From Succiniclasticum ruminis DSM 9236 (GTDB lineage Bacteria > Bacillota > Negativicutes > Acidaminococcales > Acidaminococcaceae), in NCBI RefSeq assembly GCF_900112895.1, contig NZ_FONL01000004.1, positions 62,001 through 126,000 of the forward strand: a stretch of DNA of 64,000 bases, written 5' to 3'. Shown piece after piece: positions 1-64,000 of this stretch. The notes beneath the pieces were generated by a model that did not search any database, had not been told where the DNA came from, and saw only the letters and a list, made by a program, of their open reading frames with translations. The stretch's first letter is position 1. Each line of letters begins with the position of its first letter. Position numbers and translations under genes: made by a program.

Positions 1-669
1 GAGGCTACCAAAAAGCAGGCGGCCCAGCTGATTGTGGCAAACAATAAGAATCTGCCCATCGGTTGCAACGTGGGAGAAATCGTGGACCTGTACTGGGAAG
101 AAGCGGAACGGGAAGGCATCCGTCCGGACATGGCCTTATCCCAGGCGTTGCTGGAGACCGGCTACTTTAATTTCGGCGGCGCCGTGGAACCCTGGCAACA
201 CAATTTCTGCGGATTGGGGACTGTTGGTAACGGAGTCCAGGGAGCCGCTTTTAAAACAACCCGGGAGGGTGTGCGGGCTCATATCCAGCACCTGCTGGCT
301 TATACGAGCCATGACATGCCCAAAACAGAATTAATAGATCCACGTTATGAAAAGGCACATAATCTGCGCCTGCAGAAGGGGCTTATTACCAAATGGTCCG
401 GTCTGAACTGGACCTGGGCCATGGGCGGCGAATACGCGGAAAAAGTCATCAACACGCATCAGTTGATGCTGCGTTGCCCGGACAAGGAACCGGAAGGAAT
501 GTGGACAGACCACAAAAAACAGCAAAAAGAGCTGGAAAAACTGTATGAAAAGAAAATGAAGGAACGCAATAAACTGGAACAATATAAATATGAAAAACCT
601 AAACATGAAAAATATAAAAGTGAAAACCGTAAAAATGAAAAGCATAAGAATGAAAAACGCAAAAAGTAA
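1..669 (+). CDS. Glucosaminidase-domain peptidoglycan hydrolase, 5'-truncated
   Basis: The reading frame is open from base 1, so the true start lies outside the window; 222 codons are visible. The central part resembles the glucosaminidase family (PF01832), which cleaves N-acetylglucosamine bonds in peptidoglycan: a SQALLETGYFNFGG segment carrying the expected catalytic Glu, then a CGLGTVGN loop and a family-like distal part (AAFKTTREGVRAHIQHLLAY). After CPDKEPEGMW the protein becomes a Lys/Glu-rich tail that ends in five pentapeptide repeats of the form xKxE(K/N). A basic tail like this could bind the anionic cell wall, which is inference. trmL follows 12 bases downstream, so the two may be co-transcribed. 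Family assignment is good; the exact bond cleaved is not known. Confidence 0.8.
   Translation, partial: EATKKQAAQLIVANNKNLPIGCNVGEIVDLYWEEAEREGIRPDMALSQALLETGYFNFGGAVEPWQHNFCGLGTVGNGVQGAAFKTTREGVRAHIQHLLAYTSHDMPKTELIDPRYEKAHNLRLQKGLITKWSGLNWTWAMGGEYAEKVINTHQLMLRCPDKEPEGMWTDHKKQQKELEKLYEKKMKERNKLEQYKYEKPKHEKYKSENRKNEKHKNEKRKK
583..657 (+). repeat. Five tandem 15-bp repeats coding the basic tail
   Basis: Five in-frame 15-base units code for YKYEK, PKHEK, YKSEN, RKNEK and HKNEK, followed by RKK and the stop codon. The units differ at several bases but keep the AAA and GAA codons in register. The stretch is clearly more A-rich than the catalytic part of the gene. Confidence 0.85.
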
Positions 670-681
670 AGAGGCCTGACC

Positions 682-1197
682 ATGCATATCGTTTTATACC
701 AGCCGGAGATTCCGGCTAACACCGGCAACGTCGTTCGTCTGTGTGCAGTAACAGGCTGCCATTTGCACCTGATCCGTCCTCTGGGCTTTTCGACGGATGA
801 TCGGCAGCTGAAACGGGCAGGGCTGGACTACTGGCACCTGCTTACGATAGACTACTGGGACGACATACGCGAGTTGTTTGAAGCGTATGAAGATAGTCCT
901 AAATTTTTTCTGACGAGTAAAGCATCGAAAGGTTACACTGAGGTGCACTATGATTCGGAAAGTCTGTTGGTCTTCGGCAGGGAAACCTCCGGGTTACCGG
1001 ATTGGATCCACGAAGAATTTCCGGATCAGTGCCTTCGTATTCCCATGATTCCGGATCCCAAGGCGCGTTGCCTGAACCTGTCCAATGCGGTGGCAGTAGT
1101 GACATATGAAGCCTTCCGCCAACAACCGGATTTTGGCGGACTAAGCCTGACGCCGACGTTTCATTCCGGCAAACTGAATTCACAGTATGAATCATGA
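682..1197 (+). CDS. trmL: tRNA (cytidine/uridine-34 2'-O)-methyltransferase TrmL
   Basis: This is a 171-residue SPOUT-class methyltransferase of the TrmL/YibK family, which methylates the ribose of the wobble base in certain tRNA-Leu species using S-adenosylmethionine. Family marks are the N-terminal LYQPEIPANTGNVVRLCA, the middle FGRETSGLP and the C-terminal RCLNLSNAVAVVTYEA, which together form the trefoil-knot cofactor site. Length is typical. The ATG at 682 follows an AGAGG ribosome-binding site. It sits between the hydrolase and the folate operon, with no terminator visible before it. Its substrate class is represented in this window by the tRNA-Leu(CAA) at 51713. Confidence 0.93.
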   Translation: MHIVLYQPEIPANTGNVVRLCAVTGCHLHLIRPLGFSTDDRQLKRAGLDYWHLLTIDYWDDIRELFEAYEDSPKFFLTSKASKGYTEVHYDSESLLVFGRETSGLPDWIHEEFPDQCLRIPMIPDPKARCLNLSNAVAVVTYEAFRQQPDFGGLSLTPTFHSGKLNSQYES

Positions 1198-1226
1198 ATA
1201 AGCAGCGAATCTCAACAATTCTGCTT

Positions 1227-1255
1227 TTGATAACAGATGAAGAAATGGATATATC
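1227..1255 (+). promoter_or_regulatory. Candidate promoter of the folate operon
   Basis: TTGATA at 1227-1232 and TATATC at 1250-1255 are separated by 17 bases, a good match to a housekeeping sigma promoter. It ends 26 bases before the first gene of the operon. Sequence match only. Confidence 0.5.
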
Positions 1256-1281
1256 TTGTCTGAACAGTTACAGGAGGCGCC

Positions 1282-1659
1282 ATGATCGTTTTGAAAGAGT
1301 TTGAATTTGACGCGGCCCATTATCTTCCCAGCTATAACGGGAAGTGCGAGCACTTGCACGGGCATACTTATAAACTGGTGGTAAAAGTGGACGGGCGTCC
1401 GGATATGGAAGGCATGGTACTGGATTTTTCCCTGCTAAAAAAAATCGTGCAGACGAAAGTACTGCGTAAGCTGGATCACAAGCTGCTGAACGATGTACTC
1501 CCCAATCCCAGCGCGGAAAACATTGCAATCTGGGTTTGGGATCAGCTGGCCAAACCGTTATATGCGGAAAACCGGCGGCTGTATGAAGTGGAAGTATGGG
1601 AAACCCGGACCAGCGGCTGCATATACCGCGGCGAATTTTACGAAGGTGAATTATGTTAA
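1282..1659 (+). CDS. queD: 6-pyruvoyl-tetrahydropterin synthase family protein (QueD / PTPS-I/III type)
   Basis: A 125-residue member of the PTPS/QueD family (COG0720). Zinc ligands are visible as H13 and the H26/H28 pair. The catalytic region reads C22-E23-H24-L25-H26-G27-H28, so it holds both the Cys of the QueD class (CxxxHGH) and the Glu of the PTPS-III class (ExxHGH). Published work on this family describes such CExxHGH proteins as able to make both carboxytetrahydropterin for queuosine and hydroxymethyl-dihydropterin for folate. The gene opens a folate operon with folE2, folP and folK but no folB, and overlaps folE2 by 7 bases. It is therefore a strong candidate for a FolB replacement; dual activity is inferred. 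The ATG follows a strong AGGAGG site. Confidence 0.85.
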   Translation: MIVLKEFEFDAAHYLPSYNGKCEHLHGHTYKLVVKVDGRPDMEGMVLDFSLLKKIVQTKVLRKLDHKLLNDVLPNPSAENIAIWVWDQLAKPLYAENRRLYEVEVWETRTSGCIYRGEFYEGELC

Positions 1660-2456
1660 ATGAGGCATTGGAAAAAAAGAAACAGTTTTTGAAAGATGTG
1701 CAGTCAGAACAGGACAGCCGCAATATCCCACTGAAACATGTGGGTATCAGCGATTTGCGCTGGCCTCTGGTGCTGCGCGACCGGCAGAAAGGGGAGCAGC
1801 ATACGGTGGCCACGGTATCCGTGGCGGTGGATTTGCCGAAAGACCTGCGGGGTACTCATATGAGCCGTTTTGTGCAGTGCCTGCAGAAGCTGGATATCGT
1901 CAATCTTTCCGCACTGGAAGAGGTGCTGGACGATTTGAAAGAAAGCCTGTTGGCCGACCGGGCCTTCCTGAAGCTGGAATTTCCTTATTTTATCCAGAAG
2001 GAAGCACCGGTAAGCGGACTGAGTTCTGTCATGGATCTGAATTGTGTGTATACGATGGAAAAAGGAACCCATTTTACCCAAAAGGTCGAAGTGCAGGTGC
2101 CCATTCAGACATTGTGTCCCTGTTCCAGGGAAATCAGCGCCTATGGAGCTCATAACCAGCGGGCTGTGGCGTCTTTGGAGATTGAAGCCAGTGAGTTTGT
2201 CTGGATTGAGGAACTTGCGGAAATGGCTGATGCGGGTGCCAGTGCCCCAGTGTACGGATTGTTAAAACGTCCTGATGAAAAGTTTGTGACGGAAGAAGCC
2301 TATGACAATCCCCGTTTTGTAGAGGACGCAGTGCGGGAGATTGCCCTGCGGTTGGAGGCGGATCCCCGTATCAGCTGGTATCGGGCGACGGTAAAAAGTT
2401 TTGAAAGCATTCACAATCATAATGCGTTTGCCTGCGTGGAAAAAGGGTGGAAATGA
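1653..2456 (+). CDS. folE2: GTP cyclohydrolase FolE2 (type IB)
   Basis: This 267-residue protein belongs to the FolE2/MptA family, which converts GTP to dihydroneopterin triphosphate, the first step of folate and queuosine precursor synthesis. The family signature VQVPIQTLCPCSREIS followed by YGAHNQR carries the conserved active-site Cys and is intact. It overlaps the upstream PTPS gene by 7 bases and folP by 10 bases, so the operon is translationally coupled. No FolE1 is present here. In other bacteria FolE2 is often the zinc-sparing form under Zur control; I see no clear Zur site upstream. Confidence 0.95.
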   Translation: MLNEALEKKKQFLKDVQSEQDSRNIPLKHVGISDLRWPLVLRDRQKGEQHTVATVSVAVDLPKDLRGTHMSRFVQCLQKLDIVNLSALEEVLDDLKESLLADRAFLKLEFPYFIQKEAPVSGLSSVMDLNCVYTMEKGTHFTQKVEVQVPIQTLCPCSREISAYGAHNQRAVASLEIEASEFVWIEELAEMADAGASAPVYGLLKRPDEKFVTEEAYDNPRFVEDAVREIALRLEADPRISWYRATVKSFESIHNHNAFACVEKGWK

Positions 2457-3649
2457 TGCTGTACGAAATCAACCAGGACGCGCTGCGTTATGAAATGGAA
2501 CATTTGGGCGTATATAAGCTCAGCGTGGCTATCATGCTGGGCAAAGGAAAAATAACGCCCCTGAAGGTGCTGCATGTCAGGACGCCGGCGGCCAATATCA
2601 TCAAGCAGGAAATGCTGGCGGCAGGAGGAGACTGCGCCACGCCGGGAACGACAATTACCTGTGCGGTTCCCCATGTGGATATCCTATTGCTTGGCAATGC
2701 GAAACATTATAAAACGCTGGTCTATAAACTGAAGCAGATGCCCTATTTCGGCATACCGGATATCGTAGCAGATTTGGAAACGTATCTTGCAGCCCTTCCC
2801 AAATGCACGAAACTGGCAGACGGACGCTTGCTGCATTACGATTCCGTAAAGGTGATGGGCATTATCAACGTGACGCCGGACTCCTTTTATGCCGGTTCGC
2901 GCAAAAAAAGTGTTGATGCAGTGCTGGAACAGGCGGAACAAATGCTGGTGGAGGGTGCTGCCATATTGGATATTGGCGGAGAATCTACCCGGCCCGGCAG
3001 TGATCCGGTTACCCCGGAGGAAGAACGGCAGAGGGTGCTGCCTGCGGTGGCGGAAATCAAAAAGAGATTTCCGGAAAGTATTGTGTCTGTAGATACGTAT
3101 CGCGCTCAATTGGCAAAGGAAGCCTTGGAGTGCGGGGGCGATATCATCAATGATATCAGCGCCATGACGGCAGACGATGCTATGATGGATGTGGTGGCGG
3201 AAGCCAAAGCGCCCATTATTTTAATGCATCGCAGAGGCACGTCCAAAGATATGCAGCAGCAGTGCGAATATAAGAACGTGGTACAGGAAGTGACGGAATA
3301 CCTGTTGAACAGGGCTGCTCTTTTGCAGGAGCGGCAGATCGGTCCGGATAAAATCATTCTGGACCCGGGCATCGGCTTTGCCAAAAATGATGAACAGAAC
3401 CTGAGGCTGATGCAGAATCTGAACGCCCTTACCGTAAATTCGTATCCAGTCCTAATGGCGGCATCGCGCAAGGCTACAATCGGCAATGTTTTGGGACTAA
3501 AGCAGACTCTTCCGCCGGAAGAACGGCTGGAAGGAACGTTGGCAGTCACGGCTGCTGCTGTATATGCCGGAGCCAGTCTGATACGTGTGCATGACGTTAA
3601 GGAGAATGTGCGGTTGATTCGCATGCTGGAAGCCATCCGGAAAGTGTAA
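2447..3649 (+). CDS. folP: Dihydropteroate synthase with N-terminal extension
   Basis: The C-terminal two-thirds is a standard dihydropteroate synthase, which joins p-aminobenzoate to hydroxymethyl-dihydropterin diphosphate and is the sulfonamide target. The first signature GIINVTPDSFYAG and the second ILDIGGESTRPGS are intact, as is the late AASRKATIG segment. The core starts near residue 134. The 400-residue length exceeds the usual 270-290 because of an N-terminal domain of about 130 residues with no motif I recognise. Similar long forms occur in some Clostridia and Negativicutes as far as I recall. ATG at 2447 or 2453 could be used; both lie inside the end of folE2. Confidence 0.93.
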   Translation: MEMMLYEINQDALRYEMEHLGVYKLSVAIMLGKGKITPLKVLHVRTPAANIIKQEMLAAGGDCATPGTTITCAVPHVDILLLGNAKHYKTLVYKLKQMPYFGIPDIVADLETYLAALPKCTKLADGRLLHYDSVKVMGIINVTPDSFYAGSRKKSVDAVLEQAEQMLVEGAAILDIGGESTRPGSDPVTPEEERQRVLPAVAEIKKRFPESIVSVDTYRAQLAKEALECGGDIINDISAMTADDAMMDVVAEAKAPIILMHRRGTSKDMQQQCEYKNVVQEVTEYLLNRAALLQERQIGPDKIILDPGIGFAKNDEQNLRLMQNLNALTVNSYPVLMAASRKATIGNVLGLKQTLPPEERLEGTLAVTAAAVYAGASLIRVHDVKENVRLIRMLEAIRKV

Positions 3650-3732
3650 AGTTTTTTGTGTCTTAACTTTTATTTTGTTTGTAAGCTGCAGCTTCTGCGG
3701 TTATGCGGAAGCAATCTGACTAAGGAATGGTT

Positions 3733-4206
3733 ATGGCAATTTATATTGCGCTAGGCAGCAACCTGGGAGACAAAGAGAATAATCTGAAAGAAGCCCTGCG
3801 GCGTTTGACTAAAAAAGGCATAACGGTCTGCCGGGTTTCCGGTTTTATTTCGACTGCACCCTATGGCGTAGTGGACCAGCCGGACTTTCTGAATGCTGTG
3901 GCGGAAATAGAAACGGATAAATCTCCGGCAGAGTTGTTGCAGATTTTATTGCAGACTGAACGGGAGATGGGCCGGAAACGAGTCCGCCGCTGGGGAGAGC
4001 GGAATATCGATTTGGACCTGCTGTTGTATGACGACCGGATCATTGAACTGCCCGAATTGAAAGTGCCTCATCCGGATATGCAGAACCGGGATTTTGTGCT
4101 GCGCCCACTGGTGCAGATTGCACCGCATATGGTACATCCGGTACTGAAGAAAACGGTAGAGCAGTTATGGAAAGAAATGCAGGACAGAGGAAAAGAGAAA
4201 ACATAA
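3733..4206 (+). CDS. folK: Hydroxymethyl-dihydropterin pyrophosphokinase FolK
   Basis: This kinase activates 6-hydroxymethyl-7,8-dihydropterin with ATP for folP. The N-terminal ALGSNLGD loop, the RRWGERNIDLDLLLYDD signature and the HPDMQNRDFVLRPL segment are all present. I chose the ATG at 3733 (157 residues) because AAGGA at 3722-3726 is spaced 6 bases from it, whereas an ATG at 3727 would touch that site. The 77-base gap after folP has no clear terminator, so folK is probably the last gene of the operon. It ends before a large bidirectional hairpin at 4281. Confidence 0.95.
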   Translation: MAIYIALGSNLGDKENNLKEALRRLTKKGITVCRVSGFISTAPYGVVDQPDFLNAVAEIETDKSPAELLQILLQTEREMGRKRVRRWGERNIDLDLLLYDDRIIELPELKVPHPDMQNRDFVLRPLVQIAPHMVHPVLKKTVEQLWKEMQDRGKEKT

Positions 4207-4280
4207 ATCCGTAACAGTCCGGCATACAAAAGCGGTTTGTCGGGAATAGCAGGCCGCTAAGTATTTAGCCCATTAGTTTC

Positions 4281-4326
4281 AACACAAAAGCGGCTGTACC
4301 TGAAAGGGTACAGCCGCTTTTGTGTT
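4281..4326. terminator. Large bidirectional terminator between folK and a convergent gene
   Basis: A perfect 20-base inverted repeat (4281-4300 and 4307-4326) flanks a 6-base TGAAAG loop. The ends are A-rich on the left and T-rich on the right, so it can end transcripts from both folK and the minus-strand gene at 4342. Confidence 0.85.
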
Positions 4327-4341
4327 GCTGCGAATTACGTA

Positions 4342-4581
4342 CTATTTTGCCGCGTTATCTTTGATGCATTCGTTGATGTCTTTGATCAGAGCGGGCACAT
4401 CCAGACCATGGGCACCGGCACCTTCACCGATGGTTTCAAACTGGGCAGCCATACAGCCTATGCAGCCCAGACCGTAATCGGCAAATACCTGCATAATCTC
4501 CGGATGCGCCTGAACGGCTTCGATAATATTGGTGTCTGCCGTAATCACGTCAGCAGTGTTTTTAACGTCTTTTACTTCCAT
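4342..4581 (-). CDS. DUF1858-domain small protein with CxxC motif
   Basis: The 79-residue product matches the DUF1858 family (PF08984): a first half with VITADTNIIEAVQAHPE, then VFADYGLGCIGCMAAQFETI, in which the CIGC pair lies in the conserved GLGCIGC turn. Family members are stand-alone small proteins or N-terminal domains of hybrid-cluster or iron-repair (ScdA-like) proteins. A redox or metal role is likely but unproven. The start was set at the ATG at 4581 because a GAGGTG ribosome-binding site precedes it by 6 bases; the GTG at 4590 lies inside that site. It is transcribed away from mraZ and converges on folK. Confidence 0.82.
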   Translation of the reverse strand: MEVKDVKNTADVITADTNIIEAVQAHPEIMQVFADYGLGCIGCMAAQFETIGEGAGAHGLDVPALIKDINECIKDNAAK

Positions 4582-4615
4582 ATTGTTCACCTCGTAAAAA
4601 TATTGTTGCAGTGAT

Positions 4616-4624
4616 ATTATAGCA
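4616..4624 (-). promoter_or_regulatory. Extended -10 promoter of the DUF1858 gene
   Basis: On the minus strand TGC precedes TATAAT directly, forming an extended -10 element 34 bases upstream of the start codon. No good -35 hexamer is visible. Confidence 0.5.
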
Positions 4625-4693
4625 TTGTTGTATGAAAAGGAAAAGACAGGAAATAAAAATTCATTCTTTTTTCAAAAAACATCAATAAAAGTA

Positions 4694-4722
4694 TTGCAAA
4701 ATAAGGGGAATGCCTGTATAAT
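4694..4722 (+). promoter_or_regulatory. Promoter of the mraZ-led dcw cluster
   Basis: TTGCAA at 4694-4699 and a perfect TATAAT at 4717-4722 are separated by exactly 17 bases. The -10 box touches the first of the MraZ repeats, so a bound MraZ would block polymerase. Transcription should start near 4729, inside the repeats. Confidence 0.8.
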
Positions 4723-4760
4723 GGTGAAAAGTGGTGAAATGTGGGGCAAAGGGGTGAAGA
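4721..4760 (+). promoter_or_regulatory. MraZ operator: four 10-bp direct repeats
   Basis: Four consecutive decamers begin at 4721, 4731, 4741 and 4751 (ATGGTGAAAA, GTGGTGAAAT, GTGGGGCAAA, GGGGTGAAGA), each carrying a G(T/G)GG-type core at the same phase. MraZ is known to repress its own operon by binding GTGG-type repeats with this one-turn spacing upstream of mraZ. The array ends 2 bases before the mraZ start codon. Confidence 0.8.
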
Positions 4761-4762
4761 AA

Positions 4763-5191
4763 ATGTTCCTGGGTGAGTACCGGCATTCTTTAGACGACAA
4801 AGGTCGTCTCTTCATTCCTGCCAAATTACGGGATGTTTTGGGAAAGCGCTTTTTCATCAGCAAAGGATTTGATCATTGCCTGATGATATATGACGAAGAA
4901 CAGTGGAAACTGTTTTCGGACAAGTTGAACGCGTTGTCCATGGGGCAGAAAAAGAACCGGGATATTAAACGATTTTTCTTCTCCGGCGCGGATGAATTTT
5001 CCTGCGATAAGCAGGGGCGCGTGCTGCTGAGTGCCAGCCTGCGGGAACACGCAGGTATCAATAAGGATACCGTAATAGTCGGTGTAGGCGACAAAGCGGA
5101 AATCTGGTCTGCAGAGAGGTGGCAGGAGCGAAATGCAGCTGCAGAACAGATGATAGAGGAAGGTCTTGACGACCTGAATCTGGACATTTGA
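4763..5191 (+). CDS. mraZ: Transcriptional regulator MraZ
   Basis: A 142-residue protein with two SpoVT-AbrB-like halves. The first contains [19 protein letters not shown] and the second [20 protein letters not shown]; the DxxGR motif in each is the DNA-binding signature. MraZ forms a ring and represses the division and cell wall cluster. The ATG at 4763 follows an AAAGGGGTGAAG stretch that serves as both ribosome-binding site and last operator repeat. An in-frame start at 4625 would put the promoter inside the gene and was rejected. rsmH follows after 10 bases. Confidence 0.96.
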
Positions 5192-5201
5192 TGAGGCGTT
5201 T

Positions 5202-6128
5202 ATGGAATTTGCTCATGTAAGTGTTCTTCTGAAAGAATGTATAGACTGGCTGGTTACAGATCCGGACGGCATTTATGTGGACTGTACGCTGGGCGGGGCC
5301 GGTCATTCTTCTGAAATTGTTGCACGACTGTCGGATAAAGGACGGCTGATTGGTATCGATCAGGATGATGATGCGCTGGCTGCGGCGAAAGAACGGCTAA
5401 AAGACGCACAGTGCATAGTAGAGATCGTAAGGTCCAACTTTAAAGAGTTGAAAGAAGTTTTGCATAAACTGGACGTAGAAAAGGTTACAGGCATCCTCTT
5501 TGATTTGGGAGTATCTTCCTATCAATTGGATACGCCGGAACGGGGCTTTTCTTACATGCATGAAGGTCCGCTGGATATGCGGATGAACCAGGAAAGCACA
5601 CTGACCGCGGATACCATCGTAAATATGTACAGCGAAGCAGAACTCGCCGGACTGATCTGGCGGTATGGGGAAGAACGGTGGGCGAAACGGATCGCGCAGT
5701 TTATTGTAGCGGAGCGGCAGAAAAAGCCGTTGCATACTACCGGAGAACTGGTAGAAGTTATAAAAAAAGCGATTCCCAAAGGAGCCCGTAAAGACGGCCC
5801 CCATCCGGCAAAGAGAACCTTTCAGGCTCTGCGGATTGAAGTGAATGATGAACTGAACATCCTTGATCAGGTAGTGGAGGATGCGGTAAATGCGCTACGG
5901 CCTGGCGGACGAATCGGAGTCATCACGTTCCAGTCATTGGAAGACAGGATTGTAAAGCAGAAACTGGCCCAGCTGGCAAGAGGATGTATCTGTCCGCCTC
6001 ATATGCCCTGTGTGTGTGGAAGGAAACCGCTGATTAGCAAACCGGGCAGCCTGGTCCCCGGGGATAAGGAAGTAGCAATGAACCCAAGGGCAAGAAGCGC
6101 AAGGCTGCGTTTTGCGGAAAAGTTATAA
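5202..6128 (+). CDS. rsmH: 16S rRNA (cytosine-1402 N4)-methyltransferase RsmH
   Basis: The 308-residue product methylates C1402 in the decoding centre of 16S rRNA. It starts with [13 protein letters not shown], has the methyltransferase loop [12 protein letters not shown], and the family's [14 protein letters not shown] and [12 protein letters not shown] motifs. The C-terminal [11 protein letters not shown] is also typical. It follows mraZ in the usual dcw order. Confidence 0.97.
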
Positions 6129-6194
6129 CGGGTTGACCAGACAAAGAAGGAATCTTCAGACAGAAGTATTATATAAAAAGGCAGGCAAAAGCAT

Positions 6195-6578
6195 ATGTTA
6201 GCTAGAAAGTACAATTATGAGGACCAATGGACGCAGTCGGAGCAGGAGCGGCTCAGAGAGCTTAATGAACTGGAACAGCGCCGCCAACGCATCCGTAAGG
6301 CCAACTATAAACTGTTCCGCCGCCGTTTGTTTGTTACAGTGGGGCTGGTGCTGGCAATGTATTTCGCTACGGTTATGCGCAGCGCCGCTCTGGTGAGCGC
6401 GGGCAATCATCTGATCAAACTGCAAACCCAGGAATCCCAGCTGATAGCCAAGAATGCCGAACTGAAAATCGAGGTGGATCAGCTGAAAGGACCGGAACGC
6501 ATTACTTCAATCGCAGAGAAGCAGTTGGGAATGAAAGTGGCCCGCAGCAACATTTATGTCAAAGCCGTCAATCAGTAG
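6195..6578 (+). CDS. ftsL: Cell division protein FtsL-like
   Basis: A 127-residue bitopic membrane protein. The first 45 residues are charged and cytoplasmic, a single hydrophobic helix (about residues 48-70, LFVTVGLVLAMYFATVM) follows, then a coiled-coil-like stretch rich in Leu, Gln and Glu, ending in GMKVARSNIYVKAVNQ. FtsL scaffolds the septal synthase with FtsB/DivIC and FtsQ. Sequence conservation in this family is low, so the call rests on size, topology and the position after rsmH. The usual next gene, ftsI, is missing. Confidence 0.82.
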   Translation: MLARKYNYEDQWTQSEQERLRELNELEQRRQRIRKANYKLFRRRLFVTVGLVLAMYFATVMRSAALVSAGNHLIKLQTQESQLIAKNAELKIEVDQLKGPERITSIAEKQLGMKVARSNIYVKAVNQ

Positions 6579-6665
6579 GTTAGTGTTAAGATAAGACAGT
6601 AACAGGTCTTGAACTTATCATAGCCTTTTAAAATTTTGCGTAAGAATGAAAAAAGAATTTTGAGA

Positions 6666-6685
6666 GGCAGCCTTTACAGGCTGCC
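6666..6685 (+). terminator. Short GC hairpin between ftsL and murE
   Basis: GGCAGCC and GGCTGCC form a perfect 7-bp stem around TTTACA, followed by GTTTCAATTT. The T run is poor, so it may only attenuate or protect RNA rather than stop transcription. It lies where ftsI normally sits, 25 bases before the murE start. Confidence 0.4.
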
Positions 6686-6710
6686 GTTTCAATTTAAGGG
6701 GGAGTGTGCT

Positions 6711-8198
6711 ATGCAGAAAAAATTACAACAGTTGATTGAGTTGCTGCCCGAAGTAAATGTAATAGGTACAACGGACAAAACGGTGACGGATATCACGGCA
6801 GATTCCCGCGTCGTGCAGCAAGGGAGCCTGTTCATCGCTTTAAAGGGCGCCCATGTGGACGGACACAAATTCCTGGGAAAGGCGGCAGAAGCTGGAGCTG
6901 CAGCGGCCCTGGTGGAAGATGTTCCCACTGTAATTCCGGAAGGTTTAACGCTGCTGCAGGTTAAGGATGTGCGCAAAGCAATGGAAATCATCGCGCCGTT
7001 CTTTTTTGATTATCCCGGCAAGAACATGCGTATGATCGGCGTGACCGGGACCAACGGCAAAACCACCAGCACAAACATCATCCGGCAGGTCCTGAAAAGT
7101 GCCGGATTCAAGTGCGGTATGATCGGTACCATCAACGTCCTGATCGACGAGGAGTCCATAGTATCCCATAACACTACCCCGGACGTGGTAGATCTGCAGA
7201 AGTTCCTGTATCGCATGAAAGAAGCGGGCTGCCGGTATGTGGTGATGGAGGTTTCCTCCCACGCGCTGGCGCTGAAACGTGTAGCCGGTATCGAATACGA
7301 CACGGCGGTGCTGACCAATATCACGGAAGACCACCTGGACTTCCACAAAACCATGGAAGCCTACCGGGAGGCCAAGAGTCTGCTGTTTGAACATCTGACG
7401 GACGGAGAAAAACCAAACAAGACGGCGGTGTTTAATGCGGACGAACCTGCCAGCAAGATTATAGAAGCGCGGACGAAAGCGGCGTATCTTACTTATGGCA
7501 TGGGAAAAGAGAACGATATTTATCCGCTTGCTTATGAAGTGGGCGCCAAGGGCATGAATCTGTGCCTGCACACGCCGGCGGGGGATATGGATCTGCATTT
7601 AAATATTACCGGTAAGTTCAATGTTTACAATGTGATGTGCGCAGTGGGCGCCCTGCTGGCAGAAAAAATCGACAAAGTCGAAATCGAAAAGGTGCTGAAC
7701 GGTTTTGCCGGGGTGCCGGGGCGATTCCAGTTGGTGGAAGCGGGCCAGCCGTACACGGTAATCGTGGATTATGCCCACACACCGGACGGTCTGGAGAACG
7801 TTCTGAATACAGCGCGCCTGATTACCAAAGGACGTCTGTGGGCGGTGTTCGGCTGCGGCGGTGACCGGGATAACAAGAAACGCCCCATCATGGGCGGCAT
7901 CGCCCTGCAGCTTGCGGATGATGTGGTTGTTACTTCGGATAATCCCCGCAGTGAAGACCCGGAAAAGATTATCGACCAGATTGAAGTGGCCTTGCAACCG
8001 GTGCCGGAGGGGAAAACGGTTACACGGATTGCTGACAGGAAAGAAGCCATCTATTATGCGCTGGCCCATGCAGGAGATAAAGATGTGATCATGATTGCGG
8101 GAAAGGGCCATGAAAACTATCAGATACTGAAAGACCGGACTATCCATTTTGACGATAAAGAAGTGGTGGAAGAATATTGGAAAGGAAAGAAAGCATGA
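6711..8198 (+). CDS. murE: UDP-MurNAc-tripeptide ligase MurE (meso-DAP type)
   Basis: This 495-residue cytoplasmic ligase adds the third amino acid to the peptidoglycan stem peptide. The ATP loop GVTGTNGKTTSTN, the VVMEVSSHALAL segment and the C-terminal domain are present. The substrate-selecting motif reads DNPR (in TSDNPRSEDP), the form known to select meso-diaminopimelate rather than lysine, as expected for a diderm. ATG at 6711 was chosen because AAGGGGGAG lies 7 bases upstream; the longer frame from 6636 would run through the 6666 hairpin. Its stop overlaps the murF start (ATGA). Confidence 0.96.
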   Translation: MQKKLQQLIELLPEVNVIGTTDKTVTDITADSRVVQQGSLFIALKGAHVDGHKFLGKAAEAGAAAALVEDVPTVIPEGLTLLQVKDVRKAMEIIAPFFFDYPGKNMRMIGVTGTNGKTTSTNIIRQVLKSAGFKCGMIGTINVLIDEESIVSHNTTPDVVDLQKFLYRMKEAGCRYVVMEVSSHALALKRVAGIEYDTAVLTNITEDHLDFHKTMEAYREAKSLLFEHLTDGEKPNKTAVFNADEPASKIIEARTKAAYLTYGMGKENDIYPLAYEVGAKGMNLCLHTPAGDMDLHLNITGKFNVYNVMCAVGALLAEKIDKVEIEKVLNGFAGVPGRFQLVEAGQPYTVIVDYAHTPDGLENVLNTARLITKGRLWAVFGCGGDRDNKKRPIMGGIALQLADDVVVTSDNPRSEDPEKIIDQIEVALQPVPEGKTVTRIADRKEAIYYALAHAGDKDVIMIAGKGHENYQILKDRTIHFDDKEVVEEYWKGKKA

Positions 8199-9562
8199 TT
8201 ACGTTACAGGAAGTCGTGACCGCTGCGGGCGGCCAATGCGACTTTGCCGGTAATCCCGATTTCACTGGTATAAATACGGACACACGGACCATTAAAAATG
8301 GAGAACTGTTTATAGCTTTAAAAGGCGAAACCTTTGACGGCCACGCCTATGCGGGAAAAGCGGCGGAAAACGGCGCGGCGGGCATCCTTGCATCCCGGAA
8401 GGTAGACGTGGAAGGGATTCCTGTCATTTATGTAAAAGACACTTTAAAAGGCTATCAGGACATCGCCCACGCGTACCGTATGAAATTCCCCGGTCTGAAA
8501 GTTGTGGCAATTACCGGTTCCAACGGGAAAACATCTACCAAGGATATGGTGGCAGCGGTGCTTTCATCTCGGTACAACGTAGTGAAGACCCAGGCGAATT
8601 TCAACAATGAAATCGGCCTGCCCCGGACGTTGTTAAGCATTCGGCCGGATACGGAGATTGCAGTGGTAGAGATGGGCATGCGCGGGTTAGGCCAGATTAA
8701 AGCCATGTGCGCCATTGCCTGCCCGGATGTGGCAGTTATTTCTAATGTGGGATCCACTCACGTTGGTGAACTGGGCAGTCTGGATAATATAGCAAAAGCG
8801 AAAAGCGAAATTCTGGAGGACCTGCCGTCCGACGGGTTTGCCGTACTGAACGGGGATCTTCCCAGGGTACGCGCCATGGAGAATAAGCTGCATACGAAAG
8901 TAAGCTGGTTCGGGTTTGCCGAAGCAAATGACGTACGGGCAGAGAATGTGGAAATTACCGCAGAGGGAAGCCGTTTTGTATGCAAAACGGCAGACGGAAC
9001 GGCGGCGTTTTTTATCCCGCAAATCGGCGAGCATAATGTGATGAATGCTTTATCTGCTATTGCAGTTGGCAGGCATTTTGGTGTAAAATTAAATAATATA
9101 AAAGAAGCTTTGCAGGGAACGGTATTGACGGGAAGCCGGCAGGAACTTTTGCATTTTGGCAGTTATACAGTGATTAACGATGCTTATAACGCCAGTCCCG
9201 CATCTATGGAAGCAGCCTTTGCCACGCTGGCAAGGCTGAAACAGAGCGCAAAACTGCCCTGCCGTACCATTGCGGTGGTGGCGGATATGCTGGAACTGGG
9301 AGATACGGCTGCGGAAGCACATCAGAGTGTCGGGCGGATGGCGGCTAAAGCGAAAACCGATATTCTGCTAGGGTATGGGCCGGAAACAAAAGCTACTGTG
9401 GAAGCTGCTGCTGCTGAAGGCGTTGCAGCCTGTCATTTTACTGACCGGCAGGGTGCGGCAGATAAGCTGGCAGATATCCTGCAGCCGGGGGATATCGTCC
9501 TGCTGAAAGGTTCCCATTCCATGCAGGTATCCGGAATCATCGATCTGGTTTTCAAAAAGTAA
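8195..9562 (+). CDS. murF: UDP-MurNAc-tripeptide-D-Ala-D-Ala ligase MurF
   Basis: The 455-residue ligase adds D-Ala-D-Ala to the stem peptide. It shows the ATP loop AITGSNGKTSTKDM, the VVEMGMRGLGQI motif specific to MurF, the INDAYNASPASME segment and a late VADMLELGDTA. It starts at the ATG overlapping the murE stop, giving translational coupling. The D-Ala-D-Ala substrate is made by ddl downstream in the same cluster. Confidence 0.97.
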   Translation: MITLQEVVTAAGGQCDFAGNPDFTGINTDTRTIKNGELFIALKGETFDGHAYAGKAAENGAAGILASRKVDVEGIPVIYVKDTLKGYQDIAHAYRMKFPGLKVVAITGSNGKTSTKDMVAAVLSSRYNVVKTQANFNNEIGLPRTLLSIRPDTEIAVVEMGMRGLGQIKAMCAIACPDVAVISNVGSTHVGELGSLDNIAKAKSEILEDLPSDGFAVLNGDLPRVRAMENKLHTKVSWFGFAEANDVRAENVEITAEGSRFVCKTADGTAAFFIPQIGEHNVMNALSAIAVGRHFGVKLNNIKEALQGTVLTGSRQELLHFGSYTVINDAYNASPASMEAAFATLARLKQSAKLPCRTIAVVADMLELGDTAAEAHQSVGRMAAKAKTDILLGYGPETKATVEAAAAEGVAACHFTDRQGAADKLADILQPGDIVLLKGSHSMQVSGIIDLVFKK

Positions 9563-9645
9563 ATGAGTATTGTAATTTATAGAAAGTAATGTTGTCCGGG
9601 AATGACAGGATATCCTGCCATTTTCGAATCAATCAGGAAAGTCTG

Positions 9646-10644
9646 GTGCGCAGTATGGAAGTAACGGGCATGCAGGTCATTGGGGCGTTGCTGACGTCCT
9701 TGATTGTATGCGCAGCGTTGGGTCCGGTATTGATTCCGATCCTACATAAATTGAAGTTCGGGCAGAGTATTCGTGATGTAGGCCCGGCCAGCCACATGAA
9801 AAAAAGTGGTACGCCCACCATGGGGGGCATTATGATGCTGTGCGGGCTGTTTGTGGCCATGGTGGTTTGGAACCGTTTTACACCGTTGATCATCATTGCT
9901 TTTGTACTGACCTTCGGCCATGCGCTGATAGGCTTTCTTGACGATTATATCAAGGTCGTAATGAAACGGAATCTGGGGCTTACGGCAAAGCAGAAGCTGG
10001 CTCTGCAGGTTGCGCTTGCAATGGCGTATATTTATTATGTGGAGCAGCACGCAGGGGCATCCGGCACGGATTTATGGGTCCCGGGGACCGCTGTTTCTGT
10101 CCATATGGGCTGGCTGTATTACGTATTGGTACTGCTTCTTCTGGTGGGAACCACGAATGCGGTAAATCTGACGGACGGACTGGACGGGCTGGTTTCCAGC
10201 GTCAGCATACCAGTTCTGACTGCATATTCGTATATAGCATGGCAGGCGGGAGAAGGGGATTTGTGCCTGTTTGCGGCAGCCGTTTTGGGAAGTTGTCTGG
10301 GTTTTCTTGTCTGGAATCATCATCCGGCCAAAGTGTTTATGGGAGATACAGGATCACTGGCTTTAGGCGGCGCAGTAGCGGCGCTGGCTCTGCTGACCCA
10401 TACAGAGATCCTGCTGGTTATTATAGGCGGAATGTATGTATTGGAAGCATTGTCTGTTATTATCCAGGTTGTATATTTTAAACATACAGGGGGAAAACGC
10501 GTCTTCCGTATGACGCCGATCCATCATCACTTTGAACTGGGCGGATGGAAAGAAACGAAAGTCGTGGCAGTGTTTACGCTGGCGAGCTGTGTTTTCTGTC
10601 TGGCCGGCATAGGGCTGTGGTTCCTGGGAAAGGGTGGCATGTAA
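9646..10644 (+). CDS. mraY: Phospho-MurNAc-pentapeptide transferase MraY
   Basis: An integral membrane enzyme with about ten helices that transfers phospho-MurNAc-pentapeptide to undecaprenyl phosphate to make lipid I. Hallmarks are SGTPTMGGIM, the catalytic Asp pair in GFLDDYIKV, the NAVNLTDGLDGL motif and FMGDTGSLALGG, ending with RMTPIHHHFEL. The start is uncertain: GTG at 9646 has AGGAAA 5 bases upstream (332 residues), while ATG at 9655 (329 residues) has none at a good distance. An upstream ATG at 9589 would add a non-homologous leader containing a 12-base palindrome (9606-9617). Confidence 0.96.
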   Translation: MRSMEVTGMQVIGALLTSLIVCAALGPVLIPILHKLKFGQSIRDVGPASHMKKSGTPTMGGIMMLCGLFVAMVVWNRFTPLIIIAFVLTFGHALIGFLDDYIKVVMKRNLGLTAKQKLALQVALAMAYIYYVEQHAGASGTDLWVPGTAVSVHMGWLYYVLVLLLLVGTTNAVNLTDGLDGLVSSVSIPVLTAYSYIAWQAGEGDLCLFAAAVLGSCLGFLVWNHHPAKVFMGDTGSLALGGAVAALALLTHTEILLVIIGGMYVLEALSVIIQVVYFKHTGGKRVFRMTPIHHHFELGGWKETKVVAVFTLASCVFCLAGIGLWFLGKGGM

Positions 10645-10645
10645 T

Positions 10646-11998
10646 ATGTCCGATATTCAAAATGTAATGGTATTTGGCGCCGGTATCAGCGGCAAAGGCG
10701 CGGCGATGGAACTGGTTGAGCAGGGCAGGACGGTTTATCTGTATGATGACACCCCGAAACAGCTGGAACCTGAACTAGAAGAATTACTGGCACGGCAGGG
10801 CGGCGGATTTGTCTGCGGAAATCTCGCGGAGACATTGGGGCGGGTGCAGCAGGTCGTATTATCGCCGGCGGTGCCGGGGAATCTTCCGGAGTTGCAAAAA
10901 GCCCGTGAAAAGGGCGTGGAGGTCATCAGCGAAATCGAATTGGCCTGGCGCAATTATATCGGACACATGGTGGCCATCACCGGAACCAACGGAAAAACCA
11001 CTACAACGACTCTTGTCGGCGAAATGCTGAAGACGCTGCCGGTAAAGACGGCGGTGGGCGGCAATATCGGCCGGGCTCTTTCCAGAGAAGTAAAAGGGCT
11101 GGATAAGAACAGCTGGGTAGCGGCGGAAGTATCCAGTTACCAGCTGGAAGGCATCAAAGAGTTCTGCCCGGATGTGGCGGCAATCCTGAACCTTACGCCG
11201 GACCACATGGAGCGCCATAAAACCATGGAGGAATATGCCCGTTGTAAAAGGAATATTTTCATCAATCAGACTGCCAGACAGATTACGATTTTGAACTATG
11301 ACGATCCGGAGGTCCGCACCTGGGGGAAATATTCGAAAGGCACATTGTGCTATTTCAGCCGCAAGGCGGCATTGCCGGAAGGCGTTTATATGAAAGACGG
11401 CAGTTTTTTCATTAAGTGGAAAAATGCTGTGAAAGAGATTTGCCATAAAAATGAGCTCCAGATTTTTGGCGCCCACAACGAAGAAAATGTACTGGCGGCC
11501 ATTGCCTGCGGTTTTTTTGCAGGAGTGACCCCGGAAAAAATGCGGGAAACACTGCTGGGGTTTAAGGGCGTGGAACACCGTATCGAATATGTTACGACGA
11601 TTCACGGAGTCCCGTACTATAATGATTCCAAGGCGACTAATACGGATTCTGTGATCAAAGCGCTGGAAGCGTTTCCCAGCGGACATATCATCCTGCTGGC
11701 GGGCGGCCATGACAAGATGACCCCGCTGGAACCCATGATGAACCTGATTCGGGAGAAAACTGACCTGCTGATTCTTCTGGGCGAGGCAAAGGAAAGGTTT
11801 TACAAGGCTGCCACGGCAGCCGGCGTTGAGAATATAGTTGTAGTGGATTCTTTTAAAGACGCGGTTGACACGGCTTATGCCAGGGCAAAAGCACCTCAGG
11901 TGGTGCTGCTGTCTCCGGCCTGTTCCTCTTTCGATATGTTCCATGACATGGGCGAAAGGGGACGCTATTTTAAGAAACTGGTGCACGAACTGAAATAA
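10646..11998 (+). CDS. murD: UDP-MurNAc-L-alanine:D-glutamate ligase MurD
   Basis: This 450-residue ligase adds D-glutamate to UDP-MurNAc-L-Ala. It has an N-terminal Rossmann segment (VFGAGISGKG), the ATP loop AITGTNGKTTTTTLVG, the DHMERH segment and YNDSKATNTDSV, with LLSPACSSFDMF near the end. I placed the start at ATG 10646, one base after the mraY stop, behind AGGGTGG; a GTG at 10634 inside mraY is less likely. ftsW, normally the next gene, is absent. Confidence 0.96.
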   Translation: MSDIQNVMVFGAGISGKGAAMELVEQGRTVYLYDDTPKQLEPELEELLARQGGGFVCGNLAETLGRVQQVVLSPAVPGNLPELQKAREKGVEVISEIELAWRNYIGHMVAITGTNGKTTTTTLVGEMLKTLPVKTAVGGNIGRALSREVKGLDKNSWVAAEVSSYQLEGIKEFCPDVAAILNLTPDHMERHKTMEEYARCKRNIFINQTARQITILNYDDPEVRTWGKYSKGTLCYFSRKAALPEGVYMKDGSFFIKWKNAVKEICHKNELQIFGAHNEENVLAAIACGFFAGVTPEKMRETLLGFKGVEHRIEYVTTIHGVPYYNDSKATNTDSVIKALEAFPSGHIILLAGGHDKMTPLEPMMNLIREKTDLLILLGEAKERFYKAATAAGVENIVVVDSFKDAVDTAYARAKAPQVVLLSPACSSFDMFHDMGERGRYFKKLVHELK

Positions 11999-12024
11999 AA
12001 AAGCAGAATGGAGATCAGAATCAG

Positions 12025-13137
12025 ATGAAGATTATAGTATCCGGTGGCGGTACCGGGGGACACATTTATCCGGCGCTTACCATTGCGGATACAATCAAAA
12101 AGCTTTACCCGGAAGCGGAGATACGTTTTGTGGGTACGACCCACGGGCTGGAAAAGGATCTTGTACCCCGCGCGGGTTATCCCATTGATTTTATTGATGT
12201 ACAGGGGTTCAGGCGGAGCCTGGGCGTGGACACGTTCCGTTCGGTATATAAGCTGTTCATCGGTCTCGGGGACGCAAAAAAACTGCTGGCAGTCCATAAA
12301 CCGGACCTGGTCATTGGTACGGGCGGTTATGTATGCGGGCCTGTCGTATTTCTGGCGGCTATGCAGGGAATCCCATCCTGCGTGCAGGAACAGAATGCCC
12401 TGCCGGGGGTGACCAACAAGATATTGTCTCATTTTGTCAAAAAAATATTTTTAGGATATAAAGAAGCGGACAAATATTTTAAGGGAAAAGCACAAAAGGT
12501 TTTTACAGGAAATCCGATCCGGGAAGAAATTTTAAGTCATACCCGCTGGGAAGCTCTGAAGTTCTTCCAACTGGATATGAATAAAAAGACGATCCTGATC
12601 GCCGGCGGAAGCCTGGGCGCCGCGTCCATTAACAAAGCCGCGTTCCAGTTGGAAAAGGATCTTTCCGGGAGGGACGATGTGCAGATACTGCACGCCACCG
12701 GAAAAAATAATTACGAAGCCTATATGAAGCAGGTTGAGGAAGCGGGAGGATTTAAGCCGAATATCCACGTATCGCCTTATTTGTACGATATGCCCATGGC
12801 GCTGGCGGCAGCCGATCTTGCGGTGTTCCGGGCCGGTGCTATCGGTCTTGCGGAACTGACGGCAAAAGGGATTCCGTCTATCCTGATACCGTTCCCGTAT
12901 GCAACGGGCAACCATCAGGAATTCAATGCCAGGGCGCTGGAATCAGCCGGTGCAGCGCAGGTGATTTTAGACAGGGAACTGACAGGAGAGGCTCTTCACG
13001 AAAAGGTTGAGCGTCTGCTGCTTCATGATAAAGAGCTGCGGCAAATGCAGCAGGCTGCGGCGAAAGCCGGACGGCCGGAGGCCGCTATGGAAATAGCAAA
13101 ACAGGCAACAGCTTTGATAAATACAAGGGAATCCTGA
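12025..13137 (+). CDS. murG: UDP-GlcNAc:lipid I GlcNAc transferase MurG
   Basis: A 370-residue peripheral membrane glycosyltransferase (GT28) that converts lipid I to lipid II on the inner face of the membrane. The N-terminal SGGGTGGHIYPAL loop, GTGGYVCGPVVF, the EQNALPG motif and the donor-site AGAIGLAEL plus PYATGNHQEFNARAL are all present. It follows murD directly with 26 bases between. Confidence 0.97.
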   Translation: MKIIVSGGGTGGHIYPALTIADTIKKLYPEAEIRFVGTTHGLEKDLVPRAGYPIDFIDVQGFRRSLGVDTFRSVYKLFIGLGDAKKLLAVHKPDLVIGTGGYVCGPVVFLAAMQGIPSCVQEQNALPGVTNKILSHFVKKIFLGYKEADKYFKGKAQKVFTGNPIREEILSHTRWEALKFFQLDMNKKTILIAGGSLGAASINKAAFQLEKDLSGRDDVQILHATGKNNYEAYMKQVEEAGGFKPNIHVSPYLYDMPMALAAADLAVFRAGAIGLAELTAKGIPSILIPFPYATGNHQEFNARALESAGAAQVILDRELTGEALHEKVERLLLHDKELRQMQQAAAKAGRPEAAMEIAKQATALINTRES

Positions 13138-13220
13138 CCGTATGACTGAATGCCGGCAGGCACGACTGTATGGCCGGCATGAAAGAATGCAAGGGAACCC
13201 AAAAAGCGGAGGTAAAGCAG

Positions 13221-14606
13221 ATGTTGGACAAGTACAGACATATCCACTTTATCGGTATCGGAGGCGCCGGTATGAGCGCGTTGGCTTATGTGCTGGTAAA
13301 ACGCGGCTTTGACGTAACAGGCTCCGATCTGCAGGCCGGGCATATGGCCTATGAGCTGGCGGAAGCGGGTGCTTTGGTCTATATGGGGCATGATGATTGT
13401 CAGATTGAGGGAGCAGAGGCCGTGGTTGTTTCCTCTGCCATTCCCAAAACAAATCCGGAACTGGTTGCTGCCCGCAAGAAGAATATTCCTGTTTTACACC
13501 GCAGCGATGTGCTGATGGCGCTTCTGAACGGCGAGGGAACAAAAGGGGTCGCCGTAGCAGGTGCCCACGGTAAAACCACAACCAGCGCCATGATTGGCGT
13601 AATTGCGGCCGAAGCGGGTATCGATCCGACGGTTGTGATTGGCGGTGATGTGACGGCGCTGGGAGGGAATGCGCGGAACGGTGAAAGCGAATGGGTCGTA
13701 GCGGAAGCGGACGAAAGCGACGGTTCTTTCTTAAAATTTACCCCGTTTATTCCTGTTATTACCAATATTGAAGACGATCATCTGGACCATTACGGGACGG
13801 AAGAGAATATTTATCAGGCCTTTAAAGAATACCTTTCCCACATGAGAGATGGTGGGACTGCTGTTCTGTGCCTGGATAACGAAAAAGTGCGCCGCCTGTC
13901 GGAAGAAACGGAACTTCCTTTTATTACCTACGGTTTGACAGAGGATTGTGATTTTTGCGCAAAGAATATCCGGCACAGTGTAGAAGGTACGGACTATGAC
14001 CTGTATCACGGGGGCGCGAAATTAATCTCTGTGCATCTGATTGTGCCGGGCAGGCATAATGTGCTGAATTCGCTGGGGGCTTTTGCGGCTGCCTCCCTGA
14101 TGGGTATCTCGCCGGAAGTCAGCGTGGATGCGCTGGCAAAATTCTCCGGAGCCAAACGTCGTTTTGAAACAAAAGGCAAGGAAAACGGAATCTGGATCGT
14201 GGACGATTACGCACACCATCCTACCGAGATTATGGCAACGCTGCAGGCAGCGAAGGAAACCGGGGCAAAACGGATCGTATGCGTATTTCAGCCCCACCGG
14301 TACAGCCGGACGAAGCTGTTATACGAAGAGTTCTGTAAATGCTTTACCAACTGTGACAAACTGATTCTGACTCATATTTATTCTGCCGGTGAGGCACCGA
14401 TTCCCGGTGTCAGCGGCAGGGGGCTGGCGGAATCCATAAAAGTCACTACGGGGCAGGACGTTATGTACATTGACAGTTTTTCCAGAGTGGAAGAACATCT
14501 CTTTAAAAACTGCAAAGAAGGCGACCTGGTCATCACCATGGGGGCCGGGGATGTGTTCCGGATCGGTGAAGAACTGGTAAAAGAGTTCAGGCAAGTGGAA
14601 AAATAA
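13221..14606 (+). CDS. murC: UDP-MurNAc:L-alanine ligase MurC
   Basis: The 461-residue product catalyses the first amino acid addition to UDP-MurNAc. It shows HFIGIGGAGMSALA at the N terminus, the ATP loop VAGAHGKTTTSAM, the EADESDGSF motif and DDYAHHPTEI. ATG 13221 was selected because GGAGG lies 8 bases upstream; an upstream ATG at 13170 adds an unrelated leader. murB, which often follows murC, is not found here, and ddl comes next after 14 bases. Confidence 0.97.
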   Translation: MLDKYRHIHFIGIGGAGMSALAYVLVKRGFDVTGSDLQAGHMAYELAEAGALVYMGHDDCQIEGAEAVVVSSAIPKTNPELVAARKKNIPVLHRSDVLMALLNGEGTKGVAVAGAHGKTTTSAMIGVIAAEAGIDPTVVIGGDVTALGGNARNGESEWVVAEADESDGSFLKFTPFIPVITNIEDDHLDHYGTEENIYQAFKEYLSHMRDGGTAVLCLDNEKVRRLSEETELPFITYGLTEDCDFCAKNIRHSVEGTDYDLYHGGAKLISVHLIVPGRHNVLNSLGAFAAASLMGISPEVSVDALAKFSGAKRRFETKGKENGIWIVDDYAHHPTEIMATLQAAKETGAKRIVCVFQPHRYSRTKLLYEEFCKCFTNCDKLILTHIYSAGEAPIPGVSGRGLAESIKVTTGQDVMYIDSFSRVEEHLFKNCKEGDLVITMGAGDVFRIGEELVKEFRQVEK

Positions 14607-14620
14607 AGTGGAGAAATGAT

Positions 14621-15562
14621 ATGGATAAAGACAAAACAGTGGCCGTCGTGATGGGTGGTCCTTCGGCGGAAGAACAGATATCCCTGTCCACGGGTCACGC
14701 TATGGCGTCAGCGTTGCGGGGTAAAGGTTATAACGTGAAGGAAATCCGACTGGTGCCGCATAATTTTTCCGAGCAGGTGAAGGAAAGCGGCGCGGATGTG
14801 GTGGTGATTGCCGTGCACGGTTTATACGGCGAGGACGGAAGGCTGCAGAGCGCGTTGGAAATGATGGGGATTCCCTATACTGGTTCCGGCGTACTGGCCA
14901 GTTCCGTGAGCATGAACAAACTGGCTGCCAAACGGGTATTCCTGGGCAGCAACATCCCGACACCGGATTATATTTTCCTGCATCGCCGGGACCGGGGAAA
15001 ACAGGATATGATCAAAGCCATCACGGATAAATTTTCTCTGCCGGTAGTTGTGAAACCTGTATCCCAGGGAAGTTCGCTGGGTGTTACCATTGAAAAGGAA
15101 ATTTCTGGTCTTCAGAAAGCACTGGATGAGGCGTTCCAATACGATGAAGAAGTGCTGGTGGAGGAGTATATCGCCGGGCAGGAAACATCTGTATGCATGA
15201 TGCGCTTAAAAGACGGTTCCGTTAAAGTCTGGCCTGTGATTCTGATACATCCCCATGCGGAATGGTACGATTTTAATGCCAAATATTCGGCGGGCGGCGT
15301 GGATCATCTGGTCCCGGCGCCGTTGCCGGAGGATATTACCCGGACGCTGAAAGACATTTCCGTGAAGGCCTTTGAAGTCTTGGGCTGTGCCGGTGTGGCC
15401 CGCACGGACTGCATGATTGACAAGGACGGCAAATGTTATGTGCTGGAGATGAATACAGTCCCCGGCATGACACCTACCAGCCTGGTGCCGGATGCAGCCA
15501 GGGCAGAAGGTACGGACTTTGGCGACTTATGTGAAATGATATTGGAAACAGCGCATCTGTAA
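14621..15562 (+). CDS. ddl: D-alanine:D-alanine ligase
   Basis: A 313-residue ATP-grasp enzyme making the D-Ala-D-Ala dipeptide used by MurF. Motifs include VVMGGPSAEEQISL, HGLYGEDG, YTGSGVLASSVSMNK, the QGSSLGVT loop and the metal-binding VLEMNTVPGMTPTSL. The active-site loop segment YDFNAKYSAGGV contains the Tyr expected for D-Ala as second substrate rather than D-lactate, so no vancomycin-resistance signature is seen. Confidence 0.97.
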   Translation: MDKDKTVAVVMGGPSAEEQISLSTGHAMASALRGKGYNVKEIRLVPHNFSEQVKESGADVVVIAVHGLYGEDGRLQSALEMMGIPYTGSGVLASSVSMNKLAAKRVFLGSNIPTPDYIFLHRRDRGKQDMIKAITDKFSLPVVVKPVSQGSSLGVTIEKEISGLQKALDEAFQYDEEVLVEEYIAGQETSVCMMRLKDGSVKVWPVILIHPHAEWYDFNAKYSAGGVDHLVPAPLPEDITRTLKDISVKAFEVLGCAGVARTDCMIDKDGKCYVLEMNTVPGMTPTSLVPDAARAEGTDFGDLCEMILETAHL

Positions 15563-15594
15563 GGATAAATTTGCATATCCCGGAGGCTTTGAGT

Positions 15595-16365
15595 ATGGGA
15601 TCTTCTCAGGAAAGACTGCAGGCAGACCATCGCCGCAAACGGCTGAATGATATAGTATGGCTTTTAGGCCTGCTGCTTTTTGCCGCTCTTGTGGTTGCCG
15701 GCTGGAAATATGTGCACCGGCCGGACTTTGCCTATGGGGATATCGTGATTCACGGAAGCAGACAGTTCACCCGGGAAAAGATATTGCAGATGGCAGACGC
15801 CAGGGAACCGGTTAATCTGTTTCTGGTTTCCAAAAACAAAATCGTGACATCGCTGCAGGGGGATGTGAGAGTGGAGAGCGCGGAAGCCCATTATGATTTC
15901 CCCTCTGTACTGAACGTGTATATCAAAGAACGAAAGCCCGTTTTATATGTAATAACGGATTACGGCAATTATGCCAAGCTGGATAAGACAGCTTTGGTCA
16001 TGGAAATGACTGACGGCATCAAAGACGCGTCTGTTCCCCGTCTGGCAGGCGTTGCCTGCGGCAATGCGTTTATCGGGGACACCCTGCAGAACGATATGAT
16101 CCGGGAAGTGCTGAAATTTATGGATAAACTGCAGCCAGACGCAAAGGAACAGATTGCGGACCTGAGCGTGGACACGGAAAAGAAACTGACCGTACACATG
16201 CGGTACGGTTTTCCGGTTATTTTGGGTCCTGTCAACGAACTGGCCGGGAAGGCGGAACTGTTCATGACCGTCTTTAACGAGATGAAAGGAAAAAAGGTGC
16301 AGGTCGAGTATATGGACCTGCAGTACAGCAAGCCCTTTGTCCGCCTGAGGCAGCAGGCACAATAA
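15595..16365 (+). CDS. ftsQ: Cell division protein FtsQ/DivIB
   Basis: A 256-residue single-pass membrane protein. A short basic cytoplasmic tail (DHRRKRL) precedes a helix (about residues 20-36), then a POTRA domain (FAYGDIVIHGSRQFTREKI) and a beta domain with NVYIKERKPVLYV. FtsQ links FtsL/FtsB to the division machine. CCGGAGG at 15579-15585 sits 9 bases before ATG 15595, which is why this start was preferred over TTG at 15571. It follows ddl as in many dcw clusters. Confidence 0.88.
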   Translation: MGSSQERLQADHRRKRLNDIVWLLGLLLFAALVVAGWKYVHRPDFAYGDIVIHGSRQFTREKILQMADAREPVNLFLVSKNKIVTSLQGDVRVESAEAHYDFPSVLNVYIKERKPVLYVITDYGNYAKLDKTALVMEMTDGIKDASVPRLAGVACGNAFIGDTLQNDMIREVLKFMDKLQPDAKEQIADLSVDTEKKLTVHMRYGFPVILGPVNELAGKAELFMTVFNEMKGKKVQVEYMDLQYSKPFVRLRQQAQ

Positions 16366-16482
16366 AGTGAAACCGCTGATTGCCCAAATCCATGATTTGT
16401 ATTATTATATTAAATATACGGGAGAACAAAAACTGCAGGGATGCCTGTTTACGGAACAGGTTGCAGAAAAGAGGAACTACAG

Positions 16483-17295
16483 ATGATGACAGTAAAAAAT
16501 AAACATACCAGAATATTAATATTTCTGGTATGTATTATTTTGGGCTATATGATCACCATGCAGCTGAGATCACATAATCAATATCAGAATCTGGCGATAC
16601 AGCGCGCGGAAGATTTAACGGTCCGCCTGAAGGAAGTGCAGGATGACAGGGATAAGCTGGCAAAAGAGCTGGATGAGTACAGGGCAGGCCGGATATCCGG
16701 GGCTGCGCAGAAAGAGATGGACGACCTGAAAGCCCGGGCGGGCGAAACGGAAATGGAAGGGAAGGGGATTGTTTTTACTCTTGATGACAGCAAACAGGCT
16801 GCCAAAACCGGGGAAAACAAAAATCTTTATATTATCCACGATGAAGACCTGCTTCGTGTGGTAAACGAGTTGCGCGCCGCCGGAGCGGAAGCAATTTCCC
16901 TGAACGGACAGCGGTTGATCGGTTCCAGTGAGATTCGTTGTGTCGGTCCCACAGTCCTTGTCAATGAGAGACGGCTGGCAGCACCCTTTGTCATTTTGGC
17001 AATCGGTAATCCCCAGACGCTGGAAAGCTCCCTGAAATTGCGCGGAGGGGTTATTGAAAACTTTAAGTTCTGGGGCATCAGGGCGGATGTCGTGCAGTCA
17101 GACAAAGTAAGGGTTCCTGCGTTTAAAGGAAAACGTACTTTTGAGTTTGCAAAAGCAGTGTCCGAAGAAGAAAAGAAGGAAGCAGGCCAGACCGTGACGG
17201 TTGACAGAGGAACTTCTGAAAAAATATCTGGTGCAGATGCAGAAAAATCCGAAGGCCGGCAGGCCTCGCAGAAGAATGCCGGAGGTGCCCAATGA
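16483..17295 (+). CDS. DUF881 membrane protein (YlxW/YlxX-like)
   Basis: A 270-residue protein with one N-terminal membrane helix (ILIFLVCIILGYMITM), a coiled coil (about residues 35-80, rich in Arg, Glu, Lys and Asp) and a DUF881 domain containing GKGIVFTLDD, NELRAAGAEAISLNGQRL and EIRCVGPTVLVN. In Bacillus, related genes lie between divIB and sbp, the same place as here, but usually as a pair; only one is present. A role near the division site is suggested by context only. The C-terminal 40 residues are low-complexity and charged. The stop overlaps the next start. Confidence 0.85.
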   Translation: MMTVKNKHTRILIFLVCIILGYMITMQLRSHNQYQNLAIQRAEDLTVRLKEVQDDRDKLAKELDEYRAGRISGAAQKEMDDLKARAGETEMEGKGIVFTLDDSKQAAKTGENKNLYIIHDEDLLRVVNELRAAGAEAISLNGQRLIGSSEIRCVGPTVLVNERRLAAPFVILAIGNPQTLESSLKLRGGVIENFKFWGIRADVVQSDKVRVPAFKGKRTFEFAKAVSEEEKKEAGQTVTVDRGTSEKISGADAEKSEGRQASQKNAGGAQ

Positions 17296-17621
17296 TTTAT
17301 GCGATTATCGGCCTGATTTTTGGCATTGTGGGAGGCGTTCTGACCCCGGGCTTTATTCCTAAAATTTACGCTCCCTATTTTTCTGTAGCGCTGATGGCGG
17401 GACTTGATACCGCTTTCGGAGGACTTCGTGCGGCGATGGAAGGCGACTATGACAATCTGGTGTTTATTTCCGGTTTCGTCGTCAACATTCTCCTGTCTGT
17501 ATTTTTCTGTTACGCGGGAATCAAGATGGATATCGATTTCTATCTGATAGTAATTCTGGTCTTGGGCATGCGGATTTTTAACAATCTGGCTATTATCCGC
17601 CGGTTGTATCTGAAAAAATAA
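17292..17621 (+). CDS. sbp: Small basic protein Sbp (DUF1290)
   Basis: A 109-residue hydrophobic protein with about four helices, matching the DUF1290/Sbp family: MIYAIIGLIFGIVGGVL, then YFSVALMAGLDTAFGGLRA and a C-terminal NNLAIIRRLYLKK. Its function is unknown. It overlaps the DUF881 gene by 4 bases. In Bacillus the next genes are ftsA and ftsZ; here ftsA is missing and ftsZ follows after a promoter. Confidence 0.9.
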   Translation: MIYAIIGLIFGIVGGVLTPGFIPKIYAPYFSVALMAGLDTAFGGLRAAMEGDYDNLVFISGFVVNILLSVFFCYAGIKMDIDFYLIVILVLGMRIFNNLAIIRRLYLKK

Positions 17622-17735
17622 GAGTAATTATGAAATATGTTTGAACTCCGTAAGGTGCAGCAGGAAAAAGTACTTTTTATAAAGAATTTCTTTTCAGCTT
17701 TTACATAATTTGCTTTTTTATTTTTGAATTGGATG

Positions 17736-17744
17736 GTATAATAA
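17736..17744 (+). promoter_or_regulatory. Extended -10 promoter of ftsZ
   Basis: TGG directly precedes TATAAT (17739-17744), an extended -10 element 36 bases before the ftsZ start codon. The -35 region is T-rich without a clear hexamer. It would let ftsZ be transcribed apart from the wall genes. Confidence 0.6.
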
Positions 17745-17780
17745 CAACAGGTAGTATTATTAAGTAGGGGGATACCGAAT

Positions 17781-18938
17781 ATGTTTGAAGATATCATGAA
17801 TAATCCGGCTGATTCCGGCATCACTCCGGAAACGCTGGCGAAGATCAAAGTCGTTGGTGTAGGCGGTGGCGGTAATAATGCGGTAAACCGCATGATCACC
17901 TCCGGGCTGCAGGGCGTGGAGTTTATCGCGATTAACTGCGATGCCCAGGCACTGCTGCTCTCCAAAGCGCAGAACCGTATCCAGATCGGGGAAAAGCTGA
18001 CCAAAGGTCTGGGCGCCGGAGCCAATCCGGAAATCGGGCAAAAGGCTGCGGAAGAATCCAGAGAGCTCCTGGTTGAACAGTTACGGGGCGCGGACATGGT
18101 TTTCGTAACTGCAGGTATGGGCGGCGGCACGGGAACCGGTGCGGCTCCCATCGTGGCGGAATGCGCCCGGGAAGCAGGCGCGCTTACTGTCGGCGTAGTG
18201 ACCAAGCCATTTTCCTTTGAAGGCAAACGCCGGATGAATCAGGCGGAAGCCGGCATCGTGAATTTAAAAGACCGTGTAGATACGCTGATTACTATTCCCA
18301 ATGATCGCCTGCTGCAGGTCATCGACCGCAGGACCAGTATGCTGGATGCGTTCCGCATTGCTGATGATGTATTGCGTCAGGGCGTTCAGGGCATTTCCGA
18401 TTTGATTTCCGTTCCCGGTCTGATCAACGCTGACTTCGCGGACGTAAAAACCATTATGTCCAATGCAGGTTCTGCGTTAATGGGTATCGGTACCGCCAAA
18501 GGTGAAAACGGCGCAGTGGCAGCCGCGGAAGCGGCTATCAAGAGCCCGTTGCTGGAAGCATCCATCGAAGGGGCCCGGGGCGTGCTGTTCAATATCACCG
18601 GCGGCAAAGATCTGTCCCTGTTTGACGTTACGGAAGCATCGAACATCATTACGGAAGCCGTGGATCCGGACGCCAATATTATCTTTGGCGCGGTCATCGA
18701 CGAAAAACTGGATGACGAGATTCGCGTAACCGTGATCGCAACCGGCTTTAACGGGAAGAACCCGGCTTTGACGGGTCAGGCGACTATCCAGAAGGCCGGC
18801 ATAAAAGTTACGCCGCGTCCGGCGGTTCCCAAACCGGCCCCCAAACCGGTACAGGCACCTCCCGCGCCGGGACCGAAACCTATCATTAATCCTAATCCGT
18901 TCCCTTCAACTCCGGAGGTCCCGCCCTGGATCCGCTGA
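17781..18938 (+). CDS. ftsZ: Cell division GTPase FtsZ
   Basis: The 385-residue tubulin homologue forms the Z ring. The GTP-binding [13 protein letters not shown] signature, the [16 protein letters not shown] start of the Rossmann domain and the T7 loop [11 protein letters not shown] are intact. After residue 340 comes a proline-rich linker ([20 protein letters not shown]) and the protein ends in PEVPPWIR. The usual C-terminal peptide that binds FtsA, SepF and other partners has a PxFLR-type core followed by a basic tail; here Trp-Ile replace Phe-Leu and nothing follows the Arg. ftsA is absent upstream. Confidence 0.98.
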
Positions 18939-18955
18939 GTATTTCGTAAAACCAT

Positions 18956-18980
18956 GCGGCAGTGTAATACTGCCGCTTTG
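18956..18980 (+). terminator. Terminator after ftsZ
   Basis: GCGGCAGT and ACTGCCGC form a perfect 8-bp stem with a GTAAT loop, followed by TTTGTTAT. It closes the dcw cluster. Confidence 0.75.
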
Positions 18981-19040
18981 TTATATTCTGTTACTGACTC
19001 CAATCTGCTTTTACTCCGTCGATGAAAGGATAGTGTACTT

Positions 19041-19511
19041 ATGAGATGTCCGTTTTGTTCTTTTGAAGACAGCCGGGTAATCGATTCCCGCTCCGTTGAA
19101 AGCGGCGCGTCTATTCGCCGCCGCCGGGAGTGTCCCAAGTGCGGCCGGCGTTTTACCACGTATGAGAAATATGAAGAAACACCGCTGGTGGTCAATAAGA
19201 AAGACGGACGTCGGGAACTGTTTGATGGTGGAAAGTTGTTCGGCGGATTGCTGAAAGCGTTTGAGAAACGGCCCGTTTCAACGGAAACTGTGCAGGACAT
19301 TGCGCATGAGATTGAACGGGAACTGCGCCTTAAAGGTGAGTCGGAAGTCACCAGCCGGGAAATCGGGGAACTGGTTATGGAACATCTGGAAAAGACGGAC
19401 CAGATTGCGTATGTCCGCTTTGCGTCGGTATACAGACAGTTTGCGGACGTGCAGAACTTCATGCAGGAACTGCAGCGGATCATGGAAAACAATAAGAAGG
19501 ATAACAAATAG
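19041..19511 (+). CDS. nrdR: Ribonucleotide reductase regulator NrdR
   Basis: A 156-residue repressor with an N-terminal zinc ribbon (CPFC and CPKC) and an ATP-cone domain (TPLVVNKKDGRRELFDGGKL). NrdR senses ATP/dATP and represses ribonucleotide reductase genes by binding NrdR boxes. Its own targets are not in this window. It lies alone between terminators and the HU promoter. Confidence 0.97.
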   Translation: MRCPFCSFEDSRVIDSRSVESGASIRRRRECPKCGRRFTTYEKYEETPLVVNKKDGRRELFDGGKLFGGLLKAFEKRPVSTETVQDIAHEIERELRLKGESEVTSREIGELVMEHLEKTDQIAYVRFASVYRQFADVQNFMQELQRIMENNKKDNK

Positions 19512-19541
19512 AAGATTTTTTGCAGAAAACCCTTTTACCCC

Positions 19542-19570
19542 TTGCAAACACTGATTAATACTGATATTAT
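19542..19570 (+). promoter_or_regulatory. Promoter of the HU gene
   Basis: TTGCAA (19542-19547) and TATTAT (19565-19570) are spaced by 17 bases, 57 bases upstream of the HU start codon. Confidence 0.7.
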
Positions 19571-19627
19571 ATTTTTGAACCCAGTAGTCATGCACTCTCA
19601 CAATATTTTTGAAAAGGAGCGTACATC

Positions 19628-19936
19628 ATGAACAAAAAAGAACTCGTAGCTGCAACCGCTGAAGCAAGCGGCATGCCCAAAAAATGTGTTGAAATGGTTC
19701 TGAAAGCCCTCACCGCAAACGTGATTGCTGAAGTTGCTAAAAAAGGTAAAGTTCAGCTGATCGGTTTCGGCACCTTCGAAGCCCGTGCACGCGCTGCCCG
19801 TACCGGCAAGAACCCGCAGACCGGCAAACCCATTAAAATCGCTGCGGCAACGGTTCCTGCGTTCAAGGCTGGCAAAGCATTCAAAGATGCGGTTAATAAA
19901 CCGGCAAAAAAGAAAGCTGCCAAAAAAGCGAAATAA
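19628..19936 (+). CDS. hup: HU-family nucleoid protein with basic C-terminal tail
   Basis: The first 90 residues are a standard HU protein: MNKKELVAATAEASGMPKK, GFGTFEARARAARTGKNPQTG, and the DNA-contacting arm ending in PAFKAGKAFKDAVN. HU bends and compacts DNA as a dimer. The product is 102 residues because of a KPAKKKAAKKAK tail that resembles histone H1-like or mycobacterial HU tails, though much shorter. AAAAGGAGC lies before the start. It is monocistronic between its own promoter and a strong terminator. Confidence 0.95.
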   Translation: MNKKELVAATAEASGMPKKCVEMVLKALTANVIAEVAKKGKVQLIGFGTFEARARAARTGKNPQTGKPIKIAAATVPAFKAGKAFKDAVNKPAKKKAAKKAK

Positions 19937-19953
19937 TAATGTAATGTAATGAA

Positions 19954-19985
19954 ACACCCGCCTGTTTTTCAGGCGGGTGTTTTTG
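19954..19985 (+). terminator. Strong terminator after HU gene
   Basis: ACACCCGCCTG and CAGGCGGGTGT form a perfect 11-bp stem with a TTTTT loop, followed by TTTTTG. Confidence 0.92.
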
Positions 19986-20056
19986 TATGTGTGGGCAGTA
20001 GGGCTGTACGTATCAGCCCGCTGCCGTTTTTTTACTGCAAATCATCCCCTGTAAAA

Positions 20057-20084
20057 CAAAAAACCTGCCTACGCAGTAAGCAGG
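20057..20084 (-). terminator. Terminator of rpsT
   Basis: On the minus strand CCTGCTTA and TAGGCAGG form an 8-bp stem with a CTGCG loop, followed by TTTTTTG (20063-20057). It lies 19 bases after the rpsT stop. Confidence 0.82.
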
Positions 20085-20102
20085 ATGTTTTGTCAGGAAC
20101 AA

Positions 20103-20366
20103 TTACTGTACCTTGTTAACTTTTTTAGCCAGTTTAGATTTTTTGCGGGCAGCGGCATTCTTGGAAATAACACCGTCCTGAGCCGCTTTATCCAGCAAGC
20201 TGGAAGCGTTCTTTAACGTAACTTCGGCTTCCGCTTTGTTTCCTTCGGCAACTTTAGCTTCTACTTTTTTGGCAACCGTGCGTACGGCGCTTTTCTTGGC
20301 TGCGTTGGTGGCGCGGCGTTCAGCGTCGGTCTTTACGCTGCGGATAGAAGATTTAATGTTAGGCAA
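20103..20366 (-). CDS. rpsT: 30S ribosomal protein S20, UUG start
   Basis: The 87-residue product is ribosomal protein S20, a primary 16S rRNA-binding protein of the small subunit: PNIKSSIRSVKTDAERRATN at the N terminus and a Lys/Ala-rich helical body. A GTG at 20375 lies inside the AGGAGGTGA ribosome-binding site, so it cannot be the start; the TTG at 20366 sits 6 bases after that site and yields the canonical MPNIKS N terminus. Escherichia coli rpsT also starts with UUG, linked to translational feedback by S20. It is divergent from lepA. Confidence 0.95.
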   Translation of the reverse strand: MPNIKSSIRSVKTDAERRATNAAKKSAVRTVAKKVEAKVAEGNKAEAEVTLKNASSLLDKAAQDGVISKNAAARKKSKLAKKVNKVQ

Positions 20367-20509
20367 CAGATTCACCTCCTACTATAACTTTTACCAGAGT
20401 ATTTTACCACGTGAGTTTAGTTTATGCAAGATGATTTTGCAATTCCTGAAATATTTCTTTTATAAATTTTGAATATCGTATATAATTATTAAGTAACAAT
20501 GAAATACCG

Positions 20510-20574
20510 GCAGGCATGATAAGCCGTAAGTATCCGCTGATTGATGCAGTTACTTACGGCCAACGGCAGCCTGC
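20510..20574 (+). repeat. Nested inverted repeat in the lepA leader
   Basis: An outer 6-base pair of arms (GCAGGC 20510-20515, GCCTGC 20569-20574) encloses a perfect 10-base inverted repeat (GCCGTAAGTA 20523-20532, TACTTACGGC 20551-20560) with an 18-base loop. A TATAAT box at 20481-20486 lies just upstream, so the hairpin would fall in the 5' leader of lepA mRNA. No T run follows, so it is not an ordinary terminator. Confidence 0.6.
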
Positions 20575-20626
20575 TTAGAAAAGAACACTGCTTACAGAAA
20601 GGAACGGCATAAGCCGCTAGAATAAA

Positions 20627-22432
20627 ATGCAGAAAGACCACATCCGTAATTTTTCTATTATTGCCCATATTGATCACGGCAAGTCGACTCTGGCCGACCG
20701 CTTAATTGAAATGACCGGAACCTTATCCAAACGCGAGATGGAGGAGCAGATCCTGGATTCCATGGACCTGGAAAAGGAACGGGGCATTACGATCAAGGAT
20801 CAGGCGGTGCAAAGCATTTACCGTGCAAAAAACGGCGAAGACTACATGCTGAACTTTATTGACACGCCGGGCCATGTGGATTTTAACTATGAAGTGTCCC
20901 GTGCCTTGGCTGCCTGCGAAGGGGCCCTGCTGGTCATTGACGCCAGCCAGGGCATCGAAGCCCAGACCCTGGCCAATACCTATCTGGCGCTGGATAACAA
21001 TCTGGAGATTATTCCGGTCATCAACAAAATCGATCTGCCCAGCGCCGACCCGGATAAGGTACGTAAGGAAATTGAAGATGTCATCGGCATCGACGCCAGC
21101 GAGGCGGTGCTTTGCAGTGCCAAGACCGGGGAAGGGGTAGAAGATATCCTGGAGGCCATCGTGGAACGGATTCCCGCTCCGGTGTGTGACGATAACAAAC
21201 CGTTAAAGGCGTTGGTGTTTGATTCCAAATTTGATTCCTACAAAGGTGTGCTATTATATTTGCGTGTCTATGACGGAACGATCCGCAAGGGCATGAAGAT
21301 TGAGATGATGGCAACAGGCGCCACTTATGAAGTAACGGAGGTAGGCGTGTTCAAGCCTGCTCCCGTTAATGTGGATGTACTGACAGCCGGTGAAGTAGGT
21401 TTTCTGGCGGCCGCCATCAAAACGGTCGGCGAGGCCCGGGTGGGGGATACGGTGACGGATGCCGTCCATCCGGCGGACGAGCCGTTGCCGGGCTATCGGA
21501 AAGCTACGCCTATGGTGTTCTGCGGTCTGTATCCGGTAGAAAATACGGATTATGACAATCTGCGGGACGCATTGGAAAAACTTCATCTGAATGACGCGGC
21601 CCTGCTGTTTGAGCCGGAAACATCTACCGCGTTGGGTTTTGGTTTCCGCTGCGGTTTCCTTGGGCTCCTGCATATGGACGTCATCAAAGAAAGACTGGAA
21701 CGAGAGTATAAATTAGACCTGATCACTACCGCGCCTAACGTAGTGTATCAGATTGACAAGACCAACGGCGATATTGAACTGGTGGATAATCCTTCTGCCT
21801 TCCCGGATCCTACGGTTATCGCGACGGTATCGGAACCTTATGTGACGGCGACGATTATCGTGCCCAAGGACTATGTGGGGGCGGTCATGGAACTGTCGCA
21901 GGAAAAGCGCGGGGAATACCAGAACATGACCTATCTGGATGAGGACAGGGTCATGATCCATTATTCGCTGCCCTTGTCGGAGATCATTTACGATTATTTT
22001 GACCGTTTGAAGAGTTGCAGCCGGGGCTATGCTTCCCTGGATTACGAACTGTCCGGCTACAAGCCCAGCGACCTGGTGAAAGTGGATATTCTGCTGAACG
22101 GGGATCCGGTGGATGCCCTGTCGGCCATCGTACACCGGGAGAATGCCCAGGTACAGGGACGCCGGCTGGTGGAACGGCTGCGGAGCCTGATTCCCCGCCA
22201 GCAGTTCTCCATCCCGGTACAGGCGGCCATCGGCAACAAGGTCATCGCCCGGGAAGATGTGGCGGCGCTCCGCAAAGACGTGCTGGCCAAATGTTACGGC
22301 GGCGACATCACCCGGAAACGGAAACTGCTGGAAAAACAGAAAGCCGGCAAAAAGCGTATGAAGCAGGTGGGCACGGTGGAACTGCCCCAGGAAGCCTTCA
22401 TGGCAATTTTAAGTATGGATAAGAAGAAGTAA
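20627..22432 (+). CDS. lepA: Elongation factor 4 (LepA)
   Basis: A 601-residue translational GTPase. The G1 loop [15 protein letters not shown]2 [11 protein letters not shown]3 DTPGH and G4 NKID motifs are present, with the LepA-specific C-terminal domain ([20 protein letters not shown]). LepA acts on the ribosome in initiation or back-translocation under stress. The nearest purine-rich ribosome-binding stretch (AGAAAGGAAC) ends 21 bases before the ATG, unusually far. hemW follows after 4 bases, the order seen in many Firmicutes. Confidence 0.97.
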
Positions 22433-22436
22433 AACA

Positions 22437-23612
22437 ATGGAACGTTGGGAACAGTTTCAAGGGGTATATGTACATACCCCTTTTTGTTTGCAAAAATGTT
22501 TATACTGTGATTTTCCGTCTTATGCCGGGTTTCCGGAAGAAGTGAGGCAACGATATGTGGATGCGCTCTGCAGGGAAATCGAGGTTCGCTCCTTACAGCG
22601 TGAGCTGCCGGTTGCGGAAAATGCGACGATGTATTTCGGCGGGGGTACACCCACGGTTCTTACTGTAGAGCAGATTGGAAAAATCGTTTCAACCCTTAAG
22701 CATTGCGGTTGGTGGAACGATCCTGCGGAAGCGACCGTTGAAGCGAATCCCGGAACAGTAAATGCTGGAAAGCTGAAGGCACTGCGCGAGATTGGCTTTG
22801 ACCGGACCAGTTTAGGCGTACAGTCTTTGCAAAATAAGGAACTGCTGGCACTGGGACGCGTCCATACGGCAGAGCAGGCGCTGTATGCAATAGAAGAGGC
22901 GAAGCAGGCCGGCTTCCGGCGTATTAATGCGGATCTGATGTCCGGTATTCCCTGTCAGACGGTGGAGTCCTTCCGCGACACAATGGATAAGATCTTGCAG
23001 ATGAACCTGTCGCACATTTCCGCTTACAGCCTGATTTTAGAAGAAGGAACGCCGCTGGAACGAATGGTCAGGGGAGGCAAGGTGCAGCTGCCGGATGAAG
23101 AAGTTTCTTATAATATGTATGCAATGACAACGGACGTTTTGGCGAAAGCCGGTCTGCAGCGTTATGAGATTTCCAATTATGCTGTGCCGGGAGAAGAATC
23201 GCTTCATAATATAGTGTACTGGCATTATGAACCGTACGCGGCTTTCGGCGTGGGCGCCTGTTCGTTTACCGGGACAGAACGGCGGACGAATACGGCTGAT
23301 GTGCTGCGATATATTCAAGGGTCAGCCAAGCTTTCGCTTTCTGCTCTCAAAACTGACAGCGGTCAGTGGCAAACCGAACACCTTGACCGTAAAACACAGA
23401 TAAGTGAAGCAATGATTATGGGCCTGCGTATGACTGACGGTGTGAACCTGCAGAAAATACAGCAACGATTTGGTATTGACATATTGGAAAGCTATGGTAA
23501 GGAAATTCAGACCCTGCTGGACAGGAAGATGGCAGAATGCGAGGGCAGAACGCTGCGTCTGACCTCATACGGGATGCGATACGGCAACCGGGCCTTTGAA
23601 GCATTTATTTGA
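22437..23612 (+). CDS. hemW: Radical SAM heme chaperone HemW
   Basis: The 391-residue product belongs to the HemW/HemN-like radical SAM family. The cluster motif CLQKCLYCDF (CxxxCxxC) lies near residue 17 in VHTPFC, and YFGGGTPTVL, GVQSLQNKELLALGR and the C-terminal HemN domain follow. HemW is now regarded as a heme-delivery protein; older annotations call it coproporphyrinogen III oxidase. It is probably co-transcribed with lepA and ends at the 23691 terminator. Confidence 0.94.
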   Translation: MERWEQFQGVYVHTPFCLQKCLYCDFPSYAGFPEEVRQRYVDALCREIEVRSLQRELPVAENATMYFGGGTPTVLTVEQIGKIVSTLKHCGWWNDPAEATVEANPGTVNAGKLKALREIGFDRTSLGVQSLQNKELLALGRVHTAEQALYAIEEAKQAGFRRINADLMSGIPCQTVESFRDTMDKILQMNLSHISAYSLILEEGTPLERMVRGGKVQLPDEEVSYNMYAMTTDVLAKAGLQRYEISNYAVPGEESLHNIVYWHYEPYAAFGVGACSFTGTERRTNTADVLRYIQGSAKLSLSALKTDSGQWQTEHLDRKTQISEAMIMGLRMTDGVNLQKIQQRFGIDILESYGKEIQTLLDRKMAECEGRTLRLTSYGMRYGNRAFEAFI

Positions 23613-23690
23613 GGTGAATGCAGGAACCCGGTTTTTCGCGCGTCTGTGAAAACTGATTAAAATGTGTTACACCGCGACATCTCGCAACAG

Positions 23691-23723
23691 ACACCTGTAC
23701 CTGAAAGGGTGCAGGTGTTTTTA
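23691..23723 (+). terminator. Terminator after hemW
   Basis: ACACCTGTACC (23691-23701) pairs with GGTGCAGGTGT (23708-23718), one wobble included, around a 6-base loop, then TTTTTA. The inner CCTGAAAGGG is also found in the 4281 terminator. The remaining gap to hrcA holds only the promoter and operator. Confidence 0.85.
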
Positions 23724-23806
23724 CTTTACATCGGGACATTCCGTTCCAAAACTATGAAGTTTGTGTGAATTGCATGGTAAAAAATAAAAATTTAACTTTT
23801 TGACTA

Positions 23807-23835
23807 TTGACATTCTTCCGGTCCGGTGCTATTCT
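23807..23835 (+). promoter_or_regulatory. Promoter of the hrcA operon
   Basis: A perfect TTGACA (23807-23812) lies 17 bases from TATTCT (23830-23835), which is preceded by TGC, an extended -10. Transcription would start about 10 bases before the CIRCE operator. Confidence 0.85.
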
Positions 23836-23851
23836 TACATTGTGAAAGATG

Positions 23852-23878
23852 TTAGCACTCTGCACACATGAGTGCTAA
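23852..23878 (+). promoter_or_regulatory. CIRCE operator for HrcA
   Basis: TTAGCACTC, nine bases, GAGTGCTAA: a perfect match to the CIRCE inverted repeat bound by HrcA. It lies just downstream of the promoter, so HrcA would repress its own operon at normal temperature and release it on heat shock. Confidence 0.98.
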
Positions 23879-23942
23879 CAAAAACAAGAAACACGAAGGA
23901 GGCCGGCAACAAAAGCCTCCTGAACAAAGATGAGGTGGGATT

Positions 23943-24983
23943 ATGTTAAACGACCGTAAACGGAAAATCCTGCAGATCATCATCGAAGACTACATTGAAA
24001 CTGCGGAACCGGTGGGTTCGCGAACCATTGCCCGCAAACATAATCTGGGATTGAGTCCGGCCACCATCCGTAACGAGATGAGCGATCTGGAACTGTTAGG
24101 CTACCTTGAACAGCCCCATACCTCGGCAGGGCGTGTTCCTTCGGCGCAGGCATACCGCCTGTATGTGGATTCCATGGTGGATTCCATGAAGGAAGAACCC
24201 GGCGTGCTGACGGAAAACGACATGGCGCTGATCAACAGCTGGTATAAAGAACGCATCCGAAACATGGATGACATTTTCAAATCCACTGCCAAGATCCTGT
24301 CCCGCATGACCCAGAATGTTTCACTGGTGCTGGCCAACAAAAAATCCACGGCCCGGTTCAAATACTTGAAGTTTTTACCCCTGAGCGACACCCAGGCGAT
24401 TATGTGCATCGTCACGGATGACGGGGCCATGGACAATGGGCTCATTGATATCCCGGCAGGGATGAGCAGCGCCGAACTGGATTACCTTTCCGGCAAGATG
24501 AGCAACCTGCTGGAAGGCAGAAGACTCACAGAGATTACGGGCGACCTGCTTCAGGAGGTGTACTCCGCTGTATCCGAAGACGAAGTGATGCTGGCTTCCC
24601 TGAAGAAGGCCATCAGCAATATCGCCGCGAAAAACAGTGAGCAGAAAGTGTTCCTGGGCGGCGCCAAGCAGCTGCTGAACCAGCCGGAGTTCCAGGATGT
24701 GAGCAGGGTGAAAAACCTGCTGGGGATCCTGGAAGAAGAAAAAGTGGTGAAGGATATCCTGAACGCCGGGGACGGCTCCGGCCTGAAGGTGACCATCGGC
24801 AGCGAGAACAAGTTCACCGGTATCAAGGACTGCAGCATGGTCCAGGCTACCTACCGGCTGAACGGACAGATCGTAGGGACTATGGCGGTGCTGGGGCCTA
24901 CCCGGATGGAATACCGCAAGGTCATCGCGGTGATGAATTATCTGCACAAGTATCTGGAAACCATATTGAAAGACCCGAAGTGA
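23943..24983 (+). CDS. hrcA: Heat-inducible transcription repressor HrcA
   Basis: A 346-residue repressor with an N-terminal winged helix (LNDRKRKILQIIIEDYIETAEPVGSRTI, SPATIRNEMSDLELLGYL, QPHTSAGRVPS) and C-terminal GAF-like dimerisation domain. It binds the CIRCE element at 23852 and is stabilised by GroEL in studied species. GAGGTGGG precedes the ATG. It is the first gene of the hrcA-grpE-dnaK-dnaJ operon. Confidence 0.98.
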   Translation: MLNDRKRKILQIIIEDYIETAEPVGSRTIARKHNLGLSPATIRNEMSDLELLGYLEQPHTSAGRVPSAQAYRLYVDSMVDSMKEEPGVLTENDMALINSWYKERIRNMDDIFKSTAKILSRMTQNVSLVLANKKSTARFKYLKFLPLSDTQAIMCIVTDDGAMDNGLIDIPAGMSSAELDYLSGKMSNLLEGRRLTEITGDLLQEVYSAVSEDEVMLASLKKAISNIAAKNSEQKVFLGGAKQLLNQPEFQDVSRVKNLLGILEEEKVVKDILNAGDGSGLKVTIGSENKFTGIKDCSMVQATYRLNGQIVGTMAVLGPTRMEYRKVIAVMNYLHKYLETILKDPK

Positions 24984-25025
24984 TTGATAGATTGACAGAC
25001 AAGAAACCCAAAAGGAGGAACAGCG

Positions 25026-25709
25026 TTGTTTACGAGGAAGAGTGAAGAAGAGATCCGGGAAGCGACTGATCCGAACCGGAACGCAACTGTGCAGAACGGA
25101 GAGGAAGCCGCAGCCGGAAATGCGCCGGAAGAGGCGGAAGCCCCGGGAACCGGAAACGGGGAAGGGACGGCCGGAAATGCTGCAGAGGAAGCAAAGCCGG
25201 AGGAAACAGCAGAAGAAACGCTGGAAGATGTTCAGGCGAAACTGACAGCCACGGCGGCTTTGCTAAAAACAAAAGAGGAAGAAACGACGGAAATCAAAAA
25301 CCGGTTGCTGCGCCTCCAGGCGGATTTCGATAATTTCCGCCGCCGCAACACAGCGGAGCGGGAAGAGCTGGCTACGTATGTGACCATCAGCGTGGTCAAC
25401 AAGTTTTTACAGATTCTGGATAACTTCGAACGGGCGGAAGCCGCGGCGGAAAACGCGACGGACGTGCAGAGCGTGGTGGACGGCATGGCCGGCATCCAGA
25501 AGCAGTTTGTAAAAACACTGGAAGACTTGGGCGTGAAGGAAATCCCCGCCCAGGGTGAAAAGTTTAACCCCAATTTTCACGAAGCGGTGATGCGGGGGCA
25601 GAACCCGGAGATGGAAGACGAGACCATTGACATGGTTTTTGAAAAAGGCTACCAGCTCCACGACAAAGTGGTGCGCCATAGCAAGGTGCGCGTCATCAGC
25701 AACGAGTAA
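25026..25709 (+). CDS. grpE: Nucleotide exchange factor GrpE, UUG start
   Basis: The C-terminal 150 residues are GrpE: a long helix with KNRLLRLQADFDNFRRRN, then VNKFLQILDNFERA and a beta domain ending in GYQLHDKVVRHSKVRV. GrpE releases ADP from DnaK. The first 70 residues are Glu/Ala/Gly-rich and disordered. The start is TTG at 25026, 8 bases behind AAGGAGG; no ATG or GTG is available nearby before the conserved part. Confidence 0.95.
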   Translation: MFTRKSEEEIREATDPNRNATVQNGEEAAAGNAPEEAEAPGTGNGEGTAGNAAEEAKPEETAEETLEDVQAKLTATAALLKTKEEETTEIKNRLLRLQADFDNFRRRNTAEREELATYVTISVVNKFLQILDNFERAEAAAENATDVQSVVDGMAGIQKQFVKTLEDLGVKEIPAQGEKFNPNFHEAVMRGQNPEMEDETIDMVFEKGYQLHDKVVRHSKVRVISNE

Positions 25710-25790
25710 CGGTTAACGGATTTAAGCAAAAGCGGGTGCCGGTGTTGCAATAAGAAGAGCAGGCGCGGCAACATAAAAATGTTTAAGTTA

Positions 25791-25806
25791 TGAACCGCAA
25801 GGTTCA
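25791..25806 (+). other. Small GNRA hairpin in the grpE-dnaK gap
   Basis: TGAACC and GGTTCA pair around a GCAA tetraloop, 54 bases before dnaK, in a 151-base gap without a promoter-like sequence I could support. Position suggests an RNA processing or stability element that lets dnaK be expressed above grpE; this is inference. Confidence 0.4.
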
Positions 25807-25860
25807 AAGATTTATAAAGTGTTTTATTAATTCAGTTTAAAATTTAAGGAGGAATACATC

Positions 25861-27711
25861 ATGTCTAAAGTAATTGGTATTGACTTAGGTACTACGAACT
25901 CTGTTGTTGCAGTAATGGAAGGTGGCGAACCCACCGTTATCACGAACCCGGAAGGCAGCCGTCTGACTCCTTCTGTAGTTGGTTTCACGAAAGACGACCA
26001 GCGTCTGGTTGGTCAGATGGCAAAACGTCAGGCGATTTCCAATCCGGCCCGTACCGTAAGCTCCATTAAACGGCACATGGGCGAAGCCGGTTACCGCGTG
26101 GAAATCGGTGACAAGAAATTCTCCCCGGAAGAAATCTCCGCCATGATCCTGCAGAAGCTGAAAGCGGACGCGGAAAAATATCTGGGAGAAACCGTAACCC
26201 AGGCGGTCATCACCGTTCCGGCTTACTTCTCCGATTCCCAGCGTCAGGCTACCAAGGACGCTGGCAAGATTGCCGGTCTGGAAGTGCTGCGTATCATCAA
26301 CGAACCTACGGCGGCTTCCCTGGCTTACGGTATTGACAAGACCGACGACCACACCATCCTGGTATATGACCTGGGCGGCGGCACCTTTGATGTCAGCATC
26401 CTGGAACTGGGCGATGGCGTATTCGAAGTAAAAGCCACCAACGGCGATACCCATCTGGGCGGCGACGATTTCGACGACCGCATCATGAACTGGATGGTTG
26501 CGGAATTCAAGAAAGAAAGCGGTATTGACCTGTCCAACGACAAGATGGCCATGCAGCGTCTGCGTGAAGCAGCGGAAAAGGCCAAGATTGAACTGTCCAG
26601 CATGGTGACCACCAACATCAACCTGCCGTTCATCACGGCTGGCGCTGACGGTCCGAAACATCTGGATATGAACCTGACCCGCGCCAAATTCGAAGAGATG
26701 ACAGCAGATCTGGTAGAACGGACCATTGGACCGACCAAACGGGCACTGAGCGATGCAGGCCTGTCTGCCAGCGATATCAACAAAGTTATCCTGGTTGGCG
26801 GTTCTTCCCGTATCCCTGCGGTACAGGAAGCTATCAAACGGGTGATGGGCAAAGAGCCTACCCGCAACGTAAACCCGGACGAATGCGTAGCCATCGGCGC
26901 TGCCATCCAGGCCGGCGTACTGGCAGGCGAAGTAAAAGACGTACTGTTGCTGGATGTAACGCCGCTGTCTCTGGGCATTGAAACCCTGGGCGGTGTGTTC
27001 ACCCGCATCATCGACCGCAACACCACCATTCCGACTTCCCGGAAGCAGGTGTTCTCTACAGCTACGGATAACCAGCCTTCCGTTGATATCCATGTGTTGC
27101 AGGGCGAACGAGATATGGCGGCAGACAACAAGACCCTGGGTCGTTTCGAACTGGGCGGCATCCCGGCAGCTCCCCGCGGAGTTCCGAAGATTGAAGTTGC
27201 GTTTGATATCGATGCCAACGGTATCGTAAACGTAAGCGCCAAGGATCTTGGCACCGGCAAGGAACAGAAGATTACCATTACTTCTTCCGGTACCCTGAGC
27301 AAGGACGAAGTAGACCGCATGGTAAAAGAAGCGGAAGCCAACGCGGAAGCGGACAAAAAACGCAAGGAAGGCGTAGAGATCCGCAACCAGGCTGATTCTC
27401 TGATTTACCAGGCGGAGAAGACCATCAAAGATATGGAAGGCAAAGGCAAGGACGACCTGATCGCCAAAGTAAAATCCGCGATGGAGACCCTGAAAGCCGA
27501 TCTGAAGGGTAACGACAACGACAAGATCAAAGCTTCCACCGAAGCGCTGACCAAACCGTTATATGAACTGTCCGCTGAACTCTACAAACAGGCGGAAGCC
27601 AATAAGGGCGACGCAGGGGCTGCCGGTGCATCCGGCGCGCAGGGCGCAGGCGAAGGCAAAAAGCCCGAAGACGATGTGGTTGACGCGGAAGTTGTTGACG
27701 ATAAGAAATAA
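25861..27711 (+). CDS. dnaK: Molecular chaperone DnaK (Hsp70)
   Basis: A 616-residue Hsp70. The nucleotide-binding domain begins [18 protein letters not shown] and contains [20 protein letters not shown] and [14 protein letters not shown]; the linker [18 protein letters not shown] and peptide-binding domain follow. The C-terminal tail is Gly/Ala-rich and ends in a [11 protein letters not shown] segment. Shorter loop in lobe II than in proteobacterial DnaK, as usual for Firmicutes. Strong TAAGGAGGA site upstream; it works with DnaJ and GrpE of the same operon. Confidence 0.99.
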
Positions 27712-27734
27712 AATCAGCGGGATGGGATAAAACA

Positions 27735-28901
27735 ATGGCTGAAAAAAGAGATTTTTATGAGGTGCTTGGCGTCTCCAAAGACGCCAGCGCCGATGATATC
27801 AAAAAAGCATATCGCAAGCTGGCACGCAAGTACCATCCTGATTTGAACAAGGATAATCCGGAAGCCGCTGAAAAGTTCAAGGAATGCAGCGAAGCGTACA
27901 GCGTCCTTTCGGATGAACAGAAGCGTGCCCAGTATGACCAGTTCGGCATGGCGGCCTTTGAAAACGGCGGCGCGGGTGGTGCCGGCGGTTTCGGCGGGTT
28001 TGAAGGCTTTGGCGGTTTTGGTGCCGGCGGTTTCGGCAACGGCATGGAGGACATTTTCGATATGTTCTTCGGCGGTGCCGGCGGACGGCGTGGCAGCCAG
28101 GCTGACAAAGGACCCCAGCGGGGCGGCGACCTCCGTTTTGACCTTAACCTGACCTTTGAGGAGGCAGCCTTTGGCGTAGAAAAAGAGATTTCCCTGTACC
28201 GGGATGAAACCTGTGACCATTGCCACGGCGACGGTGCGGAGCCCGGTTCCAAAGTGGAAACCTGTCCGGACTGCCATGGTACCGGCCAGATCCGCGTGGT
28301 GCAGAACACGGTGCTTGGGCAGATGCAGACCGTACGGCCCTGTCCGAAATGCCATGGGGACGGTAAGATTATTTCCGACCCCTGCCATGAATGCCGCGGT
28401 ACAGGAACTGTTAAGAAACAGAAGAACCTGAAAGTAAAAGTTCCGGCTGGCGTGGCCGACGGTTCACGTTTACGTGTGGCTAACGAAGGCGCTGCCGGCG
28501 CCAAGGGCGGACCGAACGGCGATCTGTACGTTTACCTGTTCGTGAAACCTCATAAATTCTTCGAACGGGACGGCAATGATGTGTACTGCGAAGTGCCCAT
28601 CAACATTGTGCAGGCTTCTCTGGGCGCCGAGGTGGAAGTACCTACTCTGGACGGCAAGGTTGTCATGAAGGTTCCGGAAGGGACCCAGCCGGGCCGCGTG
28701 ATGCGACTGCGTGGCAAAGGGATTCCGCGGCTGCGGGGAACCGGCCGGGGCGACCAGCTGGTGCGCATCAAGGTCGTAGTGCCTACGAAGCTGACGGAAC
28801 GGCAGAAAGCAGTGCTGCGTAATTTTGCCGACGTAGCCAGGGATAATATTAATCCGGAAGAGAAGAGCTTCCTGAACAAGATCAAGGATTTGTTTAAGTA
28901 A
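27735..28901 (+). CDS. dnaJ: Co-chaperone DnaJ (Hsp40)
   Basis: A 388-residue type I J protein: J domain with the HPD motif ([19 protein letters not shown]), a Gly/Phe-rich linker, four CxxCxGxG zinc repeats ([32 protein letters not shown]) and the substrate-binding C-terminal domains. It delivers substrates to DnaK and stimulates its ATPase. It is the last heat-shock gene before a terminator. Confidence 0.98.
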
Positions 28902-28998
28902 GAGAGCAACGGTTTGATTGAGTAAGGGAACTGAACAGGATTACGAATTTGTGTAAGTAAGGAAACCGAGGAAAAGTTAAAAAGAAAGAAGGCTTTCG

Positions 28999-29033
28999 GT
29001 GCGGCTTGCAGAGAATGCAGGCCGTACTTTTTT
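28999..29033 (+). terminator. Terminator of the heat-shock operon
   Basis: A 12-bp stem with two wobbles (28999-29010 with 29016-29027) and a GAGAA loop precedes TTTTTTG. It separates dnaJ from the phytase gene. Confidence 0.85.
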
Positions 29034-29145
29034 GTGTTCAGTGCAAAGCGCCGTATTTTATGATAAAATATAATATCAAGACAGGCTATGAGTTTATATT
29101 TAACCAATTCTCCTTTTTGATTTATTGTAATGGGGGATACTTCTT

Positions 29146-30267
29146 ATGGCACAGTTTATAACAGATATTTTTGCACAGTTCGACAAAAATCGGGCGCTGC
29201 TCAGTGACGGGACGAAAAAAAAACATGACACCATGACCGTCTATTGGGGCGGTATGCTGCATAATAAGAGCGTCTTTTTGCTTCGTTATGTAATCCTGTG
29301 TCTGTTTGTGTCGTTTCTGTTTTCTGCAGCATGTACAGCTTGTGGTGAAGCCGCAGTACCGTTTGTCAGGATAGACAGGGACAAACTGAACGGCTGGAAG
29401 GGCAAACTGGCCAATGTGAGACTGCTGGCGGATCACCGGTATCAATTTAAGAAAGTGAACCCCAAGTACAGATTTGATCCGGATTTTAAACCTTCCACGG
29501 AAGGGCTGGATACACTGTGTATTTCGGGCAGCGCGCAGTTTTCGGGGCCACAGTTCAGGAGGCTTGCTCCTGTCTTGCGGGAATGCGCCAAGGGCAAGGA
29601 CATATATGTTGTTGATTTGCGACAGGAAAGCCATGTTTTTGTTAACGAAGGAATTCCGCTCTCCTGGTACGGGTCTCACAACTGGGCAAATGAAGGGATG
29701 ACGCTTAAGGAGGTTGAGGCTGACGAAGCAAAGCGCTTTGGGGCAATGATTGGGAAAACAATTCAGGCGTACACCAGAAAAGGCAATACGCCGATTGACC
29801 GAATGGAAATCAATGTTAAAAGCGTTATAACGGAAAAGGAACTGGTTGAAAGCGAAGGATTTAAATATCTGAGGATTCCGATTCGGGACCATATCTGGCC
29901 CCCGGCGAAAGATATCGACGGTTTTATATCCTTTGTAAACAGAATTGGCCCGGGTCAGGCCTGGCTGCATTTCCACTGTCATGCAGGTAAGGGACGCACG
30001 GGTATCATGATGATGATTTACGATATGATGAGGAATCCGGGCGTGCCGATGAAAGACATTGTAATCCGTCAGACGATGGCGGGAAGCAGCTATCCCCTTT
30101 ACACCGAGAAATCCAACAGCTATAAAGTACCTCTCTATGAGGAAAAAGCCAGGATGTTGCCCTTGATTTATGAATATGTGCAGGAAAACCGTAAAACGAA
30201 CTATAAAGTACTCTGGAGTTTATGGTTGAAAAAGAAGAAACAGATTGAGTGGTTTACACTTAATTAA
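29146..30267 (+). CDS. Secreted PTP-like (cysteine) phytase
   Basis: The C-terminal half matches the protein-tyrosine-phosphatase-like phytases known from Selenomonas, Mitsuokella and Megasphaera. The P-loop reads HCHAGKGRT (Cys nucleophile and Arg of CX5R), preceded by IRDHIWPPAKDID, whose Asp is the general acid, and WLHFHC; the C terminus YVQENRKTNYKVLW is also family-like. These enzymes release phosphate from inositol hexakisphosphate. Residues 36-70 hold an export signal (SVFLLRYVILCLFVSFLFSAACTACGEA region). The ATG at 29146 has GGGGGAT upstream, but an ATG at 29254 would give a more normal signal peptide. It interrupts a conserved gene order and lies behind a terminator, so it looks like an acquired gene. 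Confidence 0.85.
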   Translation: MAQFITDIFAQFDKNRALLSDGTKKKHDTMTVYWGGMLHNKSVFLLRYVILCLFVSFLFSAACTACGEAAVPFVRIDRDKLNGWKGKLANVRLLADHRYQFKKVNPKYRFDPDFKPSTEGLDTLCISGSAQFSGPQFRRLAPVLRECAKGKDIYVVDLRQESHVFVNEGIPLSWYGSHNWANEGMTLKEVEADEAKRFGAMIGKTIQAYTRKGNTPIDRMEINVKSVITEKELVESEGFKYLRIPIRDHIWPPAKDIDGFISFVNRIGPGQAWLHFHCHAGKGRTGIMMMIYDMMRNPGVPMKDIVIRQTMAGSSYPLYTEKSNSYKVPLYEEKARMLPLIYEYVQENRKTNYKVLWSLWLKKKKQIEWFTLN

Positions 30268-30297
30268 AAGACATGCGAAATTTTAAGCGAGGTTAGT

Positions 30298-31032
30298 ATG
30301 CATCGTTTTTTCATTCCGAAGCCTTATAAACAGGAAATGCAGATTACCGGCAGGGACGCCCACCATATTATGGATGTGCTGCGTATGGGTGTGGGAGATC
30401 AATTGCAGGTGGTAGCGGATGACGGCATCAGCTTTTTGGGGGAGATTACGGCTGTCAGTACAAATACAGTGACGGTTTCGGCAAAAGAAATCCTGCGGGA
30501 AACCCATGAGCCTGATGTGAGTATTTCCCTGCTGCAGGGTCTGGCCAAAGGCGAGAAGATGGAGCTGATTATACAGAAGGCCGTGGAGATTGGCGTTGCG
30601 GAAATTTTCCCGCTTGCCATGGATCATTCGGTGGTGGTGCTGGACCGTTCCAAAGCGGGAAAGAAAACAGAGCGCTGGCAGAAAATTGCGGAAGCGGCGG
30701 CCAAGCAGAGCAAACGGGATGTGATTCCGGCGGTGCATGAGGTTATGAAGTTGCCTCAGGTTCTGCAGGAAGAAAAATGGGATTTGCTGGTGATTGCGTA
30801 TGAAAGCGAAAACCGGATCAGTCTGAAGGAAGTGCTGCAGGCTCACAAAAACGCAAAGAGCATCGGCGTGATCATCGGGCCGGAAGGCGGGCTTTCCAAT
30901 GAAGAAGTAAAAGCTGCGCAGGAAGCAGGCGGCGTTGCAGTGAGCCTGGGGCGGCGGATTTTGCGAACGGAAACGGCCGGGCTGGTGGCGGCCACGGCGA
31001 TTTTGTATGAAACGGATAATCTGGGGATATGA
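30298..31032 (+). CDS. rsmE: 16S rRNA (uracil-1498 N3)-methyltransferase RsmE
   Basis: A 244-residue SPOUT methyltransferase of the small subunit rRNA. The N-terminal RNA-binding part contains ITGRDAHHIMDVLRMGVGD, and the knot region has IIGPEGGLSNEEV and SLGRRILRTETAGLVAA. It overlaps prmA by 4 bases. In Bacillus the order is prmA-rsmE; here it is reversed. Confidence 0.95.
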   Translation: MHRFFIPKPYKQEMQITGRDAHHIMDVLRMGVGDQLQVVADDGISFLGEITAVSTNTVTVSAKEILRETHEPDVSISLLQGLAKGEKMELIIQKAVEIGVAEIFPLAMDHSVVVLDRSKAGKKTERWQKIAEAAAKQSKRDVIPAVHEVMKLPQVLQEEKWDLLVIAYESENRISLKEVLQAHKNAKSIGVIIGPEGGLSNEEVKAAQEAGGVAVSLGRRILRTETAGLVAATAILYETDNLGI

Positions 31033-31988
31033 ACATGGAACAGTGGCTGGAAGTCAGCGTAAAAGTGAAACATGAAGCGGAAGAAGTAACGGCAGAAATC
31101 TTACGGGAGGCCGGCGCCCGGAACGGAGTGGCCATAGAGGACCCGGTGCTGTATGAAACGGTGCGCAAGTCATTGCCTTTTGAACTTTGCGACCCGCTGC
31201 CGGAAGAAACGGATTTATCTGTGGTAACGGTAACGGCGTATTATCCGGAAGATGAAGAACTGCAGAAAAGACTGCAGCGCATCGAAGCGGAACTGACCGC
31301 GGTGGAAAAACGGATTGGACGCTTTTGTATCGGGCCCACGCTGTTCCGAAAAGTCAGTGAAACGGACTGGTCGGATGAATGGAAGCAGTACTTCCATGTG
31401 ACACGGGTGGGGAAACGTATTGTAGTGAAACCATCGTGGGAAAGTTACAAGCCGGAAGCGGAGGACATCGTGCTGGAACTGGATCCCGGTATGGCTTTCG
31501 GTACGGGCACGCACCCGACGACGGTTCTTGTCTTGGAAGCCCTGGAAAAAATGGTTCATCCCGACACCGCGGTGTTTGATGTGGGAACGGGCAGCGGCAT
31601 TTTGGCCATGACGGCGGCAAAGCTGGGCGCAAAAAATGTTAAAGCAGTGGATATAGACGGAGTTGCGGTTCGGACGGCAAAGGAAAATATTGCAAAAGCC
31701 GGACTGGCAGACCGCATCGAAGTAAAACAGGGCGACCTGCTGCACGGTACGGAAGGCAAGGCAGATGTGATTGTGGCTAATATCCTGGCGGACATCATCA
31801 TCCTGCTGTTGCCGGATATTCCCGGCAAGCTGAAAGATGGCGGTCTGTTCTTCGCCAGCGGTATCATTGAAGATTATCAGCAGGACGTAACCGAAGCTGC
31901 GGAAAAAGTCGGATTGCGTGTGAAAGAAGTGACCCGCATCAAAGACTGGGTGGGACTGCTGATGGAGAAAGTCAGGAAAGATAAATGA
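31029..31988 (+). CDS. prmA: Ribosomal protein L11 methyltransferase PrmA
   Basis: The 319-residue product trimethylates ribosomal protein L11. The N-terminal L11-binding domain (WLEVSVKVKHEAEEVTAEIL) is followed by LDPGMAFGTGTHPTT, FDVGTGSGILAM and the NPPF-like NILADIII motif. ATG at 31029 overlaps the rsmE stop; the ATG at 31035 is an alternative. Overlaps mtaB by 4 bases, so the three genes form one operon. Confidence 0.96.
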   Translation: MNMEQWLEVSVKVKHEAEEVTAEILREAGARNGVAIEDPVLYETVRKSLPFELCDPLPEETDLSVVTVTAYYPEDEELQKRLQRIEAELTAVEKRIGRFCIGPTLFRKVSETDWSDEWKQYFHVTRVGKRIVVKPSWESYKPEAEDIVLELDPGMAFGTGTHPTTVLVLEALEKMVHPDTAVFDVGTGSGILAMTAAKLGAKNVKAVDIDGVAVRTAKENIAKAGLADRIEVKQGDLLHGTEGKADVIVANILADIIILLLPDIPGKLKDGGLFFASGIIEDYQQDVTEAAEKVGLRVKEVTRIKDWVGLLMEKVRKDK

Positions 31989-33325
31989 AAAGAATTGCGT
32001 TTATGACATTGGGCTGCAAAGTGAATCAGGCGGATACGGCCAGCATGCAGGAACTGTTCCGGCAGGCAGGCTATACCGTTTGCGATTTTACGGAAGAGGC
32101 CGATGTATATGTGGTGAATACCTGTGTGGTGACCAACACGGGACAGCAAAAGTCAAGACAGATGATCCGGAGGGCCATCCGTAAAGAAAATGACGCGCTG
32201 ATCGTGGTGACGGGCTGTTATCCCCAGACTGCCGCAGAGGAAGTGAAAGCCATCGACGGGGTGGACCTGATTATCGGAACCCAGGACCGGGCGAAGATTG
32301 TAACGCTGGTGGAAGCGGCGCTGGGAAAGAAGCAAAATCAAATAGAAGACGAAGTGCGCCCCTGGGAACAGGGGGTGCAGTTTGAGGAAATGTCCGGCGG
32401 TAATGAAGCGGACAAGACCCGTGCCTATCTTAAAATACAGGAAGGTTGTAACCAGTATTGTTCCTACTGTATCATTCCTTATGCAAGGGGACCGATCCGT
32501 TCCCGGAGCCTGCATAGCATCCGGGAAGAAGTGCGGCGCCTGACGGAAGCGGGATATAAGGAAATCGTCCTGATCGGTATCCATCTTGGCTGTTACGGGA
32601 AAGAGATGAAAGACGGAACGACATTGTACGATGCAGTGCAGGCAGCTCTTTCCGTTCCTGCCCTGCAGCGCCTCCGTCTGGGTTCTCTGGAATCCGTGGA
32701 AGTGGAGGAACGGCTGCTGGATTTGATGGAGGCAGATAAACGCTTGTGTCCCCATCTGCACTTGCCCTTGCAGAGCGGCTGTGATAAAGTTTTAAAAGAC
32801 ATGCACCGGCCGTACAATACGAGTAAGTTTAAAGCATTGCTGAATCAGATCCGCAAAAAAGTTCCGGGGATTGCGGTCACGACAGACGTCATCGTGGGAT
32901 TTCCCGGAGAAACGGAAGATGACTTTGCCGCAACCTGCAACTTTGTAAAACAATGCGGCTTCGCCAAGATGCACATCTTCCCGTACTCCAAACGGAGAGG
33001 TACACCGGCGGCAGTCAGGCAGGACCAGATTCCGGAACCCGTGAAGAAACAGCGGGCGGAAAAACTGGCGGAACTGGACCATGAAATGCAGCAGGCGTAT
33101 TTTATGGAGAATGTTGGAAAGAGACATACGGTGCTGGTAGAACAGGTCGTATCTGAAACGACGGCAGGCAGCGGTGCAGACAATTCTGAAGTTCTTTTGG
33201 TTGAAGGACTGGCAGAAAATTACATCCGTGTAGAATTGCCGGGCAACGCTGATCTCTGTGGCAAGATGGTGGACGTAAAAATCACGGAAGCGTTAATTGA
33301 CAAGTGTAAAGGCATCATTTTATAA
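31985..33325 (+). CDS. mtaB: tRNA t6A37 methylthiotransferase MtaB
   Basis: A 446-residue radical SAM enzyme with two iron-sulfur clusters that makes ms2t6A at position 37 of ANN-decoding tRNAs. The N-terminal UPF0004 domain starts IAFMTLGCKVNQADTASM; the radical SAM motif is CNQYCSYC (CxxxCxxC) with IIPYARGPIRSR after it, and a TRAM domain closes the protein. It is the third gene of the rsmE-prmA-mtaB unit. Confidence 0.95.
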   Translation: MKRIAFMTLGCKVNQADTASMQELFRQAGYTVCDFTEEADVYVVNTCVVTNTGQQKSRQMIRRAIRKENDALIVVTGCYPQTAAEEVKAIDGVDLIIGTQDRAKIVTLVEAALGKKQNQIEDEVRPWEQGVQFEEMSGGNEADKTRAYLKIQEGCNQYCSYCIIPYARGPIRSRSLHSIREEVRRLTEAGYKEIVLIGIHLGCYGKEMKDGTTLYDAVQAALSVPALQRLRLGSLESVEVEERLLDLMEADKRLCPHLHLPLQSGCDKVLKDMHRPYNTSKFKALLNQIRKKVPGIAVTTDVIVGFPGETEDDFAATCNFVKQCGFAKMHIFPYSKRRGTPAAVRQDQIPEPVKKQRAEKLAELDHEMQQAYFMENVGKRHTVLVEQVVSETTAGSGADNSEVLLVEGLAENYIRVELPGNADLCGKMVDVKITEALIDKCKGIIL

Positions 33326-33356
33326 TTTTGACAAACTTGTTTAAGGAGGCATTACA

Positions 33357-33701
33357 ATGAGTGACTGTATCTTTTGCAAAATCGCGGCAGGCGAGATTCC
33401 TTCCAACAAAGTGTACGAAGACGACAAGATGGTCGCATTCAAGGACTTGGAACCGGCAGCCCCTGTACACGTGCTTTTAGTTCCCAAGACCCATGCTGAC
33501 AATGTGATGGCAGCTGAACCGGCTCTGGTAGGTTATATGCTGGGCAAGGCTGCGGAGATTGCGGAAAAGCTGGGAATAAAGGAAAGCGGATTCCGTCTTA
33601 TCATCAACACCGGGAAAGACGGGGGACAGACCGTACAGCATCTGCACATTCATCTGATTGGTGGGAAAGCCATGGGATGGCCGCCTTTCCCGAAGGAATA
33701 A
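33357..33701 (+). CDS. HIT-family nucleotide hydrolase (HinT-like)
   Basis: A 114-residue histidine-triad protein. It opens CIFCKIAAGEIPSNKVYEDD, typical for HinT, and ends with the triad HLHIHLIGG, which supplies the active-site His. HinT enzymes hydrolyse phosphoramidates such as AMP-lysine. GGAGG lies before the ATG. The 256-base gap that follows holds a TTTTCACA/TGTGAAAA hairpin (33787-33808) and the rpsU promoter. Confidence 0.94.
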   Translation: MSDCIFCKIAAGEIPSNKVYEDDKMVAFKDLEPAAPVHVLLVPKTHADNVMAAEPALVGYMLGKAAEIAEKLGIKESGFRLIINTGKDGGQTVQHLHIHLIGGKAMGWPPFPKE

Positions 33702-33834
33702 ATAATTGGACTGTCTTTTGTCATTCCACTTGCGGAGATTTTCCTGTAAGGTGTCATACTTCCACATAACTTGTTTCTTTTCATTTTTTTCACAAAAAAC
33801 TGTGAAAAGAACAGGATTTGGCGATTCGGATTTA

Positions 33835-33863
33835 TTGACAGATTCTGCCATTTGCGATATAAT
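33835..33863 (+). promoter_or_regulatory. Consensus promoter of rpsU-yqeY
   Basis: TTGACA (33835-33840) and TATAAT (33858-33863) match the consensus exactly with a 17-base spacer. The leader contains a small ACACTT/AAGTGT hairpin just before the ribosome-binding site of rpsU. Confidence 0.92.
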
Positions 33864-33957
33864 CTACTGGTAAAATTATGTACAGGTGTTTTATGGCATC
33901 TGGATATGATGAAATAAACCGAACACTTCCCTAAGTGTGTGGAGGGAGGGAGATCAG

Positions 33958-34134
33958 ATGGCAGAAGTTAAAGTTGGCAAAGGCGAGTCCCTGGAAAGCG
34001 CGCTGCGCCGTTTCAAACGTGCGACCCAGAAGGCTGGCATTCTTTCCGAAGTTAGAAAACGCGAACATTACGAAAAACCCAGTGTTGCGCGTAAGAAAAA
34101 ATCCGAAGCAGCCAGAAAACGTAAATCCAGATAA
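33958..34134 (+). CDS. rpsU: 30S ribosomal protein S21
   Basis: The 58-residue basic protein is ribosomal protein S21: [20 protein letters not shown] and a Lys/Arg-rich C terminus. The ATG at 33958 follows GGAGGGAGGGAG; an in-frame ATG at 33937 lies upstream of that site and was rejected. yqeY follows after 15 bases, the same pair as in Bacillus. Confidence 0.96.
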
Positions 34135-34149
34135 TTGGAGGCGGGTCGG

Positions 34150-34605
34150 ATGACCACAAAAGAAAAACTGATGGCTGATATGAAGCAGGCGATGAAGGAC
34201 AGGGAAGCGGGCAAGCTTCGTCTGGAAGTGATCCGGATGGTCCGGTCCGACATCCGCAATGCGGAGATCAACGGAAAAAACAAAGAAGAGCTTATTGAAA
34301 ATGAAGTACTGGCTGTTATCATGAAGGCAGTCAAAATGAGGGAAGATTCCCTGGCTGAATTCATAAAAGGTAAACGTGAAGATTTGATTGACCAGACCAA
34401 CAAGGAACTGGAAATTCTGAAAGCGTATTTGCCGGCAGCTATGAGCGATGAAGAATTGACTGGAATCATTAAGGAAGCGATTGCTTCTGTCGGCGCGACA
34501 GGCCCGAAAGAAATGGGAAAAGTCATGAAAGCGGTTATGCCTCAGGTGCAGGGACGTGCCGATGGCAAACGGATTAACGCCATCGTGAAAAGCTTATTAC
34601 AGTAA
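34150..34605 (+). CDS. GatB/YqeY domain protein
   Basis: A 151-residue protein of the YqeY family, related to the C-terminal domain of the amidotransferase subunit GatB: LMADMKQAMKDREAGKLRLEVIRM region, then LEILKAYLPAAMSDEEL and a C-terminal GRADGKRINAIVKSLL. A tRNA-linked role is assumed from the GatB domain. GGAGGCGGG lies just upstream of ATG 34150. Ends before a strong terminator. Confidence 0.93.
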   Translation: MTTKEKLMADMKQAMKDREAGKLRLEVIRMVRSDIRNAEINGKNKEELIENEVLAVIMKAVKMREDSLAEFIKGKREDLIDQTNKELEILKAYLPAAMSDEELTGIIKEAIASVGATGPKEMGKVMKAVMPQVQGRADGKRINAIVKSLLQ

Positions 34606-34610
34606 ACAAC

Positions 34611-34644
34611 AAATAACAGTGTCGGAAGGCACTGTTATTTTTTT
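34611..34644 (+). terminator. Terminator after yqeY
   Basis: A 13-bp stem (34611-34623 with 34628-34640) closed by a GGAA tetraloop overlaps a run of seven T residues (34638-34644). Confidence 0.9.
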
Positions 34645-34833
34645 GTGATAATTCGTGAATTCTATGTGGCAAATAACAATTTTTGTGGCGTCTGCGCTGA
34701 TAAAATAGTATAATAAAAGTTAAAGAATTCTTATTTGTTAAATAGAAATATATAAACATAAGAAAAGAAATGAACAAAACATCGGGAACGGTTTTGCGAG
34801 TTCTTTTCCCGGCTGTGTATTATGGAGGACTTT

Positions 34834-35814
34834 ATGTCAAATTTATTAGTAGGCGGCAGCGCCAGCCTTTTTCTGATTATAATCGGCGTGTTTGTCTTTT
34901 TGCAGTTTGTGCCGGTGGGGCTTTGGATTTCAGCCATATCCGCGGGCGTCAGTATCAGCATCTTCAATCTGGTAGGCATGCGGCTGCGCCGGGTACCGCC
35001 GGATAAAATCGTATTGCCTTTGATCAAGGCGAACAAGGCAGGTCTTCATGTGAATTCCGATCAGCTGGAAGCTCATTACCTGGCAGGGGGTAACGTGGAC
35101 CGGGTCATCGATGCCCTGATTGCGGCGCATCGGGCAGCTATTAACCTTACTTTTGAACGGGCCTGCGCCATTGATCTGGCCGGCCGCGACGTGCTGGAAG
35201 CGGTACAGATGAGCGTTAACCCGAAAGTCATTGAAACGCCGGTCGTTGGCGCGGTGGCGAAGAACGGTATCGAATTGCGGGTTAAAGCGCGGGTCACCGT
35301 GCGCGCCAACATTGAACGGCTGGTTGGCGGCGCCGGAGAAGCGACTGTAATCGCCCGCGTCGGGGAAGGCATCGTTTCCACGGTAGGTTCTTCGGAAATG
35401 CACACTGATGTGCTGGAATCACCGGAACATATCTCCAAAACGGTTTTGGATAAAGGGCTGGACGAAGGCACTGCCTTTGAGATTCTGTCCATTGATATTG
35501 CAGATGTTGACGTAGGACGCAATATCGGCGCAGCCCTGATGACCGATCAGGCGGAAGCGGACAAACGTATCGCCCAGGCGAAGGCGGAACAACGCCGGGC
35601 CATGGCGGTTGCCAAAGAGCAGGAAATGAAAGCTTATACCCAGGAGATGAAAGCCAAGGTCGTGGAAGCGGAAGCTAAAGTTCCGGAAGCCATGGCGGAT
35701 GCGTTGCGGCAGGGGAATTTGGGCGTGATGGATTATTACCGTATGAACAACATCAATGCGGATACCCAGATGCGCAAGGCGATTTCCGGGACGGATACGC
35801 CGGAAGAAGCGTAA
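34834..35814 (+). CDS. floA: Flotillin-like protein FloA
   Basis: A 326-residue SPFH-type membrane scaffold protein. Two N-terminal hydrophobic segments ([15 protein letters not shown] and [21 protein letters not shown]) precede [23 protein letters not shown], the conserved FloA segment; the C-terminal half is a coiled coil rich in [18 protein letters not shown]. FloA organises fluid membrane domains. ATG 34834 follows GGAGG at a good distance. The NfeD-type partner often found upstream is missing. Confidence 0.95.
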
Positions 35815-35903
35815 GTAAGAGTTGTGCAGCAGGATACAGGCAAATGTTATGTAACGTGAGCCGCAAAGCAGGAGTTGCCAGGTAGTATTGCAGGAGTGTT
35901 ATC

Positions 35904-36353
35904 ATGTTTTTTAACCGGAATTATATACCGGCAGTTCCCATCCGGGAGGAACAGCGTCTTTCGGAAGAAGAAGAACTGGCCCGGGCGCTGAAACGGGAGG
36001 CCCGCATCTTTTTCCCGGATAAGAAGCTGCCCGAATTAGACGAAGAAGAACACGACGCAGTCTGTCGGGAAGAGGACAGCTTACGGAGAGAGACGGACGG
36101 AAGCATATCCCGTCACGAAGTGGAGGCTGCGCGGCAGGAAGCAGAACAGATTGCCAGAACCAGGCAGCAGTTGCAAAACAGCGGGCTTAACAGTACACAG
36201 CCGGTTGACGGCGAAATCGGTTTACAAACCGGGGGAACGGGACAAAGCGTTCAACCCCGCTTAAATAAACAGGACTTAAAACGGGGCATCCGGTTACAGG
36301 TCATACTGGATAAGCCCCGGGGCATTACGCCTTGGAAGGGGGACAATTTCTAA
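35904..36353 (+). CDS. Hypothetical protein, charged, unknown
   Basis: I do not recognise this 149-residue product. It is strongly charged: an acidic N-terminal half (LSEEEELARALKREARIFF, LPELDEEEHDAVCREEDS), a Glu/Gln/Arg helix, a Gly/Gln/Thr-rich stretch, and a C-terminal block RLNKQDLKRGIRLQVILDKP that looks like a short conserved segment. No signal peptide or membrane helix. The ribosome-binding site is good (GCAGGAG) and the stop TAA overlaps the ATG of the polyphosphate kinase-like gene, so the two are translationally coupled. It may act with that enzyme or with FloA upstream; there is no direct evidence. Confidence 0.65.
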   Translation: MFFNRNYIPAVPIREEQRLSEEEELARALKREARIFFPDKKLPELDEEEHDAVCREEDSLRRETDGSISRHEVEAARQEAEQIARTRQQLQNSGLNSTQPVDGEIGLQTGGTGQSVQPRLNKQDLKRGIRLQVILDKPRGITPWKGDNF

Positions 36354-37837
36354 TGTTAAACAAGGTTGATCTCGGCGCGAAATTGAAAAAATCAGATCTG
36401 AAGAAGCTGCTGGACGAGAAGCTGGGCTACGAACTGGGTAAGGCGCAGCGTGCAGCCCGGGATGCAGGCATGCCGGTCATCATGGTCTTTGAAGGCTGGC
36501 GTCATTCCCGCCGCAGCGAAATCGTCGGGAAGATGATGCAGTTTATGGATGCCCGCGGGTTCCATGTGTACACCTCAACGCGGATTACGGAATTGCAGAG
36601 GCAGCAGCCTTTCTTTACTTCGTTCTGGAAACGCCTTCCGCCTCCGGGTCATATTACGGTTTACCGTCACGGCTGGTACTATCTGAAAAACGATATCGAA
36701 GTTAAGAATGAAGCGAAATCCACCCGGGTCACCTATGACCAGATCAACGCGTTTGAAAAACAGCTGACAGACGGACATTATTGCCTGCTGAAATTCTTCG
36801 TACATGTTTCGGAGAAGCAGCAGGAAAAAAATAAAAAAGCCCTCATCAAGGAAACCGGCAAGGCATGGAAACCTGTTCATGAAATTTATACCGAAGAAGG
36901 AAACTATGACAAGTTCTACAAACGGTATGATGAGATGCTGAAAGCTACCGACACGGAGAATGCCCCCTGGCACCTGATCAGCGGGGAAGACGTGGACGTG
37001 GCAGAATACGAAATCTTCAACGCGGTGGTGGACGGCATCAACAAGGCGGTGAAAGCGTTTACCACATACAAAGAAGCGCAGCGCCTGTCCACCAACGTCA
37101 GTGACAGCAAGCGGAAGTATGATATCCTCAGCAAGGTTGATTTAAGCAAAGATGTTTCCAAAGACGAATACAAGGAGAAACTGGACGAGTATCAGAAACG
37201 GCTTCGGGAATTGCAGGTGGAAGCATTCAACAAAGGGATTTCCACAGTTCTGGCTTTTGAAGGCTGGGATGCCGGCGGCAAAGGCGGCGCCATCAAACGC
37301 GTAGCGGAAGCATTGGATCCTCTGGATTTCAGCGTGCATCCGTACTCTGCCCCCAATCAGGTTGAAAGGTTGTTCCATTACCTTTGGCGGTTCTGGATCA
37401 ATGTTCCCGAACCGGGGCAGATTGCCCTGTTTGACCGCACCTGGTACGGTCGGGTCATGGTAGAACGTATTGAAAAGATTACTCCGGACGTGGACTGGCG
37501 CCGGGGTTACGATGAGATAAACGAAATGGAAAAGGAATGGGCGGAAGCCAACATGGTCGTTCTGAAATTCTGGCTTCAGATCGACAAGGATGAACAGGCC
37601 CGCCGTTTTAAAGAACGGGAAAACAATCCGGAAAAACTGTGGAAGATTACCGACGAAGACTGGCGCAACCGGGCCAAGTGGGCGGAATATGAAGAAGCTG
37701 TCAACGAAATGCTCGGACGCACCAATACGGATTACGCCCCGTGGATTATCGTAGAGGCCAACAGCAAATACTACGCCCGGCTGAAAGTATTGAAGAGCAT
37801 CATTGACGCGCTGGAAAAGAAACTGAAAGCAAAATAA
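36353..37837 (+). CDS. Polyphosphate:AMP phosphotransferase (two PPK2 domains)
   Basis: A 494-residue tandem PPK2 protein of the type that phosphorylates AMP to ADP with polyphosphate. The C-terminal domain is intact: VLAFEGWDAGGKGGAIKRV (Walker A), LFDRTWYGRVMVER (Walker B and lid) and FWLQIDKDEQARRF. In the N-terminal domain the corresponding segments read VFEGWRHSRRSEIVGK and VYRHGWYYL, so Walker A and the Asp-Arg motif are lost and this half is probably structural or regulatory. ATG 36353 shares its first base with the stop of the preceding gene and follows GGAAGGGGGAC. Confidence 0.9.
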   Translation: MLNKVDLGAKLKKSDLKKLLDEKLGYELGKAQRAARDAGMPVIMVFEGWRHSRRSEIVGKMMQFMDARGFHVYTSTRITELQRQQPFFTSFWKRLPPPGHITVYRHGWYYLKNDIEVKNEAKSTRVTYDQINAFEKQLTDGHYCLLKFFVHVSEKQQEKNKKALIKETGKAWKPVHEIYTEEGNYDKFYKRYDEMLKATDTENAPWHLISGEDVDVAEYEIFNAVVDGINKAVKAFTTYKEAQRLSTNVSDSKRKYDILSKVDLSKDVSKDEYKEKLDEYQKRLRELQVEAFNKGISTVLAFEGWDAGGKGGAIKRVAEALDPLDFSVHPYSAPNQVERLFHYLWRFWINVPEPGQIALFDRTWYGRVMVERIEKITPDVDWRRGYDEINEMEKEWAEANMVVLKFWLQIDKDEQARRFKERENNPEKLWKITDEDWRNRAKWAEYEEAVNEMLGRTNTDYAPWIIVEANSKYYARLKVLKSIIDALEKKLKAK

Positions 37838-37883
37838 GAGTTAAAGACAGCTAAATTACATTTTTAAAAGTGAGGTTACCTGC

Positions 37884-39605
37884 TTGAGCTGGAATCTGCA
37901 AAAAGAGATTAAGGAAATCCTTGCAACAGAAATCGGAACCCAGATATTTGCCCCGGGGCGGAGAACCCCGGTGGCTTTTTTATACCCGAACACCTACCAT
38001 CTGGGGATGTCCAACCTGGGTCTGCATATTTTGTACCAGGTCCTGAACCGGGAAGGCTGGGCCTGTGAACGGGTATTCCTGCCGGAGACAAAGAAGCGGG
38101 AGGAGTATGCCAAAACGAAAACAGCCCTGTTTTCCATGGAGACCCAGCGCCCATTGGCAGATTTTCCGTATATCTGTGCCACAATTTCTTTTGAAATGGA
38201 TTATCTTAACTTTCTGATCCAGCTGCAGATGGGGCATATTAAACTGCTCGCGGAAGAACGGGGCGAAAAAGACCCATTTGTTATCATCGGCGGTCCCTGT
38301 GCCACTTTTAATCCGGAACCGCTGGCGGAATTTGCTGATCTTGTGGTCATCGGCGAAGGGGAGGAAACCCTGCCGAAACTTCTGAGGCTTTTGGAACAGT
38401 TGCGTATGGAAAGGAAAACACGCAGGGAAAAACTGCTGGCAGCGGCACAGTTGCCGGGGGTGTATGTGCCGCAGTTCTATGTACCACAATACGACAGGAC
38501 AGGCGCCTTTACCAGTATGGAACACCTGGCAACGGTACCGGAAATAATCAGTCGTCAGTGGGTGAAAGAACTGGACGCGTATCCCCATACTTCGGCCATT
38601 ATTTCGCCATATACGGAATTCGCCAACATGTTCATTGTGGAAGTGGCCCGGGGCTGCGGACGGCATTGCCGGTTCTGCATGGCGGGCTACTGTTTCCGCA
38701 GGCCCCGTAACCGGAAACTGGGTCTGCTGTTGCAGGATATCCGGCAGCGTCCGGAACAGGCGGCTAAAGTAGGGCTGATGGGTGCTGCAGTTTCGGATTA
38801 TCCTGAAATGAAACAGCTGACAAGTACATTAGCTGAAGAACACATTTCCTTTTCCTGCGCTTCCCTGCGGGCCGATTCACTGGACCGGAAACTGGTGCAG
38901 GCTTTGGCAGAAAGCGGGCAGCGTACAATGACGGTAGCGCCGGAAGCGGGCAGTGTCCGAATGCGGGATGCTATTAACAAAGGAATTACGGAAGAACATA
39001 TTTATCAGGCGATGGAGTATGCGGCTCTGGCAGGGATGCCGAACATCAAGTTGTATTTTATGATTGGGCTTCCGGGAGAAACGGACGAAGACATAGACGA
39101 GATGATTGCGCTGGTTCACCGTGTGCGCAGCCGCATGGACGAACTGGGACATAAGGGAGATCTTGTGCTTTCCGTCAATGCGTTTATCCCCAAACCCTTT
39201 ACGCCGTACCAGTGGTCGCCCCTGGAAGAAGTAAAAGTGTTGAAACGCAGATTTAAAACGTTGCAAAACGGATTCAGGAAAGACAGGCGAATCCGCCTTT
39301 TGACTGAGTCGTTGAAAGAGACGGTGTTACAGGCTGCTCTGGCACGGGGAAACAGGCGGCTTGGCAAAGTTTTGCTTTGGGCGGCGGAAAACCGGACGGG
39401 ATTGAAAGAGGCGTTTCAGTCTCATCATATCCTGCCGGAAGAACTTGCCTGCCGCAAAATAAAAACCGGAGAACCACTGCCCTGGGATCATCTGGACATG
39501 GGCGTGAGCAAAATGTATCTGTTAAAAGAAATGGAAAACTCCCGGACTGGCAAGTTTACGCCGGGTTGTTTTGACGGTTGTAAACGTTGCGGCGTTTGCA
39601 AATGA
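37884..39605 (+). CDS. B12-binding-type radical SAM protein (TIGR03960-like), UUG start
   Basis: A 573-residue radical SAM protein. The N-terminal part is a cobalamin-binding-like Rossmann domain (FLYPNTYHLGMSNLGLHILY; IIGGPCATFNPEPL; VVIGEGEETL), followed by the cluster motif CGRHCRFC (CxxxCxxC) and LYFMIGLPGETDEDIDEM. The C terminus has a Cys cluster CFDGCKRCGVC. Such proteins in Clostridia are usually followed by a second gene coding a radical-SAM-linked domain (TIGR03936), absent here. Substrate unknown. TTG 37884 is used, with GAGGTT upstream. Confidence 0.85.
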   Translation: MSWNLQKEIKEILATEIGTQIFAPGRRTPVAFLYPNTYHLGMSNLGLHILYQVLNREGWACERVFLPETKKREEYAKTKTALFSMETQRPLADFPYICATISFEMDYLNFLIQLQMGHIKLLAEERGEKDPFVIIGGPCATFNPEPLAEFADLVVIGEGEETLPKLLRLLEQLRMERKTRREKLLAAAQLPGVYVPQFYVPQYDRTGAFTSMEHLATVPEIISRQWVKELDAYPHTSAIISPYTEFANMFIVEVARGCGRHCRFCMAGYCFRRPRNRKLGLLLQDIRQRPEQAAKVGLMGAAVSDYPEMKQLTSTLAEEHISFSCASLRADSLDRKLVQALAESGQRTMTVAPEAGSVRMRDAINKGITEEHIYQAMEYAALAGMPNIKLYFMIGLPGETDEDIDEMIALVHRVRSRMDELGHKGDLVLSVNAFIPKPFTPYQWSPLEEVKVLKRRFKTLQNGFRKDRRIRLLTESLKETVLQAALARGNRRLGKVLLWAAENRTGLKEAFQSHHILPEELACRKIKTGEPLPWDHLDMGVSKMYLLKEMENSRTGKFTPGCFDGCKRCGVCK

Positions 39606-39639
39606 TAAATTGAAATTAAAACCTGAAAGAGAGAAATGA

Positions 39640-40449
39640 ATGCAAAAAGATTTCAAACTGACGTCACAAAACAACATATGGTTCGGGTACTTTACAAGCT
39701 TCGAACAGGCAGGCTTTACAACAGCCTGTTCCACCCGGCTGCATGGGGAAAGTGATATTGTTCCCGGCACGTTGAATCTGGCGCTGCATGTGGGAGATAA
39801 TCCCCAAAAGGTACTCCGCAACCGACAGAAATTTGCGGAAGCCATTGGTGTAAAGGCAGAGCGGTTTACTACCTGTGCCCAGGTGCACGGAAGTAAGGTA
39901 CAGGTTGTTTCGGAGCATTTGATTGGCAGCGGTGCGCTGTCCTTTGCCGACACGATTCCGGAAACGGACGCGTTGATTACCAATCTGAAAGAAGTGCCGT
40001 TGTTGTTATTTTATGCGGATTGCGTTCCGGTGCTTTTGGCCGACCCTGAAACGGGAGCCATTGGTCTTGCTCATGCAGGCTGGCGGGGAACTGCAGCGCA
40101 GATTGCAAAGAAAACGGTGGCTGCCATGCAGGAGACTTTTGGCGTTCAGCCGGAAAATCTGCTGGCGGCTACCGGTCCTTCTATCGGCGACTGCTGTTAT
40201 GAAGTGGACGATGTTGTGAGAAGCCAAATGGAGGAATACGCAAACTGCTTTACAGAAAAATGTAACGGGAAATACTGGCTGGACCTGTGGCAGGTCAACC
40301 GGCAGCAGTTGATGGAAGCGGGAGTGATACCTTCCCGTATTTCTGTTGCCGGGGTGTGCACAAACCACAATCCGGAACTGTTCTGTTCTTACCGCTATGA
40401 AAACGGGAGAACGGGACGCATGGGCGTCTGTCTTTGCAGGAAGGGATAA
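39640..40449 (+). CDS. pgeF: Peptidoglycan editing factor PgeF (YfiH/YlmD family)
   Basis: A 269-residue protein of the copper/zinc 'laccase-domain' family. Family marks are HGSKVQVV, ADCVPVLLADPETGAIGLAHAGWRGT (the ADC and HAGWRG metal/active-site segments), and GPSIGDCCYEV. In Escherichia coli PgeF removes L-Ser-containing wrong peptidoglycan precursors; other members act on purine nucleosides. The neighbour yggS is a typical partner (ylmD-ylmE), here after a separate promoter. Confidence 0.92.
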   Translation: MQKDFKLTSQNNIWFGYFTSFEQAGFTTACSTRLHGESDIVPGTLNLALHVGDNPQKVLRNRQKFAEAIGVKAERFTTCAQVHGSKVQVVSEHLIGSGALSFADTIPETDALITNLKEVPLLLFYADCVPVLLADPETGAIGLAHAGWRGTAAQIAKKTVAAMQETFGVQPENLLAATGPSIGDCCYEVDDVVRSQMEEYANCFTEKCNGKYWLDLWQVNRQQLMEAGVIPSRISVAGVCTNHNPELFCSYRYENGRTGRMGVCLCRKG

Positions 40450-40550
40450 AAGCACGACTTTACGTTGATTAGTTTTAAAATATAGTTTCCGCAGTGCGTA
40501 AATCCACTTTTTTTCTTGCTGAAAACATGCTTTTCTGTTATGCTTTAATG

Positions 40551-40559
40551 TGATATAAT
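40551..40559 (+). promoter_or_regulatory. Extended -10 promoter upstream of yggS
   Basis: TGA directly precedes TATAAT (40554-40559) in an AT-rich 172-base gap. The -35 region is T-rich without a clear hexamer. Confidence 0.55.
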
Positions 40560-40621
40560 TTCTTATTATATTTTAATTTATTTTTTATTCATAAAAATTG
40601 ATTCAAAAGAGGTCTTGTTTT

Positions 40622-41323
40622 ATGTTGGCAGATAATCTGCGTAACGTGAGGGAAACGATTGCGTCAGCATTGGCGAAACGTATTGGGGAAAAAGAGACCG
40701 GCGATGAGGTCTGCCTGGTTGCCGTGACGAAGAATCACCCGGCTGAGGTGGTTACGGAGATTGAAGCGCTGGGTGTGGAAAATATCGGGGAAAACCGGGT
40801 GCAGGAAGCCCGGGAAAAGCAGGCGCAATTAGGGCATCCGGGTAAGTGGCATTTAATCGGCCACCTGCAGACCAACAAAGCGAAGCAGGCCGTGGAATCT
40901 TTTGACCTGATCGAGTCCGCAGATAGTGAACACTTGTTACGTGCGCTGGAGAAAGAAGCGGCGAAACAGACTAAGGTCATGGATGTACTGTTGCAGATAA
41001 ACATTGCAAGGGAGCCCCAGAAGACCGGTTTCCTGGCGGAGGATTACGAAGCAATCCTGCCGGTGCTGGATGATCTGCCTCACATCAGGGTCCGGGGCAT
41101 CATGGTCATCGCGCCGAATACGCCGGATCAGGAAGTGCTGCATGCTGTATTCCGGCAGGGGTACGATTATTTTTGCAAACTGAAGCGGCAGCGGAGCGGT
41201 ATCGATTACCTTTCTATGGGCATGACAAGCGATTACGCGATTGCCGTGGAAGAGGGAGCTAATATGGTGCGTGTGGGAACCGCACTGTTTGGGGCCAGGA
41301 ATTACAGTAACCGCGGTTACTGA
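40622..41323 (+). CDS. PLP homeostasis protein YggS/YlmE
   Basis: A 233-residue single-domain PLP-binding protein related to the N-terminal barrel of alanine racemase. The PLP lysine lies in LVAVTKNHPAE; GENRVQEAREK, WHLIGHLQTNKAK and LSMGMTSDYAIAVEEGANMVRVGTALFG are the family motifs. It buffers free PLP rather than acting as an enzyme. ATG 40622 lies 8 bases after AAGAGGT. The last codons contain an 18-base perfect palindrome (41305-41322). Confidence 0.95.
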   Translation: MLADNLRNVRETIASALAKRIGEKETGDEVCLVAVTKNHPAEVVTEIEALGVENIGENRVQEAREKQAQLGHPGKWHLIGHLQTNKAKQAVESFDLIESADSEHLLRALEKEAAKQTKVMDVLLQINIAREPQKTGFLAEDYEAILPVLDDLPHIRVRGIMVIAPNTPDQEVLHAVFRQGYDYFCKLKRQRSGIDYLSMGMTSDYAIAVEEGANMVRVGTALFGARNYSNRGY

Positions 41324-41395
41324 TTTGAAAATAAAGATATGCGGCAGCGGCCTGTTGCGGGTCGTATACGATAAATAAAACAGAGGAGACATATT

Positions 41396-41980
41396 ATGGG
41401 CAAGAAAAAGTTTTTAGACCGTATTTCGGACGCGTTGGGATTATATGATCCGGACGATCCGAACCGTGTATTGGAAGAAGACGACGAAGAAGAATTTGAA
41501 GAGGAAGAAGCAGCGGAGAAACCGGCCAGAAAAGGATTTCCGAAAGCGGTTCGCCCCGCCCCGGTCCCTGTAGTGAAAGAAGAACCGGTGCCGGTTCCTG
41601 TGGAAAAGGAAGTCAAAGAGAAAAAACCCGGTCTTTTGTCCCGGGTCCGTAAGAATAAAAAGGAAAACCGTACGATCCAGGTGAAGACTACGACAGAAGT
41701 CCGCGTGGTGGTGATTGAACCTTCCAGTTTTGACGATTCCCAGAAAGTCGCTGACTTTTTGCGGAACGACCAGCCTGTAGTGGTTAATTTTGAAACTACC
41801 GAACCGGCTGTACGGAAACGTATGACGGACTTTATCAGCGGAACCATTTATGCGCTGAATGGTACAATCCGCACCATTGGTCCGAATATTCTGGTCTGTG
41901 CGCCGCGTAATGTGGATATTGACGCAGAGGCTGAGGTGTACGGCGGAGAAAGAGGGGGATCCTCATGGCCGAAAAACTGA
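41396..41980 (+). CDS. sepF: Cell division protein SepF
   Basis: A 194-residue SepF. A short amphipathic N-terminal segment (MGKKKFLDRISDALGLYD) suited to membrane binding is followed by an acidic, Pro/Val-rich linker and the folded core, with VRVVVIEPSSFDDSQKVADFLR, VVVNFETTEP and DFISGTIYALNGTIRTIGPNI pieces. SepF polymerises and tethers FtsZ to the membrane. Because no ftsA lies in the dcw cluster, SepF may be the main anchor here (inference). Its end overlaps proC by 16 bases. Confidence 0.95.
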   Translation: MGKKKFLDRISDALGLYDPDDPNRVLEEDDEEEFEEEEAAEKPARKGFPKAVRPAPVPVVKEEPVPVPVEKEVKEKKPGLLSRVRKNKKENRTIQVKTTTEVRVVVIEPSSFDDSQKVADFLRNDQPVVVNFETTEPAVRKRMTDFISGTIYALNGTIRTIGPNILVCAPRNVDIDAEAEVYGGERGGSSWPKN

Positions 41981-42792
41981 ATTTGAAAAAGCTGGCGTTT
42001 ATCGGCGGCGGTGCCATGGGTGAGGCGATCATCAAAGGCATCACCGGCGCAAAACTGATGGATCCGGCGGCGGTTTATGTGGGGGCGCACCGGCAGGAAC
42101 GTGCGGATTATCTGCACGAGACATATGGCGTAACCGGCCTGGTAGATAATTGTGAAGCGGTCAGGGACGCGGACATGATTGTGCTGGCGATTAAGCCCCA
42201 GATGGTGGACAGCGTGCTTCGTGGCGCGCTGGTGTCCGCTGTGCCGGGCAAGGCGGTCATCCTTTCCATCATGGGCTCTGTGACAATTGAAAAGATCTCC
42301 GGGATATTTAAAGGACATCCCGTGATCCGTACCATGCCCAACACGCCGCTGGCAGTAGGAGCCGGTATGACGGCCATAGCGCCCGGTAACGGGGTGAGTG
42401 AAGAAGCGGTGAAAACCGCGGAACAGATTTTTGGCTGTTGCGGGGAAACACTGCGGATTCAGGAAAAGGATATTGAAGCGGTCACCGCTGTTTCCGGCTG
42501 CGGACCGGGATATGTTTATGTGATGATTGATGCGTTGGCGGATGCGGGCGTTATGGCAGGTCTGCCCAGGGCGGCGGCCATCAAGCTGGCGGCCCAGACT
42601 TTTGCCGGCTCGGGAAAGATGGTGCTGGAGACGGGAAAACATCCTGCCGTGCTGCGTGATATGGTGACGTCTCCCGGCGGCACTACCATTGCCGGCATCA
42701 AAGCACTGGAGAACGGCGCGGTGCGCGGCGCGATGTACAACGCGGTGCAGGCTGTGCTGAACCGCAGCGAAGAGTTAAAGGGAAACAAATAG
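41965..42792 (+). CDS. proC: Pyrroline-5-carboxylate reductase
   Basis: A 275-residue NAD(P)H enzyme for the last step of proline synthesis. KLAFIGGGAMGEAIIKGI is the dinucleotide fold; AIKPQMVDSV, TMPNTPLAVGAGMTA, and the dimer-domain GCGPGYVYVMIDALADAGV with SPGGTTIAGI are present. It starts inside the sepF end, an unusual coupling that places a biosynthetic gene where yggT is usual in Firmicutes. Confidence 0.97.
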   Translation: MAEKLNLKKLAFIGGGAMGEAIIKGITGAKLMDPAAVYVGAHRQERADYLHETYGVTGLVDNCEAVRDADMIVLAIKPQMVDSVLRGALVSAVPGKAVILSIMGSVTIEKISGIFKGHPVIRTMPNTPLAVGAGMTAIAPGNGVSEEAVKTAEQIFGCCGETLRIQEKDIEAVTAVSGCGPGYVYVMIDALADAGVMAGLPRAAAIKLAAQTFAGSGKMVLETGKHPAVLRDMVTSPGGTTIAGIKALENGAVRGAMYNAVQAVLNRSEELKGNK

Positions 42793-42794
42793 GC

Positions 42795-43580
42795 ATGGCA
42801 GACAGAGATAAAATACTGCGCTACTTCAAAGCGAGTGGGGACGAAGAGCTGGCAGCGCGGCTGGTGGATCTGGCGGAGGCTGCCCGGAAAACCGGCAGGT
42901 ACAGGGTCAGCGAGTTTCTGGACCCCCATGGCAGGAATGTGGCGGAAATTGTGGCGGCAAACTTTGAAGGCATCCGTCTGGAAACTGACGGCGGGTTTGC
43001 CAATGCTGAACGGTGCAAGACTGCTTTCGTGGCAGAGGATTCTTACGGCACACCGGATTTTGGGATAGTATGCTATCTTGTTACCTGGGATAAACGGTAT
43101 TATACGTTAGGCCATAGAGATATCCTTGGCGCATTTATGGGCATGGGCTGTGAACGTGAGATTCTGGGGGATATCGTACTGGTGCCGGAGGGCGCCCAGT
43201 TTGTGGCGGACAAAGCCTTTGCAAACTACATTGAGAGCAACCTGACCCAGATTGGCGCGGCTTATGTGGGCCTGCAGCAAATCGGCAGAGAGGAATTGCA
43301 GGCAAAGGAAGAAAAAGTTAAGATAATTTCGGCTACCGTGGCGGCTCTGCGGCTGGATGCGGTGGCGGCAGCCGGATACGGCATCAGCCGTTCCCGGATG
43401 GCAGAAGAAATCAAAAGTCAGAATGTAAAACTGAACTGGAAAGAAGCCAGGAGTGCGTCCCAGTCTGTTGCCGAAGGCGATATAATGTCATTTCGCGGCA
43501 GAGGCAGGGTGGAACTTTCGGAAATTCGCGGCACGACGAAAAAAGGACGCTTTGCGATTACGCTGAAGCGGTATATATAA
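42795..43580 (+). CDS. S4-domain RNA-binding protein YlmH
   Basis: A 261-residue protein of the YlmH family: an N-terminal RRM-like part (EFLDPHGRNVAEIVA, LGHRDILGAFMGMGCEREILGD) and a C-terminal S4 domain (RLDAVAAAGYGISRSRMAEEI, VKLNWKEARSASQSV). YlmH has been linked to ribosome rescue and lies in division clusters from Bacillus to Streptococcus. It starts 2 bases after proC. Confidence 0.93.
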   Translation: MADRDKILRYFKASGDEELAARLVDLAEAARKTGRYRVSEFLDPHGRNVAEIVAANFEGIRLETDGGFANAERCKTAFVAEDSYGTPDFGIVCYLVTWDKRYYTLGHRDILGAFMGMGCEREILGDIVLVPEGAQFVADKAFANYIESNLTQIGAAYVGLQQIGREELQAKEEKVKIISATVAALRLDAVAAAGYGISRSRMAEEIKSQNVKLNWKEARSASQSVAEGDIMSFRGRGRVELSEIRGTTKKGRFAITLKRYI

Positions 43581-43692
43581 CGAAAAATATATAAATGAAA
43601 AATGCATGGCGTCTGCCATGAGAATAAATAAAAATTATTACTACGATAATAATAATTACAGCAATACAGATTTTTTAGCAGGAGGAAACAAC

Positions 43693-45411
43693 ATGCTGAC
43701 ACCATTGGACTTAAATGGAAAAACATTTTCCAAAGGTTTTCGCGGTTATGACACAGACGAAGTCAATCAGTTTTTTTCTCAGATCTCCAGAGATTACGAA
43801 CGTTTATATCAGGATAACGTGGAGTTAAAGGATTCCGTAGAGCGTGTCAGTGCCAAGCTGGAGTATTACCAGCGGATGGAGAGCACCATGCAAAGCACGC
43901 TGGTGGTGGCTCAGGAAACGGCGGATGAGGTTAAGAAAAGCAGTTTGCAAAAAGCGCAGGTACTGACCAGGGAAACCGAGCTGGCCTGCAATAAACAGAA
44001 AGAGGCTGCAGTTTCGTTCTGTAACAAACTTCGGGCTGATACGGAAGCGGAGATTACCCGTATGAAATCCGAAGCGGAAGCCTATGCGGAGAAAGTCCGG
44101 AAAATGGCTGACGAGTATGCATCTAAAACCCGGGGAGAAGCGGACGATTACGGCAAGTCAACCCGTACAGATGCGGATTCCTATGCATTGGGTCTGCGCA
44201 GCAAAACAGATTCTTCTACCAGCAAATTGAGGGAAGAAGCTCAGTCCTTCGTGGATAAGATGAAGAATCTGGCGGAAATTGAAGTGGCCAGGATGAAGGT
44301 GGAAGCGGAAGACAACTGCAAGTCCCAGCTGGCTGACAGTCGGGAACAGGCCCGCACTCTGACGGCAGAAGCCTCAGCCCATGCCAATCAGGTCATGGCC
44401 GATGCGAACCACCAATCCCAGAACATTGTAGCGGAAGCAACCCAGAAGGCGCATGAGATGATTGCCAACGCCCAGAAGCAGTCCCAGGATATGATGGCGG
44501 AAGCGCGGCAGAAATCCCAGGACATGGTGGCAGAAGCAAACCAAAAATCCCAGAATATGATTACCGAAGCGACACAGAGATCCCAGCAGATGATTACAGA
44601 AGCGACTGAAAGGAGCCGTTCTTTGGTGCAGGAAGCTACGGAGCGCAGCCAGAAGATGGTATTTGTTGCTGAGACCAAAGCGGCTGCGGCCATGGACACC
44701 TACAATACCATGGTGAGCAAAGCAAACTCCCAGAGCAAGCAGTTGAAGAGCCTGCTGCAGTCCCAATTGTCCTTATATGATAATTTTGAAGCAGAATATG
44801 CTGTTGATCAACTGGTGCAGCCCAAACTGCAGGCGGTCAGGAAAGCGGAACCGGTTTTGGAAACGCAAGCAGAGCCGGTGCATGCGCAAGTAGTGGCGGA
44901 AGCTGAGAATAAAGCGGTAACGGGGGAGGCAGAAAAAGACGTTGCAACAGCATCGCCAGCCGGAGAAACTGTTGTGGAAACACCGGAGGTTAAGTCTGTG
45001 ACGGAACCTGGGAAGGAGGAACCGGATAAAGTAAATTTTCCTGAGGCAGCCGAAGCCAACGCTGCGGCTGCTGTGGAAGAAAAAGCTGCATTTACGGATA
45101 AAGACAGTATAACCGCTGATGATAACCCGAACCCTGCTGAAGAGGATAAGCCTTCTGTATCCAAAATCAACGGATACGGCGGTATGCGTAAGCCTCTCTT
45201 TTCAAGGTTTAATCCCCGTGGGCCGATGATCTTCAACCGAAACGGTTTTCCCCGCAAAAATGCGGACCTGCGTGTAGCCCTGAGTGAACTGCAGAAATCG
45301 GCAGAACCTAGGCCACAGAGTGTTGAAGCTAAGACGGAGCCTGCCGTTTATACTGTAAAACCTGAATCCGGAAATACTGCCCCCGGGCCGGAAGGGAACA
45401 AGGAATCCTGA
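43693..45411 (+). CDS. divIVA: DivIVA-family polar protein, unusually long
   Basis: The N-terminal 60 residues are the DivIVA lipid-binding domain: LTPLDLNGKTFSKGFRGYD then EVNQFFSQISRDYERL. Then comes a very long coiled coil with an 11-residue periodicity (nine hendecads at residues 229-327), an Ala/Glu/Val-rich disordered part, and a basic C-terminal block (KINGYGGMRKPLFSRFNPRG). At 572 residues it is two to three times the usual length. DivIVA binds curved membrane and recruits wall and division proteins. ATG 43693 has a strong AGGAGGAAAC site; the frame is open back to 43606, but that leader lies upstream of the site. Confidence 0.93.
   Translation: MLTPLDLNGKTFSKGFRGYDTDEVNQFFSQISRDYERLYQDNVELKDSVERVSAKLEYYQRMESTMQSTLVVAQETADEVKKSSLQKAQVLTRETELACNKQKEAAVSFCNKLRADTEAEITRMKSEAEAYAEKVRKMADEYASKTRGEADDYGKSTRTDADSYALGLRSKTDSSTSKLREEAQSFVDKMKNLAEIEVARMKVEAEDNCKSQLADSREQARTLTAEASAHANQVMADANHQSQNIVAEATQKAHEMIANAQKQSQDMMAEARQKSQDMVAEANQKSQNMITEATQRSQQMITEATERSRSLVQEATERSQKMVFVAETKAAAAMDTYNTMVSKANSQSKQLKSLLQSQLSLYDNFEAEYAVDQLVQPKLQAVRKAEPVLETQAEPVHAQVVAEAENKAVTGEAEKDVATASPAGETVVETPEVKSVTEPGKEEPDKVNFPEAAEANAAAAVEEKAAFTDKDSITADDNPNPAEEDKPSVSKINGYGGMRKPLFSRFNPRGPMIFNRNGFPRKNADLRVALSELQKSAEPRPQSVEAKTEPAVYTVKPESGNTAPGPEGNKES
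44377..44673 (+). repeat. Nine 33-bp hendecad repeats in divIVA
   Basis: Nine consecutive 11-codon units share the pattern xxSQxMxxEAx (for example KQSQDMMAEAR, QKSQDMVAEAN, QKSQNMITEAT). An 11-residue period favours a right-handed or straight coiled coil. The middle units are the most similar at DNA level, suggesting recent duplication. Confidence 0.85.
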
Positions 45412-45412
45412 T

Positions 45413-46099
45413 ATGATCATTCTTGTACGACACGGAGAGGCGACGCACCATACGGAGCATTTTACCGGCGGTTGGACAGATTCGAACCTGACGGATAAAG
45501 GACGCAGGCAGATTGAGGCGGCAGCGGAGAAGCTGGCGAAGGATTTTTCCAGTAAGATGCCGTGTTTCCGGATTCTGTGCAGCGATTTGAAACGGGCTCA
45601 TGAATCGGCAGTTATCTTTGCGGAAAAACTGGGTATAGAAAAAGTGGAGGACTTTGCATTCCTCCGGGAAAAGAATAATGGAAAGGCCGCCGGGTTAAAA
45701 GAAAGCGAAGCCAGGAGCATATATTGTCCGCCTCCCACCTTGAAAGAACTGGACCACCGGAATTATCCCGGCGGGGAAACCCGGCGTGAATTCTTCCGGC
45801 GTACCGTGGACGGAATGCATAAGGTGGCAGATTGGGATAAGGAAAATCTGATTATCATCTCCCATAAGGGGACGATACAGAATATTATCTTCGACTGGCT
45901 GGGCATGGACATTGAGGACGTGAACCGTCTGAATTTTTCGGTGGATATTCTGCCTTCCAGTTTGTCCGTGCTGGGCATTAACAAGTGGAAAGAACACGCC
46001 ATATTCCGCCTGAACGACCTGTCCCATTTACAGGCGCAGGAGGGCTTCGGTATCCATAAATTTAAGCTGAGTGCTATTGACGCGTTATGCCAAAAGTAG
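45413..46099 (+). CDS. Histidine phosphatase family protein
   Basis: A 228-residue phosphoglycerate-mutase-like phosphatase. The RHG motif is LVRHGEATHH at the N terminus, with DLKRAHESA, and the second His in IIISHKGTIQNI; Glu and Arg pocket residues fit the family. The substrate cannot be told from sequence. It starts 1 base after divIVA and precedes the ileS T-box, a place where other Firmicutes have no gene, so the link to divIVA may be recent. Confidence 0.88.
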   Translation: MIILVRHGEATHHTEHFTGGWTDSNLTDKGRRQIEAAAEKLAKDFSSKMPCFRILCSDLKRAHESAVIFAEKLGIEKVEDFAFLREKNNGKAAGLKESEARSIYCPPPTLKELDHRNYPGGETRREFFRRTVDGMHKVADWDKENLIIISHKGTIQNIIFDWLGMDIEDVNRLNFSVDILPSSLSVLGINKWKEHAIFRLNDLSHLQAQEGFGIHKFKLSAIDALCQK

Positions 46100-46162
46100 T
46101 AAAATAGCTTCATTACAGGCGTGGTTCTGCTGCGCCGGACAATAGAATAGTATAGTTGACAA

Positions 46163-46401
46163 TTGCTGAGAAAAAGACAGTAGCCTGCAGAAATGGTAAA
46201 GCGAACCGGGGAGGGTGGAAGCCCGGGCAAATATTTCGGCAGTGTGAAGATCACTTTGGAGCAGCCTGCTGAACAACCGAGTAAGCATGGACGGACCGGC
46301 GCACGTTATCGCGCTGAACGAGTGGCAGATGATTTCTGTCATGAGGGTGGTACCACGGGTTAAGTTTAGTCTCGTCCCTTTATGGACGAGACTAGTTTTT
46401 T
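46163..46401 (+). ncRNA. T-box riboswitch (isoleucine) with terminator, upstream of ileS
   Basis: The leader has the T-box sequence AGGGTGGTACCACGG at 46344-46358 and a terminator (46367-46377 paired with 46384-46394, perfect 11 bp, then a T run). Stem I is closed by 46178-46187 pairing with 46262-46271, and ATC at 46250-46252 is in the right place for an isoleucine specifier codon. Uncharged tRNA-Ile would pair with ATC and the T-box and favour the antiterminator, turning on ileS when isoleucine is short. Exact 5' end not determined. Confidence 0.95.
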
Positions 46402-46456
46402 ATACGGAAAAAAAAGATTTTTTCCTTGCACAGTAACGAGTTAGGAGGAGAAGAAA

Positions 46457-49246
46457 GTGGATTACAGCAAGACTCTGAATTTACCGGAAACTGAGTTTCC
46501 GATGCGGGGCAACCTGCCGAAACGTGAACCGGATCTGTTAAAGTTCTGGGAAGACAATAAGATTTATGAAAAGAAACAGAAGCTGCATGAAGGGCATACC
46601 AAATGGGTGCTCCATGACGGCCCTCCCTATGCTAATGGACATCTCCACATGGGACATGCGCTGAATAAAGTATTGAAAGATATAATTATAAAATACAAAT
46701 ACGCTAAAGGTTTTGATACTCCCTATGTTCCCGGCTGGGATACCCATGGAATGCCTATCGAACACGCCTGTCTCAACGCTATGGGTGTGGACCGTCACAG
46801 CATGACGGCATTGGATCTGCGGGCAAAATGTGATGCCTATGCCCATGAGTTTGTTGACATCCAACGGGAAGAATTCAAGCGTCTGGGTGTTTTGGGAGAC
46901 TGGGATCATCCGTACCTGACCCTGCATCATTCCTTTGAAGCGGAGCAGATCCGGGTGTTTGGCGCCATGGCCAACAAAGGCTACATTTACAAAGGGCTGA
47001 AGCCTGTGTATTGGTGCCCGCACTGTGAAACTGCGCTGGCGGAAGCGGAGATCGAGTATGCGGACCAGAAAACACCGACTATTTATGTAAAATTCCCACT
47101 GATCAAAGACAATGGTAAGACTCCGGAAGGCGTAAATGGACGGCCGGTTTATGTTGTAATTTGGACCACCACACCCTGGACCATTCCGGGCAATATGGCT
47201 GTTACGCTGCATCCTGATTTCGAATATTCCTTTGTGGAAAACGGTGACGAAGTGCTGTTCATGGCCAGCGAGCTGGTCAGCAACGTGGCGGCGGAAGCGG
47301 GCCTGACCCTGGGCAAAGTGCTGGGGACGGTCAAAGGCCGCGAGATGGAATTTGCGGAATGCGAGCATCCGTTCCCCGAATACAACCATCGAAAATCCAT
47401 GATTTGTCTGGCAGACTATGTTGACCTGGAAACCGGTACCGGCTGCGTGCATACTGCCGGTGGTCACGGTGATGTGGACTATCTGACTTGCCTGAAATAC
47501 AATGTGCCTATCGTCTGCCCGGTAGACGAACAGGGCAGGATGACGGCAGAAGCCGGTGAGCGCTTTAAAGGTCTGTTCGTGTTCGATGCAAACGTACCGA
47601 TCCTGAAATATATCGCGGAACTGGGCATGCTGTTAGGCAAGAAGAACATCCATCACCAGTACGCCCATTGCTGGCGCTGCAAGAACCCCATCATCTACCG
47701 CGCTACCGAGCAGTGGTTTGCTTCCGTGGACGGGTTCCGGGAAGCGGCGCTGCATGCCATTCATAACGAAGTTAAGTGGATTCCGGCCTGGGGCGAACCC
47801 CGCATCCACAATATGATTGCGGACCGTCATGACTGGTGTATCAGCCGCCAGCGTGTCTGGGGCGTGCCCATTCCTATTTTCTACTGCGAGAAATGCAACG
47901 AGCCTCTGGTAAACGAGGCGACCATTGACAAAATTGCCAACATTTTTGAGCAGGAAGGTAGTGATGCCTGGTGGAAATATGAAGCAGACCAGCTGCTGCC
48001 GGAAGGGACGAAGTGCCCGAAATGCGGTCATACCCATTTCCGTAAAGAAAAAGATATCATGGATGTGTGGTTTGATTCCGGTTCCAGCCACATGGGCGTT
48101 TTAACCAAACGTCCGGAACTGGAATGGCCCTGCGCCATGTATCTGGAAGGCAGCGACCAGCATCGCGGATGGTTTCAGTCCTCCCTTTTGACCTCCGTGG
48201 CGGTGACCGGCCATGCACCTTATAAATATGTTCTGACCCACGGTTATGTGGTAGACGGAGACGGACGGAAAATGTCCAAATCTGTGGGTAATGTCATCGC
48301 TCCCCAGGATCTTATCAAACAGTACGGCGCGGATATTATCCGTCTGTGGGCTGCCTCCGCTGATTACAAGCAGGACATCCGTATCTCCAAAGAAATCATG
48401 AAGCAACTGTCGGATGCATACCGTAAAATCCGTAACACCATCCGCTACATTTTGGGCAATACCAACGACTTTGATTATGAAAATAACAAAGTTGCCTTTG
48501 CCGATATGCAGGAACTGGACCAGTGGGCACTGATGCGCCTGCAGCAACTGAAGAAGGAAGTGGAAGCAGCCTACGAAGCCTATGATTTTCATGTGCTGTT
48601 CCATGCTATCCACAACTTCTGTACGGTAGAAATGTCCAGTTTCTATCTGGATATAATCAAGGACCGTTTGTACGTTTCCAAAGCGGACGACCCGGCCCGT
48701 CGCAGCGCTCAGACAGCCATGTATGAGATTCTGAACGATTTAATCGTGATGCTGTCTCCGGTATTGAGCTTTACCATGGAAGAGGTGTGGCAGTTCATGA
48801 AGAAACCGGCTAATGCTCCGGAATCCGTTCAGATGCTGCCCTGGCCGGAAGTTAAGGCAGAATATATCAACGAAGCGCTGGAAACAAAATTTGATAACTT
48901 TATTGCCATCCGCAGTGAAGTGACAAAGGTACTGGAAGGTCATCGCCAGAACAAAACTATCGGCAATTCCCTGGAGGCCAAGGTGGTTCTGTACGCGGAA
49001 GGGGAAGCTCTGGAGATTCTGAAGTCTGTGGAAAAAGACCTGCCTACGCTGATCATTGTTTCCCAGGTGGAAGTGCATGAAGGTGCTGCGGAAGGAGAAG
49101 AAGCTACCGGGCGCAATGACCTGAAGGTTACCGTTAAACCGGCTGATGGTCACAAATGTGAACGCTGTTGGACCTACAGCGAGAGCGTGGGTAAAAACGA
49201 AGCCCGCCCGGATCTGTGCGACCGCTGCGCAGCAGTAGTAGGATAA
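46457..49246 (+). CDS. ileS: Isoleucyl-tRNA synthetase, GUG start
   Basis: A 929-residue class I synthetase. The HIGH motif is HLHMGH in PPYANGHLHMGH, the KMSKS motif lies in GRKMSKSVGN, and the editing domain has TTTPWTIPGNMAV. The C-terminal zinc finger CERCWTY with CDRCAAVV marks the bacterial type sensitive to mupirocin in general. GTG 46457 follows TTAGGAGGAG. Controlled by the T-box. Confidence 0.98.
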   Translation: MDYSKTLNLPETEFPMRGNLPKREPDLLKFWEDNKIYEKKQKLHEGHTKWVLHDGPPYANGHLHMGHALNKVLKDIIIKYKYAKGFDTPYVPGWDTHGMPIEHACLNAMGVDRHSMTALDLRAKCDAYAHEFVDIQREEFKRLGVLGDWDHPYLTLHHSFEAEQIRVFGAMANKGYIYKGLKPVYWCPHCETALAEAEIEYADQKTPTIYVKFPLIKDNGKTPEGVNGRPVYVVIWTTTPWTIPGNMAVTLHPDFEYSFVENGDEVLFMASELVSNVAAEAGLTLGKVLGTVKGREMEFAECEHPFPEYNHRKSMICLADYVDLETGTGCVHTAGGHGDVDYLTCLKYNVPIVCPVDEQGRMTAEAGERFKGLFVFDANVPILKYIAELGMLLGKKNIHHQYAHCWRCKNPIIYRATEQWFASVDGFREAALHAIHNEVKWIPAWGEPRIHNMIADRHDWCISRQRVWGVPIPIFYCEKCNEPLVNEATIDKIANIFEQEGSDAWWKYEADQLLPEGTKCPKCGHTHFRKEKDIMDVWFDSGSSHMGVLTKRPELEWPCAMYLEGSDQHRGWFQSSLLTSVAVTGHAPYKYVLTHGYVVDGDGRKMSKSVGNVIAPQDLIKQYGADIIRLWAASADYKQDIRISKEIMKQLSDAYRKIRNTIRYILGNTNDFDYENNKVAFADMQELDQWALMRLQQLKKEVEAAYEAYDFHVLFHAIHNFCTVEMSSFYLDIIKDRLYVSKADDPARRSAQTAMYEILNDLIVMLSPVLSFTMEEVWQFMKKPANAPESVQMLPWPEVKAEYINEALETKFDNFIAIRSEVTKVLEGHRQNKTIGNSLEAKVVLYAEGEALEILKSVEKDLPTLIIVSQVEVHEGAAEGEEATGRNDLKVTVKPADGHKCERCWTYSESVGKNEARPDLCDRCAAVVG

Positions 49247-49280
49247 TGGATTCACGCTTTTCGACATATTTTTGTTAAAT

Positions 49281-49312
49281 AAAAGCCTGTACCCATGTGG
49301 ATACAGGCTTTT
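49281..49312. terminator. Terminator between ileS and a convergent gene
   Basis: AAAAGCCTGTA (49281-49291) and TACAGGCTTTT (49302-49312) form a perfect 11-bp stem with a 10-base loop; A- and T-rich ends make it usable from both sides. Confidence 0.82.
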
Positions 49313-49342
49313 GTTTTGTAAAGGAACTGATTTGCTTATGCT

Positions 49343-49588
49343 TCAGTCCCAGCGGTTGAGAATATCTTCTATAATTTGTTTCTGCGTTTTGCGTTTTTTC
49401 TTCTGCTGGGTACGGAAGTTGTTGTCTTCTTTTCCGGTGGAGTAGTCTGCGTAATCAAAATCGTCGTAGTCTTTGTCGTAGCTGCGGTTGTAATCGCCGT
49501 GACCATCGTCGCAGGAAAAAGGAAACAACAGGATTGGGTCATGAAAAACACTGGTATGAATGCTGCTGTAGGTAATAAACCAATTCAT
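49343..49588 (-). CDS. Small Asp/Tyr-rich hypothetical protein
   Basis: An 81-residue product I do not recognise. It starts MNWFITYSSIHTSVF, continues with a stretch rich in Asp and Tyr (DYNRSYDKDYDDFDYADY) and ends in a basic block QQKKKRKTQKQIIEDIL. The ATG at 49588 follows AAAGGAGA. An extended -10 box (TGC-TATAAT, 49651-49643 on the minus strand) lies upstream and the 49281 terminator downstream, so it looks like a complete transcription unit. Unknown function; a non-coding alternative is possible. Confidence 0.6.
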   Translation of the reverse strand: MNWFITYSSIHTSVFHDPILLFPFSCDDGHGDYNRSYDKDYDDFDYADYSTGKEDNNFRTQQKKKRKTQKQIIEDILNRWD

Positions 49589-49748
49589 TGCGATGCAGTC
49601 TCCTTTGCTAAGCCGGTTATGCTTTTTGTTTTTACAAATATGATTATAGCACAAAATTGACAAAAAGGACGCAAAGTAATAATATTAAAAAGCATGAGAG
49701 AATCAGTCCGTTAAATCTGATAGTATTACATAACAGGAGACGAAGCCG

Positions 49749-50258
49749 ATGAAAGAACAGGAAAAAACGCAGAGTAAAACCGGGTTTCCGCCTTCAAACT
49801 TGCCGCGGGATCCTGAAACAGGATATTTTCTGGATGTTCCCGCACGCATCCGGGAAATCTATAAACATAACTGCTTTATGTCGGATTTTTTTCATATCAG
49901 TATTGATGAAATCTACTGCGGAGGCGCGCAGGTAAGTTTGCATATTGAACATGACAAGCATGCCAACCACCGTAATGTAACCCATGGCGGCGTACTGACG
50001 GCGCTGGCAGATTCCGTGTTGGGAGTGACCGGGGCATCTGTTGGGGAAGCCGTGGTGACGGCAAGTTTTGCCATGGATTTCATCAGCAACGTAAGCATGG
50101 ACGGAACGGTGCGTATGATCAGCAACATCAAACATCACGGTCGGAGTACCATGGTCATTATCGGCGAGATGTATGACAACAAAAACCGCCTGCTGGCCAC
50201 GATGATGGCATCCATGGTAAATGTAGATAAGATTGAAGGTATACCCAGCAAGTGGTAA
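49749..50258 (+). CDS. PaaI-like hotdog thioesterase
   Basis: A 169-residue single hotdog domain. NVTHGGVLTALADSVLG carries the HGG motif and Asp typical of PaaI-type acyl-CoA thioesterases, followed by FAMDFISNVSMDGTVRM. The N-terminal 40 residues are a family-variable extension. The substrate acyl group is unknown. CAGGAGACG precedes the ATG by 8 bases. The stop lies 14 bases before the next start, making it the first gene of a coupled trio. Confidence 0.88.
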   Translation: MKEQEKTQSKTGFPPSNLPRDPETGYFLDVPARIREIYKHNCFMSDFFHISIDEIYCGGAQVSLHIEHDKHANHRNVTHGGVLTALADSVLGVTGASVGEAVVTASFAMDFISNVSMDGTVRMISNIKHHGRSTMVIIGEMYDNKNRLLATMMASMVNVDKIEGIPSKW

Positions 50259-50272
50259 GAATGGAGGCTCAC

Positions 50273-51136
50273 ATGAAAACCAATCTGATTTTAATCAACA
50301 ACGATATTGTGGACGCAGAAGAAATCAATGTGCATCCCTTTAACCGGGGACACCAGTTCGGGGACGGCGTGTATGAAATTGTTCCCGTGTATAACGGGAA
50401 AGCCCTTCATGCGGAAGCGCATATGGAGAATCTGTTTAATGCCATAGTGCAGATCAGGATTCCCGGTTTCTACATGGTGGATGAAATGGTTGAATTTACG
50501 AACCGGTTAATTGAAGCAGCAGAGGTTACGGACGGATTGCTTTATACCCAGGTGACACGGGGTATAGGACCGTACGAGCTGGACTTTCCGGGACAGTGCG
50601 AACCGGAACTGATTATGCAGGCAGTTCCGCTGGACAGGGTGGCGTTGGCAGAAATGCGGCAGACAGGTGTGAATTTGCTTACGGTGCCTGACGAGCGTGC
50701 CGTCAAATGCGACCTGAACACATTGTACCGCCTGCCGGAAATCCTGGCGAGAAACAAGGCCCGGGTAGGGAAATTTTACGATGCATTATTTGTAAAAGAT
50801 GAAAAGATAACAGAAGCTACGGAGTCGACCTTTATGGTTGTGAAAGATGAAATGCTGTGGACGTATCCCATGAAGCTGGGCAGCATCCATGACAATGGGA
50901 TGCGCCGTCTGATCAAAGAGAAGTTGGCCCCGGCTCTGGATATGCAGGTGATTGAGAAAGCCTTTACCAAAGACTTTGCCCTGAATGCGGATGAAGCACT
51001 CCTGTGTGGCTGTCGCTGTGAAATCATGCCGGTAGCAAAAATCGACCGCCGTGTGGTCGGTGATGGTAAACCCGGTAAATTTACCCTGCAGCTGCAGGGC
51101 GTTTTTGAAGACTATATCCGGGAACAGACAAAATGA
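50273..51136 (+). CDS. Class IV aminotransferase-fold protein lacking the catalytic Lys
   Basis: A 287-residue protein that aligns along its length with D-amino acid aminotransferase: RGHQFGDGVYEIVPVYNGK, LLYTQVTRGIGP, ITEATESTFMVVKDEMLWTYP and EALLCGCRCEIMPVAKID. The PLP lysine of DAAT (in DIKSLN) is replaced by Asn149 (CDLNTLYRL), the PLP-phosphate Arg50 (HIDRL) by Asn53 (HMENL), and the SSSN phosphate/dimer loop reads TEST. The Tyr31 equivalent, Y34, and the Glu of the TE motif remain. It is therefore unlikely to be a normal transaminase; a binding or PLP-independent role is possible. ATG 50273 follows GGAGG by 5 bases. Overlaps the next gene (ATGA). Confidence 0.85.
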   Translation: MKTNLILINNDIVDAEEINVHPFNRGHQFGDGVYEIVPVYNGKALHAEAHMENLFNAIVQIRIPGFYMVDEMVEFTNRLIEAAEVTDGLLYTQVTRGIGPYELDFPGQCEPELIMQAVPLDRVALAEMRQTGVNLLTVPDERAVKCDLNTLYRLPEILARNKARVGKFYDALFVKDEKITEATESTFMVVKDEMLWTYPMKLGSIHDNGMRRLIKEKLAPALDMQVIEKAFTKDFALNADEALLCGCRCEIMPVAKIDRRVVGDGKPGKFTLQLQGVFEDYIREQTK

Positions 51137-51648
51137 AACCGGCCCTGGATAACCGCGCCCTGACGCGGGCAGCGCTGTGTCTGGCAGTTGCGGCTGTCGC
51201 GCAGGCTCTGCGGGTTCTTTTACCGCTGCCTCCCATTGCTTCCATGCTGCTGATTGGTACGGTGGTGAATCTCTGCCTTTGTTTTGCTGTGTGGGGGAGC
51301 GATATACTGTATGCAGGTATCATCTGTTTTCTTCTTCCGCTTTTTGCATTCCTTCAGGGGCATTTGTCCTTGTTGCCGATGGTGGCAGTTGTATTTTTGG
51401 GTAATCTGGTTTTCTGTCTGGTTGTGAAGCAGCAGAAACAGTGGAAACATTATGTGTTTGCGCCGTTGCTGAAAGCGGTGACTCTGTGGTCTTGCACGGG
51501 CATCGTCTGCAATCTGTTCCATGTGCCCCGGCAGGTAAAGAATCTGTTGCAGATATCCATGGGTATTCCCCAGTGGACGACGGCGCTTCTCGGTGTGATT
51601 GCGGCTGTGCTTTTGTGGAAACGGCTGCATCAAAACGGGATTGTTTGA
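51133..51648 (+). CDS. Six-helix membrane protein, ECF S-component-like
   Basis: A 171-residue membrane protein with six predicted helices and short loops. The first helix (RAALCLAVAAVAQAL) holds an AxxxA pattern like the one through which ECF substrate-binding S components contact the T subunit, and size and topology fit that class. No energising EcfA/EcfT genes are here, as is normal for group II ECF systems. The ligand is unknown. The start codon overlaps the stop of the pseudo-aminotransferase gene, so the two are co-translated. Confidence that it is a real membrane protein is high; ECF assignment is tentative. Confidence 0.6.
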   Translation: MKPALDNRALTRAALCLAVAAVAQALRVLLPLPPIASMLLIGTVVNLCLCFAVWGSDILYAGIICFLLPLFAFLQGHLSLLPMVAVVFLGNLVFCLVVKQQKQWKHYVFAPLLKAVTLWSCTGIVCNLFHVPRQVKNLLQISMGIPQWTTALLGVIAAVLLWKRLHQNGIV

Positions 51649-51662
51649 ACGTAAAAAATTCA

Positions 51663-51691
51663 TTGACAAACTGAATACGCAATGATAATAT
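51663..51691 (+). promoter_or_regulatory. Promoter of tRNA-Leu
   Basis: Perfect TTGACA (51663-51668), 17-base spacer, TAATAT (51686-51691) preceded by TGA. It lies 21 bases before the tRNA. Confidence 0.7.
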
Positions 51692-51712
51692 AGTTTTGTT
51701 CCGTATCTATGT

Positions 51713-51799
51713 GCCGCTGTGGCGGAATTGGCAGACGCACTTGACTCAAAATCAAGCGCCTTTGCGGGCGTGCCGGTTCGACTCCGGCCAGCGGCACCA
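51713..51799 (+). tRNA. tRNA-Leu (anticodon CAA)
   Basis: An 87-base type II tRNA with the acceptor arm GCCGCTG/CAGCGGC, an anticodon arm CTTGA-CTCAAAA-TCAAG with CAA at 51747-51749, a long variable arm as in tRNA-Leu, the TTCGACT T-loop, and an encoded CCA end. It decodes UUG. It has its own promoter and terminator. Confidence 0.98.
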
Positions 51800-51818
51800 A
51801 CAATAATTAAACTATCTG

Positions 51819-51857
51819 AGAAGATCGACCCGTTGCAGGGCTGATCTTCTTTTTTTC
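51819..51857 (+). terminator. Terminator of tRNA-Leu
   Basis: AGAAGATC (51819-51826) and GATCTTCT (51843-51850) pair, with an inner CCC/GGG stem, followed by a run of T residues. Confidence 0.85.
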
Positions 51858-51965
51858 AGTCTGACTTTATATTGTGTCAATTTGAGAATGCTTGTGTTAT
51901 AATAATTTCAATTAAAGAATGGCTTGTATGATTGGGAACAAGCATGGTTCGGAGGAGGGGTACGC

Positions 51966-52625
51966 ATGAGAAAAATAATCCTGTTGGTTCTATTGTTCGC
52001 GGTTTTATTTTTAAATGGACTGACCGCCGAGGCGTTTCCCACCGGGGAGAATCCTGTCGTGGGGCAAACGTATTACATTACCGGCCGGAACGTGTGGATC
52101 CGGGATGAGCCGAATACAAATATTGAAGCAATTGCGAGCTACCGTTTTGGGGAGCCGGTGACCCTGTTGGGCGTGGAGGGAGGCGGAAAATGGGCCCATG
52201 TGCGCCTTTGCAACGGATGGGACCGGTACGTGCATATGGATTATGTAGGTCCGATGTCTGTCGTGAAAGAAAAACAGAAAAACACCAGTCTGCTGCTGAT
52301 TACATTGGACCGGATTTATGACGATATTGAGCGGCTGATGGAGTCCATGTACCCCAACGGCCCGAATGACAAGGCTCCTTCGCCGGTACAACGGATTTCT
52401 TCCTGCAAGGCCCTGATGCAGCGGCTGAATGACGTAAGCATCAATTTGGAAAATTCTGCTGCTTCTGTAAATGCCAAAAATGATATCCGTGAGTTTATAG
52501 GGAAGATGGGTACTCTCATCAATGCCCTTGCAGAGTGGGACAATGGCGGGGAAGAAAAGTACACTCCCTATTTTCTGGATACATTTATGCCGGTGTACGA
52601 CCGCGTAGGGGATTTGTACCGGTAA
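51966..52625 (+). CDS. Exported SH3-domain protein
   Basis: A 219-residue protein with a clear signal peptide (MRKIILLVLLFAVLFLNGLTAEA), a bacterial SH3 domain (YYITGRNVWIRDEPNTNIE, PVTLLGVEGGGKWAHVRL) and a C-terminal helical region of unknown type. It probably acts in the periplasm or at the wall. ATG 51966 follows GGAGGAGGGG. Single gene between the tRNA and recJ, closed by its own terminator. Confidence 0.85.
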   Translation: MRKIILLVLLFAVLFLNGLTAEAFPTGENPVVGQTYYITGRNVWIRDEPNTNIEAIASYRFGEPVTLLGVEGGGKWAHVRLCNGWDRYVHMDYVGPMSVVKEKQKNTSLLLITLDRIYDDIERLMESMYPNGPNDKAPSPVQRISSCKALMQRLNDVSINLENSAASVNAKNDIREFIGKMGTLINALAEWDNGGEEKYTPYFLDTFMPVYDRVGDLYR

Positions 52626-52642
52626 AAAGCCGGGAGATAAGC

Positions 52643-52677
52643 AAGACTGCGGCGCCTGCCGCAGTCTTTTGGTTTTT
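52643..52677 (+). terminator. Terminator after SH3 protein gene
   Basis: AAGACTGCGGC and GCCGCAGTCTT form a perfect 11-bp stem with a GCCT loop (52643-52668), then TTGGTTTTT. The 280 bases between this and recJ contain only the promoter below. Confidence 0.85.
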
Positions 52678-52790
52678 CTGCCGCAAATAACAGGGGACAG
52701 ATATTTTGACAGGTCTGGCGTCATGGCCGTAATGTGCGGCAGAAGTTAAGCTGTTTTTATATCAGAAACCGCATTAATACGGGCTTTTAA

Positions 52791-52819
52791 TTGACAGTAC
52801 TCCGAAATTTGGGTAAAAT
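52791..52819 (+). promoter_or_regulatory. Promoter of recJ
   Basis: TTGACA (52791-52796) and TAAAAT (52814-52819) with a 17-base spacer. It leaves an untranslated leader of about 130 bases in which I see no known element. Confidence 0.75.
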
Positions 52820-52956
52820 ATTACAATAGCCAAAAGTGTTTATAAATTTAATAGTTGCTTCACCCTGTCAGTTTAACAGCAAGTCAATAACAGAAAGTAA
52901 TACCTGGCACAAAAGCCGCAAGAGGGGTGGGCGTACGGAGAGGATAATTTTGTAAT

Positions 52957-55326
52957 ATGAAACGCTACAAGTATTGGGATTTAAAGCACTATGACCGGGA
53001 AGAAATAAAAACGCTGGCCGCGAAGGTTGGGATATCTCCGGTGACGGCGGGGATTCTTTGGAACCGCGGGTTGCGGGAAGAAAATGAAATCAGGGAGTTT
53101 TTGTTTGGTAAAAAGGATACGTACTACGATCCTTTTCTGATGAAAGATATGAGGCTGGCCGCGGAACGGATCCTTCAGGCGGTGGAGGCCCGTGAACGGA
53201 TTGCTGTGTACGGCGACTATGATGTGGACGGCATCACAGCCAGTTCATTACTGTATTTATATTTAACCGGATTACATGCGAATGTCAGCACCTATATTCC
53301 CAAACGGGAAGGGGAAGGCTACGGACTGAACAACGAAGCACTGCAGTCTTTACATGAGGATGGCATCACGCTGGTCGTTACGGTGGACTGTGGGATCAGC
53401 GGCGTAAAGGAAGTCGCGGAAGCACCCGGTGGGATGGATATTATTATTACAGACCATCACCGCCCGCCGGAAATATTGCCCATGGCTTTTGCTATTGTCA
53501 ATCCGAAACAGGCAGATTGCGGATACCCCTTTAAAGGACTTTCCGGCGTAGGGGTGGCATTTAAAGTCTGCCAGGCCCTGGAAAAACTCCGTAGTCCGGA
53601 AGCGCCCCTTTGGGAACAATACACGGAACTGGTAGCACTGGGTACGGTGGCGGATATCGTCCCGCTGCAGGATGAAAACCGCGCGCTGGTCAAATGTGGC
53701 ATGAAGGCCATGGAGACTACATCTCTTACGGGACTGCGTAAATTGCTTCAGGCCTGCCGTTGCTATCAGGATACGATTACTACTGAAAAGATCGGTTTTA
53801 TACTGGCTCCCCGTCTGAACGCGGTGGGACGCCTGGAACATGCCCAGCTGGCCGTAGAATTGCTCATTACGAAGGATGAAGAATCTGCGGAATGTATGGC
53901 CAACAAGCTGAATGACGAAAATTCTGAGCGCCAGGAGATAAGCCGTCAGATTTTTACGGAAGCAGAGGCGCTGCTGGAAAAACAGGCTTCCATCGGTCCT
54001 GCTATTGTGCTGGCGGGGCAGTGGGACTCAGACAAGCAGGAGGGATGGCATCCCGGTGTAATCGGCATTGTTGCATCCAGGCTGGTAGATAAATACTACC
54101 GTCCCGTGATTTTGATCAGCATCAGCGGCGATGTGGCCAAAGGTTCCTGCCGCAGCATCCAGCCCCTGGACATGTACGATGCGCTTAACGCCTGTTCCGC
54201 TGACCTGATTCAGTTCGGAGGCCACAGTCAGGCTGCCGGCCTGACTCTGGAAAGCAATAAGATTGACTGTTTTAAAAAGAGTTTTACGGAATTTGTCAGA
54301 AACCACCTGCAGCCGGAGGATTATCAGCCCCGTCTTGCCGTGGATATAGAGTGGAACCGCAACGAGGAACTTACCCTGTCTTTCCTGCACGAACTGCAGT
54401 TGCTGGAACCGTTTGGCTGCGAAAATCCTGCGCCGTTGTTCATGCTCCGGAATGCGGAAGTGCATAATCCGCGCCTGTTCGGGCAGGAACTGACGCATCT
54501 GCGCTTCTTTACCGATATAGGACCCCGCTCCTGTCACTGCATCATGTGGCAGGGGGCGCAGTACCGGTATTGCCTTTGCAATAATGCCCAGGCGGACATT
54601 GCCTTTAAGCCGCGTATCAACTTCTTTAACAACGCGGAAAGCATCAATCTGGACATTGTTGCTTTCCGCATGGATATGGAACTGCACGACTATCGCAAGA
54701 ACTCCGAATTCAAAGAAACGGTGCTGGCACGGATCCTGCATTCAGACCAACGGTTTACCGTTTTTATCAATAAAAACAGCGCGGAAGAGAAAGAACTGTC
54801 AGCCTTTTCTAATGTAAAGATTCGGCATTACGGGGAACTGTGTGATGAAACCGAGCGGCAGATTATCTTTTATGAGCTGCCGGGAGAAAATATCTTCCGG
54901 TGGGGATATTTTCCGGTCGGCGGGAAAAACAGAACCGTATTATATATCCTGTATAACCAGGATGATCTGAATATGCAGAAGCACAAACTTCTGGAAGAGT
55001 ATCCGGACAGGAACCATCTGGCCGATGCATACCGGTTTGTTAAAAAGGTTCTGCAGTCTCAGGCAGTTGCCAAATTAGGCCAGCTGAAGTATCAGGCGGA
55101 GAAGCATCAGCTGCATTTACGGGATTATGATCTGCAGATTTTCCGTGAGCTGGGTTTTTTCCGGATTCAGGGAGACGAACTGATGATGGGCAGCACGGAA
55201 CGCAGACAGCTGGATACATCTCCGACCTATGCCGGGCTGTGCGCGGAAAGAGATGCGCTTCTGGTTGTTTATCAGAACAGTTTACGAATCGCCTGTGCCA
55301 GGATCCAGAGCTTACGGAAGCACTGA
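52957..55326 (+). CDS. recJ: Single-stranded-DNA exonuclease RecJ, long form
   Basis: A 789-residue DHH-superfamily exonuclease. YGDYDVDGITASSLLYLYL, VTVDCGISG, IITDHHRPPEILP (the DHH motif) and the DHHA1 domain with ASRLVDKYYRPVILISI plus GGHSQAAGLTL are intact. RecJ degrades single strands 5' to 3' in recombination and repair. The last ~230 residues exceed the E. coli form and match the extended Bacillus YrvE type in size. relA follows, the usual Firmicute neighbour, without apt between. Confidence 0.95.
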   Translation: MKRYKYWDLKHYDREEIKTLAAKVGISPVTAGILWNRGLREENEIREFLFGKKDTYYDPFLMKDMRLAAERILQAVEARERIAVYGDYDVDGITASSLLYLYLTGLHANVSTYIPKREGEGYGLNNEALQSLHEDGITLVVTVDCGISGVKEVAEAPGGMDIIITDHHRPPEILPMAFAIVNPKQADCGYPFKGLSGVGVAFKVCQALEKLRSPEAPLWEQYTELVALGTVADIVPLQDENRALVKCGMKAMETTSLTGLRKLLQACRCYQDTITTEKIGFILAPRLNAVGRLEHAQLAVELLITKDEESAECMANKLNDENSERQEISRQIFTEAEALLEKQASIGPAIVLAGQWDSDKQEGWHPGVIGIVASRLVDKYYRPVILISISGDVAKGSCRSIQPLDMYDALNACSADLIQFGGHSQAAGLTLESNKIDCFKKSFTEFVRNHLQPEDYQPRLAVDIEWNRNEELTLSFLHELQLLEPFGCENPAPLFMLRNAEVHNPRLFGQELTHLRFFTDIGPRSCHCIMWQGAQYRYCLCNNAQADIAFKPRINFFNNAESINLDIVAFRMDMELHDYRKNSEFKETVLARILHSDQRFTVFINKNSAEEKELSAFSNVKIRHYGELCDETERQIIFYELPGENIFRWGYFPVGGKNRTVLYILYNQDDLNMQKHKLLEEYPDRNHLADAYRFVKKVLQSQAVAKLGQLKYQAEKHQLHLRDYDLQIFRELGFFRIQGDELMMGSTERRQLDTSPTYAGLCAERDALLVVYQNSLRIACARIQSLRKH

Positions 55327-55476
55327 CCTGCCTGCGTGATTATCAGCATAAATTTATTTTATTTTTTAATACAATAGCAGTGATCAAAATGTTTCGAAGA
55401 CATAAGGAAATATTGGTCAAATCTGTTAGAACTCATGATTTTATCACTATTTCCGCAAATCAGGAAGGAATACAGT

Positions 55477-57735
55477 ATGCCCGCTAAAGATGACCAGAAT
55501 GTAACCATTGAAGAGTTTTTTGAATATCTGAAAACATATCTTGACGAGAAGCAGATTGCGCTGGTCAGGAAAGCCTATGAATTTGCCGCGAAAAAGCATG
55601 CAGAACAGAAACGGCGTTCTGGTGAGCCATATATAATCCATCCCACCCAGGTTGCCAATATTCTGGCCCGGATGAAGATGGACGAGGAAACGCTGGCTGC
55701 CGCCTTTTTGCACGATGTGGTGGAGGATACGGATACCACTCTTCAACAACTGAAAGAAATGTTTGGCGCGAAGGTAGCCATGCTGGTAGACGGCGTGACC
55801 AAGCTGGGCAAGATCGAATATATTTCAAAAGAGGAACGGCAGATTGAAAATTACCGCAAGATGTTCCTGGCCATGGCCCAGGATATAAGGGTGGTTATCA
55901 TCAAACTGGCGGACCGTCTTCATAACATGCGCACCATGAAATATATGCCGGTGCACAAACAGCATTCTATTTCCAAGGAGACGCTGGAGATTTATGCGCC
56001 CCTTGCCAACCGGCTGGGTATTTATACCATAAAATGGGAACTGGAAGACATGGCCTTCCGATATCAGGATCCGGAACTTTACTACAATCTGGTAGAGCAG
56101 GTCAAGACGAAACGAAAAGAACGGGAAGCCATGATTAACGATGCCATGGAAACTCTGCGCCATGAACTGGACAGGGTTAATATCAAGTGTGAGATTCAGG
56201 GCCGCCCAAAGAACTTTTACAGCATCTATAAAAAGATGATGCGGGATCATAAAGAACTGAATGAAATTTATGATTTGCTGGCCATCCGTGTACTGGTGGA
56301 CACGGTAAAGGACTGCTATGGCACGCTGGGAATTGTGCACGGACTGTGGCGCCCCATCCCGGGCCGTTTCAAGGATTATGTGGCCGTGCCTAAGTCCAAC
56401 ATGTACCAGTCCCTGCACACCACGGTCGCCTTTACTAACGGACAGCCGCTGGAAATCCAGATCCGTACCTTTGAGATGCACCGCATCAGCGAATACGGTA
56501 TCGCAGCGCACTGGCGTTATAAGGAAAGCGGCGGTTCCAATGTGGCAACCGGTTCGGATAAAACCTATGCGGAAAAACTGTCCTGGCTGCGTCAGCTGTT
56601 GGAATGGCACAATGACATGAGCGATTCCAAAGACTTTGTCAATACAGTAAAGATGGATGTCTTTGCGGATGAAGTCTTTGTGTTTACCCCCCGGGGCGAT
56701 GTCATCGATCTGCCGGTAGGCTCTGTGCCCATTGACTTCGCGTACCGGATCCATACGGATGTAGGCAACCGTTGTATCGGCGCCAAGGTAAACGGGCGTA
56801 TCGTGCCGCTGGACTACAAACTGTCCAACGGCGATATTGTGGAAGTCATTACCAGCAAGCAGGCTTCCGGTCCCAGCCGTGACTGGATCAACATTGCCGG
56901 TTCATCGGATACACGCAATAAAATCAAGTCCTGGTTCAAAAAGGAACGCAAGGAAGAGAACATTGAGCGCGGCCGCGACATGCTGGAAAAGGAATGCAAG
57001 CGGCTGGGCTATAACCATAAAGAATTTGCCAGTCAGGATAAACTGAAAACCGTAGCCGAGAAACTGCGCCTGCCGGATGTGGACGGACTGCTGGCTTCCC
57101 TGGGATACGGGGGAACGACCCTGACGGCTATCATGTCCCGGCTGGTGGACATCTATAAGCAGGAACAGCAAAAACAGCTGCAAAGCAAGAAAGACCTGTC
57201 CCAATTGCTGGCGGAACTGAAACCCAGGACTTCCAAGGCCAAGTCCAGCCATGGTATTCTGGTGAAAGGCGAGGACGGTATCATGGTCAAACTGGCCCGG
57301 TGCTGCAATCCGGTACCGGGAGATCCGGTCATTGGCTATATCACGCGGGGCAGCGGCATCTCCGTTCACCGGACGGACTGTCCCAACGTCATGTCCAACA
57401 ATCCGGAGGAACAGAGCCGCCTTATCGATGTGACCTGGGATGTTGCCACGGATGATGTATATAAGGCGAACATCGTGATTATTGCGGCAGATAAGCCGGG
57501 CATTATGGTGGACATTATGATGGCCATCAGCGAGAATAAAATCAATATCAATAATATCAGCAGCCATTCTGATAAAAACAAGATGGCGACGATTCATCTG
57601 GGCCTGGATATTACCAATATCGGACAGTTGGAAACCATTATGAGCCGGATTAAACGAATCCAGGGGATTTACAGTGTAGAACGGTTGACTACCGGAAGCG
57701 TTGTCGCGGAAGGCGGGAAAGGAAAGAAACGATGA
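55477..57735 (+). CDS. relA: Bifunctional (p)ppGpp synthetase/hydrolase Rel
   Basis: A 752-residue Rel protein with HD hydrolase (SGEPYIIHPTQVA, FLHDVVEDT), synthetase (GRPKNFYSIYKKMM, YDLLAIRVLV, YQSLHTTV), TGS (VFVFTPRGDVIDLPVGSVPIDFAYRIH), and C-terminal zinc-finger and ACT domains (KPGIMVDIMMAISENKINI). The intact HDVVED motif means hydrolase activity is likely, so it both makes and removes the alarmone. ATG 55477 follows AGGAAGGA; an ATG at 55435 lies upstream of that site. Its stop overlaps the next start. Confidence 0.97.
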   Translation: MPAKDDQNVTIEEFFEYLKTYLDEKQIALVRKAYEFAAKKHAEQKRRSGEPYIIHPTQVANILARMKMDEETLAAAFLHDVVEDTDTTLQQLKEMFGAKVAMLVDGVTKLGKIEYISKEERQIENYRKMFLAMAQDIRVVIIKLADRLHNMRTMKYMPVHKQHSISKETLEIYAPLANRLGIYTIKWELEDMAFRYQDPELYYNLVEQVKTKRKEREAMINDAMETLRHELDRVNIKCEIQGRPKNFYSIYKKMMRDHKELNEIYDLLAIRVLVDTVKDCYGTLGIVHGLWRPIPGRFKDYVAVPKSNMYQSLHTTVAFTNGQPLEIQIRTFEMHRISEYGIAAHWRYKESGGSNVATGSDKTYAEKLSWLRQLLEWHNDMSDSKDFVNTVKMDVFADEVFVFTPRGDVIDLPVGSVPIDFAYRIHTDVGNRCIGAKVNGRIVPLDYKLSNGDIVEVITSKQASGPSRDWINIAGSSDTRNKIKSWFKKERKEENIERGRDMLEKECKRLGYNHKEFASQDKLKTVAEKLRLPDVDGLLASLGYGGTTLTAIMSRLVDIYKQEQQKQLQSKKDLSQLLAELKPRTSKAKSSHGILVKGEDGIMVKLARCCNPVPGDPVIGYITRGSGISVHRTDCPNVMSNNPEEQSRLIDVTWDVATDDVYKANIVIIAADKPGIMVDIMMAISENKININNISSHSDKNKMATIHLGLDITNIGQLETIMSRIKRIQGIYSVERLTTGSVVAEGGKGKKR

Positions 57736-58346
57736 AAATCAGATTGATGGAAGTGGGCCCTCTCTGTACAAATTGTTATCTTGCAGAAAATGAAGAAACG
57801 AAGCAGGCCGTTATGGTGGACCCGGGCGATGACGGGGACCGCATCATGGATGTGGTAAAAAAATACGGTCTGACCGTCGATGCCATCCTGCTGACACACG
57901 GTCATGCGGATCACATCAGCGGGCTGAAAGAGGTGCGGGAAGGTACGAAAGCCAAAGTGTACATTGCGGCCGGGGACGCGGATCGGCTGACCCATTCCAC
58001 TTCGATGTTCTTTCCCGGGCCAGCTAAAAATTACGGTGCAGCGGATGTGATTGTAAATGACGGTGATGAATTTGAAGCGGCAGGTCTCCGGTTTAAAGTT
58101 CTGGCGACTCCCGGTCATACGCCGGGGGGCGTATGTTATGCAGTGGAAGACGCAGTCTTCTGCGGTGATACGATTTTTGCGGAGTCCATCGGGCGGACAG
58201 ATCTGCCCGGCGGGAATTACAGTCAGTTGCTGAAGTCAATTAAAGAAAAGATTCTGCCCATGGCGGATGATGTTATGCTGTTGCCGGGGCATGGACCGGC
58301 TACCAATGTGGGATGGGAAAGGAAACGTAATCCGTTTTTGCAGTAG
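57732..58346 (+). CDS. Metallo-beta-lactamase-fold hydrolase (glyoxalase II-like)
   Basis: A 204-residue hydrolase of the YcbL/GloB-like group. LLTHGHADHISGL is the HxHxDH zinc motif; TPGHTPGGVCY, FCGDTIFAESIGRTDLPGG and LLPGHGPATNVG give the other ligands. It overlaps rel by 4 bases. In many Firmicutes a D-tyrosyl-tRNA deacylase gene (dtd) lies between; it is missing here. Substrate unknown. Confidence 0.9.
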   Translation: MKIRLMEVGPLCTNCYLAENEETKQAVMVDPGDDGDRIMDVVKKYGLTVDAILLTHGHADHISGLKEVREGTKAKVYIAAGDADRLTHSTSMFFPGPAKNYGAADVIVNDGDEFEAAGLRFKVLATPGHTPGGVCYAVEDAVFCGDTIFAESIGRTDLPGGNYSQLLKSIKEKILPMADDVMLLPGHGPATNVGWERKRNPFLQ

Positions 58347-58352
58347 GATAAA

Positions 58353-59573
58353 ATGAAAAGCAGTTACATTCATTACATACAACAGCATACGATTATCAAG
58401 TTCCTCATTGCTTTTGCCGTTTCGGCGGTTCTTTATGCAATGAGTTCTTTCCTGTTCCCGATTTTACTGGCGATTGGCCTGGCATTTGCCCTGTATCCCC
58501 TGACGAGGATGTTTGCCCGGCTGCAACTGGGTAAGACCGGCATGCATCCGTCCAGGGTAGCGGCGATTATCCTTGCGTTTATTGCTTCCGCGATTTTTGT
58601 GGGAATTGTGATTTCGTTTGTGGTTCTTCCGCTGTTCGGGCAGATCAATGAATTGATTGTAAAACTGCCGGAGTATTCGGAGCAGATGCAGGGAAAATCG
58701 CTGCTCCGTATTTTGAAAGAACCCTCTGCCAGTGTGCCTGTGCTTCCGTCCAACGTGGAAGGACTGTTGAACGATGCGATTAATTCCATCATGGGCTTTT
58801 TGGCCAATGTGGTGCGGAACCTTTTAAATTCCACGGTACAGATGGTAGCGAATCTGGTAGGTCTGATTGTCGTGCCGTTCCTGGCCTTTTATTTTCTGAA
58901 AGACTGGCGTAAACTCTGTACTATGATCACGGACCTGTTTACGCCGGAAGCCCGTCCCAAGGTCAGCCATGTGCTGGCCCGGATCGGCGTTGCAATCAGC
59001 GGGTATGTAGAAGGCCTCTGGAAGATGAGCCTGCTGGCTGCGCTGTCTGTAACCATTGTTCTGCTGATACTGGGAATACCCTATCCTCTGGTCTTTGGCC
59101 TTATTGCCCTGCTGGCGGAGACTATTCCGGTCATTGGTCCTATGATTTCCGCAATACCTGCGGTCTTTGTGGCCTACACATCAACTACGCCGCAGACGGC
59201 GTTTTGTCTTGCTGCTTTCTATGCTGTCTATTACACGATAGACAGCCAGATGCTCCAACCCATAGTGATGGGAAAGAAAATCAGGCTGCATCCTGTTTTA
59301 ATCCTGTTGGCCCTGATGATCGGCGGCAAACTGTTCGGTATCCTGGGGATGCTCTTTGCCATGCCGGTGGCCGCAGTATACCGTGTGCTGTATGACGAAC
59401 TGTGGCATTATGGCGGGGAAGAGCCGGCAAAAGCGGAAGAGGAAGAAGATATTATGACAGATGAAATTGCCGCGTCGCTGACTACGGACCCGGTCGATGA
59501 CCAGCTGGTACAGCAGCGGAAAGAACAGTTGGAAATGGAAAAAAGCAGTAAGTTTACCCATTACACGGACTGA
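58353..59573 (+). CDS. AI-2E/PerM-family transporter
   Basis: A 406-residue membrane protein of the UPF0118 (AI-2E transporter) family with about eight helices: an N-terminal pair, a central extramembrane region, then GLIVVPFLAFYFLKDWRKL and IPYPLVFGLIALLAETIPVIG with PMISAIPAV. The acidic C-terminal 60 residues are cytoplasmic. Members transport different solutes, so the substrate is open. Starts 6 bases after the hydrolase gene. Confidence 0.88.
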   Translation: MKSSYIHYIQQHTIIKFLIAFAVSAVLYAMSSFLFPILLAIGLAFALYPLTRMFARLQLGKTGMHPSRVAAIILAFIASAIFVGIVISFVVLPLFGQINELIVKLPEYSEQMQGKSLLRILKEPSASVPVLPSNVEGLLNDAINSIMGFLANVVRNLLNSTVQMVANLVGLIVVPFLAFYFLKDWRKLCTMITDLFTPEARPKVSHVLARIGVAISGYVEGLWKMSLLAALSVTIVLLILGIPYPLVFGLIALLAETIPVIGPMISAIPAVFVAYTSTTPQTAFCLAAFYAVYYTIDSQMLQPIVMGKKIRLHPVLILLALMIGGKLFGILGMLFAMPVAAVYRVLYDELWHYGGEEPAKAEEEEDIMTDEIAASLTTDPVDDQLVQQRKEQLEMEKSSKFTHYTD

Positions 59574-59684
59574 TGTTATTTCAGAAAAATATTTTCATAC
59601 AATTAGACAGAAAGATTGTCAGCCTGTGTGAAAAGTGGTAAAATATATAACGTTTATTGATTCGTAAATTTGTGAAACAGGTAA

Positions 59685-59735
59685 TTCCGTTTTCGTAAAC
59701 GGAAAATTGTGATCCTGCTTTTTCTAATAACAGGA
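59685..59735 (+). other. Two hairpins in the hisS leader
   Basis: TTCCGTTT/AAACGGAA (59685-59704, loop TCGT) and ATCCTG/CAGGAT (about 59712-59735) lie in tandem between an AT-rich promoter-like region (TTGTCA ... TAAAAT) and hisS. No T-box or known riboswitch motif is present. They could affect hisS expression, but there is no direct evidence. Confidence 0.35.
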
Positions 59736-59770
59736 TGACAGGTTTTGGATTGTTGAAGGGGGAGTCTCGG

Positions 59771-61054
59771 GTGTTGACGACGATGCCGCGCGGCACCAAG
59801 GATATCCTTCCGTCGGAGGTTGGCGCCTGGCGCTACGTGGAAGGAGTCCTGCGTGACCTGTGCAGGTGTTTTGGCTTTAAAGAGATCCGTACCCCGGTGT
59901 TTGAACACACGGAATTATTCCAGCGTGGCATCGGGGATACGACGGATGTTGTAGAGAAAGAAATGTATACGTTCATTGACCGGGGCAAACGGAGCATCAC
60001 GCTGCGTCCGGAAAATACGGCCTCGGCCGTGCGGGCGTTCATTGAACACAAAATGTATGCGGAACCGGATCCGGCCAAGCTGTTCTATATCGGCCCCATG
60101 TTCCGGTATGACCGGCCCCAGGCAGGCCGGCAGCGCCAGTTCCACCAGTTTGGCGTGGAACTGCTGGGAGCCGCCGGACCAAACGCGGACGCGGAGATCA
60201 TCCTGCTGGCCGTACAGATTTTGCGGAAACTGGGGTTGAAGGATTTACAGCTGAAGATCAATACGGTTGGCTGTCCGGAATGCCGTCCAGCCTACCGGCA
60301 AAGACTGCAGGATTATTACCGGCCGCATCTGGAGGAACTGTGCGAGGACTGCCGTTCCCGCTTTGACCGGAACCCCATGCGCATATTGGACTGTAAAAAT
60401 GAGAAATGTCATGCGCTTGCGGCAGGAGCCCCAAAGCTGGCAGAATGCCTGGACGATGACTGCAAAGAACATTTTGCAAAAGTGCAGGAACTGCTGAAAG
60501 CTTCCGGCGTGGACTTTGTCATCGATCCTACGCTGGTGCGCGGTCTGGATTACTATACCCGGACTGCGTTTGAAATCCAGTACACGCCCCTGGGCGCCCA
60601 GAGCGCCGTATTAGGCGGCGGCCGTTACGACGGCCTGGTGGAAGAAGTAGGGGGGCCTGCGACGCCGGGCATCGGTTTTGCCATGGGCATGGAGCGGGTG
60701 ATCCTGGCGCTGGAAAGCCAGAATCTGCTTCCCGCTGCGGATGACGCTATCGATGTGTTTGCCGTTGCGCCGAAAGCGGAAGCCGCGGCTCTTGCTTTCA
60801 CAACAGTGGAAAAATTAAGGGAAGCAGGCATCTGCGCAGCGTATGATTACCAGCAGCGCAGCATGAAGGCCCAGATGAAAGCTGCCAACCGGTTAAACGC
60901 GAAATATGTGCTGATCTTCGGGGAAGATGAACTGACGCGGAATTGTGTGACCCTGAGAGACATGCAGGCAGCAGATAAAGATAACAACCAGCGGGAAATT
61001 CCTCTTGCTGAGATTACAACTATATTAAAAACAGAGGTGCAGAATAATGAGTGA
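59771..61054 (+). CDS. hisS: Histidyl-tRNA synthetase, GUG start
   Basis: A 427-residue class II synthetase. PRGTKDILP, the motif 2 region LRPENTASAVRAFIEHK then FRYDRPQAGRQRQFHQFGVE, the His-specific VRGLDYYTRTAFEI and the motif 3 segment GFAMGMERVILAL are present. GTG 59771 was chosen because AAGGGGGAG lies 6 bases upstream; the first ATG at 59783 has none. Overlaps aspS by 8 bases. Confidence 0.96.
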   Translation: MLTTMPRGTKDILPSEVGAWRYVEGVLRDLCRCFGFKEIRTPVFEHTELFQRGIGDTTDVVEKEMYTFIDRGKRSITLRPENTASAVRAFIEHKMYAEPDPAKLFYIGPMFRYDRPQAGRQRQFHQFGVELLGAAGPNADAEIILLAVQILRKLGLKDLQLKINTVGCPECRPAYRQRLQDYYRPHLEELCEDCRSRFDRNPMRILDCKNEKCHALAAGAPKLAECLDDDCKEHFAKVQELLKASGVDFVIDPTLVRGLDYYTRTAFEIQYTPLGAQSAVLGGGRYDGLVEEVGGPATPGIGFAMGMERVILALESQNLLPAADDAIDVFAVAPKAEAAALAFTTVEKLREAGICAAYDYQQRSMKAQMKAANRLNAKYVLIFGEDELTRNCVTLRDMQAADKDNNQREIPLAEITTILKTEVQNNE

Positions 61055-62837
61055 AAAGTTTAAGCGCGATCATCATTGCGGAACCCTGACCAAAGCGGAT
61101 TCCGGCAAAGAGGTAGCTTTGTGCGGCTGGGTATCCAAACGCCGCGACCATGGCGGACTGATCTTTATTGACCTGCGGGACCGTTCCGGTATCTGCCAGG
61201 TGGTGATCGACCCGGATGCGGGGGAGAGCTTTAAAAACGCGGAAGCGATCCGCAGCGAATATGTGATCCAGGTCTTCGGCAAAGTGCGGGAACGGGACGC
61301 GGAGACCGTTAATCCCAACATTGCCACCGGCGAAATTGAAGTAGCGGCCCACACCCTGAACGTGCTGAACAGCGCCAAGACACCTCCGTTTTATATTCAG
61401 GACGGCATCGACACCGATGAAAACCTGCGCCTGAAATTCCGTTATCTGGACCTGCGCCGTCCGGAGATGCAGGCCAACCTGATCCTGCGTCACAAAGTAA
61501 CCAAGCTGATGCGGGACTATATGGATAACAACGGATTCTTGGAAATCGAGACCCCCATGCTGTGCAAGAGCACGCCGGAAGGGGCCCGGGACTATCTGGT
61601 ACCCAGCCGCGTGAACCCCGGCAAGTTCTACGCGCTGCCCCAGTCCCCCCAGATCTTCAAACAGCTGCTGATGGTAGGCGGATACGAACGCTATTTCCAG
61701 ATTGCCCGCTGCTTCCGTGACGAAGATCTGCGTGCTGACCGTCAGCCGGAATTTACCCAGCTGGACGTAGAAATGTCCTTTGTAGAGATGGACGATGTCA
61801 TGGACATGATGGAAGGTCTTATCGCTTATGTGTTCAAAGGAGCGCTGGGCGTGGACATTCCCCGTCCCATGCAGCGCATGACCTGGGACGAAGCCATGGA
61901 CAAATACGGTAGCGACAAACCGGACCTGCGCTTCGACATGCCCCTGATCAACATGGTGGATGCGGTTTCCGGCTCCGATTTCAAAGTATTTAACAATATC
62001 ATTGCCGATGGCGGCATCGTGAAAGCCATCAACGTAAAAGGCGACGCCAGCATTCCCCGCCGGGAACTGGACGGGCTGGTAGATTTTGTGGCAATCTACG
62101 GCGCCAAAGGCCTGGCCTGGATGCAGATCCAGCCGGATGGAAGCGTGAAATCGCCGATTGCCAAGTTCTTTGACGAAGCCCATCTGAACAAGATTAAAGA
62201 AACCGCCGGCGCGGAACCGGGCGACCTGCTGCTCTTTGTGGCGGACAAGCCGGCTACCGTGGCCCAGGCGCTGGGCGCGCTGCGTATTGAAATGGCAAAA
62301 CGCATGAACCTGATCGATAAAGACAAGCTGTGCTTTACCTGGGTGACCCGCTTCCCGATGTTTGAGTGGAACGAGGACGACAAACGCTGGGTAGCCATGC
62401 ACCATCCGTTTACATCTCCCTGCGACGAAGACCTGCCGCTGTTAAAGACCAACCCCGGCAAGGTGTATGCCAAAGCGTACGATATGGTGCTGAACGGTGT
62501 CGAACTGGGCGGCGGTTCCATCCGTATCCATCGCCGCGACGTACAGAATGCAATTTTTGAAGCCATCGGTCTCACCGATGAAGAAGCGCAGGAAAAATTC
62601 GGTTTCATGATGCAGGCCTTTGAGTATGGCGCGCCTCCCCACGGAGGTCTGGCCTTCGGTCTGGACCGTATGATCATGCTGATGGCAAAACGTCCTTCCA
62701 TCCGCGATGTCATCGCGTTCCCGAAGACGCAGAACGCCAACGACATGATGAGCGAAGCGCCTAACGTGGTTGACGAAAAGCAGCTGCGTGAATTACACAT
62801 CCGCCTGTCGTTGCTGGCAAAAGAGAAAAAACAGTAA
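61047..62837 (+). CDS. aspS: Aspartyl-tRNA synthetase (probably non-discriminating)
   Basis: A 596-residue bacterial-type AspRS: OB-fold anticodon domain (LCGWVSKRRDHGGLIFIDLRD), catalytic core with FRDEDLRADRQPEFTQLD (motif 2), the bacterial insertion domain and GGLAFGLDRMIML (motif 3). The OB-fold has His in RRDHGG, where discriminating enzymes such as that of E. coli have Leu; His is linked to charging of both tRNA-Asp and tRNA-Asn. The second marker site carries Glu rather than Gly or Lys, so the call is only probable. Followed by a terminator and 6S RNA. Confidence 0.97.
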   Translation: MSEKFKRDHHCGTLTKADSGKEVALCGWVSKRRDHGGLIFIDLRDRSGICQVVIDPDAGESFKNAEAIRSEYVIQVFGKVRERDAETVNPNIATGEIEVAAHTLNVLNSAKTPPFYIQDGIDTDENLRLKFRYLDLRRPEMQANLILRHKVTKLMRDYMDNNGFLEIETPMLCKSTPEGARDYLVPSRVNPGKFYALPQSPQIFKQLLMVGGYERYFQIARCFRDEDLRADRQPEFTQLDVEMSFVEMDDVMDMMEGLIAYVFKGALGVDIPRPMQRMTWDEAMDKYGSDKPDLRFDMPLINMVDAVSGSDFKVFNNIIADGGIVKAINVKGDASIPRRELDGLVDFVAIYGAKGLAWMQIQPDGSVKSPIAKFFDEAHLNKIKETAGAEPGDLLLFVADKPATVAQALGALRIEMAKRMNLIDKDKLCFTWVTRFPMFEWNEDDKRWVAMHHPFTSPCDEDLPLLKTNPGKVYAKAYDMVLNGVELGGGSIRIHRRDVQNAIFEAIGLTDEEAQEKFGFMMQAFEYGAPPHGGLAFGLDRMIMLMAKRPSIRDVIAFPKTQNANDMMSEAPNVVDEKQLRELHIRLSLLAKEKKQ

Positions 62838-62845
62838 AATTAAGG

Positions 62846-62872
62846 CCCGGAGCATTGAAAAAATGCTCCGGG
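62846..62872 (+). terminator. Terminator after aspS
   Basis: CCCGGAGCATT and AATGCTCCGGG form an 11-bp stem around a short A-rich loop; the following TCTGTTATTATA is only a weak T run. Confidence 0.75.
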
Positions 62873-62897
62873 TCTGTTATTATATAAGTGTAAGGAT

Positions 62898-62944
62898 TTG
62901 CAGGCCGGTCAACGATTCCGGCTTAACGGAACGTAAGCCTGCAA
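62898..62944. repeat. Inverted repeat upstream of 6S RNA
   Basis: TTGCAGGC (62898-62905) and GCCTGCAA (62937-62944) are perfect inverted arms; between them CCGG/CCGG and GCTTAACGGAACGTAAGC form further stems. It lies immediately before the 6S RNA and would overlap its promoter region. Confidence 0.6.
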
Positions 62945-62967
62945 ACGGAAAATTTCATAAACTTTTA

Positions 62968-63152
62968 AAAGTTACCCTGCGATGTTCGTTACATCTTTCT
63001 ACGTGCTGAGCCAACGAATTTACTAAGGGAGCCTGATGTCGCGCCTTTCAAAAACCGGCCTCCTTCGAGTGGACTTTTGCGACTGGCGGTAAGGCACCCA
63101 CCTGCACATGCAGGTTCAATACCTTGAAGATGAACGGCATTCGTGGGGCAAT
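62968..63152 (+). ncRNA. ssrS: 6S RNA (RNA polymerase-binding regulator)
   Basis: About 185 bases with the expected 6S design: a closing stem between CCCTGCGATGTTCG (from 62975) and GAACGGCATTCGTGGGG (to 63148), a long internal helix, and a 3' side of the central bubble with GCACCCACCTGCACATGCAGG then TTCAAT, where ACCTGCA/TGCAGGT forms the small hairpin found in many 6S RNAs. Position supports it: Bacillus 6S-1 (bsrA) also lies beside aspS. It would bind housekeeping RNA polymerase by mimicking open promoter DNA. Ends are approximate. Confidence 0.82.
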
Positions 63153-63181
63153 TTGTTTCTTAAAGCTCTTCTGTTAACTGT

Positions 63182-63220
63182 AGCGCCGTGAACGGTTTCG
63201 CGCACACCGTTCACGGCGCT
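63182..63220. repeat. Perfect 15-bp inverted repeat after 6S RNA
   Basis: AGCGCCGTGAACGGT (63182-63196) and ACCGTTCACGGCGCT (63206-63220) are exact complements around a 9-base loop. Only GGGTTTAAC follows, so the T run of a normal terminator is missing. It may end 6S transcription inefficiently, stabilise a 3' end, or be a protein site. Confidence 0.75.
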
Positions 63221-63253
63221 GGGTTTAACATTAATCGTGACTTTTGAACGTTC

Positions 63254-63282
63254 CCGGGGGAAAAAACACCCGGATTTTTTTT
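63254..63282 (+). terminator. Rho-independent terminator
   Basis: CCGGG..G pairs with C.CCCGG around six A residues, followed by eight T residues (63275-63282). It is a strong terminator for a transcript that includes 6S RNA or the 63182 repeat; no gene lies just upstream. Confidence 0.82.
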
Positions 63283-63669
63283 GCCAGGCCGCATGAATAC
63301 TGGGATTTGACCCCACGCACTCTTTAATATATAAGATAGACAGTTTATATGTCTGTAAAGGCGAAGCCGTAAGACACAACTGTCAAACTGGAAGAAAGCG
63401 GGGGCATAACGTTTTGCCCGCTGACCGCGGATTTTGCCGCAGGAAAACAAAAAATGATAAGAATGACACTTTTATATTTAAAATTGTCATTGACAAATGA
63501 GTTTAAGAGGTTTTAATTTCTTGAAAAATATTATATAATAATTTGGAAAACAGTATTGCATTTTGCATCTTAATGGAAAGATGTATTAAAAATCTGCGGG
63601 CAGTGAAGAAAGGAAATGTGTTACGCCGCAGATTTGTAAAAATCATAGTGCTGCAAAGGAGAGGCTACC
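63283..63669 (+). promoter_or_regulatory. AT-rich leader and promoter region of the adhesin gene
   Basis: No convincing gene is present in these 387 bases. There are hairpins near 63338-63354 and 63397-63422 (AGCGGG..GCA with TGCCCGCT), TTGTCATTGACA at 63484-63495 and a perfect TATAAT at 63534-63539 without a well-spaced -35. The adhesin start codon is preceded by AAAGGAGAGG. The -10 would leave a leader of about 125 bases. Confidence 0.45.
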
Positions 63670-64000
63670 ATGAACAAAATCTACAAAGTAATCTGGAGCA
63701 AAACGAGGAACTGTTATGTAGCGGTGAGTGAAATCGCAAAACGCAACGGGAAGGATCGTACTTCCGTAACCGGCGGCGCTGCCGGCAGCAGGCAGGCGGC
63801 GCGGGTACTGTGCGCCTTGCTGCTGGGCGCGTATCTGACAGCAGGTTACAGCATGCCTGTGGCGTGGGCATCTCCGGATGGTGATGGTGCAACGATAAAA
63901 GGGCATGGCACAAGTGCAGGTGGAACATTAGCTTCAGCCTGGGGTGATTGTACAAATGCAATAGGCTATGGCGCTACTGCCTGGGGGCAGGGCACCATTG
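63670..64000 (+). CDS. Trimeric autotransporter adhesin, N-terminal part (runs off the window)
   Basis: The first 110 codons are visible. Residues 1-28 are an extended signal peptide region (MNKIYKVIWSKTRNCYVAVS), the ESPR mark of large type V autotransporters; a hydrophobic core (about 46-60) and a cleavage site after VAWA follow. From residue 88 on, SAWGDCTNAIGYGATAWGQG matches the YadA head repeat, which builds trimeric left-handed beta rolls. Such proteins insert a C-terminal barrel in the outer membrane, so the cell has one. The gene continues beyond the edge. Its ribosome-binding site is GGAGAGG. Confidence 0.9.
   Translation, partial: MNKIYKVIWSKTRNCYVAVSEIAKRNGKDRTSVTGGAAGSRQAARVLCALLLGAYLTAGYSMPVAWASPDGDGATIKGHGTSAGGTLASAWGDCTNAIGYGATAWGQGTI

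Follow-up and report, generated by a model that had tools for sequence, protein, structure and literature searches.

Can a protein that keeps the fold of a D-amino acid aminotransferase (DAAT) and lacks the lysine that binds PLP still be a transaminase and, if not, what has it become? The question is raised by a gene in a 64,000-nucleotide stretch of the genome of Succiniclasticum ruminis DSM 9236 (the window, from whose first letter all positions are counted). We refer to its product and the orthologues as N-type proteins, and to lysine-bearing relatives as K-type.

50273..51136, + strand: lysine-less DAAT-fold protein (N-type), 287 aa, identified from the ORF, Pfam and NCBIfam matches, alignment and predicted structure

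The open reading frame begins with an ATG at 50273, with GGAGG 5 nt upstream, and ends with a stop codon at 51134-51136. The 287-residue product matches the Pfam profile PF01063 (Aminotran_4) from end to end (positions 1-223 of 223; E 6e-24, 85.6 bits against a gathering cut-off of 28.5), which by homology places it among the class IV aminotransferases. The best NCBIfam model is that of D-amino acid transaminase, TIGR01121, with a score of 198.7 bits that falls short of the equivalog cut-off of 277.45 bits. An AF2 model computed from a 48-row alignment (mean pLDDT 91.6, pTM 0.88) has 1DAA as its top Foldseek match (TM 0.92, rmsd 1.2, 34% identity), and the predicted protein has the architecture of fold type IV.

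Residue numbers refer to the Bacillus sp. YM-1 DAAT (1DAA) unless given for the window protein. Alignment with this reference located the following substitutions, with counts over the 44 N-type orthologues found in the family.

50717..50719, + strand: Asn149, AAC codon, at the PLP lysine site (DAAT Lys145); Asn in 44/44 genomes
50429..50431, + strand: Asn53, AAT codon, at the phosphate-binding Arg50 site; Asn in 35, another non-Arg residue in 7, not covered in 2 (n = 44)
50573..50581, + strand: Tyr101-Glu102-Leu103, replacing the carboxylate trap Arg98/His100; site 98 is Y in 32, F in 8 and G in 2, site 100 is L in 42; 2/44 not covered
50729..50731, + strand: Arg153, a new pocket arginine at the DAAT Leu149 site; Arg in 43/44
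50813..50830, + strand: Glu181, the kept N1 glutamate (44/44), and T183-E184-S185-T186, replacing SSSN; site 184 is E in 39 and D in 5
51008..51019, + strand: Gly246-Cys247-Arg248-Cys249 (family consensus GPRC), replacing STTS of the phosphate/P-pocket turn; G in 42, P in 38 and R in 39 of 44

The first-pass annotation had placed Asn149 opposite Lys145 (AAC at 50717-50719) and Asn53 opposite Arg50 (AAT at 50429-50431), and had read TEST in place of the SSSN loop; the alignment bears out all three, with T183-E184-S185-T186 lying opposite S179-S180-S181-N182. It had also raised the possibility that asparagine is conserved at both sites. This holds for the lysine site; opposite Arg50 the residue may be N, K, Y, Q, S, A or E, and what is common there is the absence of arginine (42/42 covered N-types). 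Close homologues that keep Lys and Arg, which would have pointed to a mutation or a sequencing error, did not appear among the orthologues. Further changes lie outside the sites first noted, namely Arg98 to Tyr, His100 to Leu, Leu149 to Arg, Leu201 to His, Thr241 to Cys and Thr242 to Arg in the window protein, and Gly203 to Asn in 39/44 N-types, as does the downstream membrane gene described below; within the TEST loop, Ser180 has become Glu. Arg98 and His100 occur in 0/42 covered N-types, the Thr241 site is Pro in 38/44 and keeps Thr in 1/44, and the Tyr31 site is F in 30, Y in 10 and C in 2. Among the retained residues are Glu177 and Arg138 (each 44/44) and the phosphate contact Thr205 (34/44).

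The internal aldimine is described as a prerequisite for aminotransferase activity in PMC9309667. Without Lys145 it would not form at its usual place and, as the carboxylate trap and the phosphate-binding arginine are gone too, amino acid transamination becomes very unlikely. Judged by sequence, the N-type would thus fall outside the DAATs on four counts (PLP lysine, carboxylate trap, phosphate grip and NCBIfam equivalog cut-off), and its function is very probably something other than transamination.

In order to see how far this substitution pattern extends, we searched 59 genomes of the own family, Acidaminococcaceae, for PF01063 and obtained matches in 49, at 50 places. The N-type orthologue is present in 44/59 genomes, one copy each and spread over 14 genera, and all 44 were read. 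The remaining class IV genes occupy six places, one being an extra gene in G078 and five lying in genus g13, from which the N-type gene is absent. Inspection by eye of five of these six sequences showed lysine in 5/5, in the motif expected for the lysine site; the sixth, L065, was left out since it duplicates L064 throughout the region compared. The 10/59 genomes with no PF01063 match include four from g13, and several of the rest are incomplete. In the genome that we take to be the window's own (G000, 98% complete), the window protein is the single PF01063 match and thus the only class IV aminotransferase found, which rules out, for this genome, a paralogue beside an intact DAAT.

Outside the family, lysine is the rule. 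When 380 genomes of the class were scanned with a nucleotide pattern for the Asn motif, 31 matched, all from the own family (reversed control: 2 genomes); the count of 0/321 genomes outside the family falls short of proof, since the pattern misses 13/44 known cases. In 119 genomes of the phylum no second N-type-like score was found at E up to 1e-60 (495 bits for the own protein, 232 for the next), and the 12 next-best homologues all retain Lys145, Arg50, Arg98 and His100. Among 19 homologues fetched from outside the family, Arg50 is present in 19/19 and Lys145 in 18/19, so that over all outside-family homologues read the lysine site is Lys in 30/31 and Arg in one. The exception is a DAAT-like gene in another Negativicutes family (L044, positions 4846-5697, minus strand, genome G059) with Arg at the lysine site (CDIRTTN) and Cys at the His100 site, Arg50 and Arg98 being kept; here the lysine may have been lost independently.

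A tree of 49 proteins, drawn from the midpoint, places 35 N-types on one side of a branch with a support of 100/100 and a stem of 0.73 changes per site. Two K-types of the same taxonomic order (L050 and L051) stand beside the N-types, and L042, also of this order, groups with other K-types. Among nine N-type genes of the genus, dN/dS ranges from 0.031 to 0.084 in the 34 usable of 36 pairs (two are saturated, and many dS values exceed 1), a sign of strong purifying selection on the gene.

The gene order adds to this picture. At the K-type loci L042, L043, L044, L046, L050 and L053, the DAAT gene is accompanied by one for pyruvate kinase, for an acyltransferase or for a stand-alone PK_C domain (pyruvate kinase and acyltransferase are named from reading the sequence; PK_C is a Pfam match in L044 and L099). 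The same order is found around the N-type gene of G026 (L099), the only one of four N-type neighbourhoods read gene by gene to have it. The window differs from the K-type order, with ileS, a thioesterase and recJ as neighbours.

49749..50258, + strand: hotdog (4HBT/PaaI-like) thioesterase just upstream of the N-type gene; in 9/29 neighbourhoods of N-type genes (8 from this genus)
49657..49685, + strand: promoter-like site TTGACA-17-TAATAT before the thioesterase, a consensus match only (10 found in the window, 5.6 expected)

The g13 loci L121 and L123 carry pyruvate kinase, acyltransferase and the membrane gene introduced below (mem171) with no aminotransferase gene between, a natural deletion in which the membrane gene is kept. 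Together with the K-type order at L099, these loci suggest as the simplest history that the lysine was lost once and in place, that the gene pair moved later and that g13 dropped the gene; the gene order supports descent in place, for one N-type genome only. We consider it probable that the N-type is a vertical descendant of a Negativicutes DAAT that lost Schiff-base chemistry, most simply once and ahead of the spread of the clade, and that it was retained in a new role.

To define what became of the active site, we turned to the published contacts of fold type IV enzymes. PMC8401098 (section 2.6) gives Glu as the contact to PLP N1 and Arg, Ile, Thr and Thr as contacts to the phosphate, and lines the bsDAAT O-pocket with Y31, R98, H100, L149 and S180 and the P-pocket with V33, K35, S240 and T242; there and in PMC10003956 the DAAT carboxylate trap consists of Tyr31, Arg98* and His100*. 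As the phosphate grip we took Arg50, Ile204, Thr205 and Thr241, the bsDAAT numbering of the Halhy contacts. Halhy Tyr147, which contacts the PLP hydroxyl, sits on the same helix as Arg153, and we infer that it is equivalent to DAAT Leu149. In the N-types, the O-pocket has lost the carboxylate trap and has gained Arg153 (43/44) and Glu/Asp184 (44/44); the P-pocket has mostly Pro at the Lys35 site and has mostly gained Arg248. The new pocket set comprises Asn149, Arg153, Glu/Asp184, Leu103 and Tyr/Phe101 and, in most members, His206, Asn208 and Arg248.

The re-lined pocket is conserved. Over 15 pocket positions, drawn from a single paper once the first alignment was known, the mean entropy is 0.587 bits in the N-types against a protein average of 1.051, as low as in 0.9% of 10,000 random draws; in the K-type relatives the values are 0.639 and 1.255 bits (0.1% of draws). 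Six of 273 columns are fixed differently between N- and K-types, and four of the six belong to the 15 pocket positions (Fisher p 8e-5; 1e-3 without the lysine column). Such conservation would not be expected of a dead site left to drift. Drift is seen at the Arg50, Asn182 and Thr205 positions, which fits a weakened phosphate site, and His206 and Arg248 are not invariant; together with the variation at Arg50, this indicates that part of the re-lining is drifting.

Immediately downstream of the N-type gene lies a gene for a small membrane protein.

51133..51648, + strand: mem171, a 171-aa membrane protein with an ECF S-component fold by predicted structure; its start overlaps the N-type stop (ATGA)

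No Pfam match was obtained for mem171. Its model has six helices (pLDDT 85), and invariant sites include Q24, R27, N91, K114, Q147 and T150. Among 50 listed Foldseek matches, all ten with a probability above 0.5 are ECF S components, with weak E-values (best 0.078). In VIA-align, where helical models can reach Z 13-14 through common arrangement, ranks 1-17 are ECF transporter or S-component chains (Z 15.1 to 9.8, 8-16% identity) with RibU (5kbw) at the top, rank 18 is a cobalt ECF protein (Z 9.0) and other proteins follow from rank 19 (Z 7.9). The model thus predicts the six-helix fold shared by the S components RibU, ThiT, PanT and FolT, from which mem171 differs in its low identity and lack of a Pfam match. 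In the own genome three PF02361 matches exceed the cut-off, one of them interrupted by an internal stop, so that EcfT-type proteins, as expected alongside an S component, are encoded there.

Linkage between the two genes is tight and has exceptions. The mem171 gene directly follows the N-type gene in 38/44 genomes; in the remaining six it was not detected in five and lies on another contig in G075. All g13 genomes (9/9) carry mem171 without the N-type gene, so that, given five of 44 N-types with no mem171 detected, neither strictly needs the other. Outside the family, in several Negativicutes, mem171 lies near a class IV gene at 5/19 loci: at L050 it starts 7 nt after the DAAT gene, and at L043, L044, L046 and L053 the distance is 0.4-2 kb; the pairing therefore seems older than the lysine loss. 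At L043 and L046, a further small protein of 110-125 aa is encoded directly before mem171.

A conserved and re-charged cleft points to a new small-molecule partner which, given how tightly the gene is coupled to that of an S-component-like protein, may be taken up from outside. We consider it probable that the N-type forms no internal aldimine and is no transaminase, and that the cleft at the old cofactor site has a different small molecule as its ligand, or as the substrate of a lysine-free reaction, by way of the Arg153/Glu184/Asn149/Glu181 cluster. The protein would act with mem171, most simply by binding or processing what the transporter brings in. The suggestion in the first-pass annotation of a pseudo-enzyme with a new role stands in so far as PLP transaminase chemistry appears lost, with an asparagine fixed across the clade, purifying selection and a pocket conserved with other residues. 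That the protein is catalytically dead does not follow from this, and the newly fixed charged residues would make a lysine-independent reaction possible.

As the N1 glutamate is invariant, PLP or PMP might still be bound, noncovalently, with Glu181 on N1 and Arg153 near the O3' side, and the protein might catalyse a lysine-free reaction. Such chemistry has precedents: the sugar dehydratase ColD has His in place of Lys, and an engineered DAAT K145N reportedly retains partial reactions. The glutamate is present in 44/44 N-types and an arginine occupies DAAT position 149 in 43/44, and PMC8401098 describes how enzymes of fold IV contact N1 and the hydroxyl; Thr205, kept in 34/44, also speaks against a complete loss of the phosphate grip. 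The other phosphate contacts are nevertheless damaged (Arg50 gone in 42/42, T241 to P in 38/44, G203 to N in 39/44) and the trap for the amino acid carboxylate is lost as well, so we regard this explanation as unlikely.

A narrower version of the small-molecule hypothesis, which we would call quite unlikely as it stands, has the cofactor site turned into a substrate site for a vitamin-type ligand, pyridine-like and unphosphorylated (a B6 vitamer or look-alike), that is bound or modified after delivery by the ECF S-component. The idea follows from the retained N1 glutamate, the arginine gained on the helix of the BCAT-type hydroxyl contact and the loss of the lysine and of most of the phosphate cup. 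A match for PdxS (PF01680) is present in 13/59 family genomes and absent from the own genome and, judged from the PdxS route alone, many family members may need outside vitamin B6. Its presence in 12/44 N-type genomes and 1/15 others indicates that the gene is not tied to missing B6 synthesis, which argues against the B6-specific version; a link of the N-type gene to B6 auxotrophy is thereby rejected as far as the PdxS route goes.

Instead of binding a ligand, the fold and dimer might be kept as a scaffold for contacts with other proteins, such as the S-component-like protein, around a former active site without function. Drift at the Arg50, Asn182 and Thr205 positions and the coupling to a membrane protein gene would suit such a role, which is made decidedly improbable by a pocket group more conserved than the average column and furnished with new fixed charged residues.

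It is very improbable that another lysine has taken over the Schiff base. Work on DAAT Lys145 mutants has brought up Lys267 as a candidate; in the window protein its column holds Gln273, and it is variable across N-types. Across the 35 aligned N-types the invariant lysines are three, K178, K191 and K256, opposite DAAT 174, 187 and 250, positions that are not among the active-site residues named in the parts of PMC8401098 at hand, and K191 is invariant in 20 outgroup rows too. An alternative PLP-binding lysine, which the first-pass annotation had named as a way in which its reading could fail, thus gains no support from the sequences. Finally, a recent loss-of-function mutation, a decaying gene, chance or a sequencing error has a negligible probability, with nothing found in its favour, being ruled out by an Asn common to 44/44 orthologues in 14 genera and by a dN/dS of 0.03-0.08.

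In comparison with known systems, DAAT (TIGR01121, 1DAA) shares with the N-type the predicted fold, a full-length alignment, the N1 glutamate, His47, Arg93 and Arg138 and, in one genome, the gene order; the N-type differs in having no PLP lysine, no phosphate-binding Arg50 and no R98/H100 trap, and in its re-lined O- and P-pockets. A further likeness is offered by 7z79, an aminotransferase-like protein of Variovorax paradoxus, a member of another bacterial phylum, which has the class IV fold and 21-22% identity to the N-type (Foldseek) and whose N174K mutant is 9j32, apparently changed at the same site, judging from the PDB titles. By profile scores only, 7z79 exceeds the N174K form against the N-type profile (84.1 against 81.3 bits) and trails it by a small gap against the K-type profile (138.5 against 139.3 bits), as expected if N174 occupies the lysine column. 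Neither the Variovorax structures nor the N-type subfamily came up in a search of the open-licence literature. A lysine-less class IV protein hence has a probable precedent in 7z79/9j32, and what is new here is a clade-wide, DAAT-derived class distinguished by its pocket and its partner gene. Among PLP proteins of folds other than fold type IV, the Schiff-base lysine is lost or replaced in ColD (His), serine palmitoyltransferase subunit 1 and ornithine decarboxylase (ODC) antizyme inhibitor; ColD still uses the cofactor, and the other two have an active homologue as target or partner. Unlike those two, the N-type has no other class IV homologue that we could find in its own genome.

Most of a bacterial family has thus fixed the loss of a lysine held indispensable in PLP transaminases, in what is usually the family's only class IV gene, with the pocket rebuilt and conserved. 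For tracing how an enzyme scaffold is repurposed there is thus a natural series, made up of K-types of this taxonomic order, N-types from 14 genera and one genus that lacks the gene. The pyridine-like ligand reading, if true, would amount to a PLP-free function on fold type IV. Homology-based annotation may label N-types as D-amino acid aminotransferases and so lead to wrong pathway assignments. As regards other class IV enzymes, none of the IlvE or PabC type was detected in the own genome (98% complete), so that, by sequence, the corresponding steps must run otherwise or be encoded in the missing part. Elsewhere in the window, positions 43606-45411 encode a long DivIVA-like protein whose repetitive middle contains many short repeats around 'SQDMMAEA'.
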